Shown here: piece by piece, positions 1 through 56,487 of the stretch
Layout of the letters: each line of letters begins with the position of its first letter
How positions within the stretch are numbered: the first letter of the stretch is position 1
Origin: Candidatus Hikarchaeia archaeon HikBin5
GTDB taxonomy: Archaea; Halobacteriota; Halobacteria; Halobacteriales; Hikarchaeaceae
Direction of reading: 5' to 3'
NCBI GenBank assembly: GCA_009889625.1
Contig: WTZU01000002.1
Location: forward strand, 76,472-132,958
Length of the DNA: 56,487 bases
The notes under the pieces: generated by a model
Databases searched by the model: none
Told to the model about the DNA's origin: nothing
What the model saw: the letters and a program-made list of their open reading frames with translations, nothing else
Translations under genes and position numbers: made by a program

Positions 1-27
1 AAAATGTACCGATCAAATCGAAAAAGC

Positions 28-34
28 TTAAATT
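28..34 (+). promoter_or_regulatory. Probable TATA box of sufC
   Basis: An AT-rich CTTAAAT element lies about 33 bases before the sufC ATG at 64, followed by a second AT-rich run. The spacing suits an archaeal TBP site giving a transcript with a very short leader. No Shine-Dalgarno sequence precedes the ATG. The call rests on sequence and spacing only. Confidence 0.4.
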
Positions 35-63
35 GGTTAAAAAGCTAGATTTGTTCAGGAATT

Positions 64-969
64 ATGGCAATTTTACAAATAAAAAATTTACACGCGGAAG
101 TAGCAGATGGCGGGGACAAGATATTAAGAGGTGTAGACCTAGTCGTTTCGTCCGGAGAGATCCACGCTTTGATGGGGCCAAATGGCAGTGGTAAATCTAC
201 TTTGTCAAAGATTATTGCAGGGCATCCGGCATATGAGGTTACAGAAGGTGAAATAATCCTAGAAATTGATCAAAATGATTTTAAGGATGTCGAAGATACC
301 ATACCAGAAGATAAAATATCCTGGAATATTTTGGAGTTGGAACCAGATGAGCGGGCTGCATTGGGGATATTTTTAGGATTTCAATATCCCTCAGAAATTG
401 ATGGAGTTACCATGACTAATTTTTTGCGTACTGCACTTAATGCGACAATAGAAGGTAGATCAGATTTGATATTTGGCAAAGAGGAAGAAGAGGACGAAGG
501 AGATAAGAAAGTGCCTAGTCCGATGGAAGGTCCTATTGATGATGGGCCAGTGGGAGTTATGGAATTTCAGAAACTGCTGCAACAAAAACGAGAATTATTA
601 GACATGGATGTAAAATTCATGCAGAGATATCTTAATGCAGGTTTCTCAGGGGGGGAGAAAAAGCAGAACGAAGTTCTTCAGGCCGCAGTACTAGAACCTT
701 CAATTGCCGTACTGGATGAAATTGATTCTGGTTTAGATATAGATCGTTTGCAGGATGTTGCCAAAGGCATAAATGCATTGAGAGATGAGCAAGGATCGGG
801 AATACTACAGATTACCCACTATCAACGTATTTTGCAATATGTGAAACCAGATAAGGTCCATATAATGGTCGATGGGAAAATGGTAATGGAAGGCGGACCG
901 GAGCTTGCAGTTGAACTTGAAGACAAAGGGTATGACTGGGTCAGACAGCAAATATCTGAGGATAAGTGA
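64..969 (+). CDS. sufC: SufC, Fe-S cluster assembly ABC ATPase
   Basis: SufC is the cytosolic ATPase of the SUF scaffold, driving rearrangement of SufB/SufD during Fe-S cluster assembly. Visible motifs are Walker A GPNGSGKS (about residues 38-45), Q-loop Gln107, the ABC signature FSGGE (194-198), Walker B ending LDEIDSGLD (217-225) and the switch His252. At 301 residues it is about 50 longer than bacterial SufC; the extra length is an acidic Glu/Asp-rich insertion (about 138-165) in the helical subdomain, just before the signature. From memory, haloarchaeal SufC carries a similar insertion. A SufD-like gene follows after 7 bases, so the two are probably co-transcribed. Confidence 0.95.
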
Positions 970-976
970 AATCGAA

Positions 977-2188
977 ATGACAGATGGTGTTAATCTAAAG
1001 TTAACAGAAGAAGTGGTTTCCCAGATTTCAGAGGGATTAGAAGAGCCAAAGTGGCTACTAGAAACTAGATTGGATGCATTAAATTCATTGGATAGAATAG
1101 AATTTCCAACGGTGATCAGTACACCGGGCAGAATATGGACAGATTTGGCAGATCTAGATTTTGAAAATCTGATAGATCCACTTACACAAAAACAAGAGAC
1201 AATAAGAGACGAAACTAAGGATGCAGATGTATTATCTTTTGCAGATGCGATTAAGTCGAAGGAAACCCTCGTAAAGGAAAATTTTGGAACGGTTGTTGAT
1301 CCAAAAGAAAATTACTTGGTTGCTTTGTCTACAGCATTATTCACAGGAGGAACTGTCATTCATATTCCTGAAAAGGCCGATATCGAGAAGATATTAATAC
1401 AAACAAAAATGGAATCGAACTCACTGTTTGATTATACGTTGGTGGTGGCAGAAAAATCTTCTTCAGCTACAATTGTCACTTCCCAGGAGACGGAGGGACA
1501 AAAACCGGGAGAGAAATATTATGGAGGGATAGTGGAGCTTGTCGCAGGAGAGAATAGTCAGATAAAGTATGGTTCATTGCAGAATCTTTCAGAAGATACG
1601 TATAAATATTCGATGAAGAGAGGTTCGACTAGCGATCATGCCATAATAAATTGGATAGAAGGTGATGTAGGCTCCATATTGTCGAAAACAACGGTTGAGA
1701 CTGAATTAAATGGCGATGGTTCAGAAACAAAAATAGTATGTGCATTTTATGGACATGAAAATCAACATATAGATGTCGACGCAAAGGTTTGGCATAATGC
1801 GGAGAATACAACTGCAGATTTAGTTACGAGAGGGGTAGTAGATGATCATGCTCGTTCGATATATGAAGGGACACAATTTGTAGGACAAGAAGCTTGGAAT
1901 ACGTCGTCTTATCAGAGAGAAAGTACATTGATGCTAAGTGATGAATCGGAGGCAGATGCTAGTCCAAAATTAATCATTAATAATCACGATACATCAGCTA
2001 GTCACTCAGCCACAGTTGGTCAGATAGACAAAAATAGTTTATTGTATATGCGAACTAGGGGGATACCAGAAAAGACAGCATCGAATATGTTGGTGAAGGG
2101 ATTCTTCGGGCCAATATATGAAGAGATAACAGTAGATGAATTTAGAGATAATCTTCGTAATCAGATAGAGATGAGACTTCGAACATAA
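977..2188 (+). CDS. sufD: SufD-like Fe-S assembly scaffold protein
   Basis: This is a SufB/SufD-family beta-helix protein of 403 residues. The C-terminal block ASHSATVGQID followed by LLYMRTRGI is the SufD form; SufB has a HEA..SRI type block instead, and the SufB-type catalytic Cys is not obvious. With SufC it forms part of the SUF scaffold. An upstream in-frame ATG at 905 lies inside sufC, so I chose the ATG at 977, which begins MTDGVNLKL and lies 7 bases after the sufC stop. In haloarchaea the order I know is sufC-sufB-sufD. Here SufD follows SufC directly, so sufB is missing from its expected place. Confidence 0.88.
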   Translation: MTDGVNLKLTEEVVSQISEGLEEPKWLLETRLDALNSLDRIEFPTVISTPGRIWTDLADLDFENLIDPLTQKQETIRDETKDADVLSFADAIKSKETLVKENFGTVVDPKENYLVALSTALFTGGTVIHIPEKADIEKILIQTKMESNSLFDYTLVVAEKSSSATIVTSQETEGQKPGEKYYGGIVELVAGENSQIKYGSLQNLSEDTYKYSMKRGSTSDHAIINWIEGDVGSILSKTTVETELNGDGSETKIVCAFYGHENQHIDVDAKVWHNAENTTADLVTRGVVDDHARSIYEGTQFVGQEAWNTSSYQRESTLMLSDESEADASPKLIINNHDTSASHSATVGQIDKNSLLYMRTRGIPEKTASNMLVKGFFGPIYEEITVDEFRDNLRNQIEMRLRT

Positions 2189-2189
2189 A

Positions 2190-2198
2190 CTTTTAACA
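2190..2198 (+). promoter_or_regulatory. TATA box of tRNA-Gln
   Basis: CTTTTAACA begins right after the sufD stop codon. Its centre is about 29 bases upstream of the first base of the tRNA, the standard spacing for an archaeal box A. It suggests the tRNA has its own promoter and is not only read through from sufCD. Confidence 0.55.
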
Positions 2199-2223
2199 TA
2201 GACCGGAGCAAATCCATGTTGAT

Positions 2224-2296
2224 AGTCCCATAGGGTAGTGGCCAATCCTTTCGCCCTTTGGAGGCGAAGACCGCGGTTCGAATCCGCGTGGGACTA
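2224..2296 (+). tRNA. tRNA-Gln (anticodon UUG)
   Basis: A full cloverleaf can be drawn. The acceptor stem AGTCCCA (2224-2230) pairs with TGGGACT (2289-2295), with A2296 as discriminator. The anticodon stem TCGCC/GGCGA encloses the loop CTTTGGA with anticodon TTG at 2258-2260. The T stem CGCGG/CCGCG encloses TTCGAAT. CCA is not encoded and there is no intron. The gene is followed by a TTTT run that may end transcription. In archaea this tRNA is normally charged with Glu and amidated by GatDE; neither gene is in this window. Confidence 0.96.
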
Positions 2297-2314
2297 TTTT
2301 GTAGAACGCAATTA

Positions 2315-3463
2315 CTAGGTTAATTCGATCCAATTGTCTGGGCCATTTTGCCACTCTTGGAATTCTTCTTCATTGCCAGACTCTGAATAAAACTTACCTC
2401 CCGAACCATCATTTAAGGTACATGGAATGGGATTTTCTTCGCGCTCTTGTCTTGGAATGGTCATTTGAGATCGGCTAGTAATGCCTCGTTCTTGATATTC
2501 TTCGAATACCTCGTCGGTCATAACATCGAAAAATGAGATATATTCCGTTCGAATACTGCTACTTACTGCTACTGCAATCTCACCTTGGCCATTTGGACGC
2601 ATGATATATCCCAAATGCTGCCCAGAAGTGACACTCCCTCCATCGATGAATTCGTCGAATAAATCCACATGGTGGAAAGTAAATATTATTTGTGAAGATT
2701 CTTTTGGGCTAATATAAAACTGATATTCGGTCCCTTGTTCTATTTCCTTGGGGACTACACCATAGAGGTCCCCATCCACAGGAGAATAGAATTTAACATT
2801 TCCACGAGTATCATAAGAACCAAAACTACTATCCCAGCGTTGTTGATCGGTGTATGCATCGAAATAGTGTTTCATACTAGAGCAAGATTTTCCAGTGGGA
2901 TCATGATCAGTTGAGCCATAATTGTAATTATGGCCATATGCAGATCGAATTTTGGTAATTCGAATGAATGGTTCAAGATCTATGAAATTGTGAGTGGCTA
3001 CTTTCGGGGGGTTGGTAGGATCGATATTTAGTTGGGCTGCTTTTTGATTAGATTCAATATATTTACTATTATCCACATCTGGAACAAAAGAAGTTTGATC
3101 CATTGATTTTTCCATATGTTCTACTATCGACATATCTTCCTGATGCATTGTTTCCATCATATCTACCATTTCTTCCGTGGAGAGTCCCATGGCCTCCCCC
3201 ATAGTTCTCATTTGTTCCATAGTCATACCTCTGGATTCGGCTACACTTCGCATTTGTTCCATAGTCATACCTCTGGATTCTGCCACTTGTTTCATGTTTT
3301 CAGAAGGGGGAGAGATATTAGTTAGGGCTTCTGCTTTATTTTCGGAGGGGAGAGGATTCAATTGAGCGGCATCCTCACCGGGACCCCCCATACAACCTGC
3401 AAGTAATAGAAACAGGATCAGAATAAGAGTAGTTGAAGTTTGGTTTTTGATAGTTTTGGCCAT
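2315..3463 (-). CDS. Lipoprotein with Met-rich 14-residue repeats and LytM-like domain (paralog of the next gene)
   Basis: This 382-residue exported lipoprotein has unknown function. The N terminus has a basic stretch, a hydrophobic core and the lipobox LLLAGC, so the mature protein is probably anchored outside the cell through Cys24. Residues about 58-110 carry tandem 14-residue units of the type VAESRGMTMEQMRS, continuing into a Met/His-rich helix (MVDMMETMHQEDM). The C-terminal part has segments resembling an M23/LytM beta-sandwich: SPVDGDLYGVV, FTFHHVDLF and GGSVTSGQHLGYI, but the usual zinc-ligand set of active M23 peptidases is not recognisable. A paralog with the same order of parts lies 38 bases upstream, so the two are probably co-transcribed. 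It could sense or store metal or bind a glycan; I cannot tell which. Confidence 0.8.
   Translation of the reverse strand: MAKTIKNQTSTTLILILFLLLAGCMGGPGEDAAQLNPLPSENKAEALTNISPPSENMKQVAESRGMTMEQMRSVAESRGMTMEQMRTMGEAMGLSTEEMVDMMETMHQEDMSIVEHMEKSMDQTSFVPDVDNSKYIESNQKAAQLNIDPTNPPKVATHNFIDLEPFIRITKIRSAYGHNYNYGSTDHDPTGKSCSSMKHYFDAYTDQQRWDSSFGSYDTRGNVKFYSPVDGDLYGVVPKEIEQGTEYQFYISPKESSQIIFTFHHVDLFDEFIDGGSVTSGQHLGYIMRPNGQGEIAVAVSSSIRTEYISFFDVMTDEVFEEYQERGITSRSQMTIPRQEREENPIPCTLNDGSGGKFYSESGNEEEFQEWQNGPDNWIELT
3209..3280 (-). repeat. 42-bp tandem coding repeat in the lipoprotein gene
   Basis: Two copies of an identical 30-base block start at 3209 and 3251, giving a 42-base period that encodes the 14-residue Met-rich unit. 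Identity at the DNA level, not just the protein level, suggests recent duplication or continuing conversion. A weaker copy continues on the C-terminal side of the repeat region. Confidence 0.8.
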
Positions 3464-3501
3464 ATATAGATCAAAAGTTGTTTTTAATTGGGCGAATATT
3501 T

Positions 3502-4692
3502 TTATCCGGTAACGGGTTTTGTTTTTCCTTCAGGTGTTTCCTCTATTGCGGTGTATCTGCAGCCTGGAGAAACCATTTGCTCTTGAGGATAATTGGAACT
3601 ATCTCCAGACCAAGTTTCGAAACTGTTCATTAGATCTTGGATTTTTGATTTATACAGCAATTCCACAGATTCATCTAGGTACATAGTAGGACAATGATTT
3701 CGCACACCGAGATTTTCGCCACGTTTTGAATCGTCTCGGATATATTCAAAAACGGTTAGTTCAGTTCTACCATTAATGCCAGAATTAGTGGTATCCTGCC
3801 AATTGCCCACATAACCAAGTACTTGTCCTGCTTCGATAGTTGTGCCTTCTTTAATAATTTCTCCATTTATCGTAAGTGGCAAGTCACAATCGACAGGGTT
3901 AGCGCCACTTCGATCACAATCGATACTAGATATATGATCGAGATTTACCCCCCATGCAGCACGCTGGGATGATGCTATAATCAATTCCCAATCGTCTTGT
4001 TTATACGAAGTTGTGGGTTGGAAATTTATCATAGTCACTACACCACTTATTGGTGCAATTACGACAGTATCTGCCGGGGCTTTGAATTCAAATGTAGGGT
4101 TGTCGTATTGCGTAGGAGACCCACGGTCGTGGATCATGCCAAAGTCATCAAAAATGGTATTTCCACCCGCGGTTTGGTAGTTCGAATTGAATTTAAGGTC
4201 ACCGAAAGTTGAGGTTGTGGGATCCCAGGGGCCTAAATTTTTTATCATTAAATTTTGAAGTTTTGGAGGAGTTTCTTGAGAAGATCCAGAATGGGATGAA
4301 CCCATAGATTCTCCCATTTTCATCATATTCTCCTTGCTCATCCCCATGGATTCTCCCATTTTCATCATGTCTTGCATACTCATGCCACGAGATTCTCCCA
4401 TTTTCTTCATATCTTCGGGATTCATTTTACTAGGATCCCCCATTGGAGGCAGCATTGGGTTTTCTGACTTCTTAGATTCTTTTGTTTCTGGAATTGGTTC
4501 TGTGTTTGAGTTTGTAGTCTCTTCAGCTTCTTTCTGAGCCGCCCCATCCTCATGGTCATGTGCGTGGTCCGCATGATCATCATGGTCATGTTCAACTGCA
4601 ATTTCTCCGCCCCCTCCTGCACATCCTGCAATCACAAGACACAATGCTACGAGAAATATTGCATAGGGTATTTTCTTATTTTTTCCGTTCAT
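3502..4692 (-). CDS. Lipoprotein with His-rich segment, Met-rich 14-residue repeats and LytM-like domain
   Basis: This 396-residue paralog has unknown function. The signal peptide ends in lipobox VIAGC (Cys24). A His/Asp segment follows directly (HDHDDHADHAHDHED, about 35-49), typical of surface metal-binding tails, then a low-complexity Glu/Lys/Thr linker. Three 14-residue units of the type MKKMGESRGMSMQD occupy about 94-135. The C-terminal domain contains APISGVVTMI, NLDHISSID and GTTIEAGQVLGYVGNW, which match the layout of an M23/LytM domain. The final HLHFE-like strand is replaced by ELTVFEY, so it is probably not a zinc peptidase. His and Met together suggest Cu/Zn handling outside the cell, but this is inference. 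Confidence 0.8.
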   Translation of the reverse strand: MNGKNKKIPYAIFLVALCLVIAGCAGGGGEIAVEHDHDDHADHAHDHEDGAAQKEAEETTNSNTEPIPETKESKKSENPMLPPMGDPSKMNPEDMKKMGESRGMSMQDMMKMGESMGMSKENMMKMGESMGSSHSGSSQETPPKLQNLMIKNLGPWDPTTSTFGDLKFNSNYQTAGGNTIFDDFGMIHDRGSPTQYDNPTFEFKAPADTVVIAPISGVVTMINFQPTTSYKQDDWELIIASSQRAAWGVNLDHISSIDCDRSGANPVDCDLPLTINGEIIKEGTTIEAGQVLGYVGNWQDTTNSGINGRTELTVFEYIRDDSKRGENLGVRNHCPTMYLDESVELLYKSKIQDLMNSFETWSGDSSNYPQEQMVSPGCRYTAIEETPEGKTKPVTG

Positions 4693-4790
4693 ATTATCTC
4701 CTGTCGATATCCTGTTCGTAGTGAACGTAGTACAGATCTCATTATTTGAGAAGTAAGAGTCCCACTATAATAAATTGTTAGAATTGGAAT

Positions 4791-6056
4791 TCAAAAAGTT
4801 TGTATTTCAATTTGGACAGGTTTGACTTTAACAGAGATATAAGACAAATAGATACCCACTACAATTGCAATGAAACCAAATAGAGCGTTAGTTAATCGCA
4901 GAGAAAACACTAGTTCATAGTGAGATTGCAATAGGATAAAAACAATTCCCATGAAGAGGGGAGCAAATGTGGCTCCAGCACCTTTTGCAGTTTCTCCAAA
5001 ACTTATGATAATTCCTCTGAAATCAGCCGGTGTGAGCTCAATTATGATGACCCTCCAAAGAGAGAATAAGAGTCCAAATCCAACACCTATCAAAGATGCA
5101 CCAAATGCAATATGTTGAATTGATTGGGACAATGCAACGATGATTAAACCGCCCCCAATAACAACAGAAAGGGAATAAAAGGGATAAATTAAATTTGAGA
5201 AATAGGAATAAACCCTTCCAGATTGTGAAGCTGCTATTGCAGATGCGCCGCTAAATAAGGACACGAGAATTCCTGCTTGTCCAGCAGATCCGCCGATTCC
5301 AAGAATAATTATCAAAGAACTATAAGTCACATAGGCTGCGAAAACAAAAGAAGTGACAAACATTCCAAGGATGGCTGCTGAAAGTTGGGGGTAAAGTAAT
5401 AAAATGGGCGTTTTCTTCAATATTTTTTTGAGGGAGATATTATTCTCAGAATCTATTTGAGAAAGGGCTGAAGAGGGTTCTTTTAAAAAGAAATATATGA
5501 TGATTGCGATGGGGATTGGGATGGCGTACAACAAGAATGGATAATTCCACGCTATGAGTACTAGGAAGCCAGAAAATATTGGGAAAAGTGCCCCACTAAC
5601 TCCGTGGCTAGTGGATCTTAATCCTTGGGCGGTCGCACTGGCAGGACCTGTGTAAAGATCCCCCAAAGAGGCCACTATCACAGGTAGAATGCATGCGCCA
5701 CCGATTCCTTGTAAAAGTCGGAGAAAAAGTGTAAGTAAAAAGGTATTGCTGAAAGCCATCGATATGCCAGAGATGCCAAATGTCAATAAACCGATGACCA
5801 AAATGGGTTTTCTTCCATAAATATCAGTTAACCCTCCCGCTAAGGGGGAGAGTAGCATAAGTGGGGCAAAAAATGCAGTTACTAGTAGCCCTATTGCTGC
5901 AGGAGTGGTCGAAAGGGGCAAGATGAGAGATTCCAAGACGGGAGATATCATTGTGGTCCCCATTGGATAAACCATGTTGGCCATTAGCAAAAGTTGTAAA
6001 CTCCGGTCAGAGAGTATGTTTCCTTCGGACCCAAGCAAATTTTTTAACGAGATCAA
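4791..6056 (-). CDS. Major facilitator superfamily transporter
   Basis: This is a 421-residue membrane protein with about 12 hydrophobic segments. The MFS motif A, GGLTDIYGRKP, sits between TM2 and TM3 (about 74-86). The substrate cannot be read from sequence; the general type is a drug/metabolite efflux or sugar-type permease. It starts with TTG, overlapping the stop codon of the upstream epimerase gene in a TTGA arrangement, which points to translational coupling. A sugar-nucleotide-type dehydrogenase paired with an exporter suggests a shared pathway, but no further partner is present. Confidence 0.85.
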   Translation of the reverse strand: MISLKNLLGSEGNILSDRSLQLLLMANMVYPMGTTMISPVLESLILPLSTTPAAIGLLVTAFFAPLMLLSPLAGGLTDIYGRKPILVIGLLTFGISGISMAFSNTFLLTLFLRLLQGIGGACILPVIVASLGDLYTGPASATAQGLRSTSHGVSGALFPIFSGFLVLIAWNYPFLLYAIPIPIAIIIYFFLKEPSSALSQIDSENNISLKKILKKTPILLLYPQLSAAILGMFVTSFVFAAYVTYSSLIIILGIGGSAGQAGILVSLFSGASAIAASQSGRVYSYFSNLIYPFYSLSVVIGGGLIIVALSQSIQHIAFGASLIGVGFGLLFSLWRVIIIELTPADFRGIIISFGETAKGAGATFAPLFMGIVFILLQSHYELVFSLRLTNALFGFIAIVVGIYLSYISVKVKPVQIEIQTF

Positions 6057-6976
6057 GAGATGAGAGAGGAGTGGCGTTTGATTGATTCTGCGAAGGATAA
6101 AATATCATATCCAAATTCTTCGTGGGCCCGTTCGTGTGAAATATTAAATTGAAATGTAGGTTCTCTAGATGTGTCAGGGACCATATTTCCACCCAAGGTA
6201 GTATTGACAGTTTCTACTATTTCTGCAATGGAGATGAGATTTCCTCCGGTGTTATAAACATCAAAATTGAGTTTTTTGGCCATTGTTACTTTTTCAAATA
6301 AATTGACAACATCATCCACATAGACTAGTCCAAATGTGGAATCGGGGTGCATGGGAACATTGGTAGTTTTCCCAGACATGGCATCTTCTACGAAATTCCC
6401 CACCCAAGGATAACCGGTGTACCTACCAGGTCCAAATACCGTGCTGGGCCTAATTGCACATATGTCTAAATCTTCTCGAGAGGAATATAGTAAAGCTTGA
6501 TATTCATTCATGTGTTTAAGTGCAGAATAATAAGAAGCCGTATTGAATGCAGTATAAGGAGAGTATGGACGAGGTGAATCTTCAGTTACTATGAGTTTAT
6601 CATCATAGTCTATAGAGCTATAAACACCAAGAGTACTAGCCCATATAATACGTGGGACGTTATGTTCCACTGAAGCTCTAAAAACATTGTCAACTCCGAT
6701 TAGATTGACACGTAAGGACAAACTGAGATCTTGAAGTGCCCCACGTCCAACTAGATATGCGAGATGGACTATTCTATCGGGCTCATGTGTACCAATGACT
6801 TGAGATACCTCACTGAAATTTGTGACATCTCCTTGCACTAATTCGACGCCGTCAATGTCAGGAGTTGCACCCAAATCTAAATCCATGCAAACTACCGATT
6901 CGTTCTGTTCCGCAAGTTGAGAAGTGAGATTTCTTCCAATTAAACCTGAAGAGCCTATGATTAAAGTTTTCATCAT
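6053..6976 (-). CDS. NAD-dependent epimerase/dehydratase (extended SDR)
   Basis: This 307-residue Rossmann-fold enzyme belongs to the extended short-chain dehydrogenase family, which includes nucleotide-sugar epimerases. The NAD-binding motif GSSGLIGRNL lies at residues 8-17, and the catalytic YSALK (YxxxK) follows a Ser/Thr-rich strand near residue 155. The substrate is unknown. The next gene downstream, an MFS transporter, starts inside this gene's stop codon. ATGs stand at 6976 and 6973; I took the first. The promoter contains a perfect palindrome over the TATA position. Confidence 0.87.
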   Translation of the reverse strand: MMKTLIIGSSGLIGRNLTSQLAEQNESVVCMDLDLGATPDIDGVELVQGDVTNFSEVSQVIGTHEPDRIVHLAYLVGRGALQDLSLSLRVNLIGVDNVFRASVEHNVPRIIWASTLGVYSSIDYDDKLIVTEDSPRPYSPYTAFNTASYYSALKHMNEYQALLYSSREDLDICAIRPSTVFGPGRYTGYPWVGNFVEDAMSGKTTNVPMHPDSTFGLVYVDDVVNLFEKVTMAKKLNFDVYNTGGNLISIAEIVETVNTTLGGNMVPDTSREPTFQFNISHERAHEEFGYDILSFAESIKRHSSLIS

Positions 6977-6994
6977 TATGGAATTGGAAAGGCA

Positions 6995-7008
6995 GGATAT
7001 TAATATCC
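6995..7008 (-). promoter_or_regulatory. TATA box embedded in a perfect 14-bp palindrome
   Basis: GGATATTAATATCC is a perfect palindrome centred about 25 bases upstream of the epimerase start codon, where the TATA box of a leaderless archaeal transcript should be. A dimeric repressor bound here would directly block TBP, so the epimerase-MFS operon is probably regulated. The palindrome is seen directly; the operator role is inference. Confidence 0.55.
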
Positions 7009-7043
7009 CCGGTTGAGAGATTCAAAAAACAATAGGAAGAGTA

Positions 7044-9278
7044 TTATTGGAATCCAACTCGATTTCGATGTCCAGATGGAGGAAGTCCAGTACTACCTTT
7101 GAATTCATCTTGAATAGTATGGTAGTATTTGAGGAGATCGGGAGTCATAGTTGGGCGAACTGAATCTAATGCTTTGCGGAAATGACGCATTTCGACTTCT
7201 TCCGAATCAGGATCTTCACGAAGTGATTCTATTGCAGCTTCTCGGGCGATGCTTGCTATATCACTTCCAACGTATCCTTCAGTTATTTCTGCAAGTTCAG
7301 TGAGGTTAATTTCAGAGGCAAGAGGCATATTTTCTGTGTGTATTTTGAAAATTTCTTTCCTGCCATCTAAGCTAGGTTCTTCCACCATGACTAGTCTGTC
7401 GAATCTTCCAGATCGCACTAGTGCGGGGTCAATCATATCGGGACGATTAGTTGCTGCTATAATTACCACGTCTGTAAGCTCTTCTAAACCATCTAGTTCA
7501 GTGAGTAATTGATTGACAACTCGTTGAGATACATTACTACCAAATTCATAGCCTCGATTTGGTGCAAGTGCGTCTAATTCATCGAAAAAGATGACTGCTG
7601 GTGACACTTGGCCTGCTTTTCTGAATACCTCTCGGATGGCTTTTTCAGATTCCCCCACCCATTTTGAAAGTAGCTGAGGACCACGTATAGATATGAAATT
7701 TGCATTAGTTTCATTTGCGACAGCTTTAGCGAGGAGGGTTTTTCCAGTTCCAGGAGGACCGTATAATAAGATCCCAGAGGGTGGAGAAATTCCCATTCTA
7801 GAAAATCTTTCAGGATTGGTCAATGGCCATTCGACGGATTCTTGAAGATCTCTTTTTGCGTCTTCAAGGCCGCCAACTTCGTCCCAATTAACATTAGGTA
7901 TCTCAACTAAAACTTCCCTCATTGCACTAGGATTTATCTCTTGAAGGGCAAGACCAAAATCTTCTTTTGTGACGATCATTGTATCGATCACTTCTTCGGG
8001 GATGTCTTCAGAATCTAGGTCAATTTCTGGCAAATATCTTCGAAGGGTCTTCATTGCGGCTTCTTTTGTTAAGGATTCTATATCTGCGCCAACGAATCCA
8101 TGGGTCTCCGTAGCTAGATTATCTAAATCTATAGATTCATCTAGTGGCATTCCTCTTGTGTGTATTTGGAGAATCTCATATCGATCTAATTTAGAGGGCA
8201 CGCCGATTTCTATTTCTCTGTCAAATCGGCCAGGTCTTCTGAGAGCGGGATCGATTGCATCGAGTCGATTGGTAGCTCCGATGACTATGACATCTCCCCG
8301 GGACTCGAGTCCATCCATCATGGTGAGTAGTTGCGCCACTACACGGCGCTCTACTTCTCCAGTCACTTCTTCACGTTTTGGTGCTATAGAATCCAATTCG
8401 TCTATGAAAATTATAGAGGGCGATTCTTTGGCCGCTTCTTCAAATATGGATCGTAATTGTTGTTCAGATTCCCCATAATACTTAGAAATAATCTCAGGTC
8501 CTGCGATTGAAAAGAATCTTGCGCTAGTCTCACTTGCTACAGCTTTTGCTAATAAAGTTTTCCCAGTTCCAGGGGGACCATGTAGAAGTACACCTTGAGG
8601 AGGATCAATGCCAAGTTTTGCGAATATAGGAGGGTGTTTGAGTGGCAATTCTATCATTTCCCTTACCCGATGTATTTCATCAGAAAGACCACCTATGTCT
8701 TCATATGTGATGGCATTACTAGCTTTCTCAAATCCAGATATGGGTTCATCTCTAAGTTGAATCTCTGTATCTTCAGATATTACGACAATGCCAGAAGGAA
8801 TTGTTTCTATCGCTATAAGGGGAATTGCTTGTCCAGGCGATCGCATGAAGGGATGACTGGTGCTTGACATTATAGGAACTAAATCTCCCGAAAGGACAGG
8901 CCGCTTGAGGATTTGTCTTCGGATCATACTAGCTGCATCTTCTCCGAAACGAATAGTACTAGCTCGAGGAGGAGCAAATGTTACTTTTTCTGCAGGTGTG
9001 ATACCTATCTTTTGAATAGATACTTTCTCGCCGAGACTGACGTTGGCATTTTGGCGTGTGAAACCATCTATTCTAACAGTATTGGTATTCCAATCCTGCC
9101 GATCTGCGCGCCATACTTTTGCTGCAGTTTCTTTTCCCCCGGTAATTCGAATGATATCACCAGGGCTAAGTTTTAGATGGAGAAGTGTGTCAGGATCCAA
9201 ACGTGCAATTCCCCTACCAGAATCATTTGGATATGCCTTTGTCACTTCTAGATCTACTATTTGGCCTTCGGATGACAT
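7044..9278 (-). CDS. cdc48: Cdc48/VCP-type AAA+ ATPase
   Basis: This is an archaeal p97/VCP unfoldase that segregates proteins and feeds them to the proteasome. Order of parts: N-terminal double-psi barrel (about 1-180), then D1 and D2 AAA modules. Both Walker A motifs are GPPGTGKT (near residues 234 and 506), with Walker B sequences IIFIDELDS and VIFFDELDA. The C terminus ends in VGFQ, so the HbYX proteasome-docking motif is absent. An upstream in-frame ATG at 9311 would add 11 residues. Alignment from memory with haloarchaeal Cdc48 favours the ATG at 9278, while an AT-rich stretch at 9331-9342 would suit a leaderless start at 9311. Start uncertain, identity firm. Confidence 0.96.
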
Positions 9279-9321
9279 ATTGTTACTTTGTAAAGTACAT
9301 AATGAGTTCATAGAACATATG

Positions 9322-9332
9322 CCTTATCTATT
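9322..9332 (+). promoter_or_regulatory. TATA box of the zinc-ribbon gene
   Basis: CCTTATCTATT is centred about 28 bases upstream of the ATG at 9355, predicting a leaderless transcript. It lies in the short divergent region shared with cdc48. Confidence 0.45.
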
Positions 9333-9354
9333 GTAAAAAATAAGAAAACTACAG

Positions 9355-9555
9355 ATGTACACAGTGATTGGGTGTGACAGATGTCAGACTATATGGATAG
9401 TTGAGAGAAAACCAGTTACTGTTAAATGTCCTAGATGTGGCAAACGGCATAAATTCACCAAACTTAGGAAATTTGCAGAAGAGGAGGATTTAGAAGTTGT
9501 CCGAGCAGTGAGAACTAGATTATTATCAGATAAAAGAAGCAATAGGAGTAGATAA
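9355..9555 (+). CDS. Small zinc-ribbon protein, haloarchaeal-type conserved family
   Basis: This 66-residue basic protein has two CxxC pairs, CDRC (8-11) and CPRC (30-33), spaced as a zinc ribbon, then a charged helical tail rich in Arg/Lys. It resembles a short conserved haloarchaeal family that I recall as DUF5817 (number from memory). The function is unknown; a nucleic-acid or translation-linked role is plausible from the fold and charge. It ends 5 bases from the convergent hmgA stop. Confidence 0.75.
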   Translation: MYTVIGCDRCQTIWIVERKPVTVKCPRCGKRHKFTKLRKFAEEEDLEVVRAVRTRLLSDKRSNRSR

Positions 9556-9560
9556 ACTAG

Positions 9561-10769
9561 TTATCTCCCAAGTCGTTCGTGGGCACTTGAGAGGTCTCTA
9601 GATCCAAGCGCAGAGAGTAACGACAACTCTCCTGCAAGAACCCCTGCGGATATTATTTCTGCAAATGCATCTGCATTAGACCCAGGAGGATCCCCGCCGC
9701 CTCTAATACCCAAAATGTCGAGTGACTCGGATTGGGCAGGTAGATTCGTTCCACCTCCAATAGTCCCTATTTCAAGGCTTAATAGAGTGACACTTAGGTA
9801 CAATCCTCCATCTCTAGTTTCTGCGGTTGTAATAACATTTGCCCCTTCTACGACTTGTGCCGCGTCTTGACCCGTTGCCAAGAATATTGCAGCGATTATA
9901 TTTGCTGCTTGGGCATTATGCCCAATGCTAACGGCTCTAGCGCTACCGATATGATTTTTTTGTGTATTAATTTCCACAATGGTTTCGGGAGTAGTGTGGA
10001 GCTTTTCTTCTATTATTTTCCGAGGGATTAGCACATCTGCCGAAACGGTCCTTCCACGGCCTTCAATTGCGTTGATTGCAGCCGGTTTTTTATCGGAGCA
10101 AAGATTTCCAGAAAGTGAAATTAGTTTTGCCGGAGTCTGTTTTTCTATGAATTCAGATACTTTTTTAACAGAGATAGTAACCATATTCATGCCCATAGCG
10201 TCTTTTGTATCATAGGAAAAGCGCAAGAATACCGAGCCTCCAACTACATATGGTTTAATTCCAATTAACTTTCCATGGTTAGTTGTTGAATTGGCTAGTT
10301 GTTCAATTTCGGAGAAATTTTCGGAAATCCAATTTATAAAATCTAGAGATTCAGAAACATTAGCAACTTTAAATACAGGGGCTCTTGTCATGGCATTATT
10401 GAATATTCTAGTGACAGCCCCTCCCGCGGCCTTAATTGCAGAACACCCTCGGTTGACGCTGGCGACTAATGCACCTTCTGTGGTTGCTAGAGGGAGATAG
10501 AAATCCCCATCTACGACGGACCCAGAAACTTTGATTGGGCCTGCTATTCCCAACGGTATTTCCACAGAACCCACCATATTCTCAATATTAGTAGAAGCTG
10601 ATTTTGCATCGAAAGTATAATTCCCGATAGATGAGAGTTTGACATTTAATTCAGCTTCTATTATTTGTTTGCGAGTATGGGCTGCGAGATCTGGATCGAC
10701 ATGCCCTTCAAGCTCGTGGAGCTTTATATCCCCTTTCTGAACACGTTTTATTATGTCATTGGCACCCAT
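9561..10769 (-). CDS. hmgA: 3-hydroxy-3-methylglutaryl-CoA reductase, class I
   Basis: This enzyme reduces HMG-CoA to mevalonate with NADPH, the committed step to the isoprenoid chains of archaeal lipids. The protein is soluble, 402 residues, without the membrane anchor of eukaryotic forms. Catalytic residues can be placed: Glu98 (TTEGALVAS), Lys227 (DKKPAAIN), Asp302 (GQDAAQV) and His397 (SSAHERLGR). The NADPH loop DAMGMNM (190-196) and GTIGGGTNLP (335-344) are intact. A TATA box 27 bases upstream predicts a leaderless mRNA. It is the last of a run of minus-strand biosynthetic genes but appears to have its own promoter. Confidence 0.97.
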   Translation of the reverse strand: MGANDIIKRVQKGDIKLHELEGHVDPDLAAHTRKQIIEAELNVKLSSIGNYTFDAKSASTNIENMVGSVEIPLGIAGPIKVSGSVVDGDFYLPLATTEGALVASVNRGCSAIKAAGGAVTRIFNNAMTRAPVFKVANVSESLDFINWISENFSEIEQLANSTTNHGKLIGIKPYVVGGSVFLRFSYDTKDAMGMNMVTISVKKVSEFIEKQTPAKLISLSGNLCSDKKPAAINAIEGRGRTVSADVLIPRKIIEEKLHTTPETIVEINTQKNHIGSARAVSIGHNAQAANIIAAIFLATGQDAAQVVEGANVITTAETRDGGLYLSVTLLSLEIGTIGGGTNLPAQSESLDILGIRGGGDPPGSNADAFAEIISAGVLAGELSLLSALGSRDLSSAHERLGR

Positions 10770-10791
10770 ACTAAAGGAATAAATCTGCTAA

Positions 10792-10802
10792 AGCTTAAAT
10801 GG
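10792..10802 (-). promoter_or_regulatory. TATA box of hmgA
   Basis: On the minus strand CATTTAAGCTT is centred about 27 bases upstream of the hmgA ATG, which fits a leaderless start. It lies in the 48-base gap after the amidotransferase gene. Confidence 0.5.
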
Positions 10803-10817
10803 TGATAAATGAGAACA

Positions 10818-11399
10818 CTAGTTTATACACTGTGAGCAGAAGTTTTCTAATATTCTATTTCCTAGAGGGGTGAGGAAACTTTCGGGATGGAATTGAACAC
10901 CTTCGTGGGGCTTTTTTATGTGTCTAACTCCCATTAGAACGGGGACATCATCAAGGGTCCATGCAGTGGGTACGAGGGTATTTGGTATGCTATTTTCATC
11001 TGCGGTTAAAGAGTGATATCTTCCAGCGGTAAATGGATCTGGAAGACTCGATAGAACACCAGATCCATTGTGAGTGATATGGGAAGTTTTCCCGTGGACA
11101 ACAGAAGGTGCATGAACAATAGATGCCCCATTTGCTGCGCATAAAGCTTGATGGCCTAGACATACTCCGAGGGTAGGATAGTTAAGTTCAGAAAAAATGG
11201 ACATTGAAATTCCGGCTTGTTGGGGGAATCCAGGACCGGGAGATATAATGATTCCATCAGGATCTATAGTTTTTATTTCTTTGATCGTGAGATGGTCGTT
11301 TCTATAAACATCCACATTTGCGATGGTGCCAACCCCTTGAACCAAATTGTATGAAAAGGAATCATAATTGTCAATTATTAATATACTGGGGAGAGTCAT
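10818..11399 (-). CDS. Glutamine amidotransferase subunit (anthranilate or aminodeoxychorismate synthase component II)
   Basis: This class I glutaminase releases ammonia from glutamine for a chorismate-converting partner. The protein is 193 residues, full length for TrpG/PabA. The catalytic triad is visible: Cys80 in GVCLGHQ, with His171 and Glu173 in VQFHPES. The oxyanion motif SPGPGFP is at about 53-59. It lies 25 bases downstream of the component I gene and is surely its partner. TrpG and PabA cannot be separated on sequence. No trp genes are nearby, while folate genes lie in the window, so a p-aminobenzoate role is slightly favoured. Confidence 0.93.
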   Translation of the reverse strand: MTLPSILIIDNYDSFSYNLVQGVGTIANVDVYRNDHLTIKEIKTIDPDGIIISPGPGFPQQAGISMSIFSELNYPTLGVCLGHQALCAANGASIVHAPSVVHGKTSHITHNGSGVLSSLPDPFTAGRYHSLTADENSIPNTLVPTAWTLDDVPVLMGVRHIKKPHEGVQFHPESFLTPLGNRILENFCSQCIN

Positions 11400-11424
11400 G
11401 AGGAATAAGTTGATATTTTAGATG

Positions 11425-12897
11425 TCATTTCAAATAAGAAGAATCAGAAAGTGCTAGATTCATTGCTTCGACTAGAGCTTTGGCCTTGGAAAGAGTTTCT
11501 TCATATTCATCTTCAGGGGAAGAATCATGTACAATACCAGAACCGACAGGAAGTAAATATACACCTTTGTGGTGAATGAAAGTCCTGATTATTATATTTA
11601 ATGTTGCCCTATTGTCAAATCCAAAAATACCAATACTCCCTGTGTATGGGCCCCTATGGGAGTTCTCGATGGTGTTTATTATCTCCATTGTACGGGGTTT
11701 TGGAGCACCGGTAATAGTACCCCCAGGGAACATTGCTTGAATTATGTCAAATACGGTCTTGTTGGGTTGCAAATGCCCTTGTACTGTAGAAACTAGATGC
11801 ATTACAGCAGAGTATCTATCGACCCTACAATATTCATCTATAGCAACAGTGCCATGTTTAGCGACTTTTCCAATGTCGTTTCGACATAGATCGACGAGCA
11901 TGGCATGTTCTGCCAATTCTTTGGGGTTTTGGAGAAGTTCTTTTTCGAAGTTTGAATCTTCAGAGGGAGTTGAGCCCCTTGGCCGCGTCCCAGCTATGGG
12001 TTCTGCAGTGATTAAATTGTTTTCTAGTCGGAAGAGTAGTTCAGGACTCACTCCAATTAGATCAATATCAGGGAATTCCAATAGAGCAGAATAGGGAGCA
12101 GGATTTATCTCTCGGAGTACTCGAAAAAGAAAATCTGGGGAGATATTTGAACGTGTAGAGAGGTGGTGGGCGGTGTTAACTTGGAAAGTATCACCCTCAG
12201 TTATGTGATTCTTTATTTTTCTGACACGTTCGTAAAAATTATCACGCCCACAACTGCTCTGGAAATTTGCAATCTGAGTGGGGACCGGAGGATTAAGAGA
12301 AGTGAGAGATGGAGTTTGTAGTGCATGGGCCATATCTGATGCTTGTTTTAATGCCATTTCAAAAGTTTTTTCTGGATCTTCAACAGGAGGACAGGAAGTA
12401 ATTCTCAAGGTTGCTTTCCCATCACGAGGTTCTTTCCAAGAAACTATGCAATCGTAAAGTCCAATTTGGACCAAAGGGAAAGGGTCAGGATGGGCATGAT
12501 TTATCGGTATTTGTTCAATTTCGTGTGACAGCGCATAGGATAGCCAGCCGACAGCCGCACAGGGATAAGGGACCTCGCACTTATTACGGATTAGTCGTTC
12601 TTTTGAAATTAAATCATGAAGTTGCGAAAGTGTAGAAGAGGTGTTTAAAGAAGATTGATCTATTTCAAGAAAAGTGCTGGGATTGATACCAAAATACCCC
12701 CACCCAGAAGTAGCACCTGTGGTCTCTAAAAAGAAGCTTGGAGAACCATCTTTAGAATTGACATAAGATTCAAACGGGTCTTCAACAACTACTCTGATTT
12801 CAACGGGGATTCTAGAATAAGGGGGCGATATTTCTGCTGTTGATAGATAATCGTTTTGATCCGTTTTCACCTCTATTTGGGAATTAAGAGTATCCAC
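11425..12897 (-). CDS. Chorismate-binding synthase component I (PabB or TrpE)
   Basis: This enzyme aminates chorismate, giving aminodeoxychorismate (folate) or anthranilate (tryptophan). The C-terminal chorismate-binding domain is complete: EPIAGTRPRG, VDLCRNDIG, VDRYSAVMHLVST, FPGGTITGAPK and the end motif VGSGIVHDSSPEDEYEET. FPGGTITGAPK is the form typical of PabB, but PIAGTR carries Ala where E. coli-type PabB has the catalytic Lys; many other PabB proteins also have Ala there. At 490 residues it is full length. It is followed by its amidotransferase and preceded by aroE, so the shikimate and chorismate steps are clustered. Confidence 0.9.
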   Translation of the reverse strand: MDTLNSQIEVKTDQNDYLSTAEISPPYSRIPVEIRVVVEDPFESYVNSKDGSPSFFLETTGATSGWGYFGINPSTFLEIDQSSLNTSSTLSQLHDLISKERLIRNKCEVPYPCAAVGWLSYALSHEIEQIPINHAHPDPFPLVQIGLYDCIVSWKEPRDGKATLRITSCPPVEDPEKTFEMALKQASDMAHALQTPSLTSLNPPVPTQIANFQSSCGRDNFYERVRKIKNHITEGDTFQVNTAHHLSTRSNISPDFLFRVLREINPAPYSALLEFPDIDLIGVSPELLFRLENNLITAEPIAGTRPRGSTPSEDSNFEKELLQNPKELAEHAMLVDLCRNDIGKVAKHGTVAIDEYCRVDRYSAVMHLVSTVQGHLQPNKTVFDIIQAMFPGGTITGAPKPRTMEIINTIENSHRGPYTGSIGIFGFDNRATLNIIIRTFIHHKGVYLLPVGSGIVHDSSPEDEYEETLSKAKALVEAMNLALSDSSYLK

Positions 12898-12967
12898 GGA
12901 TTACCAATAGATACCCATGGTAAAAGGTATTACTCGAATATATGCGAAAACAAAAAATACTATAATG

Positions 12968-13768
12968 CTATAATTGGGATCGAACTGCCTCATTCATTAT
13001 TTCCACAGGAGCGTCTTTACCGGTCCAAATTTCAAAAGACTCGGCCCCCTGATATAAAAGCATCCAGACACCATCGATAGTGAGTGCACCAGAAGCTTTT
13101 GCGTCCCTGATCAATCTAGTTTCAAGAGGGCGATAAACAGCGTCCATCACAACAAGATCAGAGTGGAGAGATGTTGCAGGTACAAGGGAAATGTCAGCCC
13201 CCATTCCGACACTAGTTGTGTTTACGAGTATATCGGCGTCTTGGATTAGCTCAGCTAAATCAGACAGCCCATAGCTGGCCGAATTTGGAACAGACGCGGA
13301 TAAAGAACGTGATTTGCTTTCGGTTCGGTTGACGATGGATACATTAGATCCTTCATCGGATAACATGAAAGCCATTGCACGGCCAGCGCCACCGGCCCCA
13401 ATAACAACAGAATTTTTTCCAGATAAATTAACACCATAGTGTTCAAAAGATCGGCGAGATCCAGCCACGTCGGTGTTATATCCAATTGGTGTTTTTTCGG
13501 AAAAGTCGATTGTATTAATAGCCCCGATTCTTTTTGCTAGTTTATTGGGTTTTACATAAGACAGTACATCTTGTTTAAAAGGAATAGTAACATTTAATCC
13601 AGATATCCCATTTTGAGGTGCACCGGTTATGATTTTTTTGAGGTCGGAAATATCTGGCTCCAGTGTAATATAGTTAGCATCCATATGCAAGTGCGAATAT
13701 GCGGCTTGGTGCATTACAGGAGATAGTGAATGGCCTACAGGATTTCCTATTAGGCCAAAAGTCTGCAT
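12968..13768 (-). CDS. aroE: Shikimate dehydrogenase
   Basis: It reduces 3-dehydroshikimate to shikimate with NADPH, fourth step of the shikimate route. The 266-residue protein shows the substrate-site GNPVGHSLSP (8-17), catalytic Lys65 (TIPFKQDV) and Asp100 (GYNTD), and the nucleotide loop GAGGAGRA (124-131). The C-terminal DGVWMLLYQGAESF block is also typical. A TATA box 29 bases upstream supports the ATG at 13768. Product flows toward chorismate, used by the two genes downstream, so aroE and the chorismate amination pair probably form one operon. Confidence 0.97.
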   Translation of the reverse strand: MQTFGLIGNPVGHSLSPVMHQAAYSHLHMDANYITLEPDISDLKKIITGAPQNGISGLNVTIPFKQDVLSYVKPNKLAKRIGAINTIDFSEKTPIGYNTDVAGSRRSFEHYGVNLSGKNSVVIGAGGAGRAMAFMLSDEGSNVSIVNRTESKSRSLSASVPNSASYGLSDLAELIQDADILVNTTSVGMGADISLVPATSLHSDLVVMDAVYRPLETRLIRDAKASGALTIDGVWMLLYQGAESFEIWTGKDAPVEIMNEAVRSQL

Positions 13769-13791
13769 TATAGATTAGATACAGATCTCAA

Positions 13792-13803
13792 GATAGATAA
13801 ATT
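13792..13803 (-). promoter_or_regulatory. TATA box of the aroE operon
   Basis: AATTTATCTATC on the minus strand is centred about 29 bases from the aroE start codon. It occupies the 45-base gap after the antiporter gene. Confidence 0.45.
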
Positions 13804-13813
13804 CTCTTTAGAT

Positions 13814-14965
13814 CTAACCGTGGCTATGTACAACTAAATCGAAGTTTCCTATATGGTAGACCAATAAGATGATGAATAGAAGATACAAGATCCCTCCGAT
13901 TAAAAATGGGAGATTGCTTAGTGTATCATCGGGAGAGTATCTAGCGCGGACGTAGAGAATAGAGGCACCCATAATTGCGAATACAGCAGAAATTGCATTT
14001 AAAAATCCAACAGTTCCCCAATCGAAAGATAAATTCCATGATGTGAAAACAATTCCAAGTGTTACGGGAAGAGTGGATTGAAATACCAAAGCACCGGTGA
14101 TATTTCCCAAAGCCAATACATCTTTGCCACGGGAAATCCATATTACACTGTTAAATTTCTCAGGGAGTTCAGTTGCCAATGGTGCGAGTAGAAGTGCAAT
14201 TACTGCCATTGGGAGATTCAATACGTCAGTGGAAAGCCATTCTACCGCATGGATGAAAAGATGGGCCCCTACAATTATAATGCCAAGTGCAAATAGTGCT
14301 TGAAAAATGACCAAGGCAGTGGCAGGATCAGAAGCCAGAGACCTTTTAGGAGATAGTGAAGGTATCGTTTTTGTGATTTTATCTATTAAAACGCCGAGTT
14401 GTAAGTCTTCGAGAGATTCTGGTTCAATTGAAATTCCACTAGAAAGGGTACGTTTGAGATAAAATAAATATAGAAATACCAAAATAAAAGCAATTAGTAA
14501 CGATAGAGACCTCCATGGTACGAGTGCGGCCATTATTGCCAAAGTATATGCGATAATGAAAAAGGAAAGATCTCGTTGAGTTGCCGGAGAATATATTTTT
14601 AATTTCAATCCGGAAGACCTTCTAGATTTAAAAACTATTAAACTGCACCCTATTAGGAACATGGCGATAGTAGCCAACATAAAAGGTGCACCTAAAATGG
14701 CACCAACTCCAATCTCATCTGCAGAACTTGTCCCGCCAGTTCGCCAGACAGTGTAGATGGCAATGACAGGTATCATGGTTTCGGGGAGTGCAGTTCCAAC
14801 TGCTGCTAGAATGCTCCCGGTTGCACTTTCAGACAAACCTGTTTTGTGACCCACCCATTCGATTCCATTAGTAAATATTGCAGCACCCATAAGAAGTGCG
14901 ATGAATGAAACAATGAGTGTAAAAATATTTACAAAGTCAGAAGGAAGGGATAAAAATTCGCTCAT
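13814..14965 (-). CDS. Ca2+/cation antiporter family membrane protein
   Basis: This 383-residue protein has about 10 hydrophobic helices in two inverted halves, the layout of sodium/calcium exchangers (CaCA superfamily). The two alpha repeats can be seen: ATGSILAAVGTALPETM (about 48-64) and LLLAPLATELPEKFN in the second half, each with the ion-coordinating Pro-Glu. It probably expels Ca2+ in exchange for Na+ or H+. Ion specificity cannot be read from sequence. It lies upstream of aroE without clear functional connection. Confidence 0.88.
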   Translation of the reverse strand: MSEFLSLPSDFVNIFTLIVSFIALLMGAAIFTNGIEWVGHKTGLSESATGSILAAVGTALPETMIPVIAIYTVWRTGGTSSADEIGVGAILGAPFMLATIAMFLIGCSLIVFKSRRSSGLKLKIYSPATQRDLSFFIIAYTLAIMAALVPWRSLSLLIAFILVFLYLFYLKRTLSSGISIEPESLEDLQLGVLIDKITKTIPSLSPKRSLASDPATALVIFQALFALGIIIVGAHLFIHAVEWLSTDVLNLPMAVIALLLAPLATELPEKFNSVIWISRGKDVLALGNITGALVFQSTLPVTLGIVFTSWNLSFDWGTVGFLNAISAVFAIMGASILYVRARYSPDDTLSNLPFLIGGILYLLFIILLVYHIGNFDLVVHSHG

Positions 14966-15074
14966 AGGTAGAGTTATTAGAAAGATTACTAAAGGCTTGC
15001 TTTATTTAACAGATAAAGAAATGAAGAAGAATATCACCGATTGATTTTATTTAGATGGACGCCCATGAAGTGAT

Positions 15075-16388
15075 GTGATAGGCATTGTTGTAAGTCGTTC
15101 TGATTCGGTTTCGGTTCTAATTGGGGAAGAAATATTGAACATAGGAGATTGGGAGGAAAAAATAGATTCTAGTCGATTGGATGAAGAAGGAGGAGGGAAA
15201 TATTATTCTTCGGATGGATTTGAGCTAAGAGAATTTGAAGGATTGCACATACAGCTTGAAAATGTTGAATTTGCTTTTGAAAATCCAGAATGCATTATTT
15301 TTGTTTCCAGGCACGTAGGAGATACGGGGGCTTTACTTACAGCACATTATACAGGTAATTTCGGAGAGGGGAAATTTGGAGGAAATCCAAGAGAACTTTC
15401 CAGGGCGTGTCCAAATATACATAAAGCTATTATTACTGAATTGGAAGAATATGCACCCCCAGGATATGAAATTGGGATCGAATGCACTCATCATGGGCCT
15501 TCGGATATTAGCATCCCCTCTATGTTTGTAGAGATTGGGAGTTCTGAGAAAGAATGGGAGGATGCAAATGCAGCGAGGGCAGTGGCCATGGCAATTAAAG
15601 GTGTGAAGGGGGTAAAGCCAATTTGCGAAAAGGTGATTGTGGGTTTTGGAGGGGGTCATTATATGCCACGTTTTGAGAGGATCATAAGAGAAACTGATTG
15701 GGCAATTGGTCATGTCGCTGCGGATTGGTGTTTGGAAGAGGTAGAGAGCATAGATTCAGATATTATAAAAGAAATATTCGAAAAAAGTGGATCGGATAAG
15801 TGCATCATCGTTGAAGAGAAAATGGAATTAAAAAGTGCAATAAAGGATGAAGGATATGAGGTCATAAGTGAGAGGTGGGTTAGAGGAACGAGTGGAGTTG
15901 GATTAGATATTGTTTCAGACATGGAAAATTTAATTTCTTCTGTTGAGGAAGGATTGCGGTTTGGAGAGGTGAAGTCAGAACGGATAGAAATTATAGAATT
16001 AGATGAAGTACTTTTGAGAGATGTTCAAGTGATAGATTCGAAGAGGGTAAAGGATGTTGTAATCAGGAATACAATTGCGTTTGAAACCATTGAAAATGGG
16101 AAATCCATAAGCGGAAGAATGGCGATAGAGGAGGGGGAAAAACCTGAAGAGATGTTAGATGTGTTCTGCGATATATTAGGAACGAAATATGATTCGGTTA
16201 TAAGAGAAGGTGGGCAAATTGTGGTTAAAAAGTTAGGATTTAGTCCGGCTAAAGCAGAAGAATGGGGAATTGAACCGGGGCCAAAATTTGGGGAATTGGC
16301 GTCGGGGAATCCAATAGAAATTGGAGATAAAATATTAATGCCAATCGAAGTCCAAGAAGAAGAAGTTAAGATTTATAGCATTGAATGA
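15075..16388 (+). CDS. dtdA: D-aminoacyl-tRNA deacylase, archaeal type (DTD2/GEK1)
   Basis: It hydrolyses D-aminoacyl-tRNA, preventing D-amino acids from entering proteins. Family blocks are clear: FVSRHVGDTGALLTAHYTGN, IGIECTHHGPSDIS, IPSMFVEIGS, VGFGGGHYMPRFE and GHVAADWCLE. The protein has 437 residues; the C-terminal 170 residues form an extension beyond the core fold that I also associate with haloarchaeal members. The start is GTG at 15075 (MIGIVVSRSDS), the position where homologs begin. No ribosome binding site is seen. It runs alone ahead of ftsZ with a 112-base gap. Confidence 0.93.
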   Translation: MIGIVVSRSDSVSVLIGEEILNIGDWEEKIDSSRLDEEGGGKYYSSDGFELREFEGLHIQLENVEFAFENPECIIFVSRHVGDTGALLTAHYTGNFGEGKFGGNPRELSRACPNIHKAIITELEEYAPPGYEIGIECTHHGPSDISIPSMFVEIGSSEKEWEDANAARAVAMAIKGVKGVKPICEKVIVGFGGGHYMPRFERIIRETDWAIGHVAADWCLEEVESIDSDIIKEIFEKSGSDKCIIVEEKMELKSAIKDEGYEVISERWVRGTSGVGLDIVSDMENLISSVEEGLRFGEVKSERIEIIELDEVLLRDVQVIDSKRVKDVVIRNTIAFETIENGKSISGRMAIEEGEKPEEMLDVFCDILGTKYDSVIREGGQIVVKKLGFSPAKAEEWGIEPGPKFGELASGNPIEIGDKILMPIEVQEEEVKIYSIE

Positions 16389-16500
16389 AGAGATGGCATC
16401 TATCTATATTTGGAACAATATAGAAGTGATTAAATTGAGCATTTGAAAATGAAGCATAAGGGGAACACTAATGAGCTTGAATGGATAATGTAAAGGTAAT

Positions 16501-17616
16501 ATGGAATTTACCGCAGAGGATGTGATCCAACAAGCTGAAGAAAATTTTGATGTAGAGGAAGTTCCATCGAGAGATGGGTTAATGACGGACGAACAACTCC
16601 TCGAAGTTTTGGAAGAACTACAAACAAACATTGTAGTTTTTGGATGTGGAGGAGGGGGAAATAATACAATTAATAGAATGTCTGAGGAGGGGATCCATGG
16701 GGCAGATCTAGTAGCTGCCAATACAGATGTGCAGCATTTAGTAAAGATAAAAGCAGATACGAAAATATTGATAGGGAGAAATAGAACAAAGGGCAGAGGT
16801 GCGGGATCGTTACCACAGATAGGAGAGGAAGCTGCTCTTGAAAGTAAAGAAGAAATACTCGAAGTCATGAGAGGTGCGGACATGGTGTTTGTTACAGCGG
16901 GGTTGGGAGGAGGAACAGGTACTGGATCTGCACCAGTGGTTGCAAAAGCAGCTAGAGACATGGGCGCGCTGACAATTGCAATTGTAACAACTCCATTTAC
17001 TGCGGAGGGAGAAGTTAGAAGGGTAAATGCAAATGCAGGTTTGGAAAGGCTAAGAGATGTTGCAGATACTGTAATTGTTGTTCCAAATGATAGGTTGCTC
17101 GAAGTAGTAGGGAAGTTGCCAGTAAAAGAAGCATTTAAAGCTGCAGACAGGGCACTTATGAGGTCGGTGAAAGGAATAACGGAATTGATCACAAAACCAG
17201 GACTTGTTAATCTAGATTTTGCGGATGTGCGAACAGTTATGGAAAAGGGAGGTGTTGCAATGATAGGATTGGGAGAATCAGATTCGGAAAATAAGGCTCA
17301 AGATTCTGTGAAAGAGGCTTTGAAATCACCTATGTTGGATGTAGATATTTCCACGGCAAATGCTGCGCTAATAAACGTGACTGGTGGACCAGATATGTCT
17401 ATCGAAGAGGCAGAAGGTGTGGTTGAGGAAATTTATGAAAGGATTGATCCAGATGCTAGAATTATATGGGGTACTTCGATTGATGAAGAGCTTGAAGGAA
17501 AAATAAGGACAATGATAGTAGTCACGGGGGTGCAATCTCCGCAGATATCAGGTAGGATGGATGTGGCCAGACAAAGAGAAGAAAGTAGAATTGGAAAAAT
17601 AGATTATATTGAGTAA
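16501..17616 (+). CDS. ftsZ: Cell division GTPase FtsZ
   Basis: This tubulin-family GTPase assembles the division ring. The 371-residue protein has a short N-terminal tail, then [13 protein letters not shown] (48-60) and the GTP signature [10 protein letters not shown] (about 136-145). The T7-loop region and the C-terminal domain are intact. It looks like the FtsZ1 paralog by its neighbours: in haloarchaea ftsZ1 also precedes secE and the Spt5 gene. SecE begins 42 bases downstream, so the four plus-strand genes to 18692 probably form one transcript. An antisense open frame of 262 codons here is a shadow. Confidence 0.97.
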
Positions 17617-17658
17617 AGAATAAGAAAGGTAGAAATAAAGGAGGATATAGATTAAGTT

Positions 17659-17826
17659 ATGGATGTTCCACGTGATTTGGCCTCATATCTACGCCTAATA
17701 AAATTGTCTAGCGTCCCAACAAGAGAGGAATTTATGCAGATATCAAAGGTTGCAGGAATAGGAATTCTCATAGTAGGGAGTGTGGGATTTTTAATATTTG
17801 GAATAATGAAATTCATCCCTAAGTGA
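17659..17826 (+). CDS. secE: SecE / Sec61 gamma, preprotein translocase subunit
   Basis: This is a 55-residue small gene. The start MDVPRDLASYLRLIKLSS, the amphipathic helix and the block PTREEFMQISKVAG match archaeal SecE. They lead into a single transmembrane helix (about 31-51, GIGILIVGSVGFLIFGIM) and a short end FIPK. SecE clamps the two halves of SecY in the membrane. It is too short for many gene finders. Its stop codon overlaps a possible GTG start of the following Spt5 gene, the secE-nusG order found in bacteria and archaea. Confidence 0.92.
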   Translation: MDVPRDLASYLRLIKLSSVPTREEFMQISKVAGIGILIVGSVGFLIFGIMKFIPK

Positions 17827-17831
17827 TAAAA

Positions 17832-18344
17832 ATGCAAATAGATGAAAATGAATCAATTGGAAAGCATATGGAAGAAGAGGGAGATGTCCCTATTCAACAA
17901 AGTCCTTCGAAAGTATATGCCATTAAAACTACAGCTAGTCAAGAGCAAGCAGTCTCGGATATGATAGCTAGAAAAGAGCATCCTGCAATTCACTCAATTC
18001 TTTCGCCGGACTCACTTACGAGTTATGTGATGGTTGAAGCAGAGGAGCCAGATGCCATTGGATTGATAATTGAAGAAATCCCCCATGCCAGAACTATGAT
18101 CAAAGGTGAGAGTTCAATTGAAGAAATTGGACATTTCCTCACCCCTAAATCTGATGTAGAGGGGATTGCTGAAGGGGACATAATTGAACTAATAGCAGGT
18201 CCATTCAAAGGTGAAAGAGCACAGGTGCAAAGGATAGATGAATCAAAGGACCAGGTGACTGTGGAGCTTTATGAAGCAACAGTTCCAATTCCAGTGACAG
18301 TTAGAGGAGATCAGATAAGAGTACTGGATTCGGGGGAGCGTTAA
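17832..18344 (+). CDS. spt5: Spt5/NusG transcription elongation factor
   Basis: The protein binds the RNA polymerase clamp and supports processive transcription and coupling. It has a charged N-terminal tail of about 25 residues, an NGN domain (VYAIKTTASQEQAVSDMI to about residue 115) and a KOW domain with IAEGDIIELIAGPFKGERA. I chose the ATG at 17832; a GTG at 17823 overlaps the secE stop as GTGA and would add three residues, so either start is possible. The tail before the NGN domain is longer than in many archaeal Spt5 proteins. Confidence 0.94.
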   Translation: MQIDENESIGKHMEEEGDVPIQQSPSKVYAIKTTASQEQAVSDMIARKEHPAIHSILSPDSLTSYVMVEAEEPDAIGLIIEEIPHARTMIKGESSIEEIGHFLTPKSDVEGIAEGDIIELIAGPFKGERAQVQRIDESKDQVTVELYEATVPIPVTVRGDQIRVLDSGER

Positions 18345-18362
18345 GAAGGAGCAAGTAAACTA

Positions 18363-18692
18363 GTGGCAGAATGGGTTTGTGGGATCTCAGAGTGTGAGAA
18401 ACGATTTGGCACAATAGGAGGACTTCTCCGTCATCAAATTAAAGATCACCCATATGAATCTTGTAAAGTGTGTGGGGAAAAAATTCCAGATGGTATTTTC
18501 TCGATCCAACACGTCTTGGGCACTCACGGAAGGAGAGAATATGTTCTTGCATATAATGCCACTTCAAATGATATAAGATATCGGGAAAAAATAAAAAAAT
18601 TAGTAGAATTGGAGATAGATGTGGATGCAACTTATGAATTATTGATGTCGGAGAGGGATGAAGAAATACAAAAATTATTGGAAGAAGACTAG
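18363..18692 (+). CDS. C2H2-like zinc finger protein, conserved haloarchaeal type
   Basis: This is a 109-residue protein of unknown role. The N-terminal half carries a C2H2-like finger (CGISECEKRF..LLRHQIKDH) and a second Cys pair CKVCGEK with QHVLGTHG, so two zinc sites are likely. The C-terminal half is a charged helix. It starts with GTG 18 bases after spt5 and is probably co-transcribed with it. Position after secE-spt5 suggests a link with transcription or translation. Its last 4 bases overlap the convergent rhomboid gene. Confidence 0.8.
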   Translation: MAEWVCGISECEKRFGTIGGLLRHQIKDHPYESCKVCGEKIPDGIFSIQHVLGTHGRREYVLAYNATSNDIRYREKIKKLVELEIDVDATYELLMSERDEEIQKLLEED

Positions 18693-19576
18693 AAACCAAT
18701 TCTTGGTCTAAATGGTTTTTGAGTAGGAGAATTAAAAGATTTATTTCGTTTGAAAAGTTCACCATAAATGATTCCAATTAACAATCCCGTCATATGTGCC
18801 AATTGAGCTACACCACCAGCTCCAATTCCACCAACAGAAATTAGAAATACAGAGATGATAGCAAAACCTATTGTCAATAGCCAAAGGGGCAAAGGTAAGA
18901 AGAAATAAAGATATACTTTGAGATGGGGATTGAGTACGGTGAGGAACCCCATAACTGCCATGATAGCACCACTAGCTCCAAGAACAAATGCAGGAGATAG
19001 GGTCAGAATTCCTGCACCAATTTGAGATAATGCAGCGAAGATACCAGCGAACATAAACAAATTGAAGAATCGTTTTGTACCCAAATATCGTTCTACACTG
19101 GGTCCAAAAAAGTATAATGCAATGCTATTCACAATGATGTGCCCAAAGGAGAAAGGAGAATGTGCAAATATAGAAAAAATCCAAGTCCAAACATATTCGG
19201 GATGATATGTAGAAACAGTGAAGATGAGATTGTGTGTTTTCATGCCAAAGATCACAATTACGAGCCATTGCAAAATCAATGTGATCCACATCAGGGCCAA
19301 GAATAAATATGTCAGATTGCCGCGGAAGAAGGGGATTGTAGTTTCAAATAGCTTCGATGAATAATTGAAAAGATAGCTCAATGGTTTTGAAATGCCACGA
19401 AGATCTGAGGAATGAGAGATATCTTGATAAGAAATCATACGAGGATCGTTCCAATTTTTAAGTCCATCACAATTGTGGTTTTCGGGGAGGCGGTGGAGGC
19501 TGCAAAAAACACCGCCGCAATGTTGGCAAGAAAACGGCATGGGATCGTTTTGACCGCATGCTTGACAAATTGCCAT
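18689..19576 (-). CDS. Rhomboid-family intramembrane serine protease with AN1-type zinc finger
   Basis: The N terminus (about 4-40) is an AN1-like zinc finger: CQAC, FSCQHC and FCSLHRLPENHNC give the expected Cys/His ladder. It is followed by a membrane domain with about six helices. Rhomboid residues are present: HIIVNSIALYFFG, catalytic Ser in GASGAI and catalytic His in AHMTGL. Rhomboids cleave transmembrane segments inside the membrane. The fusion to an AN1 finger, often linked to ubiquitin-like or proteasome adaptors, is a combination I know from haloarchaea. The substrate is unknown. A minus-strand TATA-like CATTTTACAC lies about 27 bases upstream. Confidence 0.9.
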   Translation of the reverse strand: MAICQACGQNDPMPFSCQHCGGVFCSLHRLPENHNCDGLKNWNDPRMISYQDISHSSDLRGISKPLSYLFNYSSKLFETTIPFFRGNLTYLFLALMWITLILQWLVIVIFGMKTHNLIFTVSTYHPEYVWTWIFSIFAHSPFSFGHIIVNSIALYFFGPSVERYLGTKRFFNLFMFAGIFAALSQIGAGILTLSPAFVLGASGAIMAVMGFLTVLNPHLKVYLYFFLPLPLWLLTIGFAIISVFLISVGGIGAGGVAQLAHMTGLLIGIIYGELFKRNKSFNSPTQKPFRPRIGF

Positions 19577-19650
19577 AAACGAGGTTGGAGTCTAAGTGTA
19601 AAATGAGTTTGGTTTAGAGCAGAAGTGAGAATCGGACTTTGTCTAAACGG

Positions 19651-20298
19651 TTATAAACGATCTATGTCAACGTCTTCATTGGAGGCATCAGATGTCATTT
19701 CAGTAGGAGATAATTTTCCAAAAACGCCAACTGTTCCTACTTGTCGGCCTTCGGGAGTTCCACTTTTAACGACTTTAATAGCAGATTCGGGGACCTCAAT
19801 GAGTTGTGTTTTTCCATTTATTGTTCTCTGCAAGATCACAGTTCCACCAGGATCATTTCTAGTTTTAAAATTCACCACAGCTGTGAAGAGAGACCAAAGG
19901 ATGACAGCAGATCCTAAAAAATAGATGATAACAACAAAAAGAGTAATGTGGTTTGCTGTTGCGCCTATCCACTTATACGGATATGCATACCAGAAGAGTA
20001 GGATGCCAAAAGTTGAGATGCTAGCTCCAACTATGGCAGATGCACGTTGGTAGTCTGTTGCGGGCAATACGGCAAAAACACCTAGCAAAAATATAGGGAA
20101 TCCTAGTCCTGCCAATAATCCAGATACCCTACGTATAACGAAATAACCAAATTCTAAGTTTACTAGAATATTAGTAGTACTGAATATAATTCCAGCAATA
20201 ACTAGAATGCCGCCAGTTGCGAAAAGTGCAGTTCCTGTGTAAAGATTCTTTCTACTTTTTTTACCGGTGAGGTCGTACGCTTTGGCGAGACTAGTCAT
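19651..20298 (-). CDS. Conserved multi-helix membrane protein, haloarchaeal type
   Basis: This is a 215-residue protein of unknown function. The open frame extends far upstream, but homologs I recall start MTSLxxxYD, so I chose the ATG at 20298 (MTSLAKAYDLTGKKSRK). A basic N-terminal stretch is followed by about five hydrophobic helices, then a cytosolic tail ending in acidic residues. It resembles a haloarchaeal membrane family that I recall as DUF7139 (number from memory). It stands alone, divergent from the gene at 20464. CTTTTGTTATC about 29 bases upstream could be its TATA box. Confidence 0.78.
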   Translation of the reverse strand: MTSLAKAYDLTGKKSRKNLYTGTALFATGGILVIAGIIFSTTNILVNLEFGYFVIRRVSGLLAGLGFPIFLLGVFAVLPATDYQRASAIVGASISTFGILLFWYAYPYKWIGATANHITLFVVIIYFLGSAVILWSLFTAVVNFKTRNDPGGTVILQRTINGKTQLIEVPESAIKVVKSGTPEGRQVGTVGVFGKLSPTEMTSDASNEDVDIDRL

Positions 20299-20431
20299 AA
20301 TGTGTTTTGTTCGGCCCCAGATAACAAAAGTGTAGTGTAGGAAAGTGTAGTGTGAGAAGGGAAGAATAAAAGAAGAATATAATTTTTGGTATGGTTTCCT
20401 AAGTGAGCAAACACCGAAATGAGTCTCGAAG

Positions 20432-20440
20432 AATTTAATG
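20432..20440 (+). promoter_or_regulatory. TATA box deciding the start at 20464
   Basis: AATTTAATG is centred about 28 bases upstream of the ATG at 20464, as expected for a leaderless transcript. This argues against the upstream in-frame ATG at 20419, which lies before this box. Confidence 0.45.
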
Positions 20441-20463
20441 GTTTTGCGAAGAATTGTAGTTGC

Positions 20464-20769
20464 ATGGCTAAGGATAAAACTAAAAATGAGGGAGGCGAAA
20501 AATCGAATCCTATCGATATAGAGCTCGACGTTGATGGAACCGTGGAGGGGGCCCCTATTGAAAGGATTGCGTCTAGATTGACATGGCCGCAAGAGAAAAG
20601 TGAAATTATCCGAAAAGAGGGAGGAGAATTCATTAGGACTCCAGATGGGGCAAAAAAATTAGAAGACCTATTAGGAGAAGTGGACACGACATATTTCGCT
20701 AAACGGCAAATGTTTGTAGAAGTTATTGAAAATAAAATAGGGAAAGGGGTAGTTTCTATTTCGGAATAG
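20464..20769 (+). CDS. Small conserved protein, haloarchaeal type
   Basis: This is a 101-residue soluble protein of unknown function. The core IASRLTWPQEKSEI, then IRTPDGAKKLEDLLGEVD and TYFAKRQMFVEVI, matches a short haloarchaeal family that I recall as DUF5789 (number from memory). It has no Cys and no membrane segment. The upstream ATG at 20419 would add 15 unconserved residues; the TATA position and the homologs both favour 20464. Confidence 0.75.
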   Translation: MAKDKTKNEGGEKSNPIDIELDVDGTVEGAPIERIASRLTWPQEKSEIIRKEGGEFIRTPDGAKKLEDLLGEVDTTYFAKRQMFVEVIENKIGKGVVSISE

Positions 20770-20883
20770 GATAGATAATAGATCAGCCGGAATTTTAGAA
20801 TTGCGATATTCTGGAAATTGCACAGGATAATGTTAACGTTGGAAACAGTAACACCTTTTTGTCTGCTTGAATATCAGATTGTC

Positions 20884-21417
20884 ATGGTAAATCTATGGAA
20901 AGACTTAGATGTTGGGGAAAATCCACCTGAAGAGATATATGCAATAGTAGAATGTGTCAAAGGGGACAGAAATAAATATGAATATGAAAAGGATTCCTCG
21001 GCTATTTTTCTTGATCGGGTGCTGCATTCGAATGTGCATTACCCGGGAGATTATGGATTTATTCCGAGGACTTGGTATGATGATGAAGATCCACTAGATG
21101 TTTTGGTATTGGTTGAAGATTCCACATTCCCAGGGTGTGTTGTTAGTGTGCGCCCGGTGGCATTAATGGAGATGGATGATAGTGGCGAGAGAGATGACAA
21201 AATAATAGCAGTTCCAACTGGAGATCCTCGATTTGAACATATAGAAAGTATAGATGACATACCTAAACAGATACAAAATGAAATAGATGAATTCTTTAAA
21301 ACGTATAAAAATCTTGAACAAGGGAAGAATGTCGATGTGATAGGGTGGAAGAATAGAGAAGCTGCTATTGAAGCTATTGAAAGAGGGATGAAATTATACA
21401 CAGAAAAGTTTAGTTGA
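20884..21417 (+). CDS. ppa: Inorganic pyrophosphatase, family I
   Basis: It hydrolyses pyrophosphate to two phosphates, pulling biosynthetic reactions forward. The 177-residue protein contains the family signature region: HYPGDYGFIPRTW, DEDPLDVLVLVE (the metal-binding DxDPxD motif) and KIIAVPTGDPRF. The open frame begins at 20818, but the ATG at 20884 (MVNLWKDLDVGENPP) is the conserved start. It is a soluble hexameric enzyme in related organisms. Confidence 0.96.
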   Translation: MVNLWKDLDVGENPPEEIYAIVECVKGDRNKYEYEKDSSAIFLDRVLHSNVHYPGDYGFIPRTWYDDEDPLDVLVLVEDSTFPGCVVSVRPVALMEMDDSGERDDKIIAVPTGDPRFEHIESIDDIPKQIQNEIDEFFKTYKNLEQGKNVDVIGWKNREAAIEAIERGMKLYTEKFS

Positions 21418-21472
21418 AAGAGTAGAGTTTTTCAAAGTTGGGACATACCTATATAGACGAGGACATTGGATT

Positions 21473-22816
21473 ATGGGATTATTTGATCGCCTGAATAAAA
21501 GAAAGGGACCGAGGGTTGCATTTATTGGGATTGACGGAGTCCCATACTCACTTATAACAGAAAATCCAGATACTTTCAAGAATATAACAGAGATGTCAAA
21601 GAATGGATCTTCAGGGGAGATTAATAGCATAGTCCCTCCAGAATCAAGTGCTTGTTGGCCTAGTATCACAACGGGGAAGAATCCAGGTTCTACGGGAGTG
21701 TATGGGTTCCAGGAAAGAAAAATGGGAAGTTATGAGACATACATTCCAATGGGAAATGATGTTAAAGGTAAACGTTTGTGGGAATGGGTTACAGAAAGTG
21801 GGAGGAATGCAACTGTGGTGAATGTCCCTGTAACTTACCCTCCAATGAAGGAGATACAAAGGATGGTATCTGGTTTTTTATCCACTTCGGTAGAAGATGC
21901 GGCTAGTCCACAAGAATTAAGAGAATATTTGATATCTACAGAGTACAGGATTGATGTTGATTCCAAATTAGGTCATTACGATGATAAATCAGCATTTTTA
22001 GAAGACGCAAAAGCCACACTTAAGAAGCGTTTTGAAGCGTTCGAATACCTCATTAAGAAAAATGACTGGGACTTGTTTTTTGGAGTATTTATGACGACAG
22101 ACAGGGTGAATCATTTTCTATATAGTGATTATCAACAGAAGGGAGCATATTTTGAAGAATTTCTCGAATTTTATGAGATATTAGATGAGTACATAGGTTG
22201 TTTGAAAGAAATATTGCCAGAGGACGTGACCATGATAATAGCTTCAGACCATGGATTTACTGAATTGAAGTATGAATTCCATGCAAATGAATGGCTTCGG
22301 GAGATAGGTTGGTTGGAATACAAAAAAGATAGGAAAAATAGTCTAGAAGACGTGGGTGCAAAATCCAAGGCATATTCACTGATACCGGGTAGATTTTACA
22401 TAAATTTGGAAGGGAGAGAGCCTGATGGAAAAATCAAACATGGCGAATACGTACAAGTTCGAGAGGAATTGAAAGAGATGCTACTAAGAATAGAAAGCCC
22501 AGAAGGAGAAAGGGTCATGAAAAATGTTGAAATTAAAGAAGATATCTTTCAAGGTGATCAAATTCAAATTGCACCAGATTTAGTTGCACTTCCAAACGAT
22601 GGGTATGACTTAAAGGCGGGCTTTAATGAAAATGGCAAGGTATTTTCAAAGGGGCCTAGAACTGGAATGCATACATTTGAAAACGCTTCGTTGGTTATTG
22701 ATAGGCCAGGGGCCGATATAGAAGGATCCAACTTATATAGCATAGCGCCAACGATTTTGAATTTAATGGAAATAGAATATGATGCAAATGCATTTGATGG
22801 GGAAAGTTTAATCTAG
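21473..22816 (+). CDS. Alkaline phosphatase superfamily enzyme (type I phosphodiesterase/pyrophosphatase-like)
   Basis: This 447-residue two-metal hydrolase has the AlkP fold. Metal and nucleophile motifs in order: FIGIDGVPYS (Asp20), SSACWPSITTGKNPG containing the Ser/Thr nucleophile, TTDRVNHFLY, ASDHGF and GMHTFENAS. It acts on phosphate mono- or diesters, with nucleotides, phosphonates or lipid-linked sugars as possible substrates. There is no signal peptide, so it is probably cytosolic. Neighbours give no pathway. A TATATA-containing stretch lies just upstream. Confidence 0.85.
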   Translation: MGLFDRLNKRKGPRVAFIGIDGVPYSLITENPDTFKNITEMSKNGSSGEINSIVPPESSACWPSITTGKNPGSTGVYGFQERKMGSYETYIPMGNDVKGKRLWEWVTESGRNATVVNVPVTYPPMKEIQRMVSGFLSTSVEDAASPQELREYLISTEYRIDVDSKLGHYDDKSAFLEDAKATLKKRFEAFEYLIKKNDWDLFFGVFMTTDRVNHFLYSDYQQKGAYFEEFLEFYEILDEYIGCLKEILPEDVTMIIASDHGFTELKYEFHANEWLREIGWLEYKKDRKNSLEDVGAKSKAYSLIPGRFYINLEGREPDGKIKHGEYVQVREELKEMLLRIESPEGERVMKNVEIKEDIFQGDQIQIAPDLVALPNDGYDLKAGFNENGKVFSKGPRTGMHTFENASLVIDRPGADIEGSNLYSIAPTILNLMEIEYDANAFDGESLI

Positions 22817-22891
22817 TGTGGCAGAAATGAAACTGATAAGTAAGCTGATTATAAACTCCTTACAACAGAGAGGAGTGGAAAGATATCCCAC

Positions 22892-24067
22892 ATGATTGAA
22901 GAAATTTTTATAAATTTAGTGACGTCGGTGATTGAAAATATAATTTCTATCGGAAGCGGTATAGAGAAAATAACAGGATGGGTGGCGTTGGCTTCCGTAA
23001 TAGTAATAGGGGCAATAGTGGTTCTTCTGGTGAGCAGATATGCAAAAAGGCGCCCTAGTGGCAAGGCTTTGAAAAAGAAATTAAAAGGATTGGAAAGAAT
23101 TGTTATACTGACTCATGCCAATCCAGATCCTGATGCTATGGCTTCTGCAATAGGGATAGCACATATAGCAGAATCAATAGGGGTATCTTCAACGATACAA
23201 TATCCAGGGGAGATAAGGCATCAAGAGAACAGAGCATTTAAAACAGTGTTGGGAAGTAAAATGGAAAAAATAGAATCCGATGAAGACTTAGCAGGAGGAG
23301 CTATTTTCCTAGTAGATCACAATATTGCAAGAGGATTTAAGGGGGCAGAAAAACTGATACCTTATGCGGTGATAGACCATCATGAAGGTGAAGGGAGAGG
23401 TGTGGGGTTTACAGACATTCGATCAGATTATGGGTCTTGTTCAGCAATTGTTGCAGAGTATTTCTCAGATCTAGGAGCGGTTGCTGGCAAGATACCACAT
23501 CCTAGGAAAAACCAAGTTAATCTCCCTAACAATATTGCTACGGGCTTATTATTTGGTATTTTAACAGATACAAAAAATTTCACCAAGGGTGCGTCTAAAA
23601 ATGATTTTGCCGCAAGTGCGTATCTTTATCAGGGAATTGATGAAGATAGCCTAGATAGAATAGCGAATCCAGAGGTTGATGCAGAGGTACTTGATATTAT
23701 TGCATCTTCTATTTTAAAACGAGAAGCTAGAGGTCCATTTGTAATAAGTAATGTGGGAGAGATATCTAATGTCGATGCCCTCTCCCAAGCAGCTGATGAT
23801 TTATTAGGACTAGAAGGAACCACAGCTGTTGTCGTATACGCACAGAGGGGTGCTGTGACATATATTAAAGGAAGATCGAGAGATGACAGAGTACATATGG
23901 GAGATACATTGCAGGCTGCGCTTGCAGAGATACCAGAAGCAAGTGCGGGCGGAAAACCACAGGCAGGTGCCGGTCAAATAAATGCAAATACGAAAAAGCA
24001 AAATCGAGAATATTGTAAGGAACTCCCAGAACTTTTGTTCACTGCGATGAGTGGGGAAGTACAATAG
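22892..24067 (+). CDS. Membrane-anchored DHH-family phosphoesterase
   Basis: The 391-residue protein starts with a short amphipathic segment and one transmembrane helix (about 30-48), then a cytosolic DHH/DHHA1 domain. Metal motifs: THANPDPDAMASA, FLVDHN, VIDHHEGEG and GILTDTKNFT. DHH enzymes of this layout hydrolyse small oligonucleotides or cyclic dinucleotides such as c-di-AMP; RecJ-like nucleases share the core. The membrane anchor suits a nucleotide-signalling role more than DNA repair, which is inference. Confidence 0.85.
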   Translation: MIEEIFINLVTSVIENIISIGSGIEKITGWVALASVIVIGAIVVLLVSRYAKRRPSGKALKKKLKGLERIVILTHANPDPDAMASAIGIAHIAESIGVSSTIQYPGEIRHQENRAFKTVLGSKMEKIESDEDLAGGAIFLVDHNIARGFKGAEKLIPYAVIDHHEGEGRGVGFTDIRSDYGSCSAIVAEYFSDLGAVAGKIPHPRKNQVNLPNNIATGLLFGILTDTKNFTKGASKNDFAASAYLYQGIDEDSLDRIANPEVDAEVLDIIASSILKREARGPFVISNVGEISNVDALSQAADDLLGLEGTTAVVVYAQRGAVTYIKGRSRDDRVHMGDTLQAALAEIPEASAGGKPQAGAGQINANTKKQNREYCKELPELLFTAMSGEVQ

Positions 24068-24113
24068 TAAGTCGAGTAATTTTTGTCGAATGGGCCTAAA
24101 TTGAGAGCAATTT

Positions 24114-25211
24114 ATGGACTATGTTCCTGGTGAGATAACTACACTTCATAAGCTGACTGAGAGAAATCCAGACTGCTCTGTAGAGGATGTAACATTGGTG
24201 GTTCCAATGACAGAGAGGGACTTGTATTTGGATGCAACTAAATGGACCTTTTCGGAAATAGAAAGAATCGGACCAGGAAAAGTGATCGTGCCGTTGCGGT
24301 GTGGTGAAAAGGAAGTGGAAAGAGTGTATAAATGGTTGAAAAAATTCGACTTGGATTTAGAAGTACTCTGGTGTAATGGGGAACAAATGGAGGAATTTTT
24401 GGATGACAAAGGGACAAATAGAGGAAATGGAAAGGGAGATGATATTTGGCTTGCACTTGGTTTGGCAAGTGAATATGGAGAGTTCATAATATGTCATGAT
24501 GTGGATAGAAAATCATATGTTGGAGAAGATATTTTCAGATTATTATTTCCATTAGTCAGAGGCCACAGATTTGTAAAAGGATACTATGCTAGAGTGGAAA
24601 GCGATAGAATGTATGGCCGCTTGTGTAGATTATTTTACTCTCCGTTAGTCAGAGCCCTCAGAGAGGTTCAAGATCATTCAGTTTTGACATATTTGGATGC
24701 ATTCAAATATGGGTTAGCGGGAGAATTTGGGATTAGATCGGAATATGCCAAGAAGATTAGAATAGAACCGGGTTTTGGTCTTGAAGTGGGACTTCTAGGA
24801 GAGGCATTTAATTTTGCGGGTTTTGAAGCTACCGCACAAGTTGATCTTGGAGTATACGAACACTTTCATCGGGGGGTGAACGGCCCGAATGGGTTGGTTG
24901 AAATGAGTCGAGAAGTAGGAGGAGCTTTATTCGGGATATTGCACAGAGAAGGGGTAGAAGTGAAATATGATGTGGTACGTAGAGAATATGAATCTATGGC
25001 AAATAAATTCATTCGAGAATATGAATTAGATGCATTGTATAATGATCTTACATACGACATTCAAGAGGAGCTTGAGCAAATTGGAGAGTATGCCAAGAGC
25101 ATTCAAAGTTCGGGGGAGGATACAAGAATAAAATCGTGGGATGAGCTTGGTATCCGGGGAGAGGATGTAGAGGATGTCTGTGTGGAAGATATGGATTTAA
25201 TTATAAATTAA
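24114..25211 (+). CDS. GT81-like glycosyltransferase, possible glucosyl-3-phosphoglycerate synthase
   Basis: The 365-residue GT-A fold enzyme resembles GpgS/MpgS, which join a nucleotide sugar to 3-phosphoglycerate in the first step to glucosyl- or mannosylglycerate, a compatible solute. Supporting blocks: VTLVVPMTERD at the nucleotide site, NGKGDDIWLALGLA, the metal-binding HDVDRKSY in place of DxD, and GEFGIRSEYAKKI..EPGFGLEVGLL. No GpgP-type phosphatase is next to it. Sugar donor and acceptor are not certain; haloarchaea carry homologs often annotated only as glycosyltransferase. It ends 12 bases before the next gene. Confidence 0.68.
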   Translation: MDYVPGEITTLHKLTERNPDCSVEDVTLVVPMTERDLYLDATKWTFSEIERIGPGKVIVPLRCGEKEVERVYKWLKKFDLDLEVLWCNGEQMEEFLDDKGTNRGNGKGDDIWLALGLASEYGEFIICHDVDRKSYVGEDIFRLLFPLVRGHRFVKGYYARVESDRMYGRLCRLFYSPLVRALREVQDHSVLTYLDAFKYGLAGEFGIRSEYAKKIRIEPGFGLEVGLLGEAFNFAGFEATAQVDLGVYEHFHRGVNGPNGLVEMSREVGGALFGILHREGVEVKYDVVRREYESMANKFIREYELDALYNDLTYDIQEELEQIGEYAKSIQSSGEDTRIKSWDELGIRGEDVEDVCVEDMDLIIN

Positions 25212-25223
25212 AAGGGTTAGAAA

Positions 25224-25703
25224 ATGGATCCAACACTAGATCAACTTGCAGGGGCAGTGGATTTGTTCGGTGGGTTGACCAGAGAGGAACTAATACAAGG
25301 GTTTGAAGATATTAGTGCCAGAAAAGGAGATATATTACATACAGAAAGGCTAAATATGCAGATTGATGAGGCAATTGAAAAATATTATCTTGTAGAAATT
25401 GAAGAGCAAGAATTACTTGTTGTGGGACCAGCTGCCCTACCAGATCTTCCAGATGGCGGAGAAGACTTACCTCATCTGATTAGGGTAGATAAAAGAGAGA
25501 TCGATAAGATGCGAATTGGAAGGGATGTTAAGGACAAAATAAGCAGAGAAATTGAGAAGGAAATTCACAAGATGGACAAGGGGGAAGTGGAGCAATTATT
25601 GGATGTGTGCTATGATCTAGAGATGTGGAATGAAATTGATGTAGAGGATGTTCGTTGTGAATTGGAAGAGGTCTTAGATAATATGAGAAAGAAGAAAGAA
25701 TAG
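25224..25703 (+). CDS. Conserved acidic protein, haloarchaeal type
   Basis: This is a 159-residue soluble protein of unknown function, rich in Glu/Asp/Lys. The start DPTLDQLAGAVDLFGGLT, a middle VVGPAALPDLPDGGEDLPH and a helical C terminus LLDVCYDLEMW match a haloarchaeal family that I recall as DUF7109 (number from memory). In haloarchaea it also precedes a Nudix hydrolase, as here (9-base gap), so a shared transcript with both neighbours is likely. Confidence 0.76.
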   Translation: MDPTLDQLAGAVDLFGGLTREELIQGFEDISARKGDILHTERLNMQIDEAIEKYYLVEIEEQELLVVGPAALPDLPDGGEDLPHLIRVDKREIDKMRIGRDVKDKISREIEKEIHKMDKGEVEQLLDVCYDLEMWNEIDVEDVRCELEEVLDNMRKKKE

Positions 25704-25712
25704 TTTAGAGAT

Positions 25713-26264
25713 ATGAATTTCGAGGGGATAAATCAACGAGGATCGAAGAAAATGTATGTAGAGGGAAATTCAAGAGCAGCAGTTATTGTTCCATTGATTT
25801 TGGGGGAGGATGGAGAAGAGATATTGTTTACAAAGAGGACTACTTGGCTCGATGAACATGCGGGCCAGATGAGTTTCCCAGGAGGGAGATATGAACAAGA
25901 AGACAAGGTATTGAAAAGGACTGCGATTCGAGAGGCAATGGAAGAGATAGGTATAGAATTTAACGAGATGAAATTCATTGGCGAACTAGATGAATGTAGC
26001 ACAATTACGAAATATACAATAACGCCGTTTATCGTGGAGATACCCGATAGGAGTTATACTAGAAATAAAAAAGAAGTTGCAAAGATCATGAGGTATTCTG
26101 TTGAGGATTTGACTTCGGTGAGTAACTTCGAATGGAAAGAACACACAAATAGTAATGAAACTATATTATTACCATATTTTTATATGGAGGATGAAGTAAT
26201 ATGGGGGGCAACTGCACGTATATTGGTTCAATTGTTGGAAACGACAACGGGGTGGAGAAGCTAG
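25713..26264 (+). CDS. Nudix hydrolase, CoA-pyrophosphatase type
   Basis: The 183-residue protein has the Nudix box GGRYEQEDKVLKRTAIREAM followed by EEIGI. It is preceded by FTKRTTWLDEHAGQMSFPGG, the extra motif of the CoA/acyl-CoA pyrophosphatase subfamily (NudL/PCD1). It probably cleaves CoA derivatives to phosphopantetheine and 3',5'-ADP. It lies at the end of a run of plus-strand genes and overlaps the convergent MFS gene by 4 bases. Confidence 0.86.
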   Translation: MNFEGINQRGSKKMYVEGNSRAAVIVPLILGEDGEEILFTKRTTWLDEHAGQMSFPGGRYEQEDKVLKRTAIREAMEEIGIEFNEMKFIGELDECSTITKYTITPFIVEIPDRSYTRNKKEVAKIMRYSVEDLTSVSNFEWKEHTNSNETILLPYFYMEDEVIWGATARILVQLLETTTGWRS

Positions 26265-27478
26265 ATGTTTGAACGATTAATGGAAAATAAGATTCCAGAT
26301 CCCAAGAGTAATGCGACTATGAGCCCGATGAATGCCACTCCATAACTACCAGAATATACCGCGACTATACCGACATAAGTGGATCCGAAGCTACCAACCC
26401 CAGTATAGATTGTTTTGAGTGCACCGAAATCCCCTCCTACAGTATTTTCTGGGAAGAGTTCAAAAAGATAAGATTGCATTACAGGAGGAAATGCCCAAGT
26501 GCCAAGTGCATAGACAATGATTCCAAGGATGACCGATGCAGGGGAAGTTGAAAGAAGAACTATGACTAGACCTATCGCCCCAATGAAGAGTGCTGCCATT
26601 GTGACATACATTCTTGAAAACCTATCCCCTATGAATCCACCAATCAATGTAGAAGGCACCCCAACGAGGAATAGTGTTGCAAATCCCATGCTTGTGAGAG
26701 TAGTGGAAAAATCACGTTCGAGTAGCAAGAAAGTGGGAAGAAAAGATGAAAATGCTTGAGTAGGTAAAGCAAAGAAAATATAAGCGAGCAGAATTAATCT
26801 AACTTTTTTATCACGGAATACACGGGAACTAGTACTTCCAAGATCTATGCGGACTCTGTTAAATTTATAAGGTTCTTTACTCCATTTATGTAATAGAAAG
26901 ATTACACACGATAATAAGAATATAACGGGGAAAAATGCCTCCCTCCAAAAAGGCCCTCCAAGAATTGCCAACCCTCCGAGGGCAACCCCTCCGAAAAGGG
27001 CTGCAATGGCACTTCCGGTTCTCCCAGAAGCGACTTGAATTCCGAATGCTTGGCCACGTTTTTTAGAATAAAAATCAGAAAGAAGAGCCCGTGTAGGGCA
27101 GAAATATCCTCCTGCGCCTATTCCAAGTAGAGCCCCTGCGGCTATGAATTGGAAATAGGATTTTGTCTGAGTCAAAAGAAGGAGTCCGAGAACCATCATG
27201 GAGAGACTTACTACTAAAACGGTTTTTCGAGATAGTTGATCGGAAAAAGTCCCTCCAGGATATTGGGCTAAAGAATAGAATAGCCAAACTACAGTTAGGG
27301 CAAATCCCGCTTTGTCAGGGGTCAGAGAGAGATCTATAGAAATGAGAGGGAGAAGGGCAGGAAGGAGGGACCTTCCAGACATTATCATAAGCCATCCAAA
27401 TGCTAATAAGAGAGAAATCCTACCAGCATATCCACGAAGTAAGAGCTCCTCAGAGGAGGCAGTATGATTTTTAGACAC
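26261..27478 (-). CDS. Major facilitator superfamily transporter
   Basis: This 405-residue protein has about 12 hydrophobic segments. Motif A is GTFSDQLSRKTVLV between TM2 and TM3, repeated in the second half as GGFIGDRFSRMYV. The substrate is unknown. It is only distantly related to the MFS protein at 4791 and is a single-gene unit transcribed away from the flavin reductase gene. Confidence 0.84.
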   Translation of the reverse strand: MSKNHTASSEELLLRGYAGRISLLLAFGWLMIMSGRSLLPALLPLISIDLSLTPDKAGFALTVVWLFYSLAQYPGGTFSDQLSRKTVLVVSLSMMVLGLLLLTQTKSYFQFIAAGALLGIGAGGYFCPTRALLSDFYSKKRGQAFGIQVASGRTGSAIAALFGGVALGGLAILGGPFWREAFFPVIFLLSCVIFLLHKWSKEPYKFNRVRIDLGSTSSRVFRDKKVRLILLAYIFFALPTQAFSSFLPTFLLLERDFSTTLTSMGFATLFLVGVPSTLIGGFIGDRFSRMYVTMAALFIGAIGLVIVLLSTSPASVILGIIVYALGTWAFPPVMQSYLFELFPENTVGGDFGALKTIYTGVGSFGSTYVGIVAVYSGSYGVAFIGLIVALLLGSGILFSINRSNI

Positions 27479-27543
27479 AGGTTAGGTTTAGAATCGACTT
27501 GGCTTTATGTTTACTAGATGAATGTTTGAAGAAGATAAGAGAA

Positions 27544-27551
27544 CATATAAT
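27544..27551 (+). promoter_or_regulatory. TATA box of the flavin reductase gene
   Basis: CATATAAT is centred about 27 bases upstream of the ATG at 27575. It overlaps a possible upstream GTG start region (27554), so the box argues for the ATG at 27575 and a leaderless mRNA. Confidence 0.55.
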
Positions 27552-27574
27552 CTGTGGAAAATAAGAGAAATAAC

Positions 27575-28054
27575 ATGACTGTAAAAAATTTTCGTGGAAT
27601 CATGGGAAATTTCATCGCTGGCGTAACGGTAGTTACATTGCCAGGAGATCCACCACATGGGATCACTGTTAATTCATTTACTAGTGTGTCACTAGAGCCT
27701 ACATTAGTATCCATTTGTCTTGATCATGGTTCGGAGGCACACAGGAGATTAAATGAAGGAATGAATGATAGTTATTGTATCAACATACTTGCAGAAGATC
27801 AAAGATGGGTTGGAGAATATTTTGCCAATATGGGAGAGATGGAACAAGATCCTTTTGAATCGAAGAACATAGAGACATTATCAACGGGGTCATTGCATTT
27901 CTCGAGTTCGATTGCATACTTAGATTGTTCACTTTATGATGTTGTGAAAGAAGGAGATCACACAATATACATAGGTGAGGTTAACGGCGGGGAAGTTTTA
28001 CGTCCGGAGGCAGAAGTCTTGACTTATTTTAGAGGAAAATGGGGAAAGGCATAG
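27575..28054 (+). CDS. Flavin reductase-like domain protein
   Basis: The 159-residue protein has the FMN-binding split-barrel fold of flavin reductases: FRGIMGNFIAGVTVVT, then GITVNSFTSVSLEPTLVSIC, and GDHTIYIGEV near the end. Such proteins reduce FMN with NAD(P)H for a partner oxygenase or act as electron carriers. No partner oxygenase is adjacent. A GTG at 27554 would add seven residues, but it lies too near the TATA box to be transcribed from that promoter. Confidence 0.88.
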   Translation: MTVKNFRGIMGNFIAGVTVVTLPGDPPHGITVNSFTSVSLEPTLVSICLDHGSEAHRRLNEGMNDSYCINILAEDQRWVGEYFANMGEMEQDPFESKNIETLSTGSLHFSSSIAYLDCSLYDVVKEGDHTIYIGEVNGGEVLRPEAEVLTYFRGKWGKA

Positions 28055-28077
28055 ATAGAATGCAAAGTAGATAAATA

Positions 28078-29997
28078 TTATACGAATCGGAAGGTTTCGA
28101 GATTTTTTGGTGCGAATGTTCTGATTTTGAACTGGCGATAAAGAGCAGAAGATAAATCCCTAGTTGATCGCTCATCTCCATGGACACAAAGTATTTTTTC
28201 TGGACGGGGGTGCATAGATTTTACAAAATCTAAAAGTCCTTGGCGGTCAGCATGTCCAGAGAATCCATCAACTGTTTCAACATTGAATTTTAATTTGAGT
28301 GTTTTCGTCCGACCTCCAGACCCAGGAATAGGGACCTCCCCCCAGCCAGATTGAATCCGGCGCCCTAGCGTTCCGTGTGCCTGATATCCAACAAAGATGA
28401 GAGTATTTTTTGGATTGTCACCCAAATGGCCCAACCAAGACATAATTGGACCACCAGTTATCATTCCACTTGTTGATATGATGATACAAGGGCCTTCATC
28501 TAGTATTTGTTGGCGTTGTTCTTCTCCACGTTCTATGTGATGAAATTGCGGGGCAAGGAATGGGTTTTCGTCGTCGTAGAGGATTCTTTTTCGGAGGTCG
28601 TCTCGAAGGTATTCAGGATAGGCTGCATGTATTGCAGTTGCTTCCCGAATCATGCCATCGAGGTAGACGGGTATGACTGGAAGTTTACCTTCCCTCATGG
28701 CCTCCTCAAATACCAGCATGATTTCTTGAGATCTTCCAACAGCAAAGGCAGGGATGAGAATCTTTCCTCCGTTTTCCGTAGTATTTTTGACTATTTGGAT
28801 GAGATTTTCTTCTGCCTGTTTTTGATCAGTCTGGAAATCATTTCTACCCCCATAAGTTGATTCAAGTATCAGAGTCTCTACTCGTGGGAAATCGGTCACT
28901 GCCCCATTGAATAAACGAGTGCCTCGATAGTGAATGTCTCCCGAAAAGCAAATATTGTATAAACCGTCGCCGATATGGAAATGTGCAAGAGATGATCCCA
29001 AAATATGTCCAGCATTATGTAAGGTCACCTTCACGTCGGGGGCTATGTCAGTAACACTCCCATAGGGAATTGGAATTGTGTGTTTTATTGCCTCCCTAAT
29101 CATCTCGGAAGTGTAAGGAGGAGACCTGCTTTCTTGAGCTGCTACGTCTAGATAGTCTAGAGTGAGTAGCCCCATAAGGTCCCGAGTAGGTTCTGTTGCG
29201 TAAATGGGGCCATCGTATCCGTAACGGAAGAGGAGAGGTATGAAAGCGGAATGGTCAAGGTGTGCGTGTGTGAGTACTACCGCATCTATAGAGTTTGCCC
29301 CAGCCCCAAGTGCTTCTGATACATGAAGATAGGGAAATTCGTCTTCTGATCCTGGTTTGTCACCACAATCGATTAAAATCCGAGTCTCAGGAGTGGAGAG
29401 TAAAAAGCTAGCCCGTCCAACTTCCTGACAGCATCCCAAGGTTGTTAATCGAACCCACTTATCAGAAGACTTTTTTGGTCGATGAATATGGCGACCTATT
29501 CGTTCTAAAATGACTCTTCTTTCTTTTCTCTGTTGTTTTAGGAAATTTCTAACGTTTGAAACGACGGCCGAGTCAATAGGGGGTGCCCGGACTACATCTG
29601 GTGTCCATCCAACTTGTTGCGTTATTTCACGCATGGTAGATCCATGTCTACCGATAACCATCCCGGGTCTTGTTGCTTCAATTAAGACCTCCCCAGTATC
29701 TTCATGGAAATCCAGATTAGTCACATTGGCTTCTTCTGGAATGATTTTTGAAATAATCTCTTTTGTTTTTTCAGGAGGAAGGAGGGAATCTAAATCGGGG
29801 CGAATGGTAATTCTTTTTTGCAAATTACTAGCTAGAGTTCGTATTATATCTCCATTTTCGGCGAACTTTTTTGGATCGGTAGTATAAAGGACTAGCTCGG
29901 GGCCTTCATAGTTAACTGAAGAAATGGAGAGATTTTTGGGTAATATCTCAAGAATTTTTTCATGGATTGATTCTAGTTTTTGATCTACTTCACTCAT
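28078..29997 (-). CDS. aCPSF1/FttA, KH-domain beta-CASP ribonuclease and termination factor
   Basis: This 639-residue archaeal CPSF73 homolog cleaves nascent RNA 3' ends and releases RNA polymerase. Order of parts: N-terminal KH region with GMVIGRHG (112-119), then a metallo-beta-lactamase domain from about 180 with the zinc motif THAHLDHS (243-250), the beta-CASP insertion and a final GFSGHADRQ block with CVHGD. All metal-binding motifs look intact. The next gene, proS, is divergent. The 259 bases between them hold a series of hairpins that could be a long 5' leader of this gene. Confidence 0.96.
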   Translation of the reverse strand: MSEVDQKLESIHEKILEILPKNLSISSVNYEGPELVLYTTDPKKFAENGDIIRTLASNLQKRITIRPDLDSLLPPEKTKEIISKIIPEEANVTNLDFHEDTGEVLIEATRPGMVIGRHGSTMREITQQVGWTPDVVRAPPIDSAVVSNVRNFLKQQRKERRVILERIGRHIHRPKKSSDKWVRLTTLGCCQEVGRASFLLSTPETRILIDCGDKPGSEDEFPYLHVSEALGAGANSIDAVVLTHAHLDHSAFIPLLFRYGYDGPIYATEPTRDLMGLLTLDYLDVAAQESRSPPYTSEMIREAIKHTIPIPYGSVTDIAPDVKVTLHNAGHILGSSLAHFHIGDGLYNICFSGDIHYRGTRLFNGAVTDFPRVETLILESTYGGRNDFQTDQKQAEENLIQIVKNTTENGGKILIPAFAVGRSQEIMLVFEEAMREGKLPVIPVYLDGMIREATAIHAAYPEYLRDDLRKRILYDDENPFLAPQFHHIERGEEQRQQILDEGPCIIISTSGMITGGPIMSWLGHLGDNPKNTLIFVGYQAHGTLGRRIQSGWGEVPIPGSGGRTKTLKLKFNVETVDGFSGHADRQGLLDFVKSMHPRPEKILCVHGDERSTRDLSSALYRQFKIRTFAPKNLETFRFV

Positions 29998-30046
29998 TAT
30001 GATGAATTTTTGGAGAGGATTTAGATTCCTAAAGACTATTATGACT

Positions 30047-30180
30047 AGTGTTCAGTTGTCTAAATCCCCTTTGAGGGGCAGAACCACTGAGTTATTGTAC
30101 AATTCTAACACATTAGTTCTGAGATAGAATATTACCCAACTTAGTAGATGGGTAAAATCCGCTGGTACAAGTAAAGCGGG
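30047..30180. ncRNA. Candidate structured RNA or leader between aCPSF1 and proS
   Basis: Several stems fall in a row. AGTGTTC (30047-30053) pairs with GAACCACT (30081-30088, one bulge) and encloses CCCCT/AGGGG (30066-30078). ATTCTA (30102-30107) pairs with TAGAAT (30125-30130). TTACCCA (30132-30138) pairs with TGGGTAA (30149-30155). CCGCT (30159-30163) pairs with AGCGG (30175-30179). ATTGTACAAT (30094-30103) is a perfect palindrome. On the plus strand a TATA-like ATTTAGAT lies near 30019-30026 and a T-run at 30194-30198. On the minus strand TTTATAAT near 30190 would make the stems part of a 165-base aCPSF1 leader. It matches no tRNA, RNase P or SRP RNA I know. Confidence 0.35.
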
Positions 30181-30256
30181 AAATTATAAAAACTTTTTCA
30201 ACGGAAAAGAATAGAAAAACGGAAAGGGTTACTTTTATCGAGTGGAAAGTATTCGC

Positions 30257-31708
30257 ATGAGAGGCGAACAAGAGCTTGGGATTGTAAACTCCAAAGATGA
30301 AAATCCAGGGGATTGGTATGCAGAGGTCGTCAAAAAATCAGAAATTGCTGATTATTCCCCAGTAGGGGGTTTCATTATTGTACGCCCGAGAGGAATTGCG
30401 CTGTGGGAATCAATTCGTTTTTATTTGGATTCTTGGTTCCGGGAAACGGGGGTGGAAAATGCATATTTTCCAGTGCTAATTCCAGAAAAATACCTCGAAC
30501 GTGAAAAGGAGATTATTGAAGGTTTTGATCCAGAAGTGGCATGGGTGACCCATGGTGGTGAACAAGAACTAGGCGAAAAACTTGCAGTAAGACCCACATC
30601 AGAGTCCATTATTGCCCCATTTATGTCGCGTTGGGTAAGAAGTCACAGAGACCTACCTTTGAGATTGAATCAATGGTGTTCAGTAGTTAGATGGGAAGCA
30701 ACGGAGACCAAACCCTTCTTTAGAACGAAAGAATTTCTTTGGCAAGAGGGACATACAGTACATAAGAATAAAGAGGACGCCTGGGAAGAAACCATGCAAC
30801 GTTTAGATCAATATGAGCGTTTGTATCAAGAAATATTGGCAATTCCTGTTTTAAAAGGTGAAAAGCCAGAACACGATAAATTCCCAGGGGCAGAAACGAC
30901 CAGTACAGTTGAAGCTTTGATGCCAGATGGAAAATCAGTGCAAGGAGGGACGAGTCACTATCTCGGGACAACTTTTTCAGAGGCATTTGAGATAGAATAT
31001 GTAGATGAAAATGAAGAAAACCAAATTGCACACACTACATCTTGGGGACTTTCTTGGAGAGCCATAGGTGCACTCATAATGACACATTCTGATGACCAGG
31101 GATTGGTTCTCCCACCCACAGTTGCTCCAGAACAGATAGTTATTGTACCCATATGGAGAAGCGATACGAAACAAGAGGTGATGCGATATGCGAGAGATAT
31201 CCAGGAGAATCTATCAGAATACAGGGTGAGATTAGATGACAGGGATGGGAAAAATCCAGGATTCAAGTTTAATGAATGGGAATTGAAAGGCGTTCCGATA
31301 AGAATAGAAATCGGTCCAAAAGAAGTAAAAAATAAAACAGCAACTTTAGTGCATAGACCAGATGGAGAACGCCATTTAATAGAAGTGAACGGCATTGGAC
31401 AAACCATTGGAGAACATCTTGAGAAAATATACGACAAACTATACCAACGTGCCTTGGAAAATCTGCAGGGTAAAATTCACGAAGTGAAAAATGAAGAAGA
31501 GCTTATCGAAAAATTAACTACAAATGGTGGGTATGCCAAAGCTCCATGGTGTGGAGCGGAAACGTGTGACGAACGGGTGAAAGAGAAAATTTCAGCTAGC
31601 ATTGTTATGATCCCTCCGAAAACTGAAGGCGAAATGGAGAAAGGAGAAGAATGTGCTGTTTGCGGGGGGGTAGCAAAAGAAATTGTTTATTTTGCTAAAA
31701 AATATTAA
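30257..31708 (+). CDS. proS: Prolyl-tRNA synthetase, archaeal/eukaryotic type
   Basis: It attaches proline to tRNA-Pro. The 483-residue class II enzyme has motif 2 VVRWEATETKPFFRTKEFLW and motif 3 GLSWRAIGALIMTHSDDQGL. The anticodon-binding domain contains VPIWRSDTK. The C-terminal zinc domain has CGAETCDE and CAVCGG and ends YFAKKY, typical of the archaeal form. A GTG at 30242 lies five codons earlier; I chose the ATG at 30257 (MRGEQELGIVNSK) because haloarchaeal ProS begins there. TTATAAA near 30184 is a likely TATA box, giving a leader of about 40 bases. Confidence 0.97.
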   Translation: MRGEQELGIVNSKDENPGDWYAEVVKKSEIADYSPVGGFIIVRPRGIALWESIRFYLDSWFRETGVENAYFPVLIPEKYLEREKEIIEGFDPEVAWVTHGGEQELGEKLAVRPTSESIIAPFMSRWVRSHRDLPLRLNQWCSVVRWEATETKPFFRTKEFLWQEGHTVHKNKEDAWEETMQRLDQYERLYQEILAIPVLKGEKPEHDKFPGAETTSTVEALMPDGKSVQGGTSHYLGTTFSEAFEIEYVDENEENQIAHTTSWGLSWRAIGALIMTHSDDQGLVLPPTVAPEQIVIVPIWRSDTKQEVMRYARDIQENLSEYRVRLDDRDGKNPGFKFNEWELKGVPIRIEIGPKEVKNKTATLVHRPDGERHLIEVNGIGQTIGEHLEKIYDKLYQRALENLQGKIHEVKNEEELIEKLTTNGGYAKAPWCGAETCDERVKEKISASIVMIPPKTEGEMEKGEECAVCGGVAKEIVYFAKKY

Positions 31709-31732
31709 TTTATTTAAAATGATATAATGCAT

Positions 31733-31759
31733 ATATATGTGTTAATTTGATACATATAT
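31733..31759. promoter_or_regulatory. Imperfect inverted repeat upstream of gltB
   Basis: ATATATGTGT (31733-31742) and ATACATATAT (31750-31759) form a 9-of-10 inverted repeat around a 7-base spacer. It sits about 25 bases upstream of the gltB TATA box. Position and shape suit a dimeric regulator such as an Lrp-family protein controlling nitrogen assimilation. The region is very AT-rich, so chance symmetry is possible. Confidence 0.35.
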
Positions 31760-31782
31760 ACATATATAATTATAGGAATAAA

Positions 31783-31791
31783 ACTATATAC
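31783..31791 (+). promoter_or_regulatory. TATA box of gltB
   Basis: ACTATATAC is centred 26 bases upstream of the gltB ATG, predicting a leaderless transcript. A G-run (31806-31810) ends only two bases before the ATG, too close to act as a Shine-Dalgarno site. Confidence 0.55.
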
Positions 31792-31812
31792 AAGAATAGA
31801 TACTAGGGGGAT

Positions 31813-34800
31813 ATGAATGACAACCGGGCTGATAGCTATCAGCCTCGTTTATTAGTAGATCCGAAAGGAGAGAGATCCAGCTGTGGCGTGGGGGCCATTA
31901 TGGATTTGAAGGGTGATAGGAAACACTCGATAGTGGAAAAAGGAATAGAAATGTTGGAGAATATGATACACAGGGGTGCTATTGGAATAGAAGAAGAAGC
32001 AGGTGATGGGTCAGGTATTATGTTACAAATGCCCGATGAATTCTTTAGAGAAGTGATCCCTGTTGATCTTCCAGACCAATATGGAACTGGGTTGGTGTTT
32101 TCCCCGCAAGATGGGAAAGAAACTATAGAGATAAAAAATTTAATTGAGCAAAAATTATTAGAACAGGGGCTAGAAGTCAAATATTGGAGAGGAGTGCCAA
32201 CGGATAATCGGATTATTCCACAATCGGTTCGAGATTCTGAACCGGCCATATTCCAACCGTTTGTAGTAGGTGAGGGAGATACAGACGAGGAGTTTGATAG
32301 GAAATTGTACGTTGTTCGGAGATCAATTGAGAAAGAAGTGAAAAATTTGGAGATTGAAGGGAAAGCTAGTTTTTGGATTTGTTCCCTCGATCGAAGGGTG
32401 ATTGTGTATAAAGGATTACTTAGAGGAGATCAAGTGAACAAGTATTATAAAGATCTTAAAGATGAAAGAGTAAAAACAAGTTTTGCTCTAGTGCATATCA
32501 GATTTTCAACTAATACTAGTGGGTCGTGGAATTTGGCCCATCCATATCGCAGATTGATTCATAATGGAGAGTTCAACACGATAAGGGGGAACATAAATTG
32601 GATGAATGCCAGAGAATCTGATTTAGAACATTCAGAATTCGGAGAACGGGTGGAAATGTTAAAGCCGATAATTGCAGATAAAAGACAGTCGGATAGTGCC
32701 TCATTGGATAATGTTCTAGAATTATTATTGGCCACAGGTAGAAGCTTGCCTCATGCTTTGAGGATGTTGATCCCGGATGCATGGCAATCTGATGCCAATT
32801 TAGTAGAGGGGGACAAAAGAGACTGGTATAAATTTCATGCTTCATTGGTGGAACCATGGGATGGCCCTTCACTAGTTATTGCGACAGATGGTGAACGAAT
32901 AGGGGCCATTCTTGATAGAAACGGGTTGAGGCCTTGTAGATATGATATAACTTCGGATGACTTGCTCATACTAGCAAGTGAGGCAGGTGTTTTAGAGATA
33001 CCTCCAGAGGAAGTAACTAAGAGAGGCCGTTTGGGACCGGGGCAATTGTTTTTGGCAGAGCCAGGGAGAGGAGTATATTCTGAGGAGGAAATATTGAAAG
33101 AATTCTCAGATTCAAAATATAAAAAATGGGTTGATTCAAATCAAATTAGGTTGGAAGAATTGATAGAAACGAAGGAGTTCAAACCGGGGGAGAGTGTGAA
33201 GGATTTGCGAAAATACCAGGCCGCATTTGGGTATACATATGATGAACTAGATAGATTAATTAAACCTATGCTTGAAACAGGTAAAGATCCGGTTGGATCG
33301 ATGGGAGATGATACACCATTAGCTATTTTGTCTGAATTTAATCGACCATTATCTAGTTATTTTAGGCAACTTTTTGCCCAGGTTACAAATCCTCCAGTAG
33401 ATAATATAAGAGAAAATTTGGTTTTTAGTCTAGAGACTAGAATAGGATGTAAAAGGAACATATTGAATGAATCGGAAATGCATGCAAAGCAACTTGTTAT
33501 CTCGAGTCCCATACTGACAGATCAAGAATTGCAAAGTATCAAGCAGATGAAAAGTGAGATGAAAGTGGAAATTATTGAAATTACATATGATGGTTTGGAT
33601 TTGGGCAATGCAATTGAGAAGCTTAGACAAGAATGTGAAAAGAAAGTAGATTTGGGGGCAGAGATTATCATACTCACTGATAAGAATTTAAACAAAAATA
33701 GGGTCGCCATACCAAGTTTACTGGCCGTAAGTAGTGTGCATCAATATTTAGTTCGAAGGGGTTTGCGCACACGTGTGGGAATTGTAGTAGAGTCAGGAGA
33801 TCCCAGGACTGTTCATCAAATGGCCACATTGATGGGGCACGGGGCAGGGGCAATTAATCCATATTTGGCTTATCAAACGATAGAAGACATAGTAACTGGA
33901 TCGGAAAATTGTGGAGTCGAGGAGGCAATTGCAGCATATATTAAAGCTGTGGAAGAAGGGCTCCTCAAAGTTATGTCAAAGATAGGTATTTCCACTATGG
34001 AAAGTTACAAAGGTGCCCAAACTTTTGAATCGATTGGATTGAGCTCAGAATTAATAGAAGAGCATTTTGAAGGTACAGCCAATAGAATCGAAGGTATTGG
34101 ATTGAAGCAAATTGAGGAGCAGATAATGGAGAGGCACCAGGCAGGATTTGAAAGTGATTCAGATCTAGAAAGACAAGGGGAATTTGAATTCAGGACGACC
34201 GGGATTCATCATCAATGGAATCCAAAAACAGTTCTTAGTTTGCAGCAGGCAGTGAGGAATGATGATTATTCTAAATATCAAGAATTCGCGGAAATGATTA
34301 ATGAACAAAATGGGAATTTTCAGACATTGAGAGGTCTTTTAGAATTTAAATCTGAAAGAAATCCTGTTTTGATTGAAGAAGTTGAACCAGTGGAAGCGAT
34401 TGTAAAAAGATTTTCTTCTGCTGCTATGTCTCTCGGTAGTTTATCACAAGAGGCTCATGAAAATACAGCGATAGGTATGAATCGAATAGGAGGAAAGGCG
34501 AATACAGGAGAAGGAGGGGAGCCAGTAGAACGTTTTGGTACTGAAAAAGGATGTTCTGTAAAACAGGTGGCTTCGGGGAGATTCGGGGTGACGTCCTATT
34601 ATTTGTCTTCTGCAAGTGAATTGCAAATAAAAATGGCACAGGGGTCTAAACCAGGAGAAGGGGGACAATTGCCAGGTCACAAAGTAAATGAGATGATTGC
34701 AAGAGTTCGTCGATCGGTTCCGGGCGTTGGATTGATTTCCCCGCCCCCTCAACATGACATATACTCTATTGAAGATCTAAAGCAATTGATATATGATTTG

Positions 34801-36300
34801 AAATGTGCAAATCCAAAGGCAGATATAAATGTTAAATTGGTTGCCGAGGCAGGGATAGGCCAGATAGCGTCTGGTGTTGCAAAAGCCAATGCAGATGTAA
34901 TACATATTTCTGGGCATTCGGGAGGGACAGGGGCGAGTCCAATGACATCGATAAAACATGCAGGTTCCCCATGGGAGTTGGGATTATCAGAAGCCAACCA
35001 GATGCTTTGTGCCACGGGTTTGAGATCTAGGGTGAGACTTGCAGTAGATGGCGGATTGAAAACTGGAAGGGACGTTGCAATAGCAGCCATGTTAGGTGCC
35101 GAAGAATACATATTTGGAACAGGAGGTCTTGTTGCAGGAGGGTGTGTGATGGCCCGTCAATGCCATAATAATACATGCCCAGTTGGAGTTGCTACACAAG
35201 ATCCAAAACTTCGCGATCGTTTTAAAGGGGAACCGGAGCATGTTATGAATTATATGAAATTTATTGCACAGGATTTGCGCGAGATCATGGCTTCTCTTGG
35301 AATTAGAAAAATGGAGGAGATGATAGGGAGGGCAAATATGTTGTACCAATTAGAGATAGAGACGGGTTTCAAAGCAGGTACTCTTGATTTATCGCCATTG
35401 ACAGCCATAATAAAAGGAACAGAAAGGTACAAGACACGTCAACAAAATCATGGGATAGAAAAATCGATTGATTGGAAAATCATAGAAAGGAATAAAGATG
35501 CAATAGAACAAAAAGATTCAATAGAGATAGCAGGTTTGAATCTAAAAACTATTGATCGAGCGTTTGGTACCATTTTATCAAATAAAATTTCGAATACTCA
35601 TGGAGAAGAAGGACTTCCAGAAGATACAATAGTCATCAATGCAAAGGGTGCTGCAGGTCAGAGTCTCGGTGCGTTTCTAGTCCGGGGAGTGACCATTATT
35701 ATGGAAGGTGTGGGGAATGATTATGTTGGAAAGGGACTATCAGGAGGAAAAATAGCGGTTAAAACTCCCAAAAATGCAGGATTTGTTGCAGGGGAGAATA
35801 CAATAATAGGGAATGTTTGTTTATATGGTGCAACAGGTGGAGAATTATATGCTAATGGTCTTGCCGGGGAAAGATTTGCCGTGAGAAATTCTGGTGCAAA
35901 GGCAGTTGTAGAAGGGGTAGGAGATCATGGGTGTGAATATATGACAGGTGGAGTGGTAGTAGTACTAGGAAAAACTGGGAAAAATTTTGCTGCGGGAATG
36001 TCAGGGGGAATTGCTTACGTCTACGATCCAGATGCGCGAATAGATAAGTATTGTAATTCCGAAATATGTGATGTATCAGTAGTGCTAGAAGAATCAGACG
36101 AAAAAATGATACAGCGTATGTTGCAGAATCACATAGCATATACAGAATCAAAAATAGCAAATAGAATATTAGAAAATTGGGAAGAAGAACGGAGAGCATT
36201 TGTTAAGATCATGCCAGAAGCTTACTTAGAAGCTATTGTGAAATGGCCAGAAGCAGATGTTAGGAAGACACTCCCATTAGCTGTAGCAGATGTTGCGTGA
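31813..36300 (+). CDS. gltB: Glutamate synthase, large subunit (GltB)
   Basis: It converts glutamine plus 2-oxoglutarate to two glutamates. This 1495-residue protein is full length. The N-terminal amidotransferase starts at Cys24 (SSCGVGAIMD), so a 23-residue propeptide must be removed to expose the nucleophile. The central and FMN domains follow, with LVAEAGIGQIASGVAKANAD. A 3Fe-4S site CVMARQCHNNTCPVG is near residue 1115, and a C-terminal beta-helix has repeated Gly-rich turns. No gltD (NADPH subunit) is adjacent, so ferredoxin or a distant small subunit may donate electrons. Confidence 0.96.
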   Translation: MNDNRADSYQPRLLVDPKGERSSCGVGAIMDLKGDRKHSIVEKGIEMLENMIHRGAIGIEEEAGDGSGIMLQMPDEFFREVIPVDLPDQYGTGLVFSPQDGKETIEIKNLIEQKLLEQGLEVKYWRGVPTDNRIIPQSVRDSEPAIFQPFVVGEGDTDEEFDRKLYVVRRSIEKEVKNLEIEGKASFWICSLDRRVIVYKGLLRGDQVNKYYKDLKDERVKTSFALVHIRFSTNTSGSWNLAHPYRRLIHNGEFNTIRGNINWMNARESDLEHSEFGERVEMLKPIIADKRQSDSASLDNVLELLLATGRSLPHALRMLIPDAWQSDANLVEGDKRDWYKFHASLVEPWDGPSLVIATDGERIGAILDRNGLRPCRYDITSDDLLILASEAGVLEIPPEEVTKRGRLGPGQLFLAEPGRGVYSEEEILKEFSDSKYKKWVDSNQIRLEELIETKEFKPGESVKDLRKYQAAFGYTYDELDRLIKPMLETGKDPVGSMGDDTPLAILSEFNRPLSSYFRQLFAQVTNPPVDNIRENLVFSLETRIGCKRNILNESEMHAKQLVISSPILTDQELQSIKQMKSEMKVEIIEITYDGLDLGNAIEKLRQECEKKVDLGAEIIILTDKNLNKNRVAIPSLLAVSSVHQYLVRRGLRTRVGIVVESGDPRTVHQMATLMGHGAGAINPYLAYQTIEDIVTGSENCGVEEAIAAYIKAVEEGLLKVMSKIGISTMESYKGAQTFESIGLSSELIEEHFEGTANRIEGIGLKQIEEQIMERHQAGFESDSDLERQGEFEFRTTGIHHQWNPKTVLSLQQAVRNDDYSKYQEFAEMINEQNGNFQTLRGLLEFKSERNPVLIEEVEPVEAIVKRFSSAAMSLGSLSQEAHENTAIGMNRIGGKANTGEGGEPVERFGTEKGCSVKQVASGRFGVTSYYLSSASELQIKMAQGSKPGEGGQLPGHKVNEMIARVRRSVPGVGLISPPPQHDIYSIEDLKQLIYDLKCANPKADINVKLVAEAGIGQIASGVAKANADVIHISGHSGGTGASPMTSIKHAGSPWELGLSEANQMLCATGLRSRVRLAVDGGLKTGRDVAIAAMLGAEEYIFGTGGLVAGGCVMARQCHNNTCPVGVATQDPKLRDRFKGEPEHVMNYMKFIAQDLREIMASLGIRKMEEMIGRANMLYQLEIETGFKAGTLDLSPLTAIIKGTERYKTRQQNHGIEKSIDWKIIERNKDAIEQKDSIEIAGLNLKTIDRAFGTILSNKISNTHGEEGLPEDTIVINAKGAAGQSLGAFLVRGVTIIMEGVGNDYVGKGLSGGKIAVKTPKNAGFVAGENTIIGNVCLYGATGGELYANGLAGERFAVRNSGAKAVVEGVGDHGCEYMTGGVVVVLGKTGKNFAAGMSGGIAYVYDPDARIDKYCNSEICDVSVVLEESDEKMIQRMLQNHIAYTESKIANRILENWEEERRAFVKIMPEAYLEAIVKWPEADVRKTLPLAVADVA

Positions 36301-36364
36301 GAGGAAGTAGGATAAACAGGTAAATAGTTGAGTGATACAATTAAAGTGGATATAAAATATCGAT

Positions 36365-37423
36365 ATGATGAATAAGTCTACCTGGAAGCAGCTCCCTCGG
36401 ATAGTTTCTTTGGGAGAAAATAATTTATCCGACATAAACCAGATAGTAGAAGAACTCAGATTGCCAAAAAATCCATTAGTTATTACTACTAAAACTCCCA
36501 AGAAGGTTGCAGGAATAGACATAGTGAAAGAATTGGAAAACGGAGGGCATAATTCCGAGATTATTGTGGTAAAATCAGAAGGGATGAAAGAAGTGGATCG
36601 GGTGATGAAGGAATTAAAAAAAGAGAATTTTGGATTCGTTATAGGAGTGGGCGGGGGGAAACCAATAGATATTGCAAAAATAGCTAGTGTTGAGCTTCGA
36701 AAAGAATTTATTTCAATTCCCACCGTGGCTAGTCACGATGGGATTGCGAGTAGTAGGGCGTCGATACCGGATGGTAAAATTCAACATAGTATTGCTGCAA
36801 AGCCTCCAATTTCCATCATAGCAGATACAAAGATCATAGCAAAATCTCCTTGGAAATTAACCAGTGCAGGATGTGCAGACATAATATCTAATTTTACGGC
36901 AGTGAAAGACTGGAAATTGGCTAAAATCAAGGGGGAAACGGAGTATTCGGAGTATGCGTCTGCATTATCCGAAATGACTGCTGAAATGCTTATTCAAAAT
37001 GTAGATTTGATTTTAGAGAAATCAGAAAAGTCAGTTTTCATGGTGGTGAAAGCTCTCGTCTCATCGGGTGTTGCCATGAGTATTGCGGGTAGTTCGCATC
37101 CTGCGAGTGGGGGTGAACATTTGTTTAGTCATCAATTGAATCGCATAGAGCCCGGGGAGCGGCTTCACGGCCACCAAGTTGGTGTGGGAACCATATTGAT
37201 GGAATATCTCCATTCAGGTCCATCTGGGAAATGGGGTAAAATAAGAGATACGTTGGAAAAATTAGAATGTCCAACCGATGCAAATGGATTGGATGTTTCA
37301 AATGAAAGCATCATTGATGCACTATCTAATGCACATAAAATCAGAGATAGGCACACCATATTGGGAAGTGGAATAGGTAAAAAAGAAGCAGAAAAAGTAG
37401 CCAAGGAAACTGGAGTTATTTAA
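36365..37423 (+). CDS. egsA: Glycerol-1-phosphate dehydrogenase
   Basis: It reduces dihydroxyacetone phosphate to sn-glycerol-1-phosphate, setting the stereochemistry of archaeal lipids. The 352-residue protein has the NAD(P) loop GVGGGKPIDIAK (94-105) and ASHDGIASS (122-130). Likely zinc ligands are Asp172 (GCADIISN), His252 (GGEHLFSHQL) and His268 (RLHGHQVGVG). Two ATGs, 36365 and 36368, are adjacent. This gene is the clearest single sign that the window is archaeal. A glycosyltransferase follows after 54 bases. Confidence 0.97.
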   Translation: MMNKSTWKQLPRIVSLGENNLSDINQIVEELRLPKNPLVITTKTPKKVAGIDIVKELENGGHNSEIIVVKSEGMKEVDRVMKELKKENFGFVIGVGGGKPIDIAKIASVELRKEFISIPTVASHDGIASSRASIPDGKIQHSIAAKPPISIIADTKIIAKSPWKLTSAGCADIISNFTAVKDWKLAKIKGETEYSEYASALSEMTAEMLIQNVDLILEKSEKSVFMVVKALVSSGVAMSIAGSSHPASGGEHLFSHQLNRIEPGERLHGHQVGVGTILMEYLHSGPSGKWGKIRDTLEKLECPTDANGLDVSNESIIDALSNAHKIRDRHTILGSGIGKKEAEKVAKETGVI

Positions 37424-37477
37424 TACAGAAGACGGATCGACATGGTTATTTTTGAGTTCGGTCTTCAATGAGCATAT

Positions 37478-38581
37478 ATGCGAGTCGCAATTATAGAGCG
37501 GCGAACGATCCACAAAGAAAATGAAAATGCTGCAAAAAGGTTGCACATTTTGGCAGAGTTGCTTGCACTAAAAGGGCATGCAGTTAGTTTTTACTGTCTT
37601 AAATGGTGGGAAGGAAAAGATAGGGAGACAATAGTAAAAGGAATAAGATATTATGCCGTTTCGGAAGATCCAGAAGATATAGAATGGAGATTTGCAGGAC
37701 AATTACCATCTAAAATCAGAGATTATAATCCAGACATTATAATTTCAGAGGGGTCAGAACGGGCAGTAGTGATCGGGGCTAAATTGACAAGTTTACTTTT
37801 AAGAAAGCCATTGGTACTTGATTTTCACAAAGAAATAGACACTGGGGAGAAAGATAAAAGAAAATCCAAATTTGTTCTTGGTTTGGCAGATCAGATAGTA
37901 GTAGCATCCGAACTAATTCAAACGAGTGTGGTAGAATCAGGGGGAGAAATTGAGTTGATTGAAAAAATACCGAATCCCATTGATATTGGGCTTGTAAAAG
38001 GTGAAAAGCCTGAAATTGTGGCAGATATTGTCTATTCTAGAAGATTAGATAAAGATTCTAATTTGCAGAGTTTATTACTAGCCTTGGCTGAACTTCGGGG
38101 CGTGAAATGGAAGGCTGCAATAATAGGAGATGGGGAGATGAAAGAAATGTATGAAAGGCAAGTAAGAGATCTAAGAATTTCTCGACGAGTAGAGTTCTTA
38201 GGAGAAGTCCCCATAGAAAGAAAAATAGCAATTTTTAAAGGAGCACATGTTTGTGTGCATACAGCTTTGAAGAGTGGATTTCCCAAGGATTTTTTGTTGG
38301 CTCTTGCTTGCGGTTGCGTGGGGATTGCCGAATACCATAAATCATCGAGTGCCCATGAATTCATAAGGCCCAGAAACAGAGGGTTTAGAATAACAGATGG
38401 AGATGTATTACATCAAGTTATCAAAGATGCAGCAAAAATGCCTAAGAAAGAAATTGAAGAAGGTTATTTTGATTACGGGGAAAAAATGTTTTTGGAGAGG
38501 TATATCGATCTCATTGAGAACGGGAGGAAACAAGAAAGAAGGACATTGGTTAGAAATGAACTAGATGGGGGAGTTCTGTAA
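37478..38581 (+). CDS. Glycosyltransferase, GT4-like
   Basis: This 367-residue GT-B fold protein has the N-terminal pattern AAKRLHILAELLALKGHAV. The C-terminal donor domain has RRLDKDSNLQSLLLALAEL, AAIIGDGEMKEMYE and VEFLGEVP, followed by a FPKDFLLALACGCVGIAE block in place of the usual EPxGLxxxEAMA. There is no membrane anchor. Acceptor and sugar are unknown; glycolipid or surface glycan synthesis is possible given egsA upstream. Its last 32 bases overlap the convergent folate gene. Confidence 0.82.
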   Translation: MRVAIIERRTIHKENENAAKRLHILAELLALKGHAVSFYCLKWWEGKDRETIVKGIRYYAVSEDPEDIEWRFAGQLPSKIRDYNPDIIISEGSERAVVIGAKLTSLLLRKPLVLDFHKEIDTGEKDKRKSKFVLGLADQIVVASELIQTSVVESGGEIELIEKIPNPIDIGLVKGEKPEIVADIVYSRRLDKDSNLQSLLLALAELRGVKWKAAIIGDGEMKEMYERQVRDLRISRRVEFLGEVPIERKIAIFKGAHVCVHTALKSGFPKDFLLALACGCVGIAEYHKSSSAHEFIRPRNRGFRITDGDVLHQVIKDAAKMPKKEIEEGYFDYGEKMFLERYIDLIENGRKQERRTLVRNELDGGVL

Positions 38582-40916
38582 GTTTCTCTGCAATTCGAAT
38601 GGCATCGAGGTTTGGGGAAATATCATGGACACGGATGATGTTAGCACCTTTACATGCTGCCATAGCAGTGGTTGCAATGGTCGCAGGTAAACGCTGGTCT
38701 TGATCGAGATTGAGGAAAGAAAAGAGAGATTTATGCGAATGCCCTACAAGAATTGGACACTCCAGGGTTTTGAATTCATCTAATCTTCGGATTAATTCAA
38801 AATTTTGCGATGGTGTTTTTCCAAAACCTATCCCTGGGTCAATAATGATTTTAGAACGGGTTAAACCCGCATTCTCAGCGCGCATAACGAGGGCGGAAAG
38901 TTGAGAGATGACATCTTCAACAACATCGTTGTAAGGCACGGTACAAGTGGGATCAACTGGTGTATTGACACTATGTGTTAAGACAATAGGTACATCAAAA
39001 TCGGCCGCTACAAAACGCATTTTTGGATCTGAAAGGCCAGAAACGTCGTTGATCAAATCTGCACCTGCATTTATAGCAGCTTCTGCTACTGTTGCTTTTC
39101 TAGTGTCAATGGAGAAGAGGACATCTAGATTGGACAGCTCGTGGATAGTGGGCAGAATTCTATCTAATTCCATTTTATCGGAGATGGGGGTTGCTCCGGG
39201 CCTAGTACTTTCTCCCCCTATGTCAATAATATCTACACCAGATTCAATCATATCAATTGCATGGTTCATTGCGCTATTTGTCGTATCGTAAGTCCCACCA
39301 TCATAGAAACTATCAGGGGTGAGGTTCAAGATGCCCATTAGAGAGATACTAGAATCCCAAGGGAATTCGTGAGAAAATGATGGGAGTTTTTGAGGATTGA
39401 TCGCAGGATAAAATTGAGATACAAGACTAGGAAATGGGAAATTTCCATCATTAAGTATGTCAAGTAAAGACTCAAATTGAGAGGGTTTTCCAGATAGAAT
39501 AATATCAGTTAATTCTTCTTCGTTCTCGTCGAAATGAGATATTTCGGAGAGGCCTCCAATTTGTAGGAATTCGTTTTGGATTTGTCTAGCGTATACAGGA
39601 TGGGTTTTGGTTTTCAGAGTATAGAGAGGGGCAGGGAGATGGGAAGTTTGTTTTATCACATAATTTGCCCACCTTTGGCGTGCTTCTCGTATTGTATATA
39701 ATGATCCAGTTACGAGTATACAATCCGAGTTAGTAGAAGCAGAGATGGCTCGATCCAATGCCACATCAATAGAGGGAGCAGTAAATACTTCAGATCCATT
39801 ATCGACAAATAGATTTTTAATAGAAGATATCTTTGCCGCACGTGAAATATTAGGTTTGGCCAAGAATACTTTTTTAGAAAATGGCAAATTGGAGATCATT
39901 CCTTTATGATTTTTGTCACTGAGAGCTCCGAAAACTATGAAAAGGTCGTTGTAGTCAAAATCAGAGAGGGCATTACTAAGTTCCGTGCATCCGGCGGGAT
40001 TGTGGGCACCGTCTAAAATTATAAGAGGGTTTTCGCCGAAGATTTCAAATCGGCCTGGCCAATAGCAATTTTGGAGACCTCTGGAAATATCATGTGGTTT
40101 TGTACCGAATGATTGGTGACAAATTGCTGCTGCCACACCCGCGTTTATTCCTTGATGGGGCCCTATAAGTCCTATTTGTGTATTTAACGTCCAATTTTGT
40201 GTCTCGATCTCAATGGAGGCTTCAGAATGAGAACTTCCCTCATATTTGATTTGAAAATCGCCAGATTCTCCAACAAATAAAATATCATCCACTCTACGTT
40301 TTATTTCAGAAAGTGCCTCCCCTGTTGCTGCAGTGACTAATGGTGATGTTGTAGAAGCTATTGCACATTTGTCCCGTGCTATTTCTTCCACAGTATCTCC
40401 TAGTATTTCAGTGTGTTCGAGAGAAACATTAGTTACAGCACTTGAAATGGGATCGATGACGTTAGTCGCATCGTGTTGACCCCCGATTCCAACTTCGATT
40501 ACAGCGACATCAACATCTTCGTTTGAAAAGTGCCAAAATGCTAGTGCTGTTGTAACTTCAAAAAAGGTAGGCAAGGGAGAACTAGACTGGTGGTTAGTTA
40601 TGTAGGGAGAAATGAGATCGACGAAATCACAGATTGATTGATGGGAGATACTGTGGTTGTTTACTACGATTCGTTCTCTAAAATCAAAGAGATGAGGGGA
40701 AGTATATAATCCTACTTTGAGATCAGATTCTATCAAAATGGAAGATATCATTTTAGAAACCGATCCCTTTCCATTGGATCCAGTTATATGAATATAATTA
40801 TTTCCTATATGAGGATTTCCAAGAAAATCTAAAAGCTTCGAGGTGGAATTTGTCCCGGGGCCAATCCTGTGGCGAGGTAGATCGAATAAGAATTTTATTG
40901 CTTCAATATATTCCAT
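38550..40916 (-). CDS. Fused folylpolyglutamate/dihydrofolate synthase and dihydropteroate synthase (FolC-FolP)
   Basis: This is a 788-residue bifunctional protein of folate synthesis. The N-terminal FolC half has the P-loop HITGSNGKGSVSK (about 41-53), VIEVGIGGQHDATN and the NVSLEHTEILGDT block. From about residue 525 the FolP half has MGILNLTPDSFYDGG, DIGGESTRPGA, SIDTRKA, DPGIGFGKTP, VGHSHKS and IIRVHD. FolP joins p-aminobenzoate to the pterin, and FolC adds glutamate. A fusion of these two enzymes is known from Haloferax. About 100 residues between the halves (roughly 425-520) show no clear motif. It lies 34 bases downstream of the AICAR transformylase gene. Confidence 0.95.
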   Translation of the reverse strand: MEYIEAIKFLFDLPRHRIGPGTNSTSKLLDFLGNPHIGNNYIHITGSNGKGSVSKMISSILIESDLKVGLYTSPHLFDFRERIVVNNHSISHQSICDFVDLISPYITNHQSSSPLPTFFEVTTALAFWHFSNEDVDVAVIEVGIGGQHDATNVIDPISSAVTNVSLEHTEILGDTVEEIARDKCAIASTTSPLVTAATGEALSEIKRRVDDILFVGESGDFQIKYEGSSHSEASIEIETQNWTLNTQIGLIGPHQGINAGVAAAICHQSFGTKPHDISRGLQNCYWPGRFEIFGENPLIILDGAHNPAGCTELSNALSDFDYNDLFIVFGALSDKNHKGMISNLPFSKKVFLAKPNISRAAKISSIKNLFVDNGSEVFTAPSIDVALDRAISASTNSDCILVTGSLYTIREARQRWANYVIKQTSHLPAPLYTLKTKTHPVYARQIQNEFLQIGGLSEISHFDENEEELTDIILSGKPSQFESLLDILNDGNFPFPSLVSQFYPAINPQKLPSFSHEFPWDSSISLMGILNLTPDSFYDGGTYDTTNSAMNHAIDMIESGVDIIDIGGESTRPGATPISDKMELDRILPTIHELSNLDVLFSIDTRKATVAEAAINAGADLINDVSGLSDPKMRFVAADFDVPIVLTHSVNTPVDPTCTVPYNDVVEDVISQLSALVMRAENAGLTRSKIIIDPGIGFGKTPSQNFELIRRLDEFKTLECPILVGHSHKSLFSFLNLDQDQRLPATIATTAMAACKGANIIRVHDISPNLDAIRIAEKLTELPHLVHF

Positions 40917-40950
40917 TTTTTGAATTCACCGTTTTGAAATTGAAAATAGA

Positions 40951-41940
40951 CTAGTCATGTTTGAAGCATCTTATACCAGTAAATGCCATTGAGATACCAA
41001 GATCATTTGCGGCATCAATAACAGCACTGTCATTTATAGAACCCCCGGGTTGAATTACTGCGGAAATTCCAACCTCTGCTGCTTTTTCTATTGCATCGGG
41101 GAAGGGGAAGAAAGCGTCAGAGGCCATAACTGCCCCTTGTGGGGTTTTATCTTGTGCATGTTCAATTGATTTAATAGAAGCCAATCTAACTGCATCCACA
41201 CGGGAAACTTGGCCCATGCCAAGTCCTACGGTTTCAGTCCCCGTGGCAAAAACAATGGCATTTGATTTAACATGCTTGGCTACTTTCCAAGCAAATATCA
41301 TAGTCTTGATCTGTGATGCAGTTGGTTTTATTGTGGTAACTATTTCAAGATCTTCGGGGGATATAGTGTGCAAATCTCTTTGTTGAATCAGTCGACCTCC
41401 CACAATCGGTTTTTCAATTACAATTACGGTGGGAGAACCTAATTCTCCAACAGATAATATGCGTAAATTTTCTTTCGTTTTCAAGATAGATAGTGACTCA
41501 TCAGAATAAGAAGGCGCAACTACGACCTCTTTGAAAGATGATACTATTTTTTCTGCTGTTTTTGCATCGCATTCTCGGTTGAGAGCTACCACACCACCGA
41601 ATGCACTCATGGGATCGGTTGCAAGAGCTTTCTCGTATGCTTCAGAAATGGTCTTGGCGACAGAGCATCCAGCGGGGTTGGCATGTTTGATTATTGCTGC
41701 AGCTGGTTTTTTGAACTCCTTGATAAGATTGAGTGCCCCATCTGCATCATTATAATTATTATAAGAAAGTGCTTTTGCAGTAGGATTTAGTTGTGATGCA
41801 GTTACAACATTTGCTTCTTTAACAGTTGGGTCCACATATAGAGCTGCTTTTTGATGAGGATTTTCTCCATATCGCAAGTCACGGTGCCGATCGTTTTTTA
41901 TTATAAGATGGGGAGAGAAATCATCTTGAGAAGAATTCAT
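40951..41940 (-). CDS. purH: AICAR transformylase domain protein (PurH without IMP cyclohydrolase)
   Basis: It formylates AICAR with 10-formyl-tetrahydrofolate, the ninth purine step. The 329-residue protein begins at the transformylase domain: LRYGENPHQKAALY (about 20-33), catalytic KHANPAG near residue 89, DPMSAFGGVVALN, and FFPFPDAIEKAA near the end. The N-terminal MGS-like cyclohydrolase half of bacterial PurH is absent. In many archaea that step is done by PurO, which is not in this window. It is followed by the folate fusion gene, which supplies its cofactor, and diverges from purB. Confidence 0.93.
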   Translation of the reverse strand: MNSSQDDFSPHLIIKNDRHRDLRYGENPHQKAALYVDPTVKEANVVTASQLNPTAKALSYNNYNDADGALNLIKEFKKPAAAIIKHANPAGCSVAKTISEAYEKALATDPMSAFGGVVALNRECDAKTAEKIVSSFKEVVVAPSYSDESLSILKTKENLRILSVGELGSPTVIVIEKPIVGGRLIQQRDLHTISPEDLEIVTTIKPTASQIKTMIFAWKVAKHVKSNAIVFATGTETVGLGMGQVSRVDAVRLASIKSIEHAQDKTPQGAVMASDAFFPFPDAIEKAAEVGISAVIQPGGSINDSAVIDAANDLGISMAFTGIRCFKHD

Positions 41941-42092
41941 ACTATATTGGAATCTTGATGTTAGAAATTCATTCCGTTTTTGGTTTCTGTTTCCATGGAG
42001 AAGGATTTGATATAGGATAATTCTTCAAGAGAAGACAAGTATGGGAAAAATTAGACGGGATCCTTTTTTACGGAGCAGGACAAAGAGAAATT

Positions 42093-43502
42093 ATGGACGA
42101 CCCACTTTTTGCGATATCTGCTATCGATGGGCGCTATGCGGAAGATACGTTTCCTCTAAGGAAATACATGAGTGAAGCTGCCCTCATGCGGGAGCGTGTT
42201 AAAGTGGAAGTAGAATATTTAATTTCTTTATCAGAAGAAGAACATATTTCTTTGGAATTGTTGGAAAAAGAAATAGAATCATTGAGAAAAATTTATGTGG
42301 ATTTTGATGAAGCAGGAGCAGAAATCATAAAAAATATTGAAAAGGTTGGATATAGAGAGTACAAAGCCACCAATCATGATGTAAAAGCAATAGAATATTT
42401 TTTGCGGGAGAGGACACCTGAAAAAATGCATCAGTGGATACATTTTGGATTGACTAGTGAAGATGTAACCAACATAGCTTATCGGATCCTCATTCGTGAT
42501 GCGATGGAGGAAGTATTAGTTCCATCCATACTAGCGATTAAAAATGCAATCGAGGGACTTGCCAAAGAATTTAGAGACAGGCCTATGATATCCTTGACTC
42601 ATGGTCAGCCGGCCACTCCGACCACGTTTGGTAAAGAAATGGCAATTTACGCATCGAGACTGGGTTATATGTTGCAAATGATCGAATATGCAATGAATGA
42701 ACTAGGGGGAAAGATATCAGGAGCAAGTGGAAATTATGCTGCACAAGTGGTAGCCGTTCCGGAGGTTGATTGGCCAGGTTTATCGAGAAAAGTGGTGGAA
42801 AAATTGGGATTTAAACACATACCACTAACAACGCAGATTAATCCAGGGGATGATCTAGCTATTTTGTTTTCTATGATGCAAATTGCGAATCAGATAGTGA
42901 TAGATCTAAATAGAGACATGTGGATGTATATTTCAAACAAACAGATTGTCCTACGCAAGGAAGAGGGAGAGACTGGATCTTCTACAATGCCACATAAAGT
43001 CAATCCGATTGACTTTGAAAATGCAGAAGGTAATTTAGGAAAGGCAAATAATGACTTGAAATTTTTAGCAGAATCTGTTACCGTATCTAGGTTGCAAAGA
43101 GATTTAGTTAGTTCTACTGTGAAAAGGAACATAGGGTCTGCTTTTGCGCATTGTTTGTTGGGCTATTGTAAAACAAAAAATGGACTATCTAAAATAGAAC
43201 CGGATGGTGATCAAATGGTAGAGGTCCTATCAGAAAATGTAGAGATATTAAGTGAGGCATATCAAACAATATTACGTAGAGAGGGGTATCATGACGCATA
43301 TGAAATTTTAAAATCTAAAACCAGGGGCAAGAGTGTATCATTAGAGGAATTGCATGGTACGATAGAAGGATTGGAAATAAAAGAAGAGATACTAACAGAA
43401 ATGAAATGCTTAGTGCCGGAGGAGTATTTCGGATTGGCTGATAAATTGGTTGATGAGATTGATCATTTGACCAAACAAATGAAAGATTCAGACAAAAAAT
43501 AG
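42093..43502 (+). CDS. purB: Adenylosuccinate lyase
   Basis: It cleaves SAICAR to AICAR and adenylosuccinate to AMP, releasing fumarate. The 469-residue protein shows HFGLTSEDVTNIAY, SLTHGQPATPTTFGKEM with the catalytic His, and the flexible signature loop GSSTMPHKVNPIDFEN. The start MDDPLFAISAIDGRYAEDT is typical. CCTTTTTTA at 42062-42070 is centred 27 bases upstream as a likely TATA box. It is divergent from the AICAR transformylase gene, whose substrate it makes, across a 152-base promoter region. Confidence 0.97.
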   Translation: MDDPLFAISAIDGRYAEDTFPLRKYMSEAALMRERVKVEVEYLISLSEEEHISLELLEKEIESLRKIYVDFDEAGAEIIKNIEKVGYREYKATNHDVKAIEYFLRERTPEKMHQWIHFGLTSEDVTNIAYRILIRDAMEEVLVPSILAIKNAIEGLAKEFRDRPMISLTHGQPATPTTFGKEMAIYASRLGYMLQMIEYAMNELGGKISGASGNYAAQVVAVPEVDWPGLSRKVVEKLGFKHIPLTTQINPGDDLAILFSMMQIANQIVIDLNRDMWMYISNKQIVLRKEEGETGSSTMPHKVNPIDFENAEGNLGKANNDLKFLAESVTVSRLQRDLVSSTVKRNIGSAFAHCLLGYCKTKNGLSKIEPDGDQMVEVLSENVEILSEAYQTILRREGYHDAYEILKSKTRGKSVSLEELHGTIEGLEIKEEILTEMKCLVPEEYFGLADKLVDEIDHLTKQMKDSDKK

Positions 43503-43513
43503 ATAATAAAAAA

Positions 43514-43948
43514 TCAGATAGATTTGGAGAAAAGATCAGATCTATGTTGGAGTATCCAATATCCCATTCCAGTTAGGAATAGACTCAACGAGGGGAGATA
43601 AAGCAGATTTCTTGTGGTTAATGAAACATTAGAATTAACCAAGATATATATGATTCCTTCGCCGAAGAAAATTAAAAAGAGAAGAGTTGCAAATCCAGTC
43701 ATGAATGCAGATTTGATCGAAGATTGACCAGTTTTTAACAAACCGTCATAAAAAACAATTGCAGTTACAAATGAGATTGAAGTTCCGAGAACGTAGAGAG
43801 GCATTCTATTAAAAAGTCCTTCTTGCGGTCCGGTTAGTAAAGAGACGAATCCAAATAAACAAATTGTGATGAGAAAACTAGAAATGATGAGAAGGGACTC
43901 AATATTTTTGATTGAAGAGTTAGTGAATAAAAGATTTCGATAACTCAT
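43514..43948 (-). CDS. Small four-helix membrane protein, unrecognised
   Basis: I do not recognise this 144-residue protein. It has about four hydrophobic segments (roughly 18-38, 50-67, 83-103 and 114-131) and no Cys, His-rich or catalytic motif. It ends 11 bases from the convergent purB stop and lies 80 bases downstream of dapE, so it is probably a separate unit. Codon use looks like that of its neighbours. Confidence 0.6.
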   Translation of the reverse strand: MSYRNLLFTNSSIKNIESLLIISSFLITICLFGFVSLLTGPQEGLFNRMPLYVLGTSISFVTAIVFYDGLLKTGQSSIKSAFMTGFATLLFLIFFGEGIIYILVNSNVSLTTRNLLYLPSLSLFLTGMGYWILQHRSDLFSKSI

Positions 43949-44028
43949 GTCGAAAGAGAGAGATGGCAGTGGATAAAAATAGAGCTTTTTTTACTAAGAG
44001 GGGAAGAAATGAACATAAATTTGATTTT

Positions 44029-45099
44029 TCAGGTCAGTTCTGAAAGGAGAGTTGTCAAAATTTGGGCAGCTTCTTTTACTTCACTTATGGAAACGTATTC
44101 GCGCGAGGAATGTGCAACTGCCCCGGTCGAGTCGTTGAGAGATCCAGGTCCGAAAATAACAGTAGGGGCCATCAAAGAGAAGTAAGATGCTTCGCTAGCG
44201 GCGGTGAATGGACGGGTTTTTTTTCCACTTATTTGTTTAAAACATTCGACTAATTTTGTATCTTCAGGTGTGGAAAAGGGGCCTAAGAAAGGAGTTTCTC
44301 GTTCAGGTAGAGATACAGTAACATCGGCCCAATTTGGAGCAAAATTGCGAAGATGATCCTCTAGAGACATTTGGAAACTTTCTGCAGATTCAGGAGGGAT
44401 GCTGCGCCGGTCAACAATAATTTCACAGGTAGAAGGAATCTGATTGGATAGCCCTCCACTTTTGATGATGGTAGGAGTAATTAGAGGAGAACCAAGGTAA
44501 GACTCCATAGATTGTTCTGAGGTGGCATCAAAAGTTTTCAGTGCCGAAAGTACAGAAATGCACGCTTCAATTACATTTTTGGATAGATGAGATTCTGCTG
44601 CGTGTGCGTTTTCACCAGTAATTGTTATCTTTGCCTCAAACCTCCCTTTAGAAGCATTACAAATATCTAGATCGGTTGGTTCTCCGACTATGAAAGCATC
44701 GGGGTTTTCCTCGAAAATTAATGCGTCTGCCCCACGTGAAGTGAGTTCTTCGTCTGGCGTGATAGCCAGAGTTAGTTTACCGGGCGGGGTACTATGAATA
44801 AATGCATAAACTAACGCCGCGAGTGGGCCTTTTGCGTCGCAAGCGCCTCGCCCATAAATCACCTTTTTATCACTGGAAAATGGAAGATGAGGAGGGACTG
44901 TATCAATATGTGTATTTAATACGATGTGAGGGGATCCAGTGCCCCTAGTTGTGATTGTATTTCCGAATGGATCTACCTGAGGTTTGAATCCATGAGATGA
45001 GAGTGTGGTTACAAGAAAATCCCTCATTTCATTGACATCTTCATGAGATGGTATTTGTACTGATGATTCGAGAAAGGAGACTATATCAAAAGTATTCAT
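44029..45099 (-). CDS. dapE: M20-family deacylase, likely succinyl-diaminopimelate desuccinylase (DapE)
   Basis: This 356-residue two-zinc amidohydrolase has the metal motifs NTHIDTVPP (about 62-70), YGRGACDAKGPLAAL (86-100) and PDEELTSRGA, then EPTDLDICNASKG. The dimerisation domain contains AENAHAAESH-like residues (ENAHAAESHLSKN). The fold alone cannot separate DapE from ArgE, but it is the last gene of a dap operon, overlapping dapF by 4 bases, which favours N-succinyl-LL-diaminopimelate hydrolysis. Confidence 0.86.
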   Translation of the reverse strand: MNTFDIVSFLESSVQIPSHEDVNEMRDFLVTTLSSHGFKPQVDPFGNTITTRGTGSPHIVLNTHIDTVPPHLPFSSDKKVIYGRGACDAKGPLAALVYAFIHSTPPGKLTLAITPDEELTSRGADALIFEENPDAFIVGEPTDLDICNASKGRFEAKITITGENAHAAESHLSKNVIEACISVLSALKTFDATSEQSMESYLGSPLITPTIIKSGGLSNQIPSTCEIIVDRRSIPPESAESFQMSLEDHLRNFAPNWADVTVSLPERETPFLGPFSTPEDTKLVECFKQISGKKTRPFTAASEASYFSLMAPTVIFGPGSLNDSTGAVAHSSREYVSISEVKEAAQILTTLLSELT

Positions 45100-45923
45100 A
45101 AGGGGGAAAACTCTCCAGAAAATTCATGGGTTGCAGGACCGCGTAGAAGTGTGGAGCCTGTTTTTTGAATGGTTACAAAAAGATCTTCTCCTCCTTCTTG
45201 AGTCACACATATTGGTTGGTCACATGTGATTTGTTTGGAATGGTATAGAATTGAAACAATGGCACAGGCACCGGTGCCACAAGCCAAAGTAACATTTTCT
45301 ACTCCACGTTCGAAAGTTCTTTGTTTAAACCCTGTTTGGATTTCCTGGGCAAATGTAACGTTGGTTCCTTCTGGAAACATATCAGAATGGCGGATATCAA
45401 TTGCTTTGTTAATTAAAGTTGGGTCATTTATGTCATCGACGAATGCTACAGAATGTGTGACTCCACCTGCATTGACCGCAGTGACAGATAGTCCGAGTAT
45501 ATCTTGATCTATGAAAGGAGAATCTGAAAGTATAGGTACGTCGGCGGGTTCGAATGAAGGTGAACTCAATTTGATTTGGATATCTTCACCAAATACCTTA
45601 GACGGAAAAGCTCCTGCGGGCGTTTCTATGATAATTTCTTTTAGATTCAAAAAATCACTAGCCCATTTTCCCACACATCTAGCTGCATTTCCACACATAG
45701 ATCCAATAGACCCATCTGGTTGACGTAGATCCATAGTAATTCTAGCGGGAGAGGTGGTAGAATCTATCGTCAGGAAGAGAACCCCATCTGCACCAATCCC
45801 ATCTTCTCTGTCACACTGGAGCATAGCTAGTTCAGAGCGGTCAGAGATGGAATTCAAATTCCTGTGAATAAGTATGAAATCATTTCCAGCCCCATGGTAT
45901 TTATCAAAAGGTATCAGAACCAA
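45096..45923 (-). CDS. dapF: Diaminopimelate epimerase
   Basis: It interconverts LL- and meso-diaminopimelate without cofactor using two Cys. These are Cys77 (SMCGNAARCVG) and Cys215 (LACGTGAC) in this 275-residue protein. The start KYHGAGNDFILI is typical. Its start overlaps the lysA stop by 10 bases and its stop overlaps the dapE start by 4, so it is the middle of a tightly packed operon. Confidence 0.96.
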   Translation of the reverse strand: MVLIPFDKYHGAGNDFILIHRNLNSISDRSELAMLQCDREDGIGADGVLFLTIDSTTSPARITMDLRQPDGSIGSMCGNAARCVGKWASDFLNLKEIIIETPAGAFPSKVFGEDIQIKLSSPSFEPADVPILSDSPFIDQDILGLSVTAVNAGGVTHSVAFVDDINDPTLINKAIDIRHSDMFPEGTNVTFAQEIQTGFKQRTFERGVENVTLACGTGACAIVSILYHSKQITCDQPICVTQEGGEDLFVTIQKTGSTLLRGPATHEFSGEFSPL

Positions 45924-47140
45924 TCCACCTCATTTTCATATAGGCATAAATCCTCAATGGTCTCTCTTTTTCGGATTAAACCAACGTTTTCTCCATCGAT
46001 TGCTACTGTTGCTGACCGGGGGAAAGAATTGTATTGACTTTCCATCGCTTCGCCATATGCACCCGCATTTCCAATGGCCAATATATCACCAGGTGTAGAA
46101 GCTCCAAGTTCTATATTAACTCCCAATAAATCCGCGCTTTCGCAGATGGGACCGGTCACGGTGGTATTGGGCAAAGAAGAATCATTATGTGGCGACGAGA
46201 TATTTTTGATATCGTGATAGGAACCATAAAGTGCCGGTCTGATTAATGTGTGCATTCCAGCATCAACACCTACTATATTATGTGAATCGAGATATTTTAT
46301 TGTGTTAATCGTGGTAAGAAGAATTCCAGCATCGGCTACTATGTATCTTCCGGGTTCCAGGACTATGTTTGCAGAGGTATCACCTAGGGAGTTATAAATC
46401 TTAGATGAAACTTCAGATAGGTTGAGCGGGGTATCTTCGGGCCCATAGGGAACGCCGAATCCCCCACCAATGTCAATGAATTCTAGATCGATTGGAGAAG
46501 ACCGAGAGATATCTCCGAGGGTCTTACATAGATTTTGATGAACATCCATTTCTTGAGGAGAAATGCCACTTCCAGCATGTGCATGTATTCCGACTATATT
46601 AAAATCATAAGAGGAGTATTTTGAAAGTATTTCTAAGGCTTGTTCAGGTGAAAATCCAAATTTTGCATCAGATCCTGTCGAAACATATTTGTGATGACCC
46701 GCACCAGATCCAGTGTTAATCCGGAGACATATTCGACCAGAATAATTTCGTTCTGATAGTCTGCGGAGAGTATCATGGGAACCGATGTTTATGGTAATAT
46801 CAGAAAGATCAACTGCGAAATCCAAATCGGGGTCAGGAGGATTTACTGCAGTGTATAGTAATTTTGCTGGTTCAATGCCTGCCCGCATGGATCGATATAG
46901 TTCTCCGGCTGAGACACATTCGATTCCAGCACCCATACGTCCAAGAGTTTGGAGTACTGCACCAGCGGTGTTGGCCTTTGCTGCATAATATATATTAGCA
47001 TCTGGAAATGCAGAAGATAATCGCCGGTAGTTTTTTCGAATCCGATCCAAATCAATTACATAAAGAGGAGTCCCATATTCGGCTACGAGTGATAGTAATT
47101 TTCCATATGACCAATCGGAAAGTGTTCTATGCCCATTCAT
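45914..47140 (-). CDS. lysA: Diaminopimelate decarboxylase
   Basis: This is the last step of lysine synthesis, decarboxylating meso-diaminopimelate with pyridoxal phosphate. In this 408-residue alanine-racemase-fold protein the PLP Lys is Lys55 (YYAAKANT). Other family blocks are GRMGAGIECVSAGEL, HAHAGSGI, DIGGGFGVPYG, VLEPGRYIVADAG and GPICESAD with the active-site Cys. It lies 7 bases downstream of dapD and overlaps dapF by 10 bases. Confidence 0.96.
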   Translation of the reverse strand: MNGHRTLSDWSYGKLLSLVAEYGTPLYVIDLDRIRKNYRRLSSAFPDANIYYAAKANTAGAVLQTLGRMGAGIECVSAGELYRSMRAGIEPAKLLYTAVNPPDPDLDFAVDLSDITINIGSHDTLRRLSERNYSGRICLRINTGSGAGHHKYVSTGSDAKFGFSPEQALEILSKYSSYDFNIVGIHAHAGSGISPQEMDVHQNLCKTLGDISRSSPIDLEFIDIGGGFGVPYGPEDTPLNLSEVSSKIYNSLGDTSANIVLEPGRYIVADAGILLTTINTIKYLDSHNIVGVDAGMHTLIRPALYGSYHDIKNISSPHNDSSLPNTTVTGPICESADLLGVNIELGASTPGDILAIGNAGAYGEAMESQYNSFPRSATVAIDGENVGLIRKRETIEDLCLYENEVDWF

Positions 47141-47147
47141 TCCAGAA

Positions 47148-47981
47148 TCACTTCCGTAAACGATCCTCTTTTTCTGCTGCAGTTAGCGTGGATTGTTCAA
47201 TCTCCAATGCCACAACCGCGGGTTTAAATGCCCCATTTTCAAATAATGGATGATTTCCAACATCTGAATGGACAAATCTGGTGAAAGCACGTCGGTTTTT
47301 AGGTAAATGGCCATATATGATTTCTTCAGATACGAGATCATATACAGGTATTCTCGGAGTTAGAAGAGTATTTTCTGCCACGATGGAACCCTCTCCGATT
47401 ATGAATCCACTAGTTACACGGCAACCGGCCCCTAAGGATACATTGTCTTCTATCACAACGGGAGTATTTTCTACAGGTTCGAGTACACCACCTATAACTG
47501 AATTTGCCCCTAGTTTCACATTTGAACCTATCTGTGCACAAGATCCAATGACATCATTGGAATCGACGAGGGTCCCATCTCCAATTGATGCGCCTATGTT
47601 GACAAAACAAGGGCTCATTAAAATTGCATTTGAACCTATATGCGCACCACGTCTGATAACTGTTGCAGAGGGAGTATTCCTAGTTCCCCGTTGGGAAAAA
47701 TTAGAAGTATCTGCCACGGGTAAAACATCATTATATGTGATGCCACCATAAGAGATAGGATGTTTATCTCTAAGGGAAAAGTTTAATAAAATCCCATGTT
47801 TGACCCATTCATTTACTTTCCATTCTTCTGATTTTTTTTCTGCTGCTCTGACGGATCCAGACTCAAGAGTGTCGAGGAATTCGTCGAGTAGGGCGAGATC
47901 GTCCTCTGTGCAAGTTTCAGAAGTGAGTTCTCCAGATGTATTTTTATCCCAAAGTGAAGAGATATTATTTTTGAGACTCAT
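47148..47981 (-). CDS. dapD: Tetrahydrodipicolinate N-succinyltransferase
   Basis: It succinylates tetrahydrodipicolinate from succinyl-CoA. This 277-residue protein has a left-handed beta-helix built of hexapeptides, seen as GAHIGSNAIL, GASIGDGTLVDSNDVIGSCA, VKLGANSVIGG and VSLGAGCRVTSG, and a C-terminal end with GHLPKNRR. The open frame extends to 48017, but the ATG at 47981 overlaps the dapB stop in an ATGA arrangement and begins MSLKNNISSLWDK, so I chose it. Its presence shows that the succinylase branch of the pathway is used. Confidence 0.93.
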   Translation of the reverse strand: MSLKNNISSLWDKNTSGELTSETCTEDDLALLDEFLDTLESGSVRAAEKKSEEWKVNEWVKHGILLNFSLRDKHPISYGGITYNDVLPVADTSNFSQRGTRNTPSATVIRRGAHIGSNAILMSPCFVNIGASIGDGTLVDSNDVIGSCAQIGSNVKLGANSVIGGVLEPVENTPVVIEDNVSLGAGCRVTSGFIIGEGSIVAENTLLTPRIPVYDLVSEEIIYGHLPKNRRAFTRFVHSDVGNHPLFENGAFKPAVVALEIEQSTLTAAEKEDRLRK

Positions 47982-48763
47982 TTTGAAACCCCTAGTACAT
48001 CTTTGAATCCATACCATCCGGGTGATTGGGTAGTTAGCCAGATTGCAGAATCTATTGCACCTGAAGAGTACACACCTCGACTTTCTGCTTGATGCGTCAA
48101 GGTGATCATTTCGTCGTTTCCAGCGAAAAGTACCTCGTGCGAACCGCGAATGTTGCCGGCTCTAACAGAATGAATACCAACTTCAGTTGATTTCCGTTCT
48201 TGGATACCAGATCGGCCGTGTTTAGACTCTAACTCGGGGCGAGATTTTTTAATAGTATCTAAAATTGACAGTAGAGTTCCACTGGGAGCATCTAATTTTT
48301 TATTATGATGGGTTTCGGTCAATTCTACATCGTAATTGGACAGAATTCCAGAAATGGCGTCAATAGCTAGGTGTATTGATGCGATCCCTCTAGAGAAATT
48401 GGCTTCGAAGAGTATAGGAATTTTATTGCTTAGATCGCGTAGCTCAGTTAATTGTTCATCTGTGAAACCGGTGGTTCCAATAACAATAGGGATAGATAAT
48501 TCTGCTGCATGTCGTGTGAAAAATAAACTTGCTTCGGGGACCGTTAAGTCAATAATGACATCTGGTTCTAATTCTTGAAGTTGGGAGGGGAAATCAATAG
48601 GATTGACAATTGGAAATCCAACCGGGAGGGAATGTTTTGAAAGCTCGTCTTTATTTTTTTGAGAAGTGGCAAAAGAAATAGTGGTTGAATCTTCTCTTTG
48701 AAGTATCTCTTCAATTACAGATTTTCCCATTCTTCCTGTTGCTCCAGTTACTACTATATTCAT
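47978..48763 (-). CDS. dapB: 4-hydroxy-tetrahydrodipicolinate reductase
   Basis: It reduces the DapA product with NAD(P)H. The 261-residue protein has the N-terminal nucleotide motif VTGATGRMGK (5-14), VIGTTGFTDEQL and the substrate-site ETHHNKKLDAPSGT. Its start overlaps the dapA stop and its stop overlaps the dapD start, both as ATGA. Confidence 0.95.
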   Translation of the reverse strand: MNIVVTGATGRMGKSVIEEILQREDSTTISFATSQKNKDELSKHSLPVGFPIVNPIDFPSQLQELEPDVIIDLTVPEASLFFTRHAAELSIPIVIGTTGFTDEQLTELRDLSNKIPILFEANFSRGIASIHLAIDAISGILSNYDVELTETHHNKKLDAPSGTLLSILDTIKKSRPELESKHGRSGIQERKSTEVGIHSVRAGNIRGSHEVLFAGNDEMITLTHQAESRGVYSSGAIDSAIWLTTQSPGWYGFKDVLGVSK

Positions 48764-49668
48764 ATTTTTTGTTCTAATTCTGATAGATTACCCAAAAGGT
48801 CAAGAAGTTTTTGACGGTTAGCATCGGAAATTCTCGATAAAGGCAACCTAAGATGAGGAGGAGATCCATATTTTAAATGCATTGCTTCTTTGATGGGTAT
48901 GGGATTTGATTCCATGAACAATCCACGAAAGACTGGGCACATTTTTCGGTTGAGAGACAATGCACGGGGGAAATTATGACGCCCCCCTGGTAAGATGGAC
49001 CACACCAGATCGCAGGTCAATTCAGGGGCTATATTTGCCGCAACGCTGATAACACCAGTTCCACCAAGGCATAGGACGGGAAGAGTTAATTCATCATCCC
49101 CAGATAAAATGTTGAAATCTTCATTCTTAGTTGCTTCGATTACTTGAGAAATGAATCCAATGTCACCACTAGCTGCTTTGTATCCAATGATATTGTCGTG
49201 AGATGCAAGTGATTTCGTTGTGTGGACTTCAATGTTTCTTCCAGTTCTAGAAGGAACATTGTAGATAAGTTGGGGAATATCTACGGAATTGGCAATGGAC
49301 AGAAAGTGAGCTTCCATCCCAGCTGGTTCGGGTTTGTTATAATAAGGAGATATCAGAAGTATTGCATCCGCGCCGGCATCTGCGCACCTTCTTGAAAGAA
49401 TTATTGCTTCACTGGTAGAATTACTTCCGGTTCCAGCAATAATAGGAATACTTTTTACAGAATTGGCCACACATTCTACTACTTCGACGTGTTCATCATG
49501 AGACAGGGTTGCGCTTTCTCCTGTAGATCCAGTGGGGACTAGGCCATCAACTCCAGATGATTCCAACCTTTTTGCATCATGTTTCAACTGGTCAAAATCG
49601 ATAGAACCATCTTCGTGAAATGGTGTTATCATTGCGGGAAAAACACCAGTAAGATTGAGAAATGTCAT
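48760..49668 (-). CDS. dapA: 4-hydroxy-tetrahydrodipicolinate synthase
   Basis: It condenses pyruvate with aspartate semialdehyde, the entry step of diaminopimelate synthesis. The 302-residue TIM barrel shows GSTGES (47-52), Tyr136 (LIYNVPSRTG) and the Schiff-base Lys164 (IGYKAASGD). The open frame reaches 49719, but a TATA box 26 bases before the ATG at 49668 and the family start MTFLNLTGVFPAMITPF fix this start. It is the first gene of the dapA-dapB-dapD-lysA-dapF-dapE operon. Confidence 0.96.
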   Translation of the reverse strand: MTFLNLTGVFPAMITPFHEDGSIDFDQLKHDAKRLESSGVDGLVPTGSTGESATLSHDEHVEVVECVANSVKSIPIIAGTGSNSTSEAIILSRRCADAGADAILLISPYYNKPEPAGMEAHFLSIANSVDIPQLIYNVPSRTGRNIEVHTTKSLASHDNIIGYKAASGDIGFISQVIEATKNEDFNILSGDDELTLPVLCLGGTGVISVAANIAPELTCDLVWSILPGGRHNFPRALSLNRKMCPVFRGLFMESNPIPIKEAMHLKYGSPPHLRLPLSRISDANRQKLLDLLGNLSELEQKI

Positions 49669-49688
49669 GATGAGTACACAGGGCAATA

Positions 49689-49699
49689 CTATATTTATG
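49689..49699 (-). promoter_or_regulatory. TATA box of the dap-lysA operon
   Basis: CATAAATATAG on the minus strand is centred 26 bases upstream of the dapA ATG at 49668. It lies inside the longer open frame, so the upstream start at 49719 cannot be used from this promoter. Confidence 0.55.
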
Positions 49700-49764
49700 C
49701 TGGTATAGGTATGATGCATAAGGAAATAGTCTTTTCCAAAGGGATGCGATGATGTTGTAAGAGT

Positions 49765-50250
49765 ATGATAAAGGCCATGGAGGAAAAAAGTGATGAAGAA
49801 TGGTTACGTGATCTTCGAGATATTGCAGATTATCAATTTGGGAAAGGAGCGGGAGAGGGTTTATTTACAGGAGAGATAAGAATAGAGAGATCAAGAACTG
49901 GGAGGGCACGTCAAATCCACTCGAAGGAAAACTACATAGCGACCCATACAAAAGGGGGAAGACTGTCACTGGGGATAGAAGGTGGAGAAAGAATTATAAA
50001 ATCTATTGAATTTCCAGCATACAGAGTGGTAGTGGGAGAAGAATCAGAAGAATATGTAAGAAAAGGAAAAAATGCGTTTGCTAAATTTGTAATAGATGTG
50101 GACCCCGATATTAGACCAAAAGATGAAGTGGTGGTAGTGGGAGAGGACGGTCATTTATTGGCCGTTGGGAGGGCAAAAATGAGTGCCAATGCTATGTTAG
50201 AGTTTAATAGAGGCGTTGCTGTAAAGGTAAAAGAGGGCCAATTGCAATAA
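49765..50250 (+). CDS. PUA-domain RNA-binding protein
   Basis: The 161-residue protein has an N-terminal region (DIADYQFGKGAGEGLF) and a C-terminal PUA domain starting near residue 80: YRVVVGEESEEYVRKGKNAF, then VDPDIRPKDEVVVV and LLAVGRAKMSANAM. PUA domains bind tRNA or rRNA and are attached to tRNA-guanine transglycosylases and similar enzymes; this one stands alone, as in haloarchaeal homologs I recall. An ATG at 49777 is an alternative start. It is followed by NAC after 46 bases. Confidence 0.82.
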   Translation: MIKAMEEKSDEEWLRDLRDIADYQFGKGAGEGLFTGEIRIERSRTGRARQIHSKENYIATHTKGGRLSLGIEGGERIIKSIEFPAYRVVVGEESEEYVRKGKNAFAKFVIDVDPDIRPKDEVVVVGEDGHLLAVGRAKMSANAMLEFNRGVAVKVKEGQLQ

Positions 50251-50296
50251 AATTCCGAGCGCGATATTTTTGTGTTGACAAGACATGAGATAGGGT

Positions 50297-50653
50297 ATGT
50301 TTAGCGGAGGGGGTTTGAACCCTAGGAAAATGAAAAAGATGATGGAACAGATGGGAATTGAACTAGAAGAACTGGAAGTAGAAGAGGTGACGATTGCACT
50401 AATGAATGGTGAAAAATTGATATTTAGAGATGCAGAGGTGACAAAGATGGAGGCGAGAGGTCAGAAAACATATCAGATAATAGGAGATCCCGTAAAAGAT
50501 GGAAATGGGATTAGTGCAAAGGAAGTTGACAAGATATCCAAAGATGATATCGAAATGGTGATGCAAAAATCAGGTGTTGACGAAGAAACTGCTCGAAAGT
50601 CCATTGAAGCTACTAAAGGAGATCTTGCCGCTGCAATATACAGATTGAAGTGA
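50297..50653 (+). CDS. nac: Nascent polypeptide-associated complex protein (archaeal NAC)
   Basis: It binds ribosomes and newly made chains. The 118-residue protein has a Met/Lys-rich N terminus (LNPRKMKKMMEQMGI), a NAC beta-barrel (about 28-75, with EVTKMEARGQKTYQIIG) and a C-terminal UBA helix bundle ending DEETARKSIEATKGDLAAAI. The stop codon overlaps the GTG start of the tRNA methyltransferase gene, so the two are translationally coupled. Confidence 0.96.
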   Translation: MFSGGGLNPRKMKKMMEQMGIELEELEVEEVTIALMNGEKLIFRDAEVTKMEARGQKTYQIIGDPVKDGNGISAKEVDKISKDDIEMVMQKSGVDEETARKSIEATKGDLAAAIYRLK

Positions 50654-51375
50654 TAGTACTAGTAGTTGGAGAGAATAGAGAGTATCTTTGTCGTCTTGGC
50701 GAGGAGATTGGGAGCGATTTGGGAATTTTATCAGTTCCAGAAGATGCAGAAATAGGTGACGTAATAGAAACACATCTAGGTAATAAATTTACAGTTATGG
50801 AACCAAGAGTGACAGATCTGTTTCGTCATTTGGAGAGAACGGGGACCCCAATACTTCCGCGGGATGTGGGGTTGATTATAGGGATGGCAGGGATTGGTCA
50901 AGGGGATAGAGTATTAGATGCAGGGACAGGGACAGGAATTCTATCCATTTGCCTTGGAAGGATAGGAGCAAATGTGACAACATATGAGAAAAACTTAAAA
51001 TTTGTTGAAGTTGCCCAAGATAACATAATAAAAGCCAAAGTCGAAGATAATGTGGAAATACGCGGGAGGGACATTATAGAAGATTTGGACATATTGAATA
51101 ATTTTAGTGTTGTCACACTAGATATGAAAAATGCAGAAGTGGTGGTAGATCATGCTAGATATCTTCTCAAAACAGGGGGTAGTTTGGTAGTATATTCCCC
51201 ATTCATAGAAAGTGCTAAAAGAGTAGTAGAATGTGCTAGAAATGCAGGACTTTCAGATATAAAAACAATAGATACCATTCAACGCGAAATAGAATTCGGT
51301 GAGAGAGGTTCGAGACCCCAAACTAGAGGTGTTGGGCATTCAGGATACCTGACATTTGCTAGGAAATATACGTAA
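50650..51375 (+). CDS. trmI: tRNA (adenine-N1)-methyltransferase, TrmI type
   Basis: The 241-residue SAM-dependent enzyme methylates A57/A58 in the T-loop of tRNA. There is a small N-terminal beta domain, then IGMAGIGQGDRVLDAGTGTG (the SAM motif near residue 93) and TLDMKNAEVVVDHA. The end GVGHSGYLTFARKY is the family signature. It starts with GTG inside the NAC stop codon (GTGA). Its stop directly abuts the stop of the convergent zinc-ribbon gene with no spacer. Confidence 0.9.
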   Translation: MIVLVVGENREYLCRLGEEIGSDLGILSVPEDAEIGDVIETHLGNKFTVMEPRVTDLFRHLERTGTPILPRDVGLIIGMAGIGQGDRVLDAGTGTGILSICLGRIGANVTTYEKNLKFVEVAQDNIIKAKVEDNVEIRGRDIIEDLDILNNFSVVTLDMKNAEVVVDHARYLLKTGGSLVVYSPFIESAKRVVECARNAGLSDIKTIDTIQREIEFGERGSRPQTRGVGHSGYLTFARKYT

Positions 51376-51639
51376 TTAGTTGTCGTTTTCTCGCCAACGA
51401 TATTCACATTTTGTGCAAACAAAGAAGCGCGTTTCAGATTCGTCCGCGCCACGAATTTGTTGCAAATACCAATACGCAGAATCATTGTCACATTTAGAGC
51501 ATTTAGCATTAGTTGTAGGAAGGCCCCTTTCGGTGACATTACTTGTGTCAATTATTTCTGTTTCTTCTTGTACTTCTGTTGTCCCAGTTTGACCAGTTAG
51601 TTTTTGGAACATTGCAGCATATTTATCTTGTTCGGTCAT
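51376..51639 (-). CDS. TFS/TFIIS C-terminal zinc ribbon protein without N-terminal ribbon
   Basis: This 87-residue protein ends in a TFIIS-type ribbon: CSKCDNDSAYWYLQQIRGAD, then ESETRFFVCTKCEYRWRE. The acidic Asp-Glu pair that reaches the polymerase active site to stimulate RNA cleavage is kept (ADESET). Archaeal TFS normally has a second ribbon at its N terminus with two CxxC pairs; here the first 40 residues hold no Cys at all. It may be a divergent TFS paralog or the only TFS in a shortened form. Confidence 0.85.
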   Translation of the reverse strand: MTEQDKYAAMFQKLTGQTGTTEVQEETEIIDTSNVTERGLPTTNAKCSKCDNDSAYWYLQQIRGADESETRFFVCTKCEYRWRENDN

Positions 51640-51713
51640 AGTGATGCGATATACTAGGGGTTACTTGAGTTCTTCCAAGTACTTAAAAAAACCGAGGGGG
51701 AGAGAATGGAAGA

Positions 51714-52136
51714 TTAATGCCCAGATTCTATCAAAAATTTATGTGCATTTTCGAGGATCTGACGTGGTCCTTCGTGGTTGATTGTATTTATTGCCTGTTC
51801 ATAATCACGCCATTGTAAATCAGAATGTTCGTCTGACAGATCTGCTTTGGAATCAAATGATTTTGCAACAAATAAATGGACAGTTTTGTGAATAGTTGAT
51901 CCACCAGCTTGGAAAAAATAATCGTATTCTTCACGGAATCCATCTAAAAGCTTAAAATTAGAAAGCCCAGATTCCTCTTTGACCTCCCTTATTGCAGTTT
52001 GTTGAAGTTCTTCAGCCCCCTCCACGCCGCCTTTTGGGAATTCCCAATCGCCTGCCCGGCTTTTTAAGAGAAGAAATTCACGTTTAGTGGGTTTATCTCT
52101 GAATATTATAGCCCCGGCGCTAACTGCTTCTATCAT
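51714..52136 (-). CDS. Nudix hydrolase, Ap4A hydrolase-like
   Basis: The 140-residue protein has an intact Nudix box GGVEGAEELQQTAIREVKEE followed by SGL, preceded by GDWEFPK. The start VSAGAIIFRD and KSRAGDWEFPKGG match the asymmetric diadenosine tetraphosphatase group. It probably removes Ap4A or other nucleoside polyphosphates. It is a single gene between the TFS-like and uS10-like genes. Confidence 0.87.
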   Translation of the reverse strand: MIEAVSAGAIIFRDKPTKREFLLLKSRAGDWEFPKGGVEGAEELQQTAIREVKEESGLSNFKLLDGFREEYDYFFQAGGSTIHKTVHLFVAKSFDSKADLSDEHSDLQWRDYEQAINTINHEGPRQILENAHKFLIESGH

Positions 52137-52224
52137 AGTACACAGTAGAATTCGAGATTATTTCAGAATATCGAGATGGATGAGGTAAATTTACTAGGGT
52201 TGAGAACCTATATATGGTGAAAAA

Positions 52225-52548
52225 ATGACATTTGTAACTAGGCTTACATTGAGAAGTGGAGATAGGAATGTACTTGATAAAATAGTAGGAGATATTAAAC
52301 ATTCTGCGGAAAAAAAAGGAATAAGTCTAAGAGGACCACACACACCACCACCCAAAACGTATCGCACACCGCAATACAAGAGACCAGATGACATAGAGAA
52401 AAAATTTCCGTCTTGGGAATATACTGTGTACGAAAGGTGGATAGAGATATCAGGATATGATGAATCCATACGAAGAATTACGGATAGGGAGTTTCCAAAA
52501 AGAGTACATGTGGAAGTTGAAGTCTTACAAAAAGGGGCGAGGAAATAG
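52225..52548 (+). CDS. uS10-like ribosomal protein family member
   Basis: The 107-residue protein has the ferredoxin-like layout of ribosomal protein uS10: TFVTRLTLRSGDRNVLDKIV, GPHTPPPKTYRTPQYKRP and ERWIEISGYDESIRRITDREF. It is not the canonical rpsJ product, which is encoded next to EF-1A in archaea. It resembles an extra uS10/mL48-type protein of haloarchaea. It could be an alternative ribosomal subunit or an unrelated RNA-binding protein on the same fold. Confidence 0.78.
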   Translation: MTFVTRLTLRSGDRNVLDKIVGDIKHSAEKKGISLRGPHTPPPKTYRTPQYKRPDDIEKKFPSWEYTVYERWIEISGYDESIRRITDREFPKRVHVEVEVLQKGARK

Positions 52549-52620
52549 GAGATCGTGTGGATAATTTGATAATAGATCACTTTCGGAATAGTAACATGCA
52601 CCCCCCCAAAGGGTTAGGAC

Positions 52621-53529
52621 ATGATGAGCAACTATGTGGGAATAGCGTTTGGCATATTGGCTGGAATTTCTATCGCTTCCATGGCGATTTTTGTGAGGAT
52701 GGCTACAAGAAAAGGCGGAGATGCATTTACAGCAGTTATTGTTAGTCTTGTTTTAAATCTAGTCATCATCATTCCAGCAGTGGCGGTAATATATTATCCA
52801 GAATATGGTATAACGTTGAGGTCATGTTTGGCATTTATTGGGGCAGGAATGACAGGAACCTTGGTGGGTCGAGTGCTCTATTTTGAAGGAATTAGCCGCG
52901 TGGGGGCGAGTAGGGCAGATGCCATTAAAGCGACTATGCCCATATTCGCCACCATGACAGCAATAGTAGTATTGGGAGAGAATCCAATTACACTCCACAT
53001 ACTCGCAATAGTTGCGGTTGTAGTAGGAGTATGGATTATTTCTTCCGAGATGGTAACCCAGAGGGGTATAAGTGGGGCAAATGTGGGGAAAGTCGGGGAC
53101 ATCATATATCCATTGGGTGCTGCAATATTTTTTGGATTTGAACCCATATTTGCAAGGATAGGAGTATTAGAAGGTACTCCGGCGCAGGTTGGCGTTTCCA
53201 TAAAGATATTGATTGCTGCAGTTGGGTTTTTACTTTACTTTGCATGGAAAAAAGAATTCCCAGATGTGAAAAAATTCTTAGAAAATCGAGAAACTGCCAA
53301 GTGGTATATTTTGGCGGGGTTGGCAAATACTGCTATGATGATATTCTACTATGCTGCAATCGAAAAGGCCCCGGTTATTTTTGTAGTCCCATTCCTACAA
53401 ACTAGTCCATTATTTGTAGTTATTTTTTCATATATATGGATACAAGATATAGAACGTGTATCGTGGAGGTTGGTATTGGGCGTTTTAGTGATGATTTGTG
53501 CTGCAGTGACGATAACCACCATAGCATAA
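52621..53529 (+). CDS. DMT superfamily (EamA) transporter
   Basis: The 302-residue protein has ten hydrophobic helices in two EamA repeats. The first ends near EMVTQRGISG and the second begins at VGDIIYPLGAAIFFGFEPIFARIG. Such proteins usually export amino acids or metabolites; the substrate is unknown. ATG codons at 52621 and 52624 are adjacent. The preceding 70 bases contain a C-run followed by GGG, without a clear promoter. Confidence 0.86.
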   Translation: MMSNYVGIAFGILAGISIASMAIFVRMATRKGGDAFTAVIVSLVLNLVIIIPAVAVIYYPEYGITLRSCLAFIGAGMTGTLVGRVLYFEGISRVGASRADAIKATMPIFATMTAIVVLGENPITLHILAIVAVVVGVWIISSEMVTQRGISGANVGKVGDIIYPLGAAIFFGFEPIFARIGVLEGTPAQVGVSIKILIAAVGFLLYFAWKKEFPDVKKFLENRETAKWYILAGLANTAMMIFYYAAIEKAPVIFVVPFLQTSPLFVVIFSYIWIQDIERVSWRLVLGVLVMICAAVTITTIA

Positions 53530-53573
53530 AAAGAAAAAATCTTTTGCAGATGGATTATATCTATTAAGTGGAC

Positions 53574-54215
53574 ATGATAGATCTTACAGTTCCAATGGGG
53601 GAAGAACTCCCATCATTTCCAGGTTATCCGGGGTTTGAATATGAACAATGGGGAGGGCATGACAAAGGAGGTGGTGCATTGATGCATTATTATTCTGCCA
53701 ATACACACCAAGGTACACATATAGATGCACCTTATCATTTTATTCCAGAAGGGAGGACAGTAGATGAGTTAACATTCGATGAATTGGTAGGATCTGCAAA
53801 AATAATTGATCTTAGAGAATACAGAGGTGAATCGATTACAGCCGAAATATTAGAAGATAATGTAAAAGAGATTGAAAAAAATGAGAAGGTTGTTATGGTA
53901 ACAGGGGATGTTGATATTAATTTTTTTACGGGGGAGTTTTTCAAGGAGGCCTCAGATATTACTCTTGATGCTGCAGAGTGGCTTATTGAACAAGAAGTGG
54001 GATTGATAGTAAATGATTTCCTTACAGAAGCGGTTCCAGGAGAACCAGATCGGCCAGTGCATAAAGCACTTTTGGGAGCAGACATACCAGTAGTAGAATA
54101 TATTTGTAATATAGAGGAGATAGTCAATTATGAGAATATTTGGATTGGATGCTTTCCTATGCTAGTAAAAGGATTTGAAGGTACACCGACACGTGTGGTA
54201 GCTAGATTGCTATAA
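53574..54215 (+). CDS. Cyclase-family metal-dependent hydrolase (kynurenine formamidase-like)
   Basis: The 213-residue protein starts MIDLTVPMGEELPSFPG and carries the metal-binding HQGTHIDAPYHF, the signature of the cyclase family that includes formamidases and isatin hydrolases. The later WLIEQEVGLIVNDF is a further conserved block. The substrate is unknown. A GTG at 53568 two codons upstream is an alternative start. It overlaps the convergent LLM gene by 6 bases. Confidence 0.87.
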   Translation: MIDLTVPMGEELPSFPGYPGFEYEQWGGHDKGGGALMHYYSANTHQGTHIDAPYHFIPEGRTVDELTFDELVGSAKIIDLREYRGESITAEILEDNVKEIEKNEKVVMVTGDVDINFFTGEFFKEASDITLDAAEWLIEQEVGLIVNDFLTEAVPGEPDRPVHKALLGADIPVVEYICNIEEIVNYENIWIGCFPMLVKGFEGTPTRVVARLL

Positions 54216-55169
54216 ATCAAATAATTCAGAATATAGATCTAATTGGTTGTTTTGATCTAGAGTAGGGAATCTAATTATAAAATGTTCAACGCCAGCGTCG
54301 ATGAAAGAATGTATTTTTTCTGCTACAATTTCACTGGGGCCAAATGCCCCGGATTTTCTTAGGTTGTCATCCGGAATCGTCCAAGGATAGTAGGAACCTA
54401 TGTAATCTCTAGCCTTCGAAAATGCTTCTTTTTCACTGTGGTCAATCACTACATCAACATAGTTTGTTGCTACGAGTGAAGAGGTACGATTTGATTGTAC
54501 CACGATGTCCTTTGCATAGGAAATCATATCAGAATAGTCCGAAGGATTGGTTTGGGGCATTAAACCATCTGCGTGTTTTTTTATTCTTTTTTGGATAGAT
54601 GATGGAAAACCAGATTGTTGATTAAACTTGGTGGTTGCCACATAAATGGGAGGTTCTCGGGCAGGAGGGACATCAAGATACGCATTATCGAATTGATAAA
54701 TTCCAGACGAACTGATAGTTTCTCCACGCCAAAGATCTCTGACTACATCAAGAGATTCGTTGAGGATTTCCCCACGGTTAGAGAAGGGGATGCCTAGATT
54801 CATACTTTCGTTTAAAGTAGATTCGTGTGAAGTGCCGACTCCGACACCGAAAATAAATCTCCCATTGGATATTTGGTCAAGGGTTGCGGTAGCGTGGGCA
54901 ACATGAATAGGATGTCGCAAATGTAATAAATAAATTGCAGTTCCAATTTGGACTTTCTTGGTCAAGGTTGCAATAGAAGCAAGAGTAGTAAGTGGTTCCA
55001 ATCTGTATCTTGTCAAGATGCTATCTCCGACCCAAAGAGATGAGAAACCTAAAGATTCTGCATAAGGAGCTAAATTTAACAAAGAGGTTGTGTTGGTAGA
55101 AAGGGAGGAAGCAGAGGTACTTTTCATGGCAATGCCACGAGTGGGGAGGACATATCCGTGTGAAACCAT
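54210..55169 (-). CDS. LLM-class flavin/F420-dependent oxidoreductase
   Basis: This luciferase-like TIM barrel has 319 residues from the chosen start. Blocks typical of the family: GYVLPTRG at the start, AESLGFSSLWVGDS, LRHPIHVAHATATLDQISNG and RFIFGVGVG. The cofactor may be F420 or FMN. A TTG at 55214 would overlap the methyltransferase stop as TTGA and add 15 residues. I chose the ATG at 55169 because homologs begin there and an AT-rich GATTTTTACC lies about 33 bases before it. Confidence 0.86.
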   Translation of the reverse strand: MVSHGYVLPTRGIAMKSTSASSLSTNTTSLLNLAPYAESLGFSSLWVGDSILTRYRLEPLTTLASIATLTKKVQIGTAIYLLHLRHPIHVAHATATLDQISNGRFIFGVGVGTSHESTLNESMNLGIPFSNRGEILNESLDVVRDLWRGETISSSGIYQFDNAYLDVPPAREPPIYVATTKFNQQSGFPSSIQKRIKKHADGLMPQTNPSDYSDMISYAKDIVVQSNRTSSLVATNYVDVVIDHSEKEAFSKARDYIGSYYPWTIPDDNLRKSGAFGPSEIVAEKIHSFIDAGVEHFIIRFPTLDQNNQLDLYSELFDL

Positions 55170-55210
55170 ATCTAGCCTGATCGTGGTTATTCCAATGGTA
55201 AAAATCTTTT

Positions 55211-56251
55211 TCAATCGAGATAAGTTGCTGTGTGGAGGCAGTGATTCTCTGTATGAATTTTTAAGATAGTTGGCAAGAGTAGATCGATTTCCTGTTTAGT
55301 CATTACAGGGAAGGAATAGTTTGTATTAATATGTTTGAATTGTTTTCCATTCTTTTCGGCCATCTTAACAAAGTCAAGGTGGTTTTGTAATCTGAGTTGG
55401 GAATGATTTTTTAAAACATCAGAGGCATCGATTATACGCTGAGTTATATGGTCTCCGAAAGATTCATTTAATTCAATTCCAATGCTATTTCTTCCAGATG
55501 CTATTGCGCTTAAAATAGTAGTTCCAGTACCAAGATATGGATCAAGGATTAAGTCTCCTTGGACTGAGAACATATTAATTAATCGGGCAGAAATATCGAA
55601 AGGATATGCCGCACTTCGAGATCGTATTTCATCGGAAGATAGACTCTGACGATCCCCTTTTATATCGGACCAAACATCAGAGAACCATTGATTGCGTTCC
55701 TCCCAAAAAATTGCGCTCTTTTTCCTATTTTTCTTCTCTTCTTCGGTTTTAAATTCTCTTTTTCCTATTTTTCTAAATAGGAGGATGTATTCATGTTCAA
55801 GGGTTACATATGCCCCAGCAGGGAGCATTCCCGAGCCCATGAATTTGGTTGGAGAGTTAGTTTGTTTTCTCCAAATGATCCCAGGGAGAGATTGGAATCC
55901 GATACGAGTGCATGAAGATACAATTTTAGCATGAGAAGGATATAATTTGAATTTAGATCCTATGGTTCGAGTAGTATCCCCAATATTTATACAGGCATAG
56001 CCACCTTTTTTCAATACTCGGTAACATTCAGACCAAACTTTACTGAGTTCTTCGTGCATGAGATTGAAAGCCAAAGTTCCATTTTGAGAAGCTAATGCTT
56101 CTTTGATTTGTGGATTTTGGAGGATAAAAAGATCATCCCACATTTCGATCATAGGGTAGGGAGGGGAAGTTACAATCAGATCAACACTTTCGTTGGCTAT
56201 ATTGCCCATATTTCGGCTGTCGTTGAAAATTATGTTGTGTGTTGTTTCCAT
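55211..56251 (-). CDS. Orphan DNA methyltransferase, Zim-like (probable CTAG N4-cytosine type)
   Basis: This 346-residue beta-class methyltransferase has catalytic motif TSPPYP (28-33) before the SAM motif DPYLGTGTT (237-245), with INIGDTTRT between them. SPPY is the form for exocyclic amino methylation, most often N4-cytosine. The start METTHxIIFxDS, PPYPMIEMWDDLF, FMGSGMLPAGAYVTLEHEY and FWEERNQWFSDVW match, from memory, the haloarchaeal orphan methylase Zim that modifies CTAG. No restriction endonuclease is adjacent. The target is inferred from homology only. Confidence 0.87.
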   Translation of the reverse strand: METTHNIIFNDSRNMGNIANESVDLIVTSPPYPMIEMWDDLFILQNPQIKEALASQNGTLAFNLMHEELSKVWSECYRVLKKGGYACINIGDTTRTIGSKFKLYPSHAKIVSSCTRIGFQSLPGIIWRKQTNSPTKFMGSGMLPAGAYVTLEHEYILLFRKIGKREFKTEEEKKNRKKSAIFWEERNQWFSDVWSDIKGDRQSLSSDEIRSRSAAYPFDISARLINMFSVQGDLILDPYLGTGTTILSAIASGRNSIGIELNESFGDHITQRIIDASDVLKNHSQLRLQNHLDFVKMAEKNGKQFKHINTNYSFPVMTKQEIDLLLPTILKIHTENHCLHTATYLD

Positions 56252-56387
56252 GATGATGGACAGGGAATATAGTAGACATAGGGGAATGGAGGTACGTACT
56301 TCTATCGGTATAATAAGATGGCATATTTTCGGAAAGGTTAGATAAATGAAGTGATAAAGTAGCGGGTCGGACTATACAGATGGAAAG

Positions 56388-56397
56388 AAATTTATCA
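56388..56397 (+). promoter_or_regulatory. Possible TATA box of tRNA-Leu
   Basis: AAATTTATCA is centred about 20 bases upstream of the tRNA-Leu 5' end. That is slightly closer than usual, so transcription may begin a few bases inside the mature end, or the real box may be the adjacent AT-rich GAAAGAAAT. Confidence 0.3.
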
Positions 56398-56412
56398 TTC
56401 TGACCAAAAATT

Positions 56413-56487
56413 GGGGGGGTAGCCAAGCCAGGCCAAAGGCGGCAGACTCAAGATCTGCTCACGTAGGTGTTCACGGGTTCGAATCCT
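56413..56487 (+). tRNA. tRNA-Leu (anticodon CAA), 3' end beyond the window
   Basis: The D-arm TAGCCAAGCCAGGCC, an anticodon arm GCAGA-CTCAAGA-TCTGC with anticodon CAA, a long type II variable arm (CAC..GTG) and the start of a T-arm (GGGTTCGAATCC) are visible. The acceptor 5' strand would be a run of G starting at 56413. The window ends inside the T-arm, so the acceptor 3' strand and discriminator cannot be checked. There is no intron in the anticodon loop. Confidence 0.88.

Follow-up and report, generated by a model that had tools for sequence, protein, structure and literature searches.

What do two neighbouring archaeal lipoprotein genes, both with methionine-dense repeats and neither covered by a described family, contribute to the cell that carries them? 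They lie in the window, the 56,487-nucleotide stretch of Candidatus Hikarchaeia archaeon HikBin5 that we analysed, as two minus-strand ORFs of 382 aa (P0001, 2315–3463) and 396 aa (P0002, 3502–4692) separated by a gap of 38 bp; all features of the pair given below are on the minus strand. The original prediction of adjacent paralogs with a lipobox and common 14-residue units agrees with what we find. Both proteins have a basic n-region, a hydrophobic core and a lipobox cysteine, Cys24 in each, at the end of LAGC or IAGC, and in P0002 a lipobox scan of the sequence places the signal peptide and lipobox (VIAG/C) at 4621–4692. From the lipobox we infer that both are located at the cell surface. 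In a pairwise BLASTP comparison, similarity between the two is confined to the signal and the repeats (E 2e-11). A tRNA-Gln (TTG), the sole tRNA in the window, lies at 2223–2297 and separates the pair from SufBCD-like genes.

The repeats are regular at both the protein and the DNA level. P0001 carries three Met-rich 14-residue units (AESRGMTMEQMRSV, AESRGMTMEQMRTM and GEAMGLSTEEMVDM) at residues 61–102 (3158–3283), and P0002 three units and one partial unit at residues 85–131 (4300–4440), as judged from periodicity and predicted helices. Residue identity at lag 14 reaches 29 in P0002 and 31 in P0001, against a maximum over all lags of 23 for each in 5000 shuffles, and the DNA of the two genes matches itself at lag 42 with an identity of 0.68 and 0.62, where other lags give about 0.27. 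Exact DNA repeats of 20 and 30 bp occur inside the 42-bp-unit arrays of the pair, and the P0002 array is also picked up by Tandem Repeats Finder, with a period of 42. Methionine makes up 13% of the tether between anchor and C-terminal domain, compared with a genome background of 2.1% (binomial p 6e-9 and 2e-9), and of the 1731 ORFs (stop to stop, 100 aa or longer) in the genome sequence that we read, P0001 and P0002 rank top in Met density per 45-aa window. In a full-length AF2 model of P0002 built from 6 sequences, which is poor overall (pLDDT 56), three short helices are predicted with moderate confidence in the repeats, 14 residues apart, at 92–101, 106–115 and 120–129.

Behind the repeats, the C-terminal domain of P0002 (residues 145–396; 3505–4260), placed by AF2, PDB fold search, profile alignment and Pfam, is predicted to have a LytM beta-sandwich fold. 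Its AF2 model, built from an alignment of 17 homologues, has a pLDDT of 89.5 and a pTM of 0.88, and essentially all of its best 40 PDB matches in Foldseek are M23/LytM proteins. S. aureus LytM (2b13) matches with a probability of 1.00 and a target TM-score of 0.65, and other matches include DipM (7qrl, 0.61) and EnvC (4bh5, 0.58). A fold search of a viral library with the same model gave the same M23/LytM picture; separately, positions 5001–5252 of an IMG/VR contig (L048) show a weak 26% match to the core of the P0002-type domain and possibly belong to an ordinary phage M23 protein. Several M23 chains were also listed in a profile search of PDB sequences (best E 9e-4), and 14 of the 17 P0002-family homologues give weak matches to Pfam M23 (best E 9.9e-8), P0002 itself scoring 20.7 bits against PF01551, under the gathering score of 28.7 bits.

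Profile comparison identifies the C-terminal domain of P0001 (residues 152–382; 2318–3010) as a distant homologue of the P0002 domain: hhalign against the P0002 family gives a probability of 95.7%, and the P0001-type profile also picks up a P0002-type domain at E 4e-6. Against M23 itself the P0001 domain compares weakly (20%), and a Pfam search of its family with E values as high as 0.1 brings up nothing. The M23-like fold foreseen for both proteins, rather than an unrelated one, is thus borne out for P0002 by structure prediction and fold search and for P0001 by profile comparison alone. Matches to DUF7537, phytochelatin synthase and xylanase were rejected, being below threshold or limited to the signal or short stretches. 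No Pfam or NCBIfam model covers either protein above its cut-off, and in this sense it still holds that the pair represents no described system; a partial literature collection likewise yielded no description of the family.

If the fold is that of a peptidase, is the enzyme still active? We compared the zinc site by profile alignment with intact M23 domains from the relatives' genomes, at the HxxxD and HxH positions, where the zinc ligands of LytM lie; HxH comprises the catalytic His and a zinc His. In the global profile alignment, the HxxxD position of P0002 reads N198-P-T-F-E202, an NxxxE. The HxH region falls around N307-G-R309, without His, the second His position being R309 and the counterpart of the HLHFE strand ending at E311 (GRTEL). 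All three zinc-ligand positions thus carry changed residues in P0002. The HxH region reads NGRTEL in P0002 and NGQGEI in P0001, which also lacks the zinc motifs. Across the family alignment the HxxxD positions hold neither His nor Asp, and among the members aligned only L023 and L024 have a single His in the HxH region. H253 of P0002 is invariant in 17 alignment rows and by motif reading is plausibly the counterpart of another canonical active-site His; hhalign aligns that part differently. The zinc site had been suspected to be missing, and these alignments agree. The loss of the HxxxD and HxH motifs leads us to reject an active peptidase as a reading of the pair and argues against peptidoglycan endopeptidase activity; with every zinc ligand replaced, hydrolysis by the P0002 domain is unlikely.

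A fold of this kind can serve without cutting: DipM and EnvC are LytM factors that regulate other enzymes. A role for the pair in regulating an envelope hydrolase, in the manner of EnvC, NlpD or DipM, which activate or coordinate other enzymes, would suit a LytM fold with its zinc site lost, as in such factors, and intact M23 proteins are present elsewhere in the genomes of several bacterial relatives. In two Dehalococcoidia-class genomes (L023 and L024), moreover, the P0002-type gene adjoins one for a beta-lactamase-fold lipoprotein, which keeps an SxxK motif and in L023 matches PF00144 at E 4e-33. However, the archaeon is not expected to have peptidoglycan, and no Pfam M23 match passes E 0.001 in the host genome (G000) or in a genome of the same genus (G001), which leaves the pair no evident M23 enzyme to regulate. 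Nor did the neighbours that we read in G000, G001 and L011–L014 include a recognisable amidase, FtsEX or divisome gene. We consider hydrolase regulation an unlikely role for these proteins.

Metal capture, of copper or zinc at the cell surface, was the function originally proposed; on this view the Met repeats would bind Cu(I) and a His/Asp run Zn or Cu(II), with the protein attached to a glycan by its LytM-like part. The run itself is real and, as had been noted, lies just after the lipid anchor of the larger protein, at residues 35–49 of P0002 only (HDHDDHADHAHDHED; 4546–4590); the earlier description of a His-rich tail was inexact in that the run is near the N-terminus. Together with the very high Met content of both tethers it speaks for metal binding, and the orthologue in the sister archaeon (G001) keeps its Met repeats. 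A His/Asp run of this sort also directly follows the lipobox of another lipoprotein (L010, on G001 contig C56), whose C-terminal domain is unrelated; such a run thus looks like a spacer common to lipoproteins of the genus.

Comparison with relatives tells against this proposal. The P0002 tether, 121 aa long, contains 13% Met and 7 His; that of the G001 orthologue has 120 aa with 12% Met and zero His, the His/Asp run being missing. Most homologues have 0–5% Met in a tether that ranges across the family from 10 to over 200 aa, with unrelated compositions. In the closest bacterial homologue (L011) the tether is 182 aa long with 3% Met, and its repeat is a 12-residue helix-turn unit with Leu/Ile/Val. 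Elsewhere the tether consists of Thr/Ala repeats followed by SMDPSKMQG (L012), of Thr/Gln (L013 and L033), of GGGSMP (L035) or of Trp/Glu (L021), or shrinks to 16 aa (L014) and 10 aa (L034). Short Gly/Pro-rich stretches with Met recur in several relatives, at a density below the archaeal level. The conserved part is the domain, not the Met/His tether.

The gene neighbourhood points the same way. No metal transporter, chaperone or regulator adjoins the pair; instead, upstream on the same strand lie a gene for an MFS transporter with kinship to efflux families and one resembling NAD-dependent epimerases, neither exceeding its NCBIfam cut-off. G001 preserves this arrangement, and there too the P0002 orthologue is followed by a second lipoprotein gene, truncated at the edge of the contig; no neighbours are common to P0002 and its bacterial relatives among those read. 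Elsewhere in the host genome, unlinked to the pair, the minus strand of contig C20 encodes at bases ~1–320 (L091) a protein that looks secreted, bears a very long His/Asp run (HDHHDHDDHGAEHHDDHDDH...) and is truncated by the contig boundary. Its gene is divergent from one for a Fur-family regulator (PF01475, E 1.7e-10); this is the likelier metal-handling locus. We set metal capture aside as the main function, since Met and His are not conserved. Surface copper or zinc capture by the pair is improbable as originally proposed, and quite improbable as a lineage-specific addition to the lipoproteins.

The Met density of both tethers could also be taken for a methionine sink, in which exposed surface Met would scavenge oxidants and methionine sulfoxide reductases would regenerate it; the literature on methionine redox homeostasis (for example PMC8076862) describes bacterial proteins rich in Met that scavenge oxidants. 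We think this very unlikely, given that Met is not conserved across the family, that no sulfoxide reductase adjoins the genes and that the Met periodicity suits a helix face better than maximal exposure. It fits the predicted helices that Met is the hydrophobic residue of short amphipathic helices in the archaeal repeats, with Leu/Ile/Val in the same role in L011. Some selection on Met itself may nevertheless act in the archaeal tethers, because no other part of the genome sequence read is as dense in Met and the sister archaeon retains this density.

The distribution of the domain is as uneven as its tethers. The orthologue in G001 is 66% identical to P0002 and in a syntenic position. A genome scan found further P0002-domain homologues, 47–64% identical in the domain, in marine Dehalococcoidia, Actinomarina and Nitrospinota (Nitrospinaceae). 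Searches of genome samples gave 8 of 294 genomes of the Dehalococcoidia class (six with E < 1e-60), 5 of 148 of the Actinomarina class and 1 of 24 of the Nitrospinota phylum. In its own archaeal phylum the domain appears in 1 of 345 sampled genomes, the host itself. The P0001-type domain occurs in 3 of the 294 Dehalococcoidia-class genomes, two of these copies being 52–57% identical in the domain, and both types are present together in one bacterial genome (G272). In an unrooted tree, P0002 clusters with the G001 orthologue and L011 (support 99/99), the latter from a 6-kb contig of a metagenome bin, which makes its assignment more tentative than those of L013 and L014. The patchy distribution suggests that the P0002-type family spread by lateral transfer, most simply from bacteria, the tree being unrooted. 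Contamination was excluded, as the pair sits on a 133-kb contig amid archaeal genes and its neighbourhood is syntenic in the same-genus genome; a viral origin was also rejected, scans of viral contigs with P0002 and with the P0001-type alignment giving no match and the P0002-type alignment giving the one weak L048 match. The host genome measures 1.07 Mb in 36 contigs (70.5% complete, 40.3% G+C), and its order-mates have genomes of 2–4 Mb. Marine Group IV, or Hikarchaeia, is described with about 1.2 Mb and 40–42% G+C (PMC7599335), and the host's small genome, base composition and placement agree with this.

Overall, we judge it fairly probable that P0001 and P0002 are paralogous surface lipoproteins in which a variable spacer bears a zinc-less, LytM-fold, non-catalytic binding module, a pseudo-peptidase. 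The lipidated cysteine would anchor each protein on the outside of the membrane, the spacer would project the C-terminal domain from the membrane, and the M23/LytM-fold domain minus its zinc site would serve in binding, a role for which we argue by analogy. The Met-rich repeats would then be a spacer particular to the lineage, made up of short amphipathic helices. Since the family is patchy across marine bacteria of different envelopes and an archaeon, the modules probably bind a partner protein or an extracellular or surface polymer, whether peptide or glycan, rather than the cell's own peptidoglycan; glycan binding through the putative LytM-like binding part is possible. A wider reading, which we put forward tentatively and as somewhat doubtful, is that dead M23-fold surface receptors, independent of peptidoglycan and with interchangeable spacers, are laterally shared among oceanic bacteria and a haloarchaeal-line archaeon, probably of Marine Group IV, with the Met-rich helical repeats having a chemistry of their own in the archaeal genus. 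The fold of a bacterial cell-wall enzyme, stripped of its catalytic site, thus persists in an archaeon expected to be free of peptidoglycan and is patchily common to unrelated plankton. If the binding role is true, proteins of this type would give access to what streamlined marine cells contact at their surface. The pair also illustrates that a striking composition, here in Met and His, can belong to a disposable spacer, which becomes visible only through comparison with relatives.

Several known systems resemble parts of this arrangement. The tether shares its composition with the Met- and His-rich metal-binding spacers of envelope proteins but differs from them in that it is not conserved, has no adjacent metal genes and places Met in helix register. 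EnvC, NlpD, DipM and SpoIIQ offer an analogy, at the level of the fold only, for a LytM domain that serves binding or regulation outside the membrane, and NlpD is, like P0001 and P0002, also a lipoprotein. These proteins act on peptidoglycan or spore-envelope machinery, whereas the P0002 family is also found in an archaeon, and the amidase or FtsEX linkage of EnvC, NlpD and DipM was not seen for P0002-type genes among the neighbours read. With M23/LytM itself (PF01551), P0002 shares the predicted fold and the core motifs Ap..V.apisG.v and G..v.aGq.lg.vG, but its family departs from M23/LytM in lacking the zinc and HxH motifs, and P0002 has an extra Cys-containing insertion and a C-terminal helical extension.
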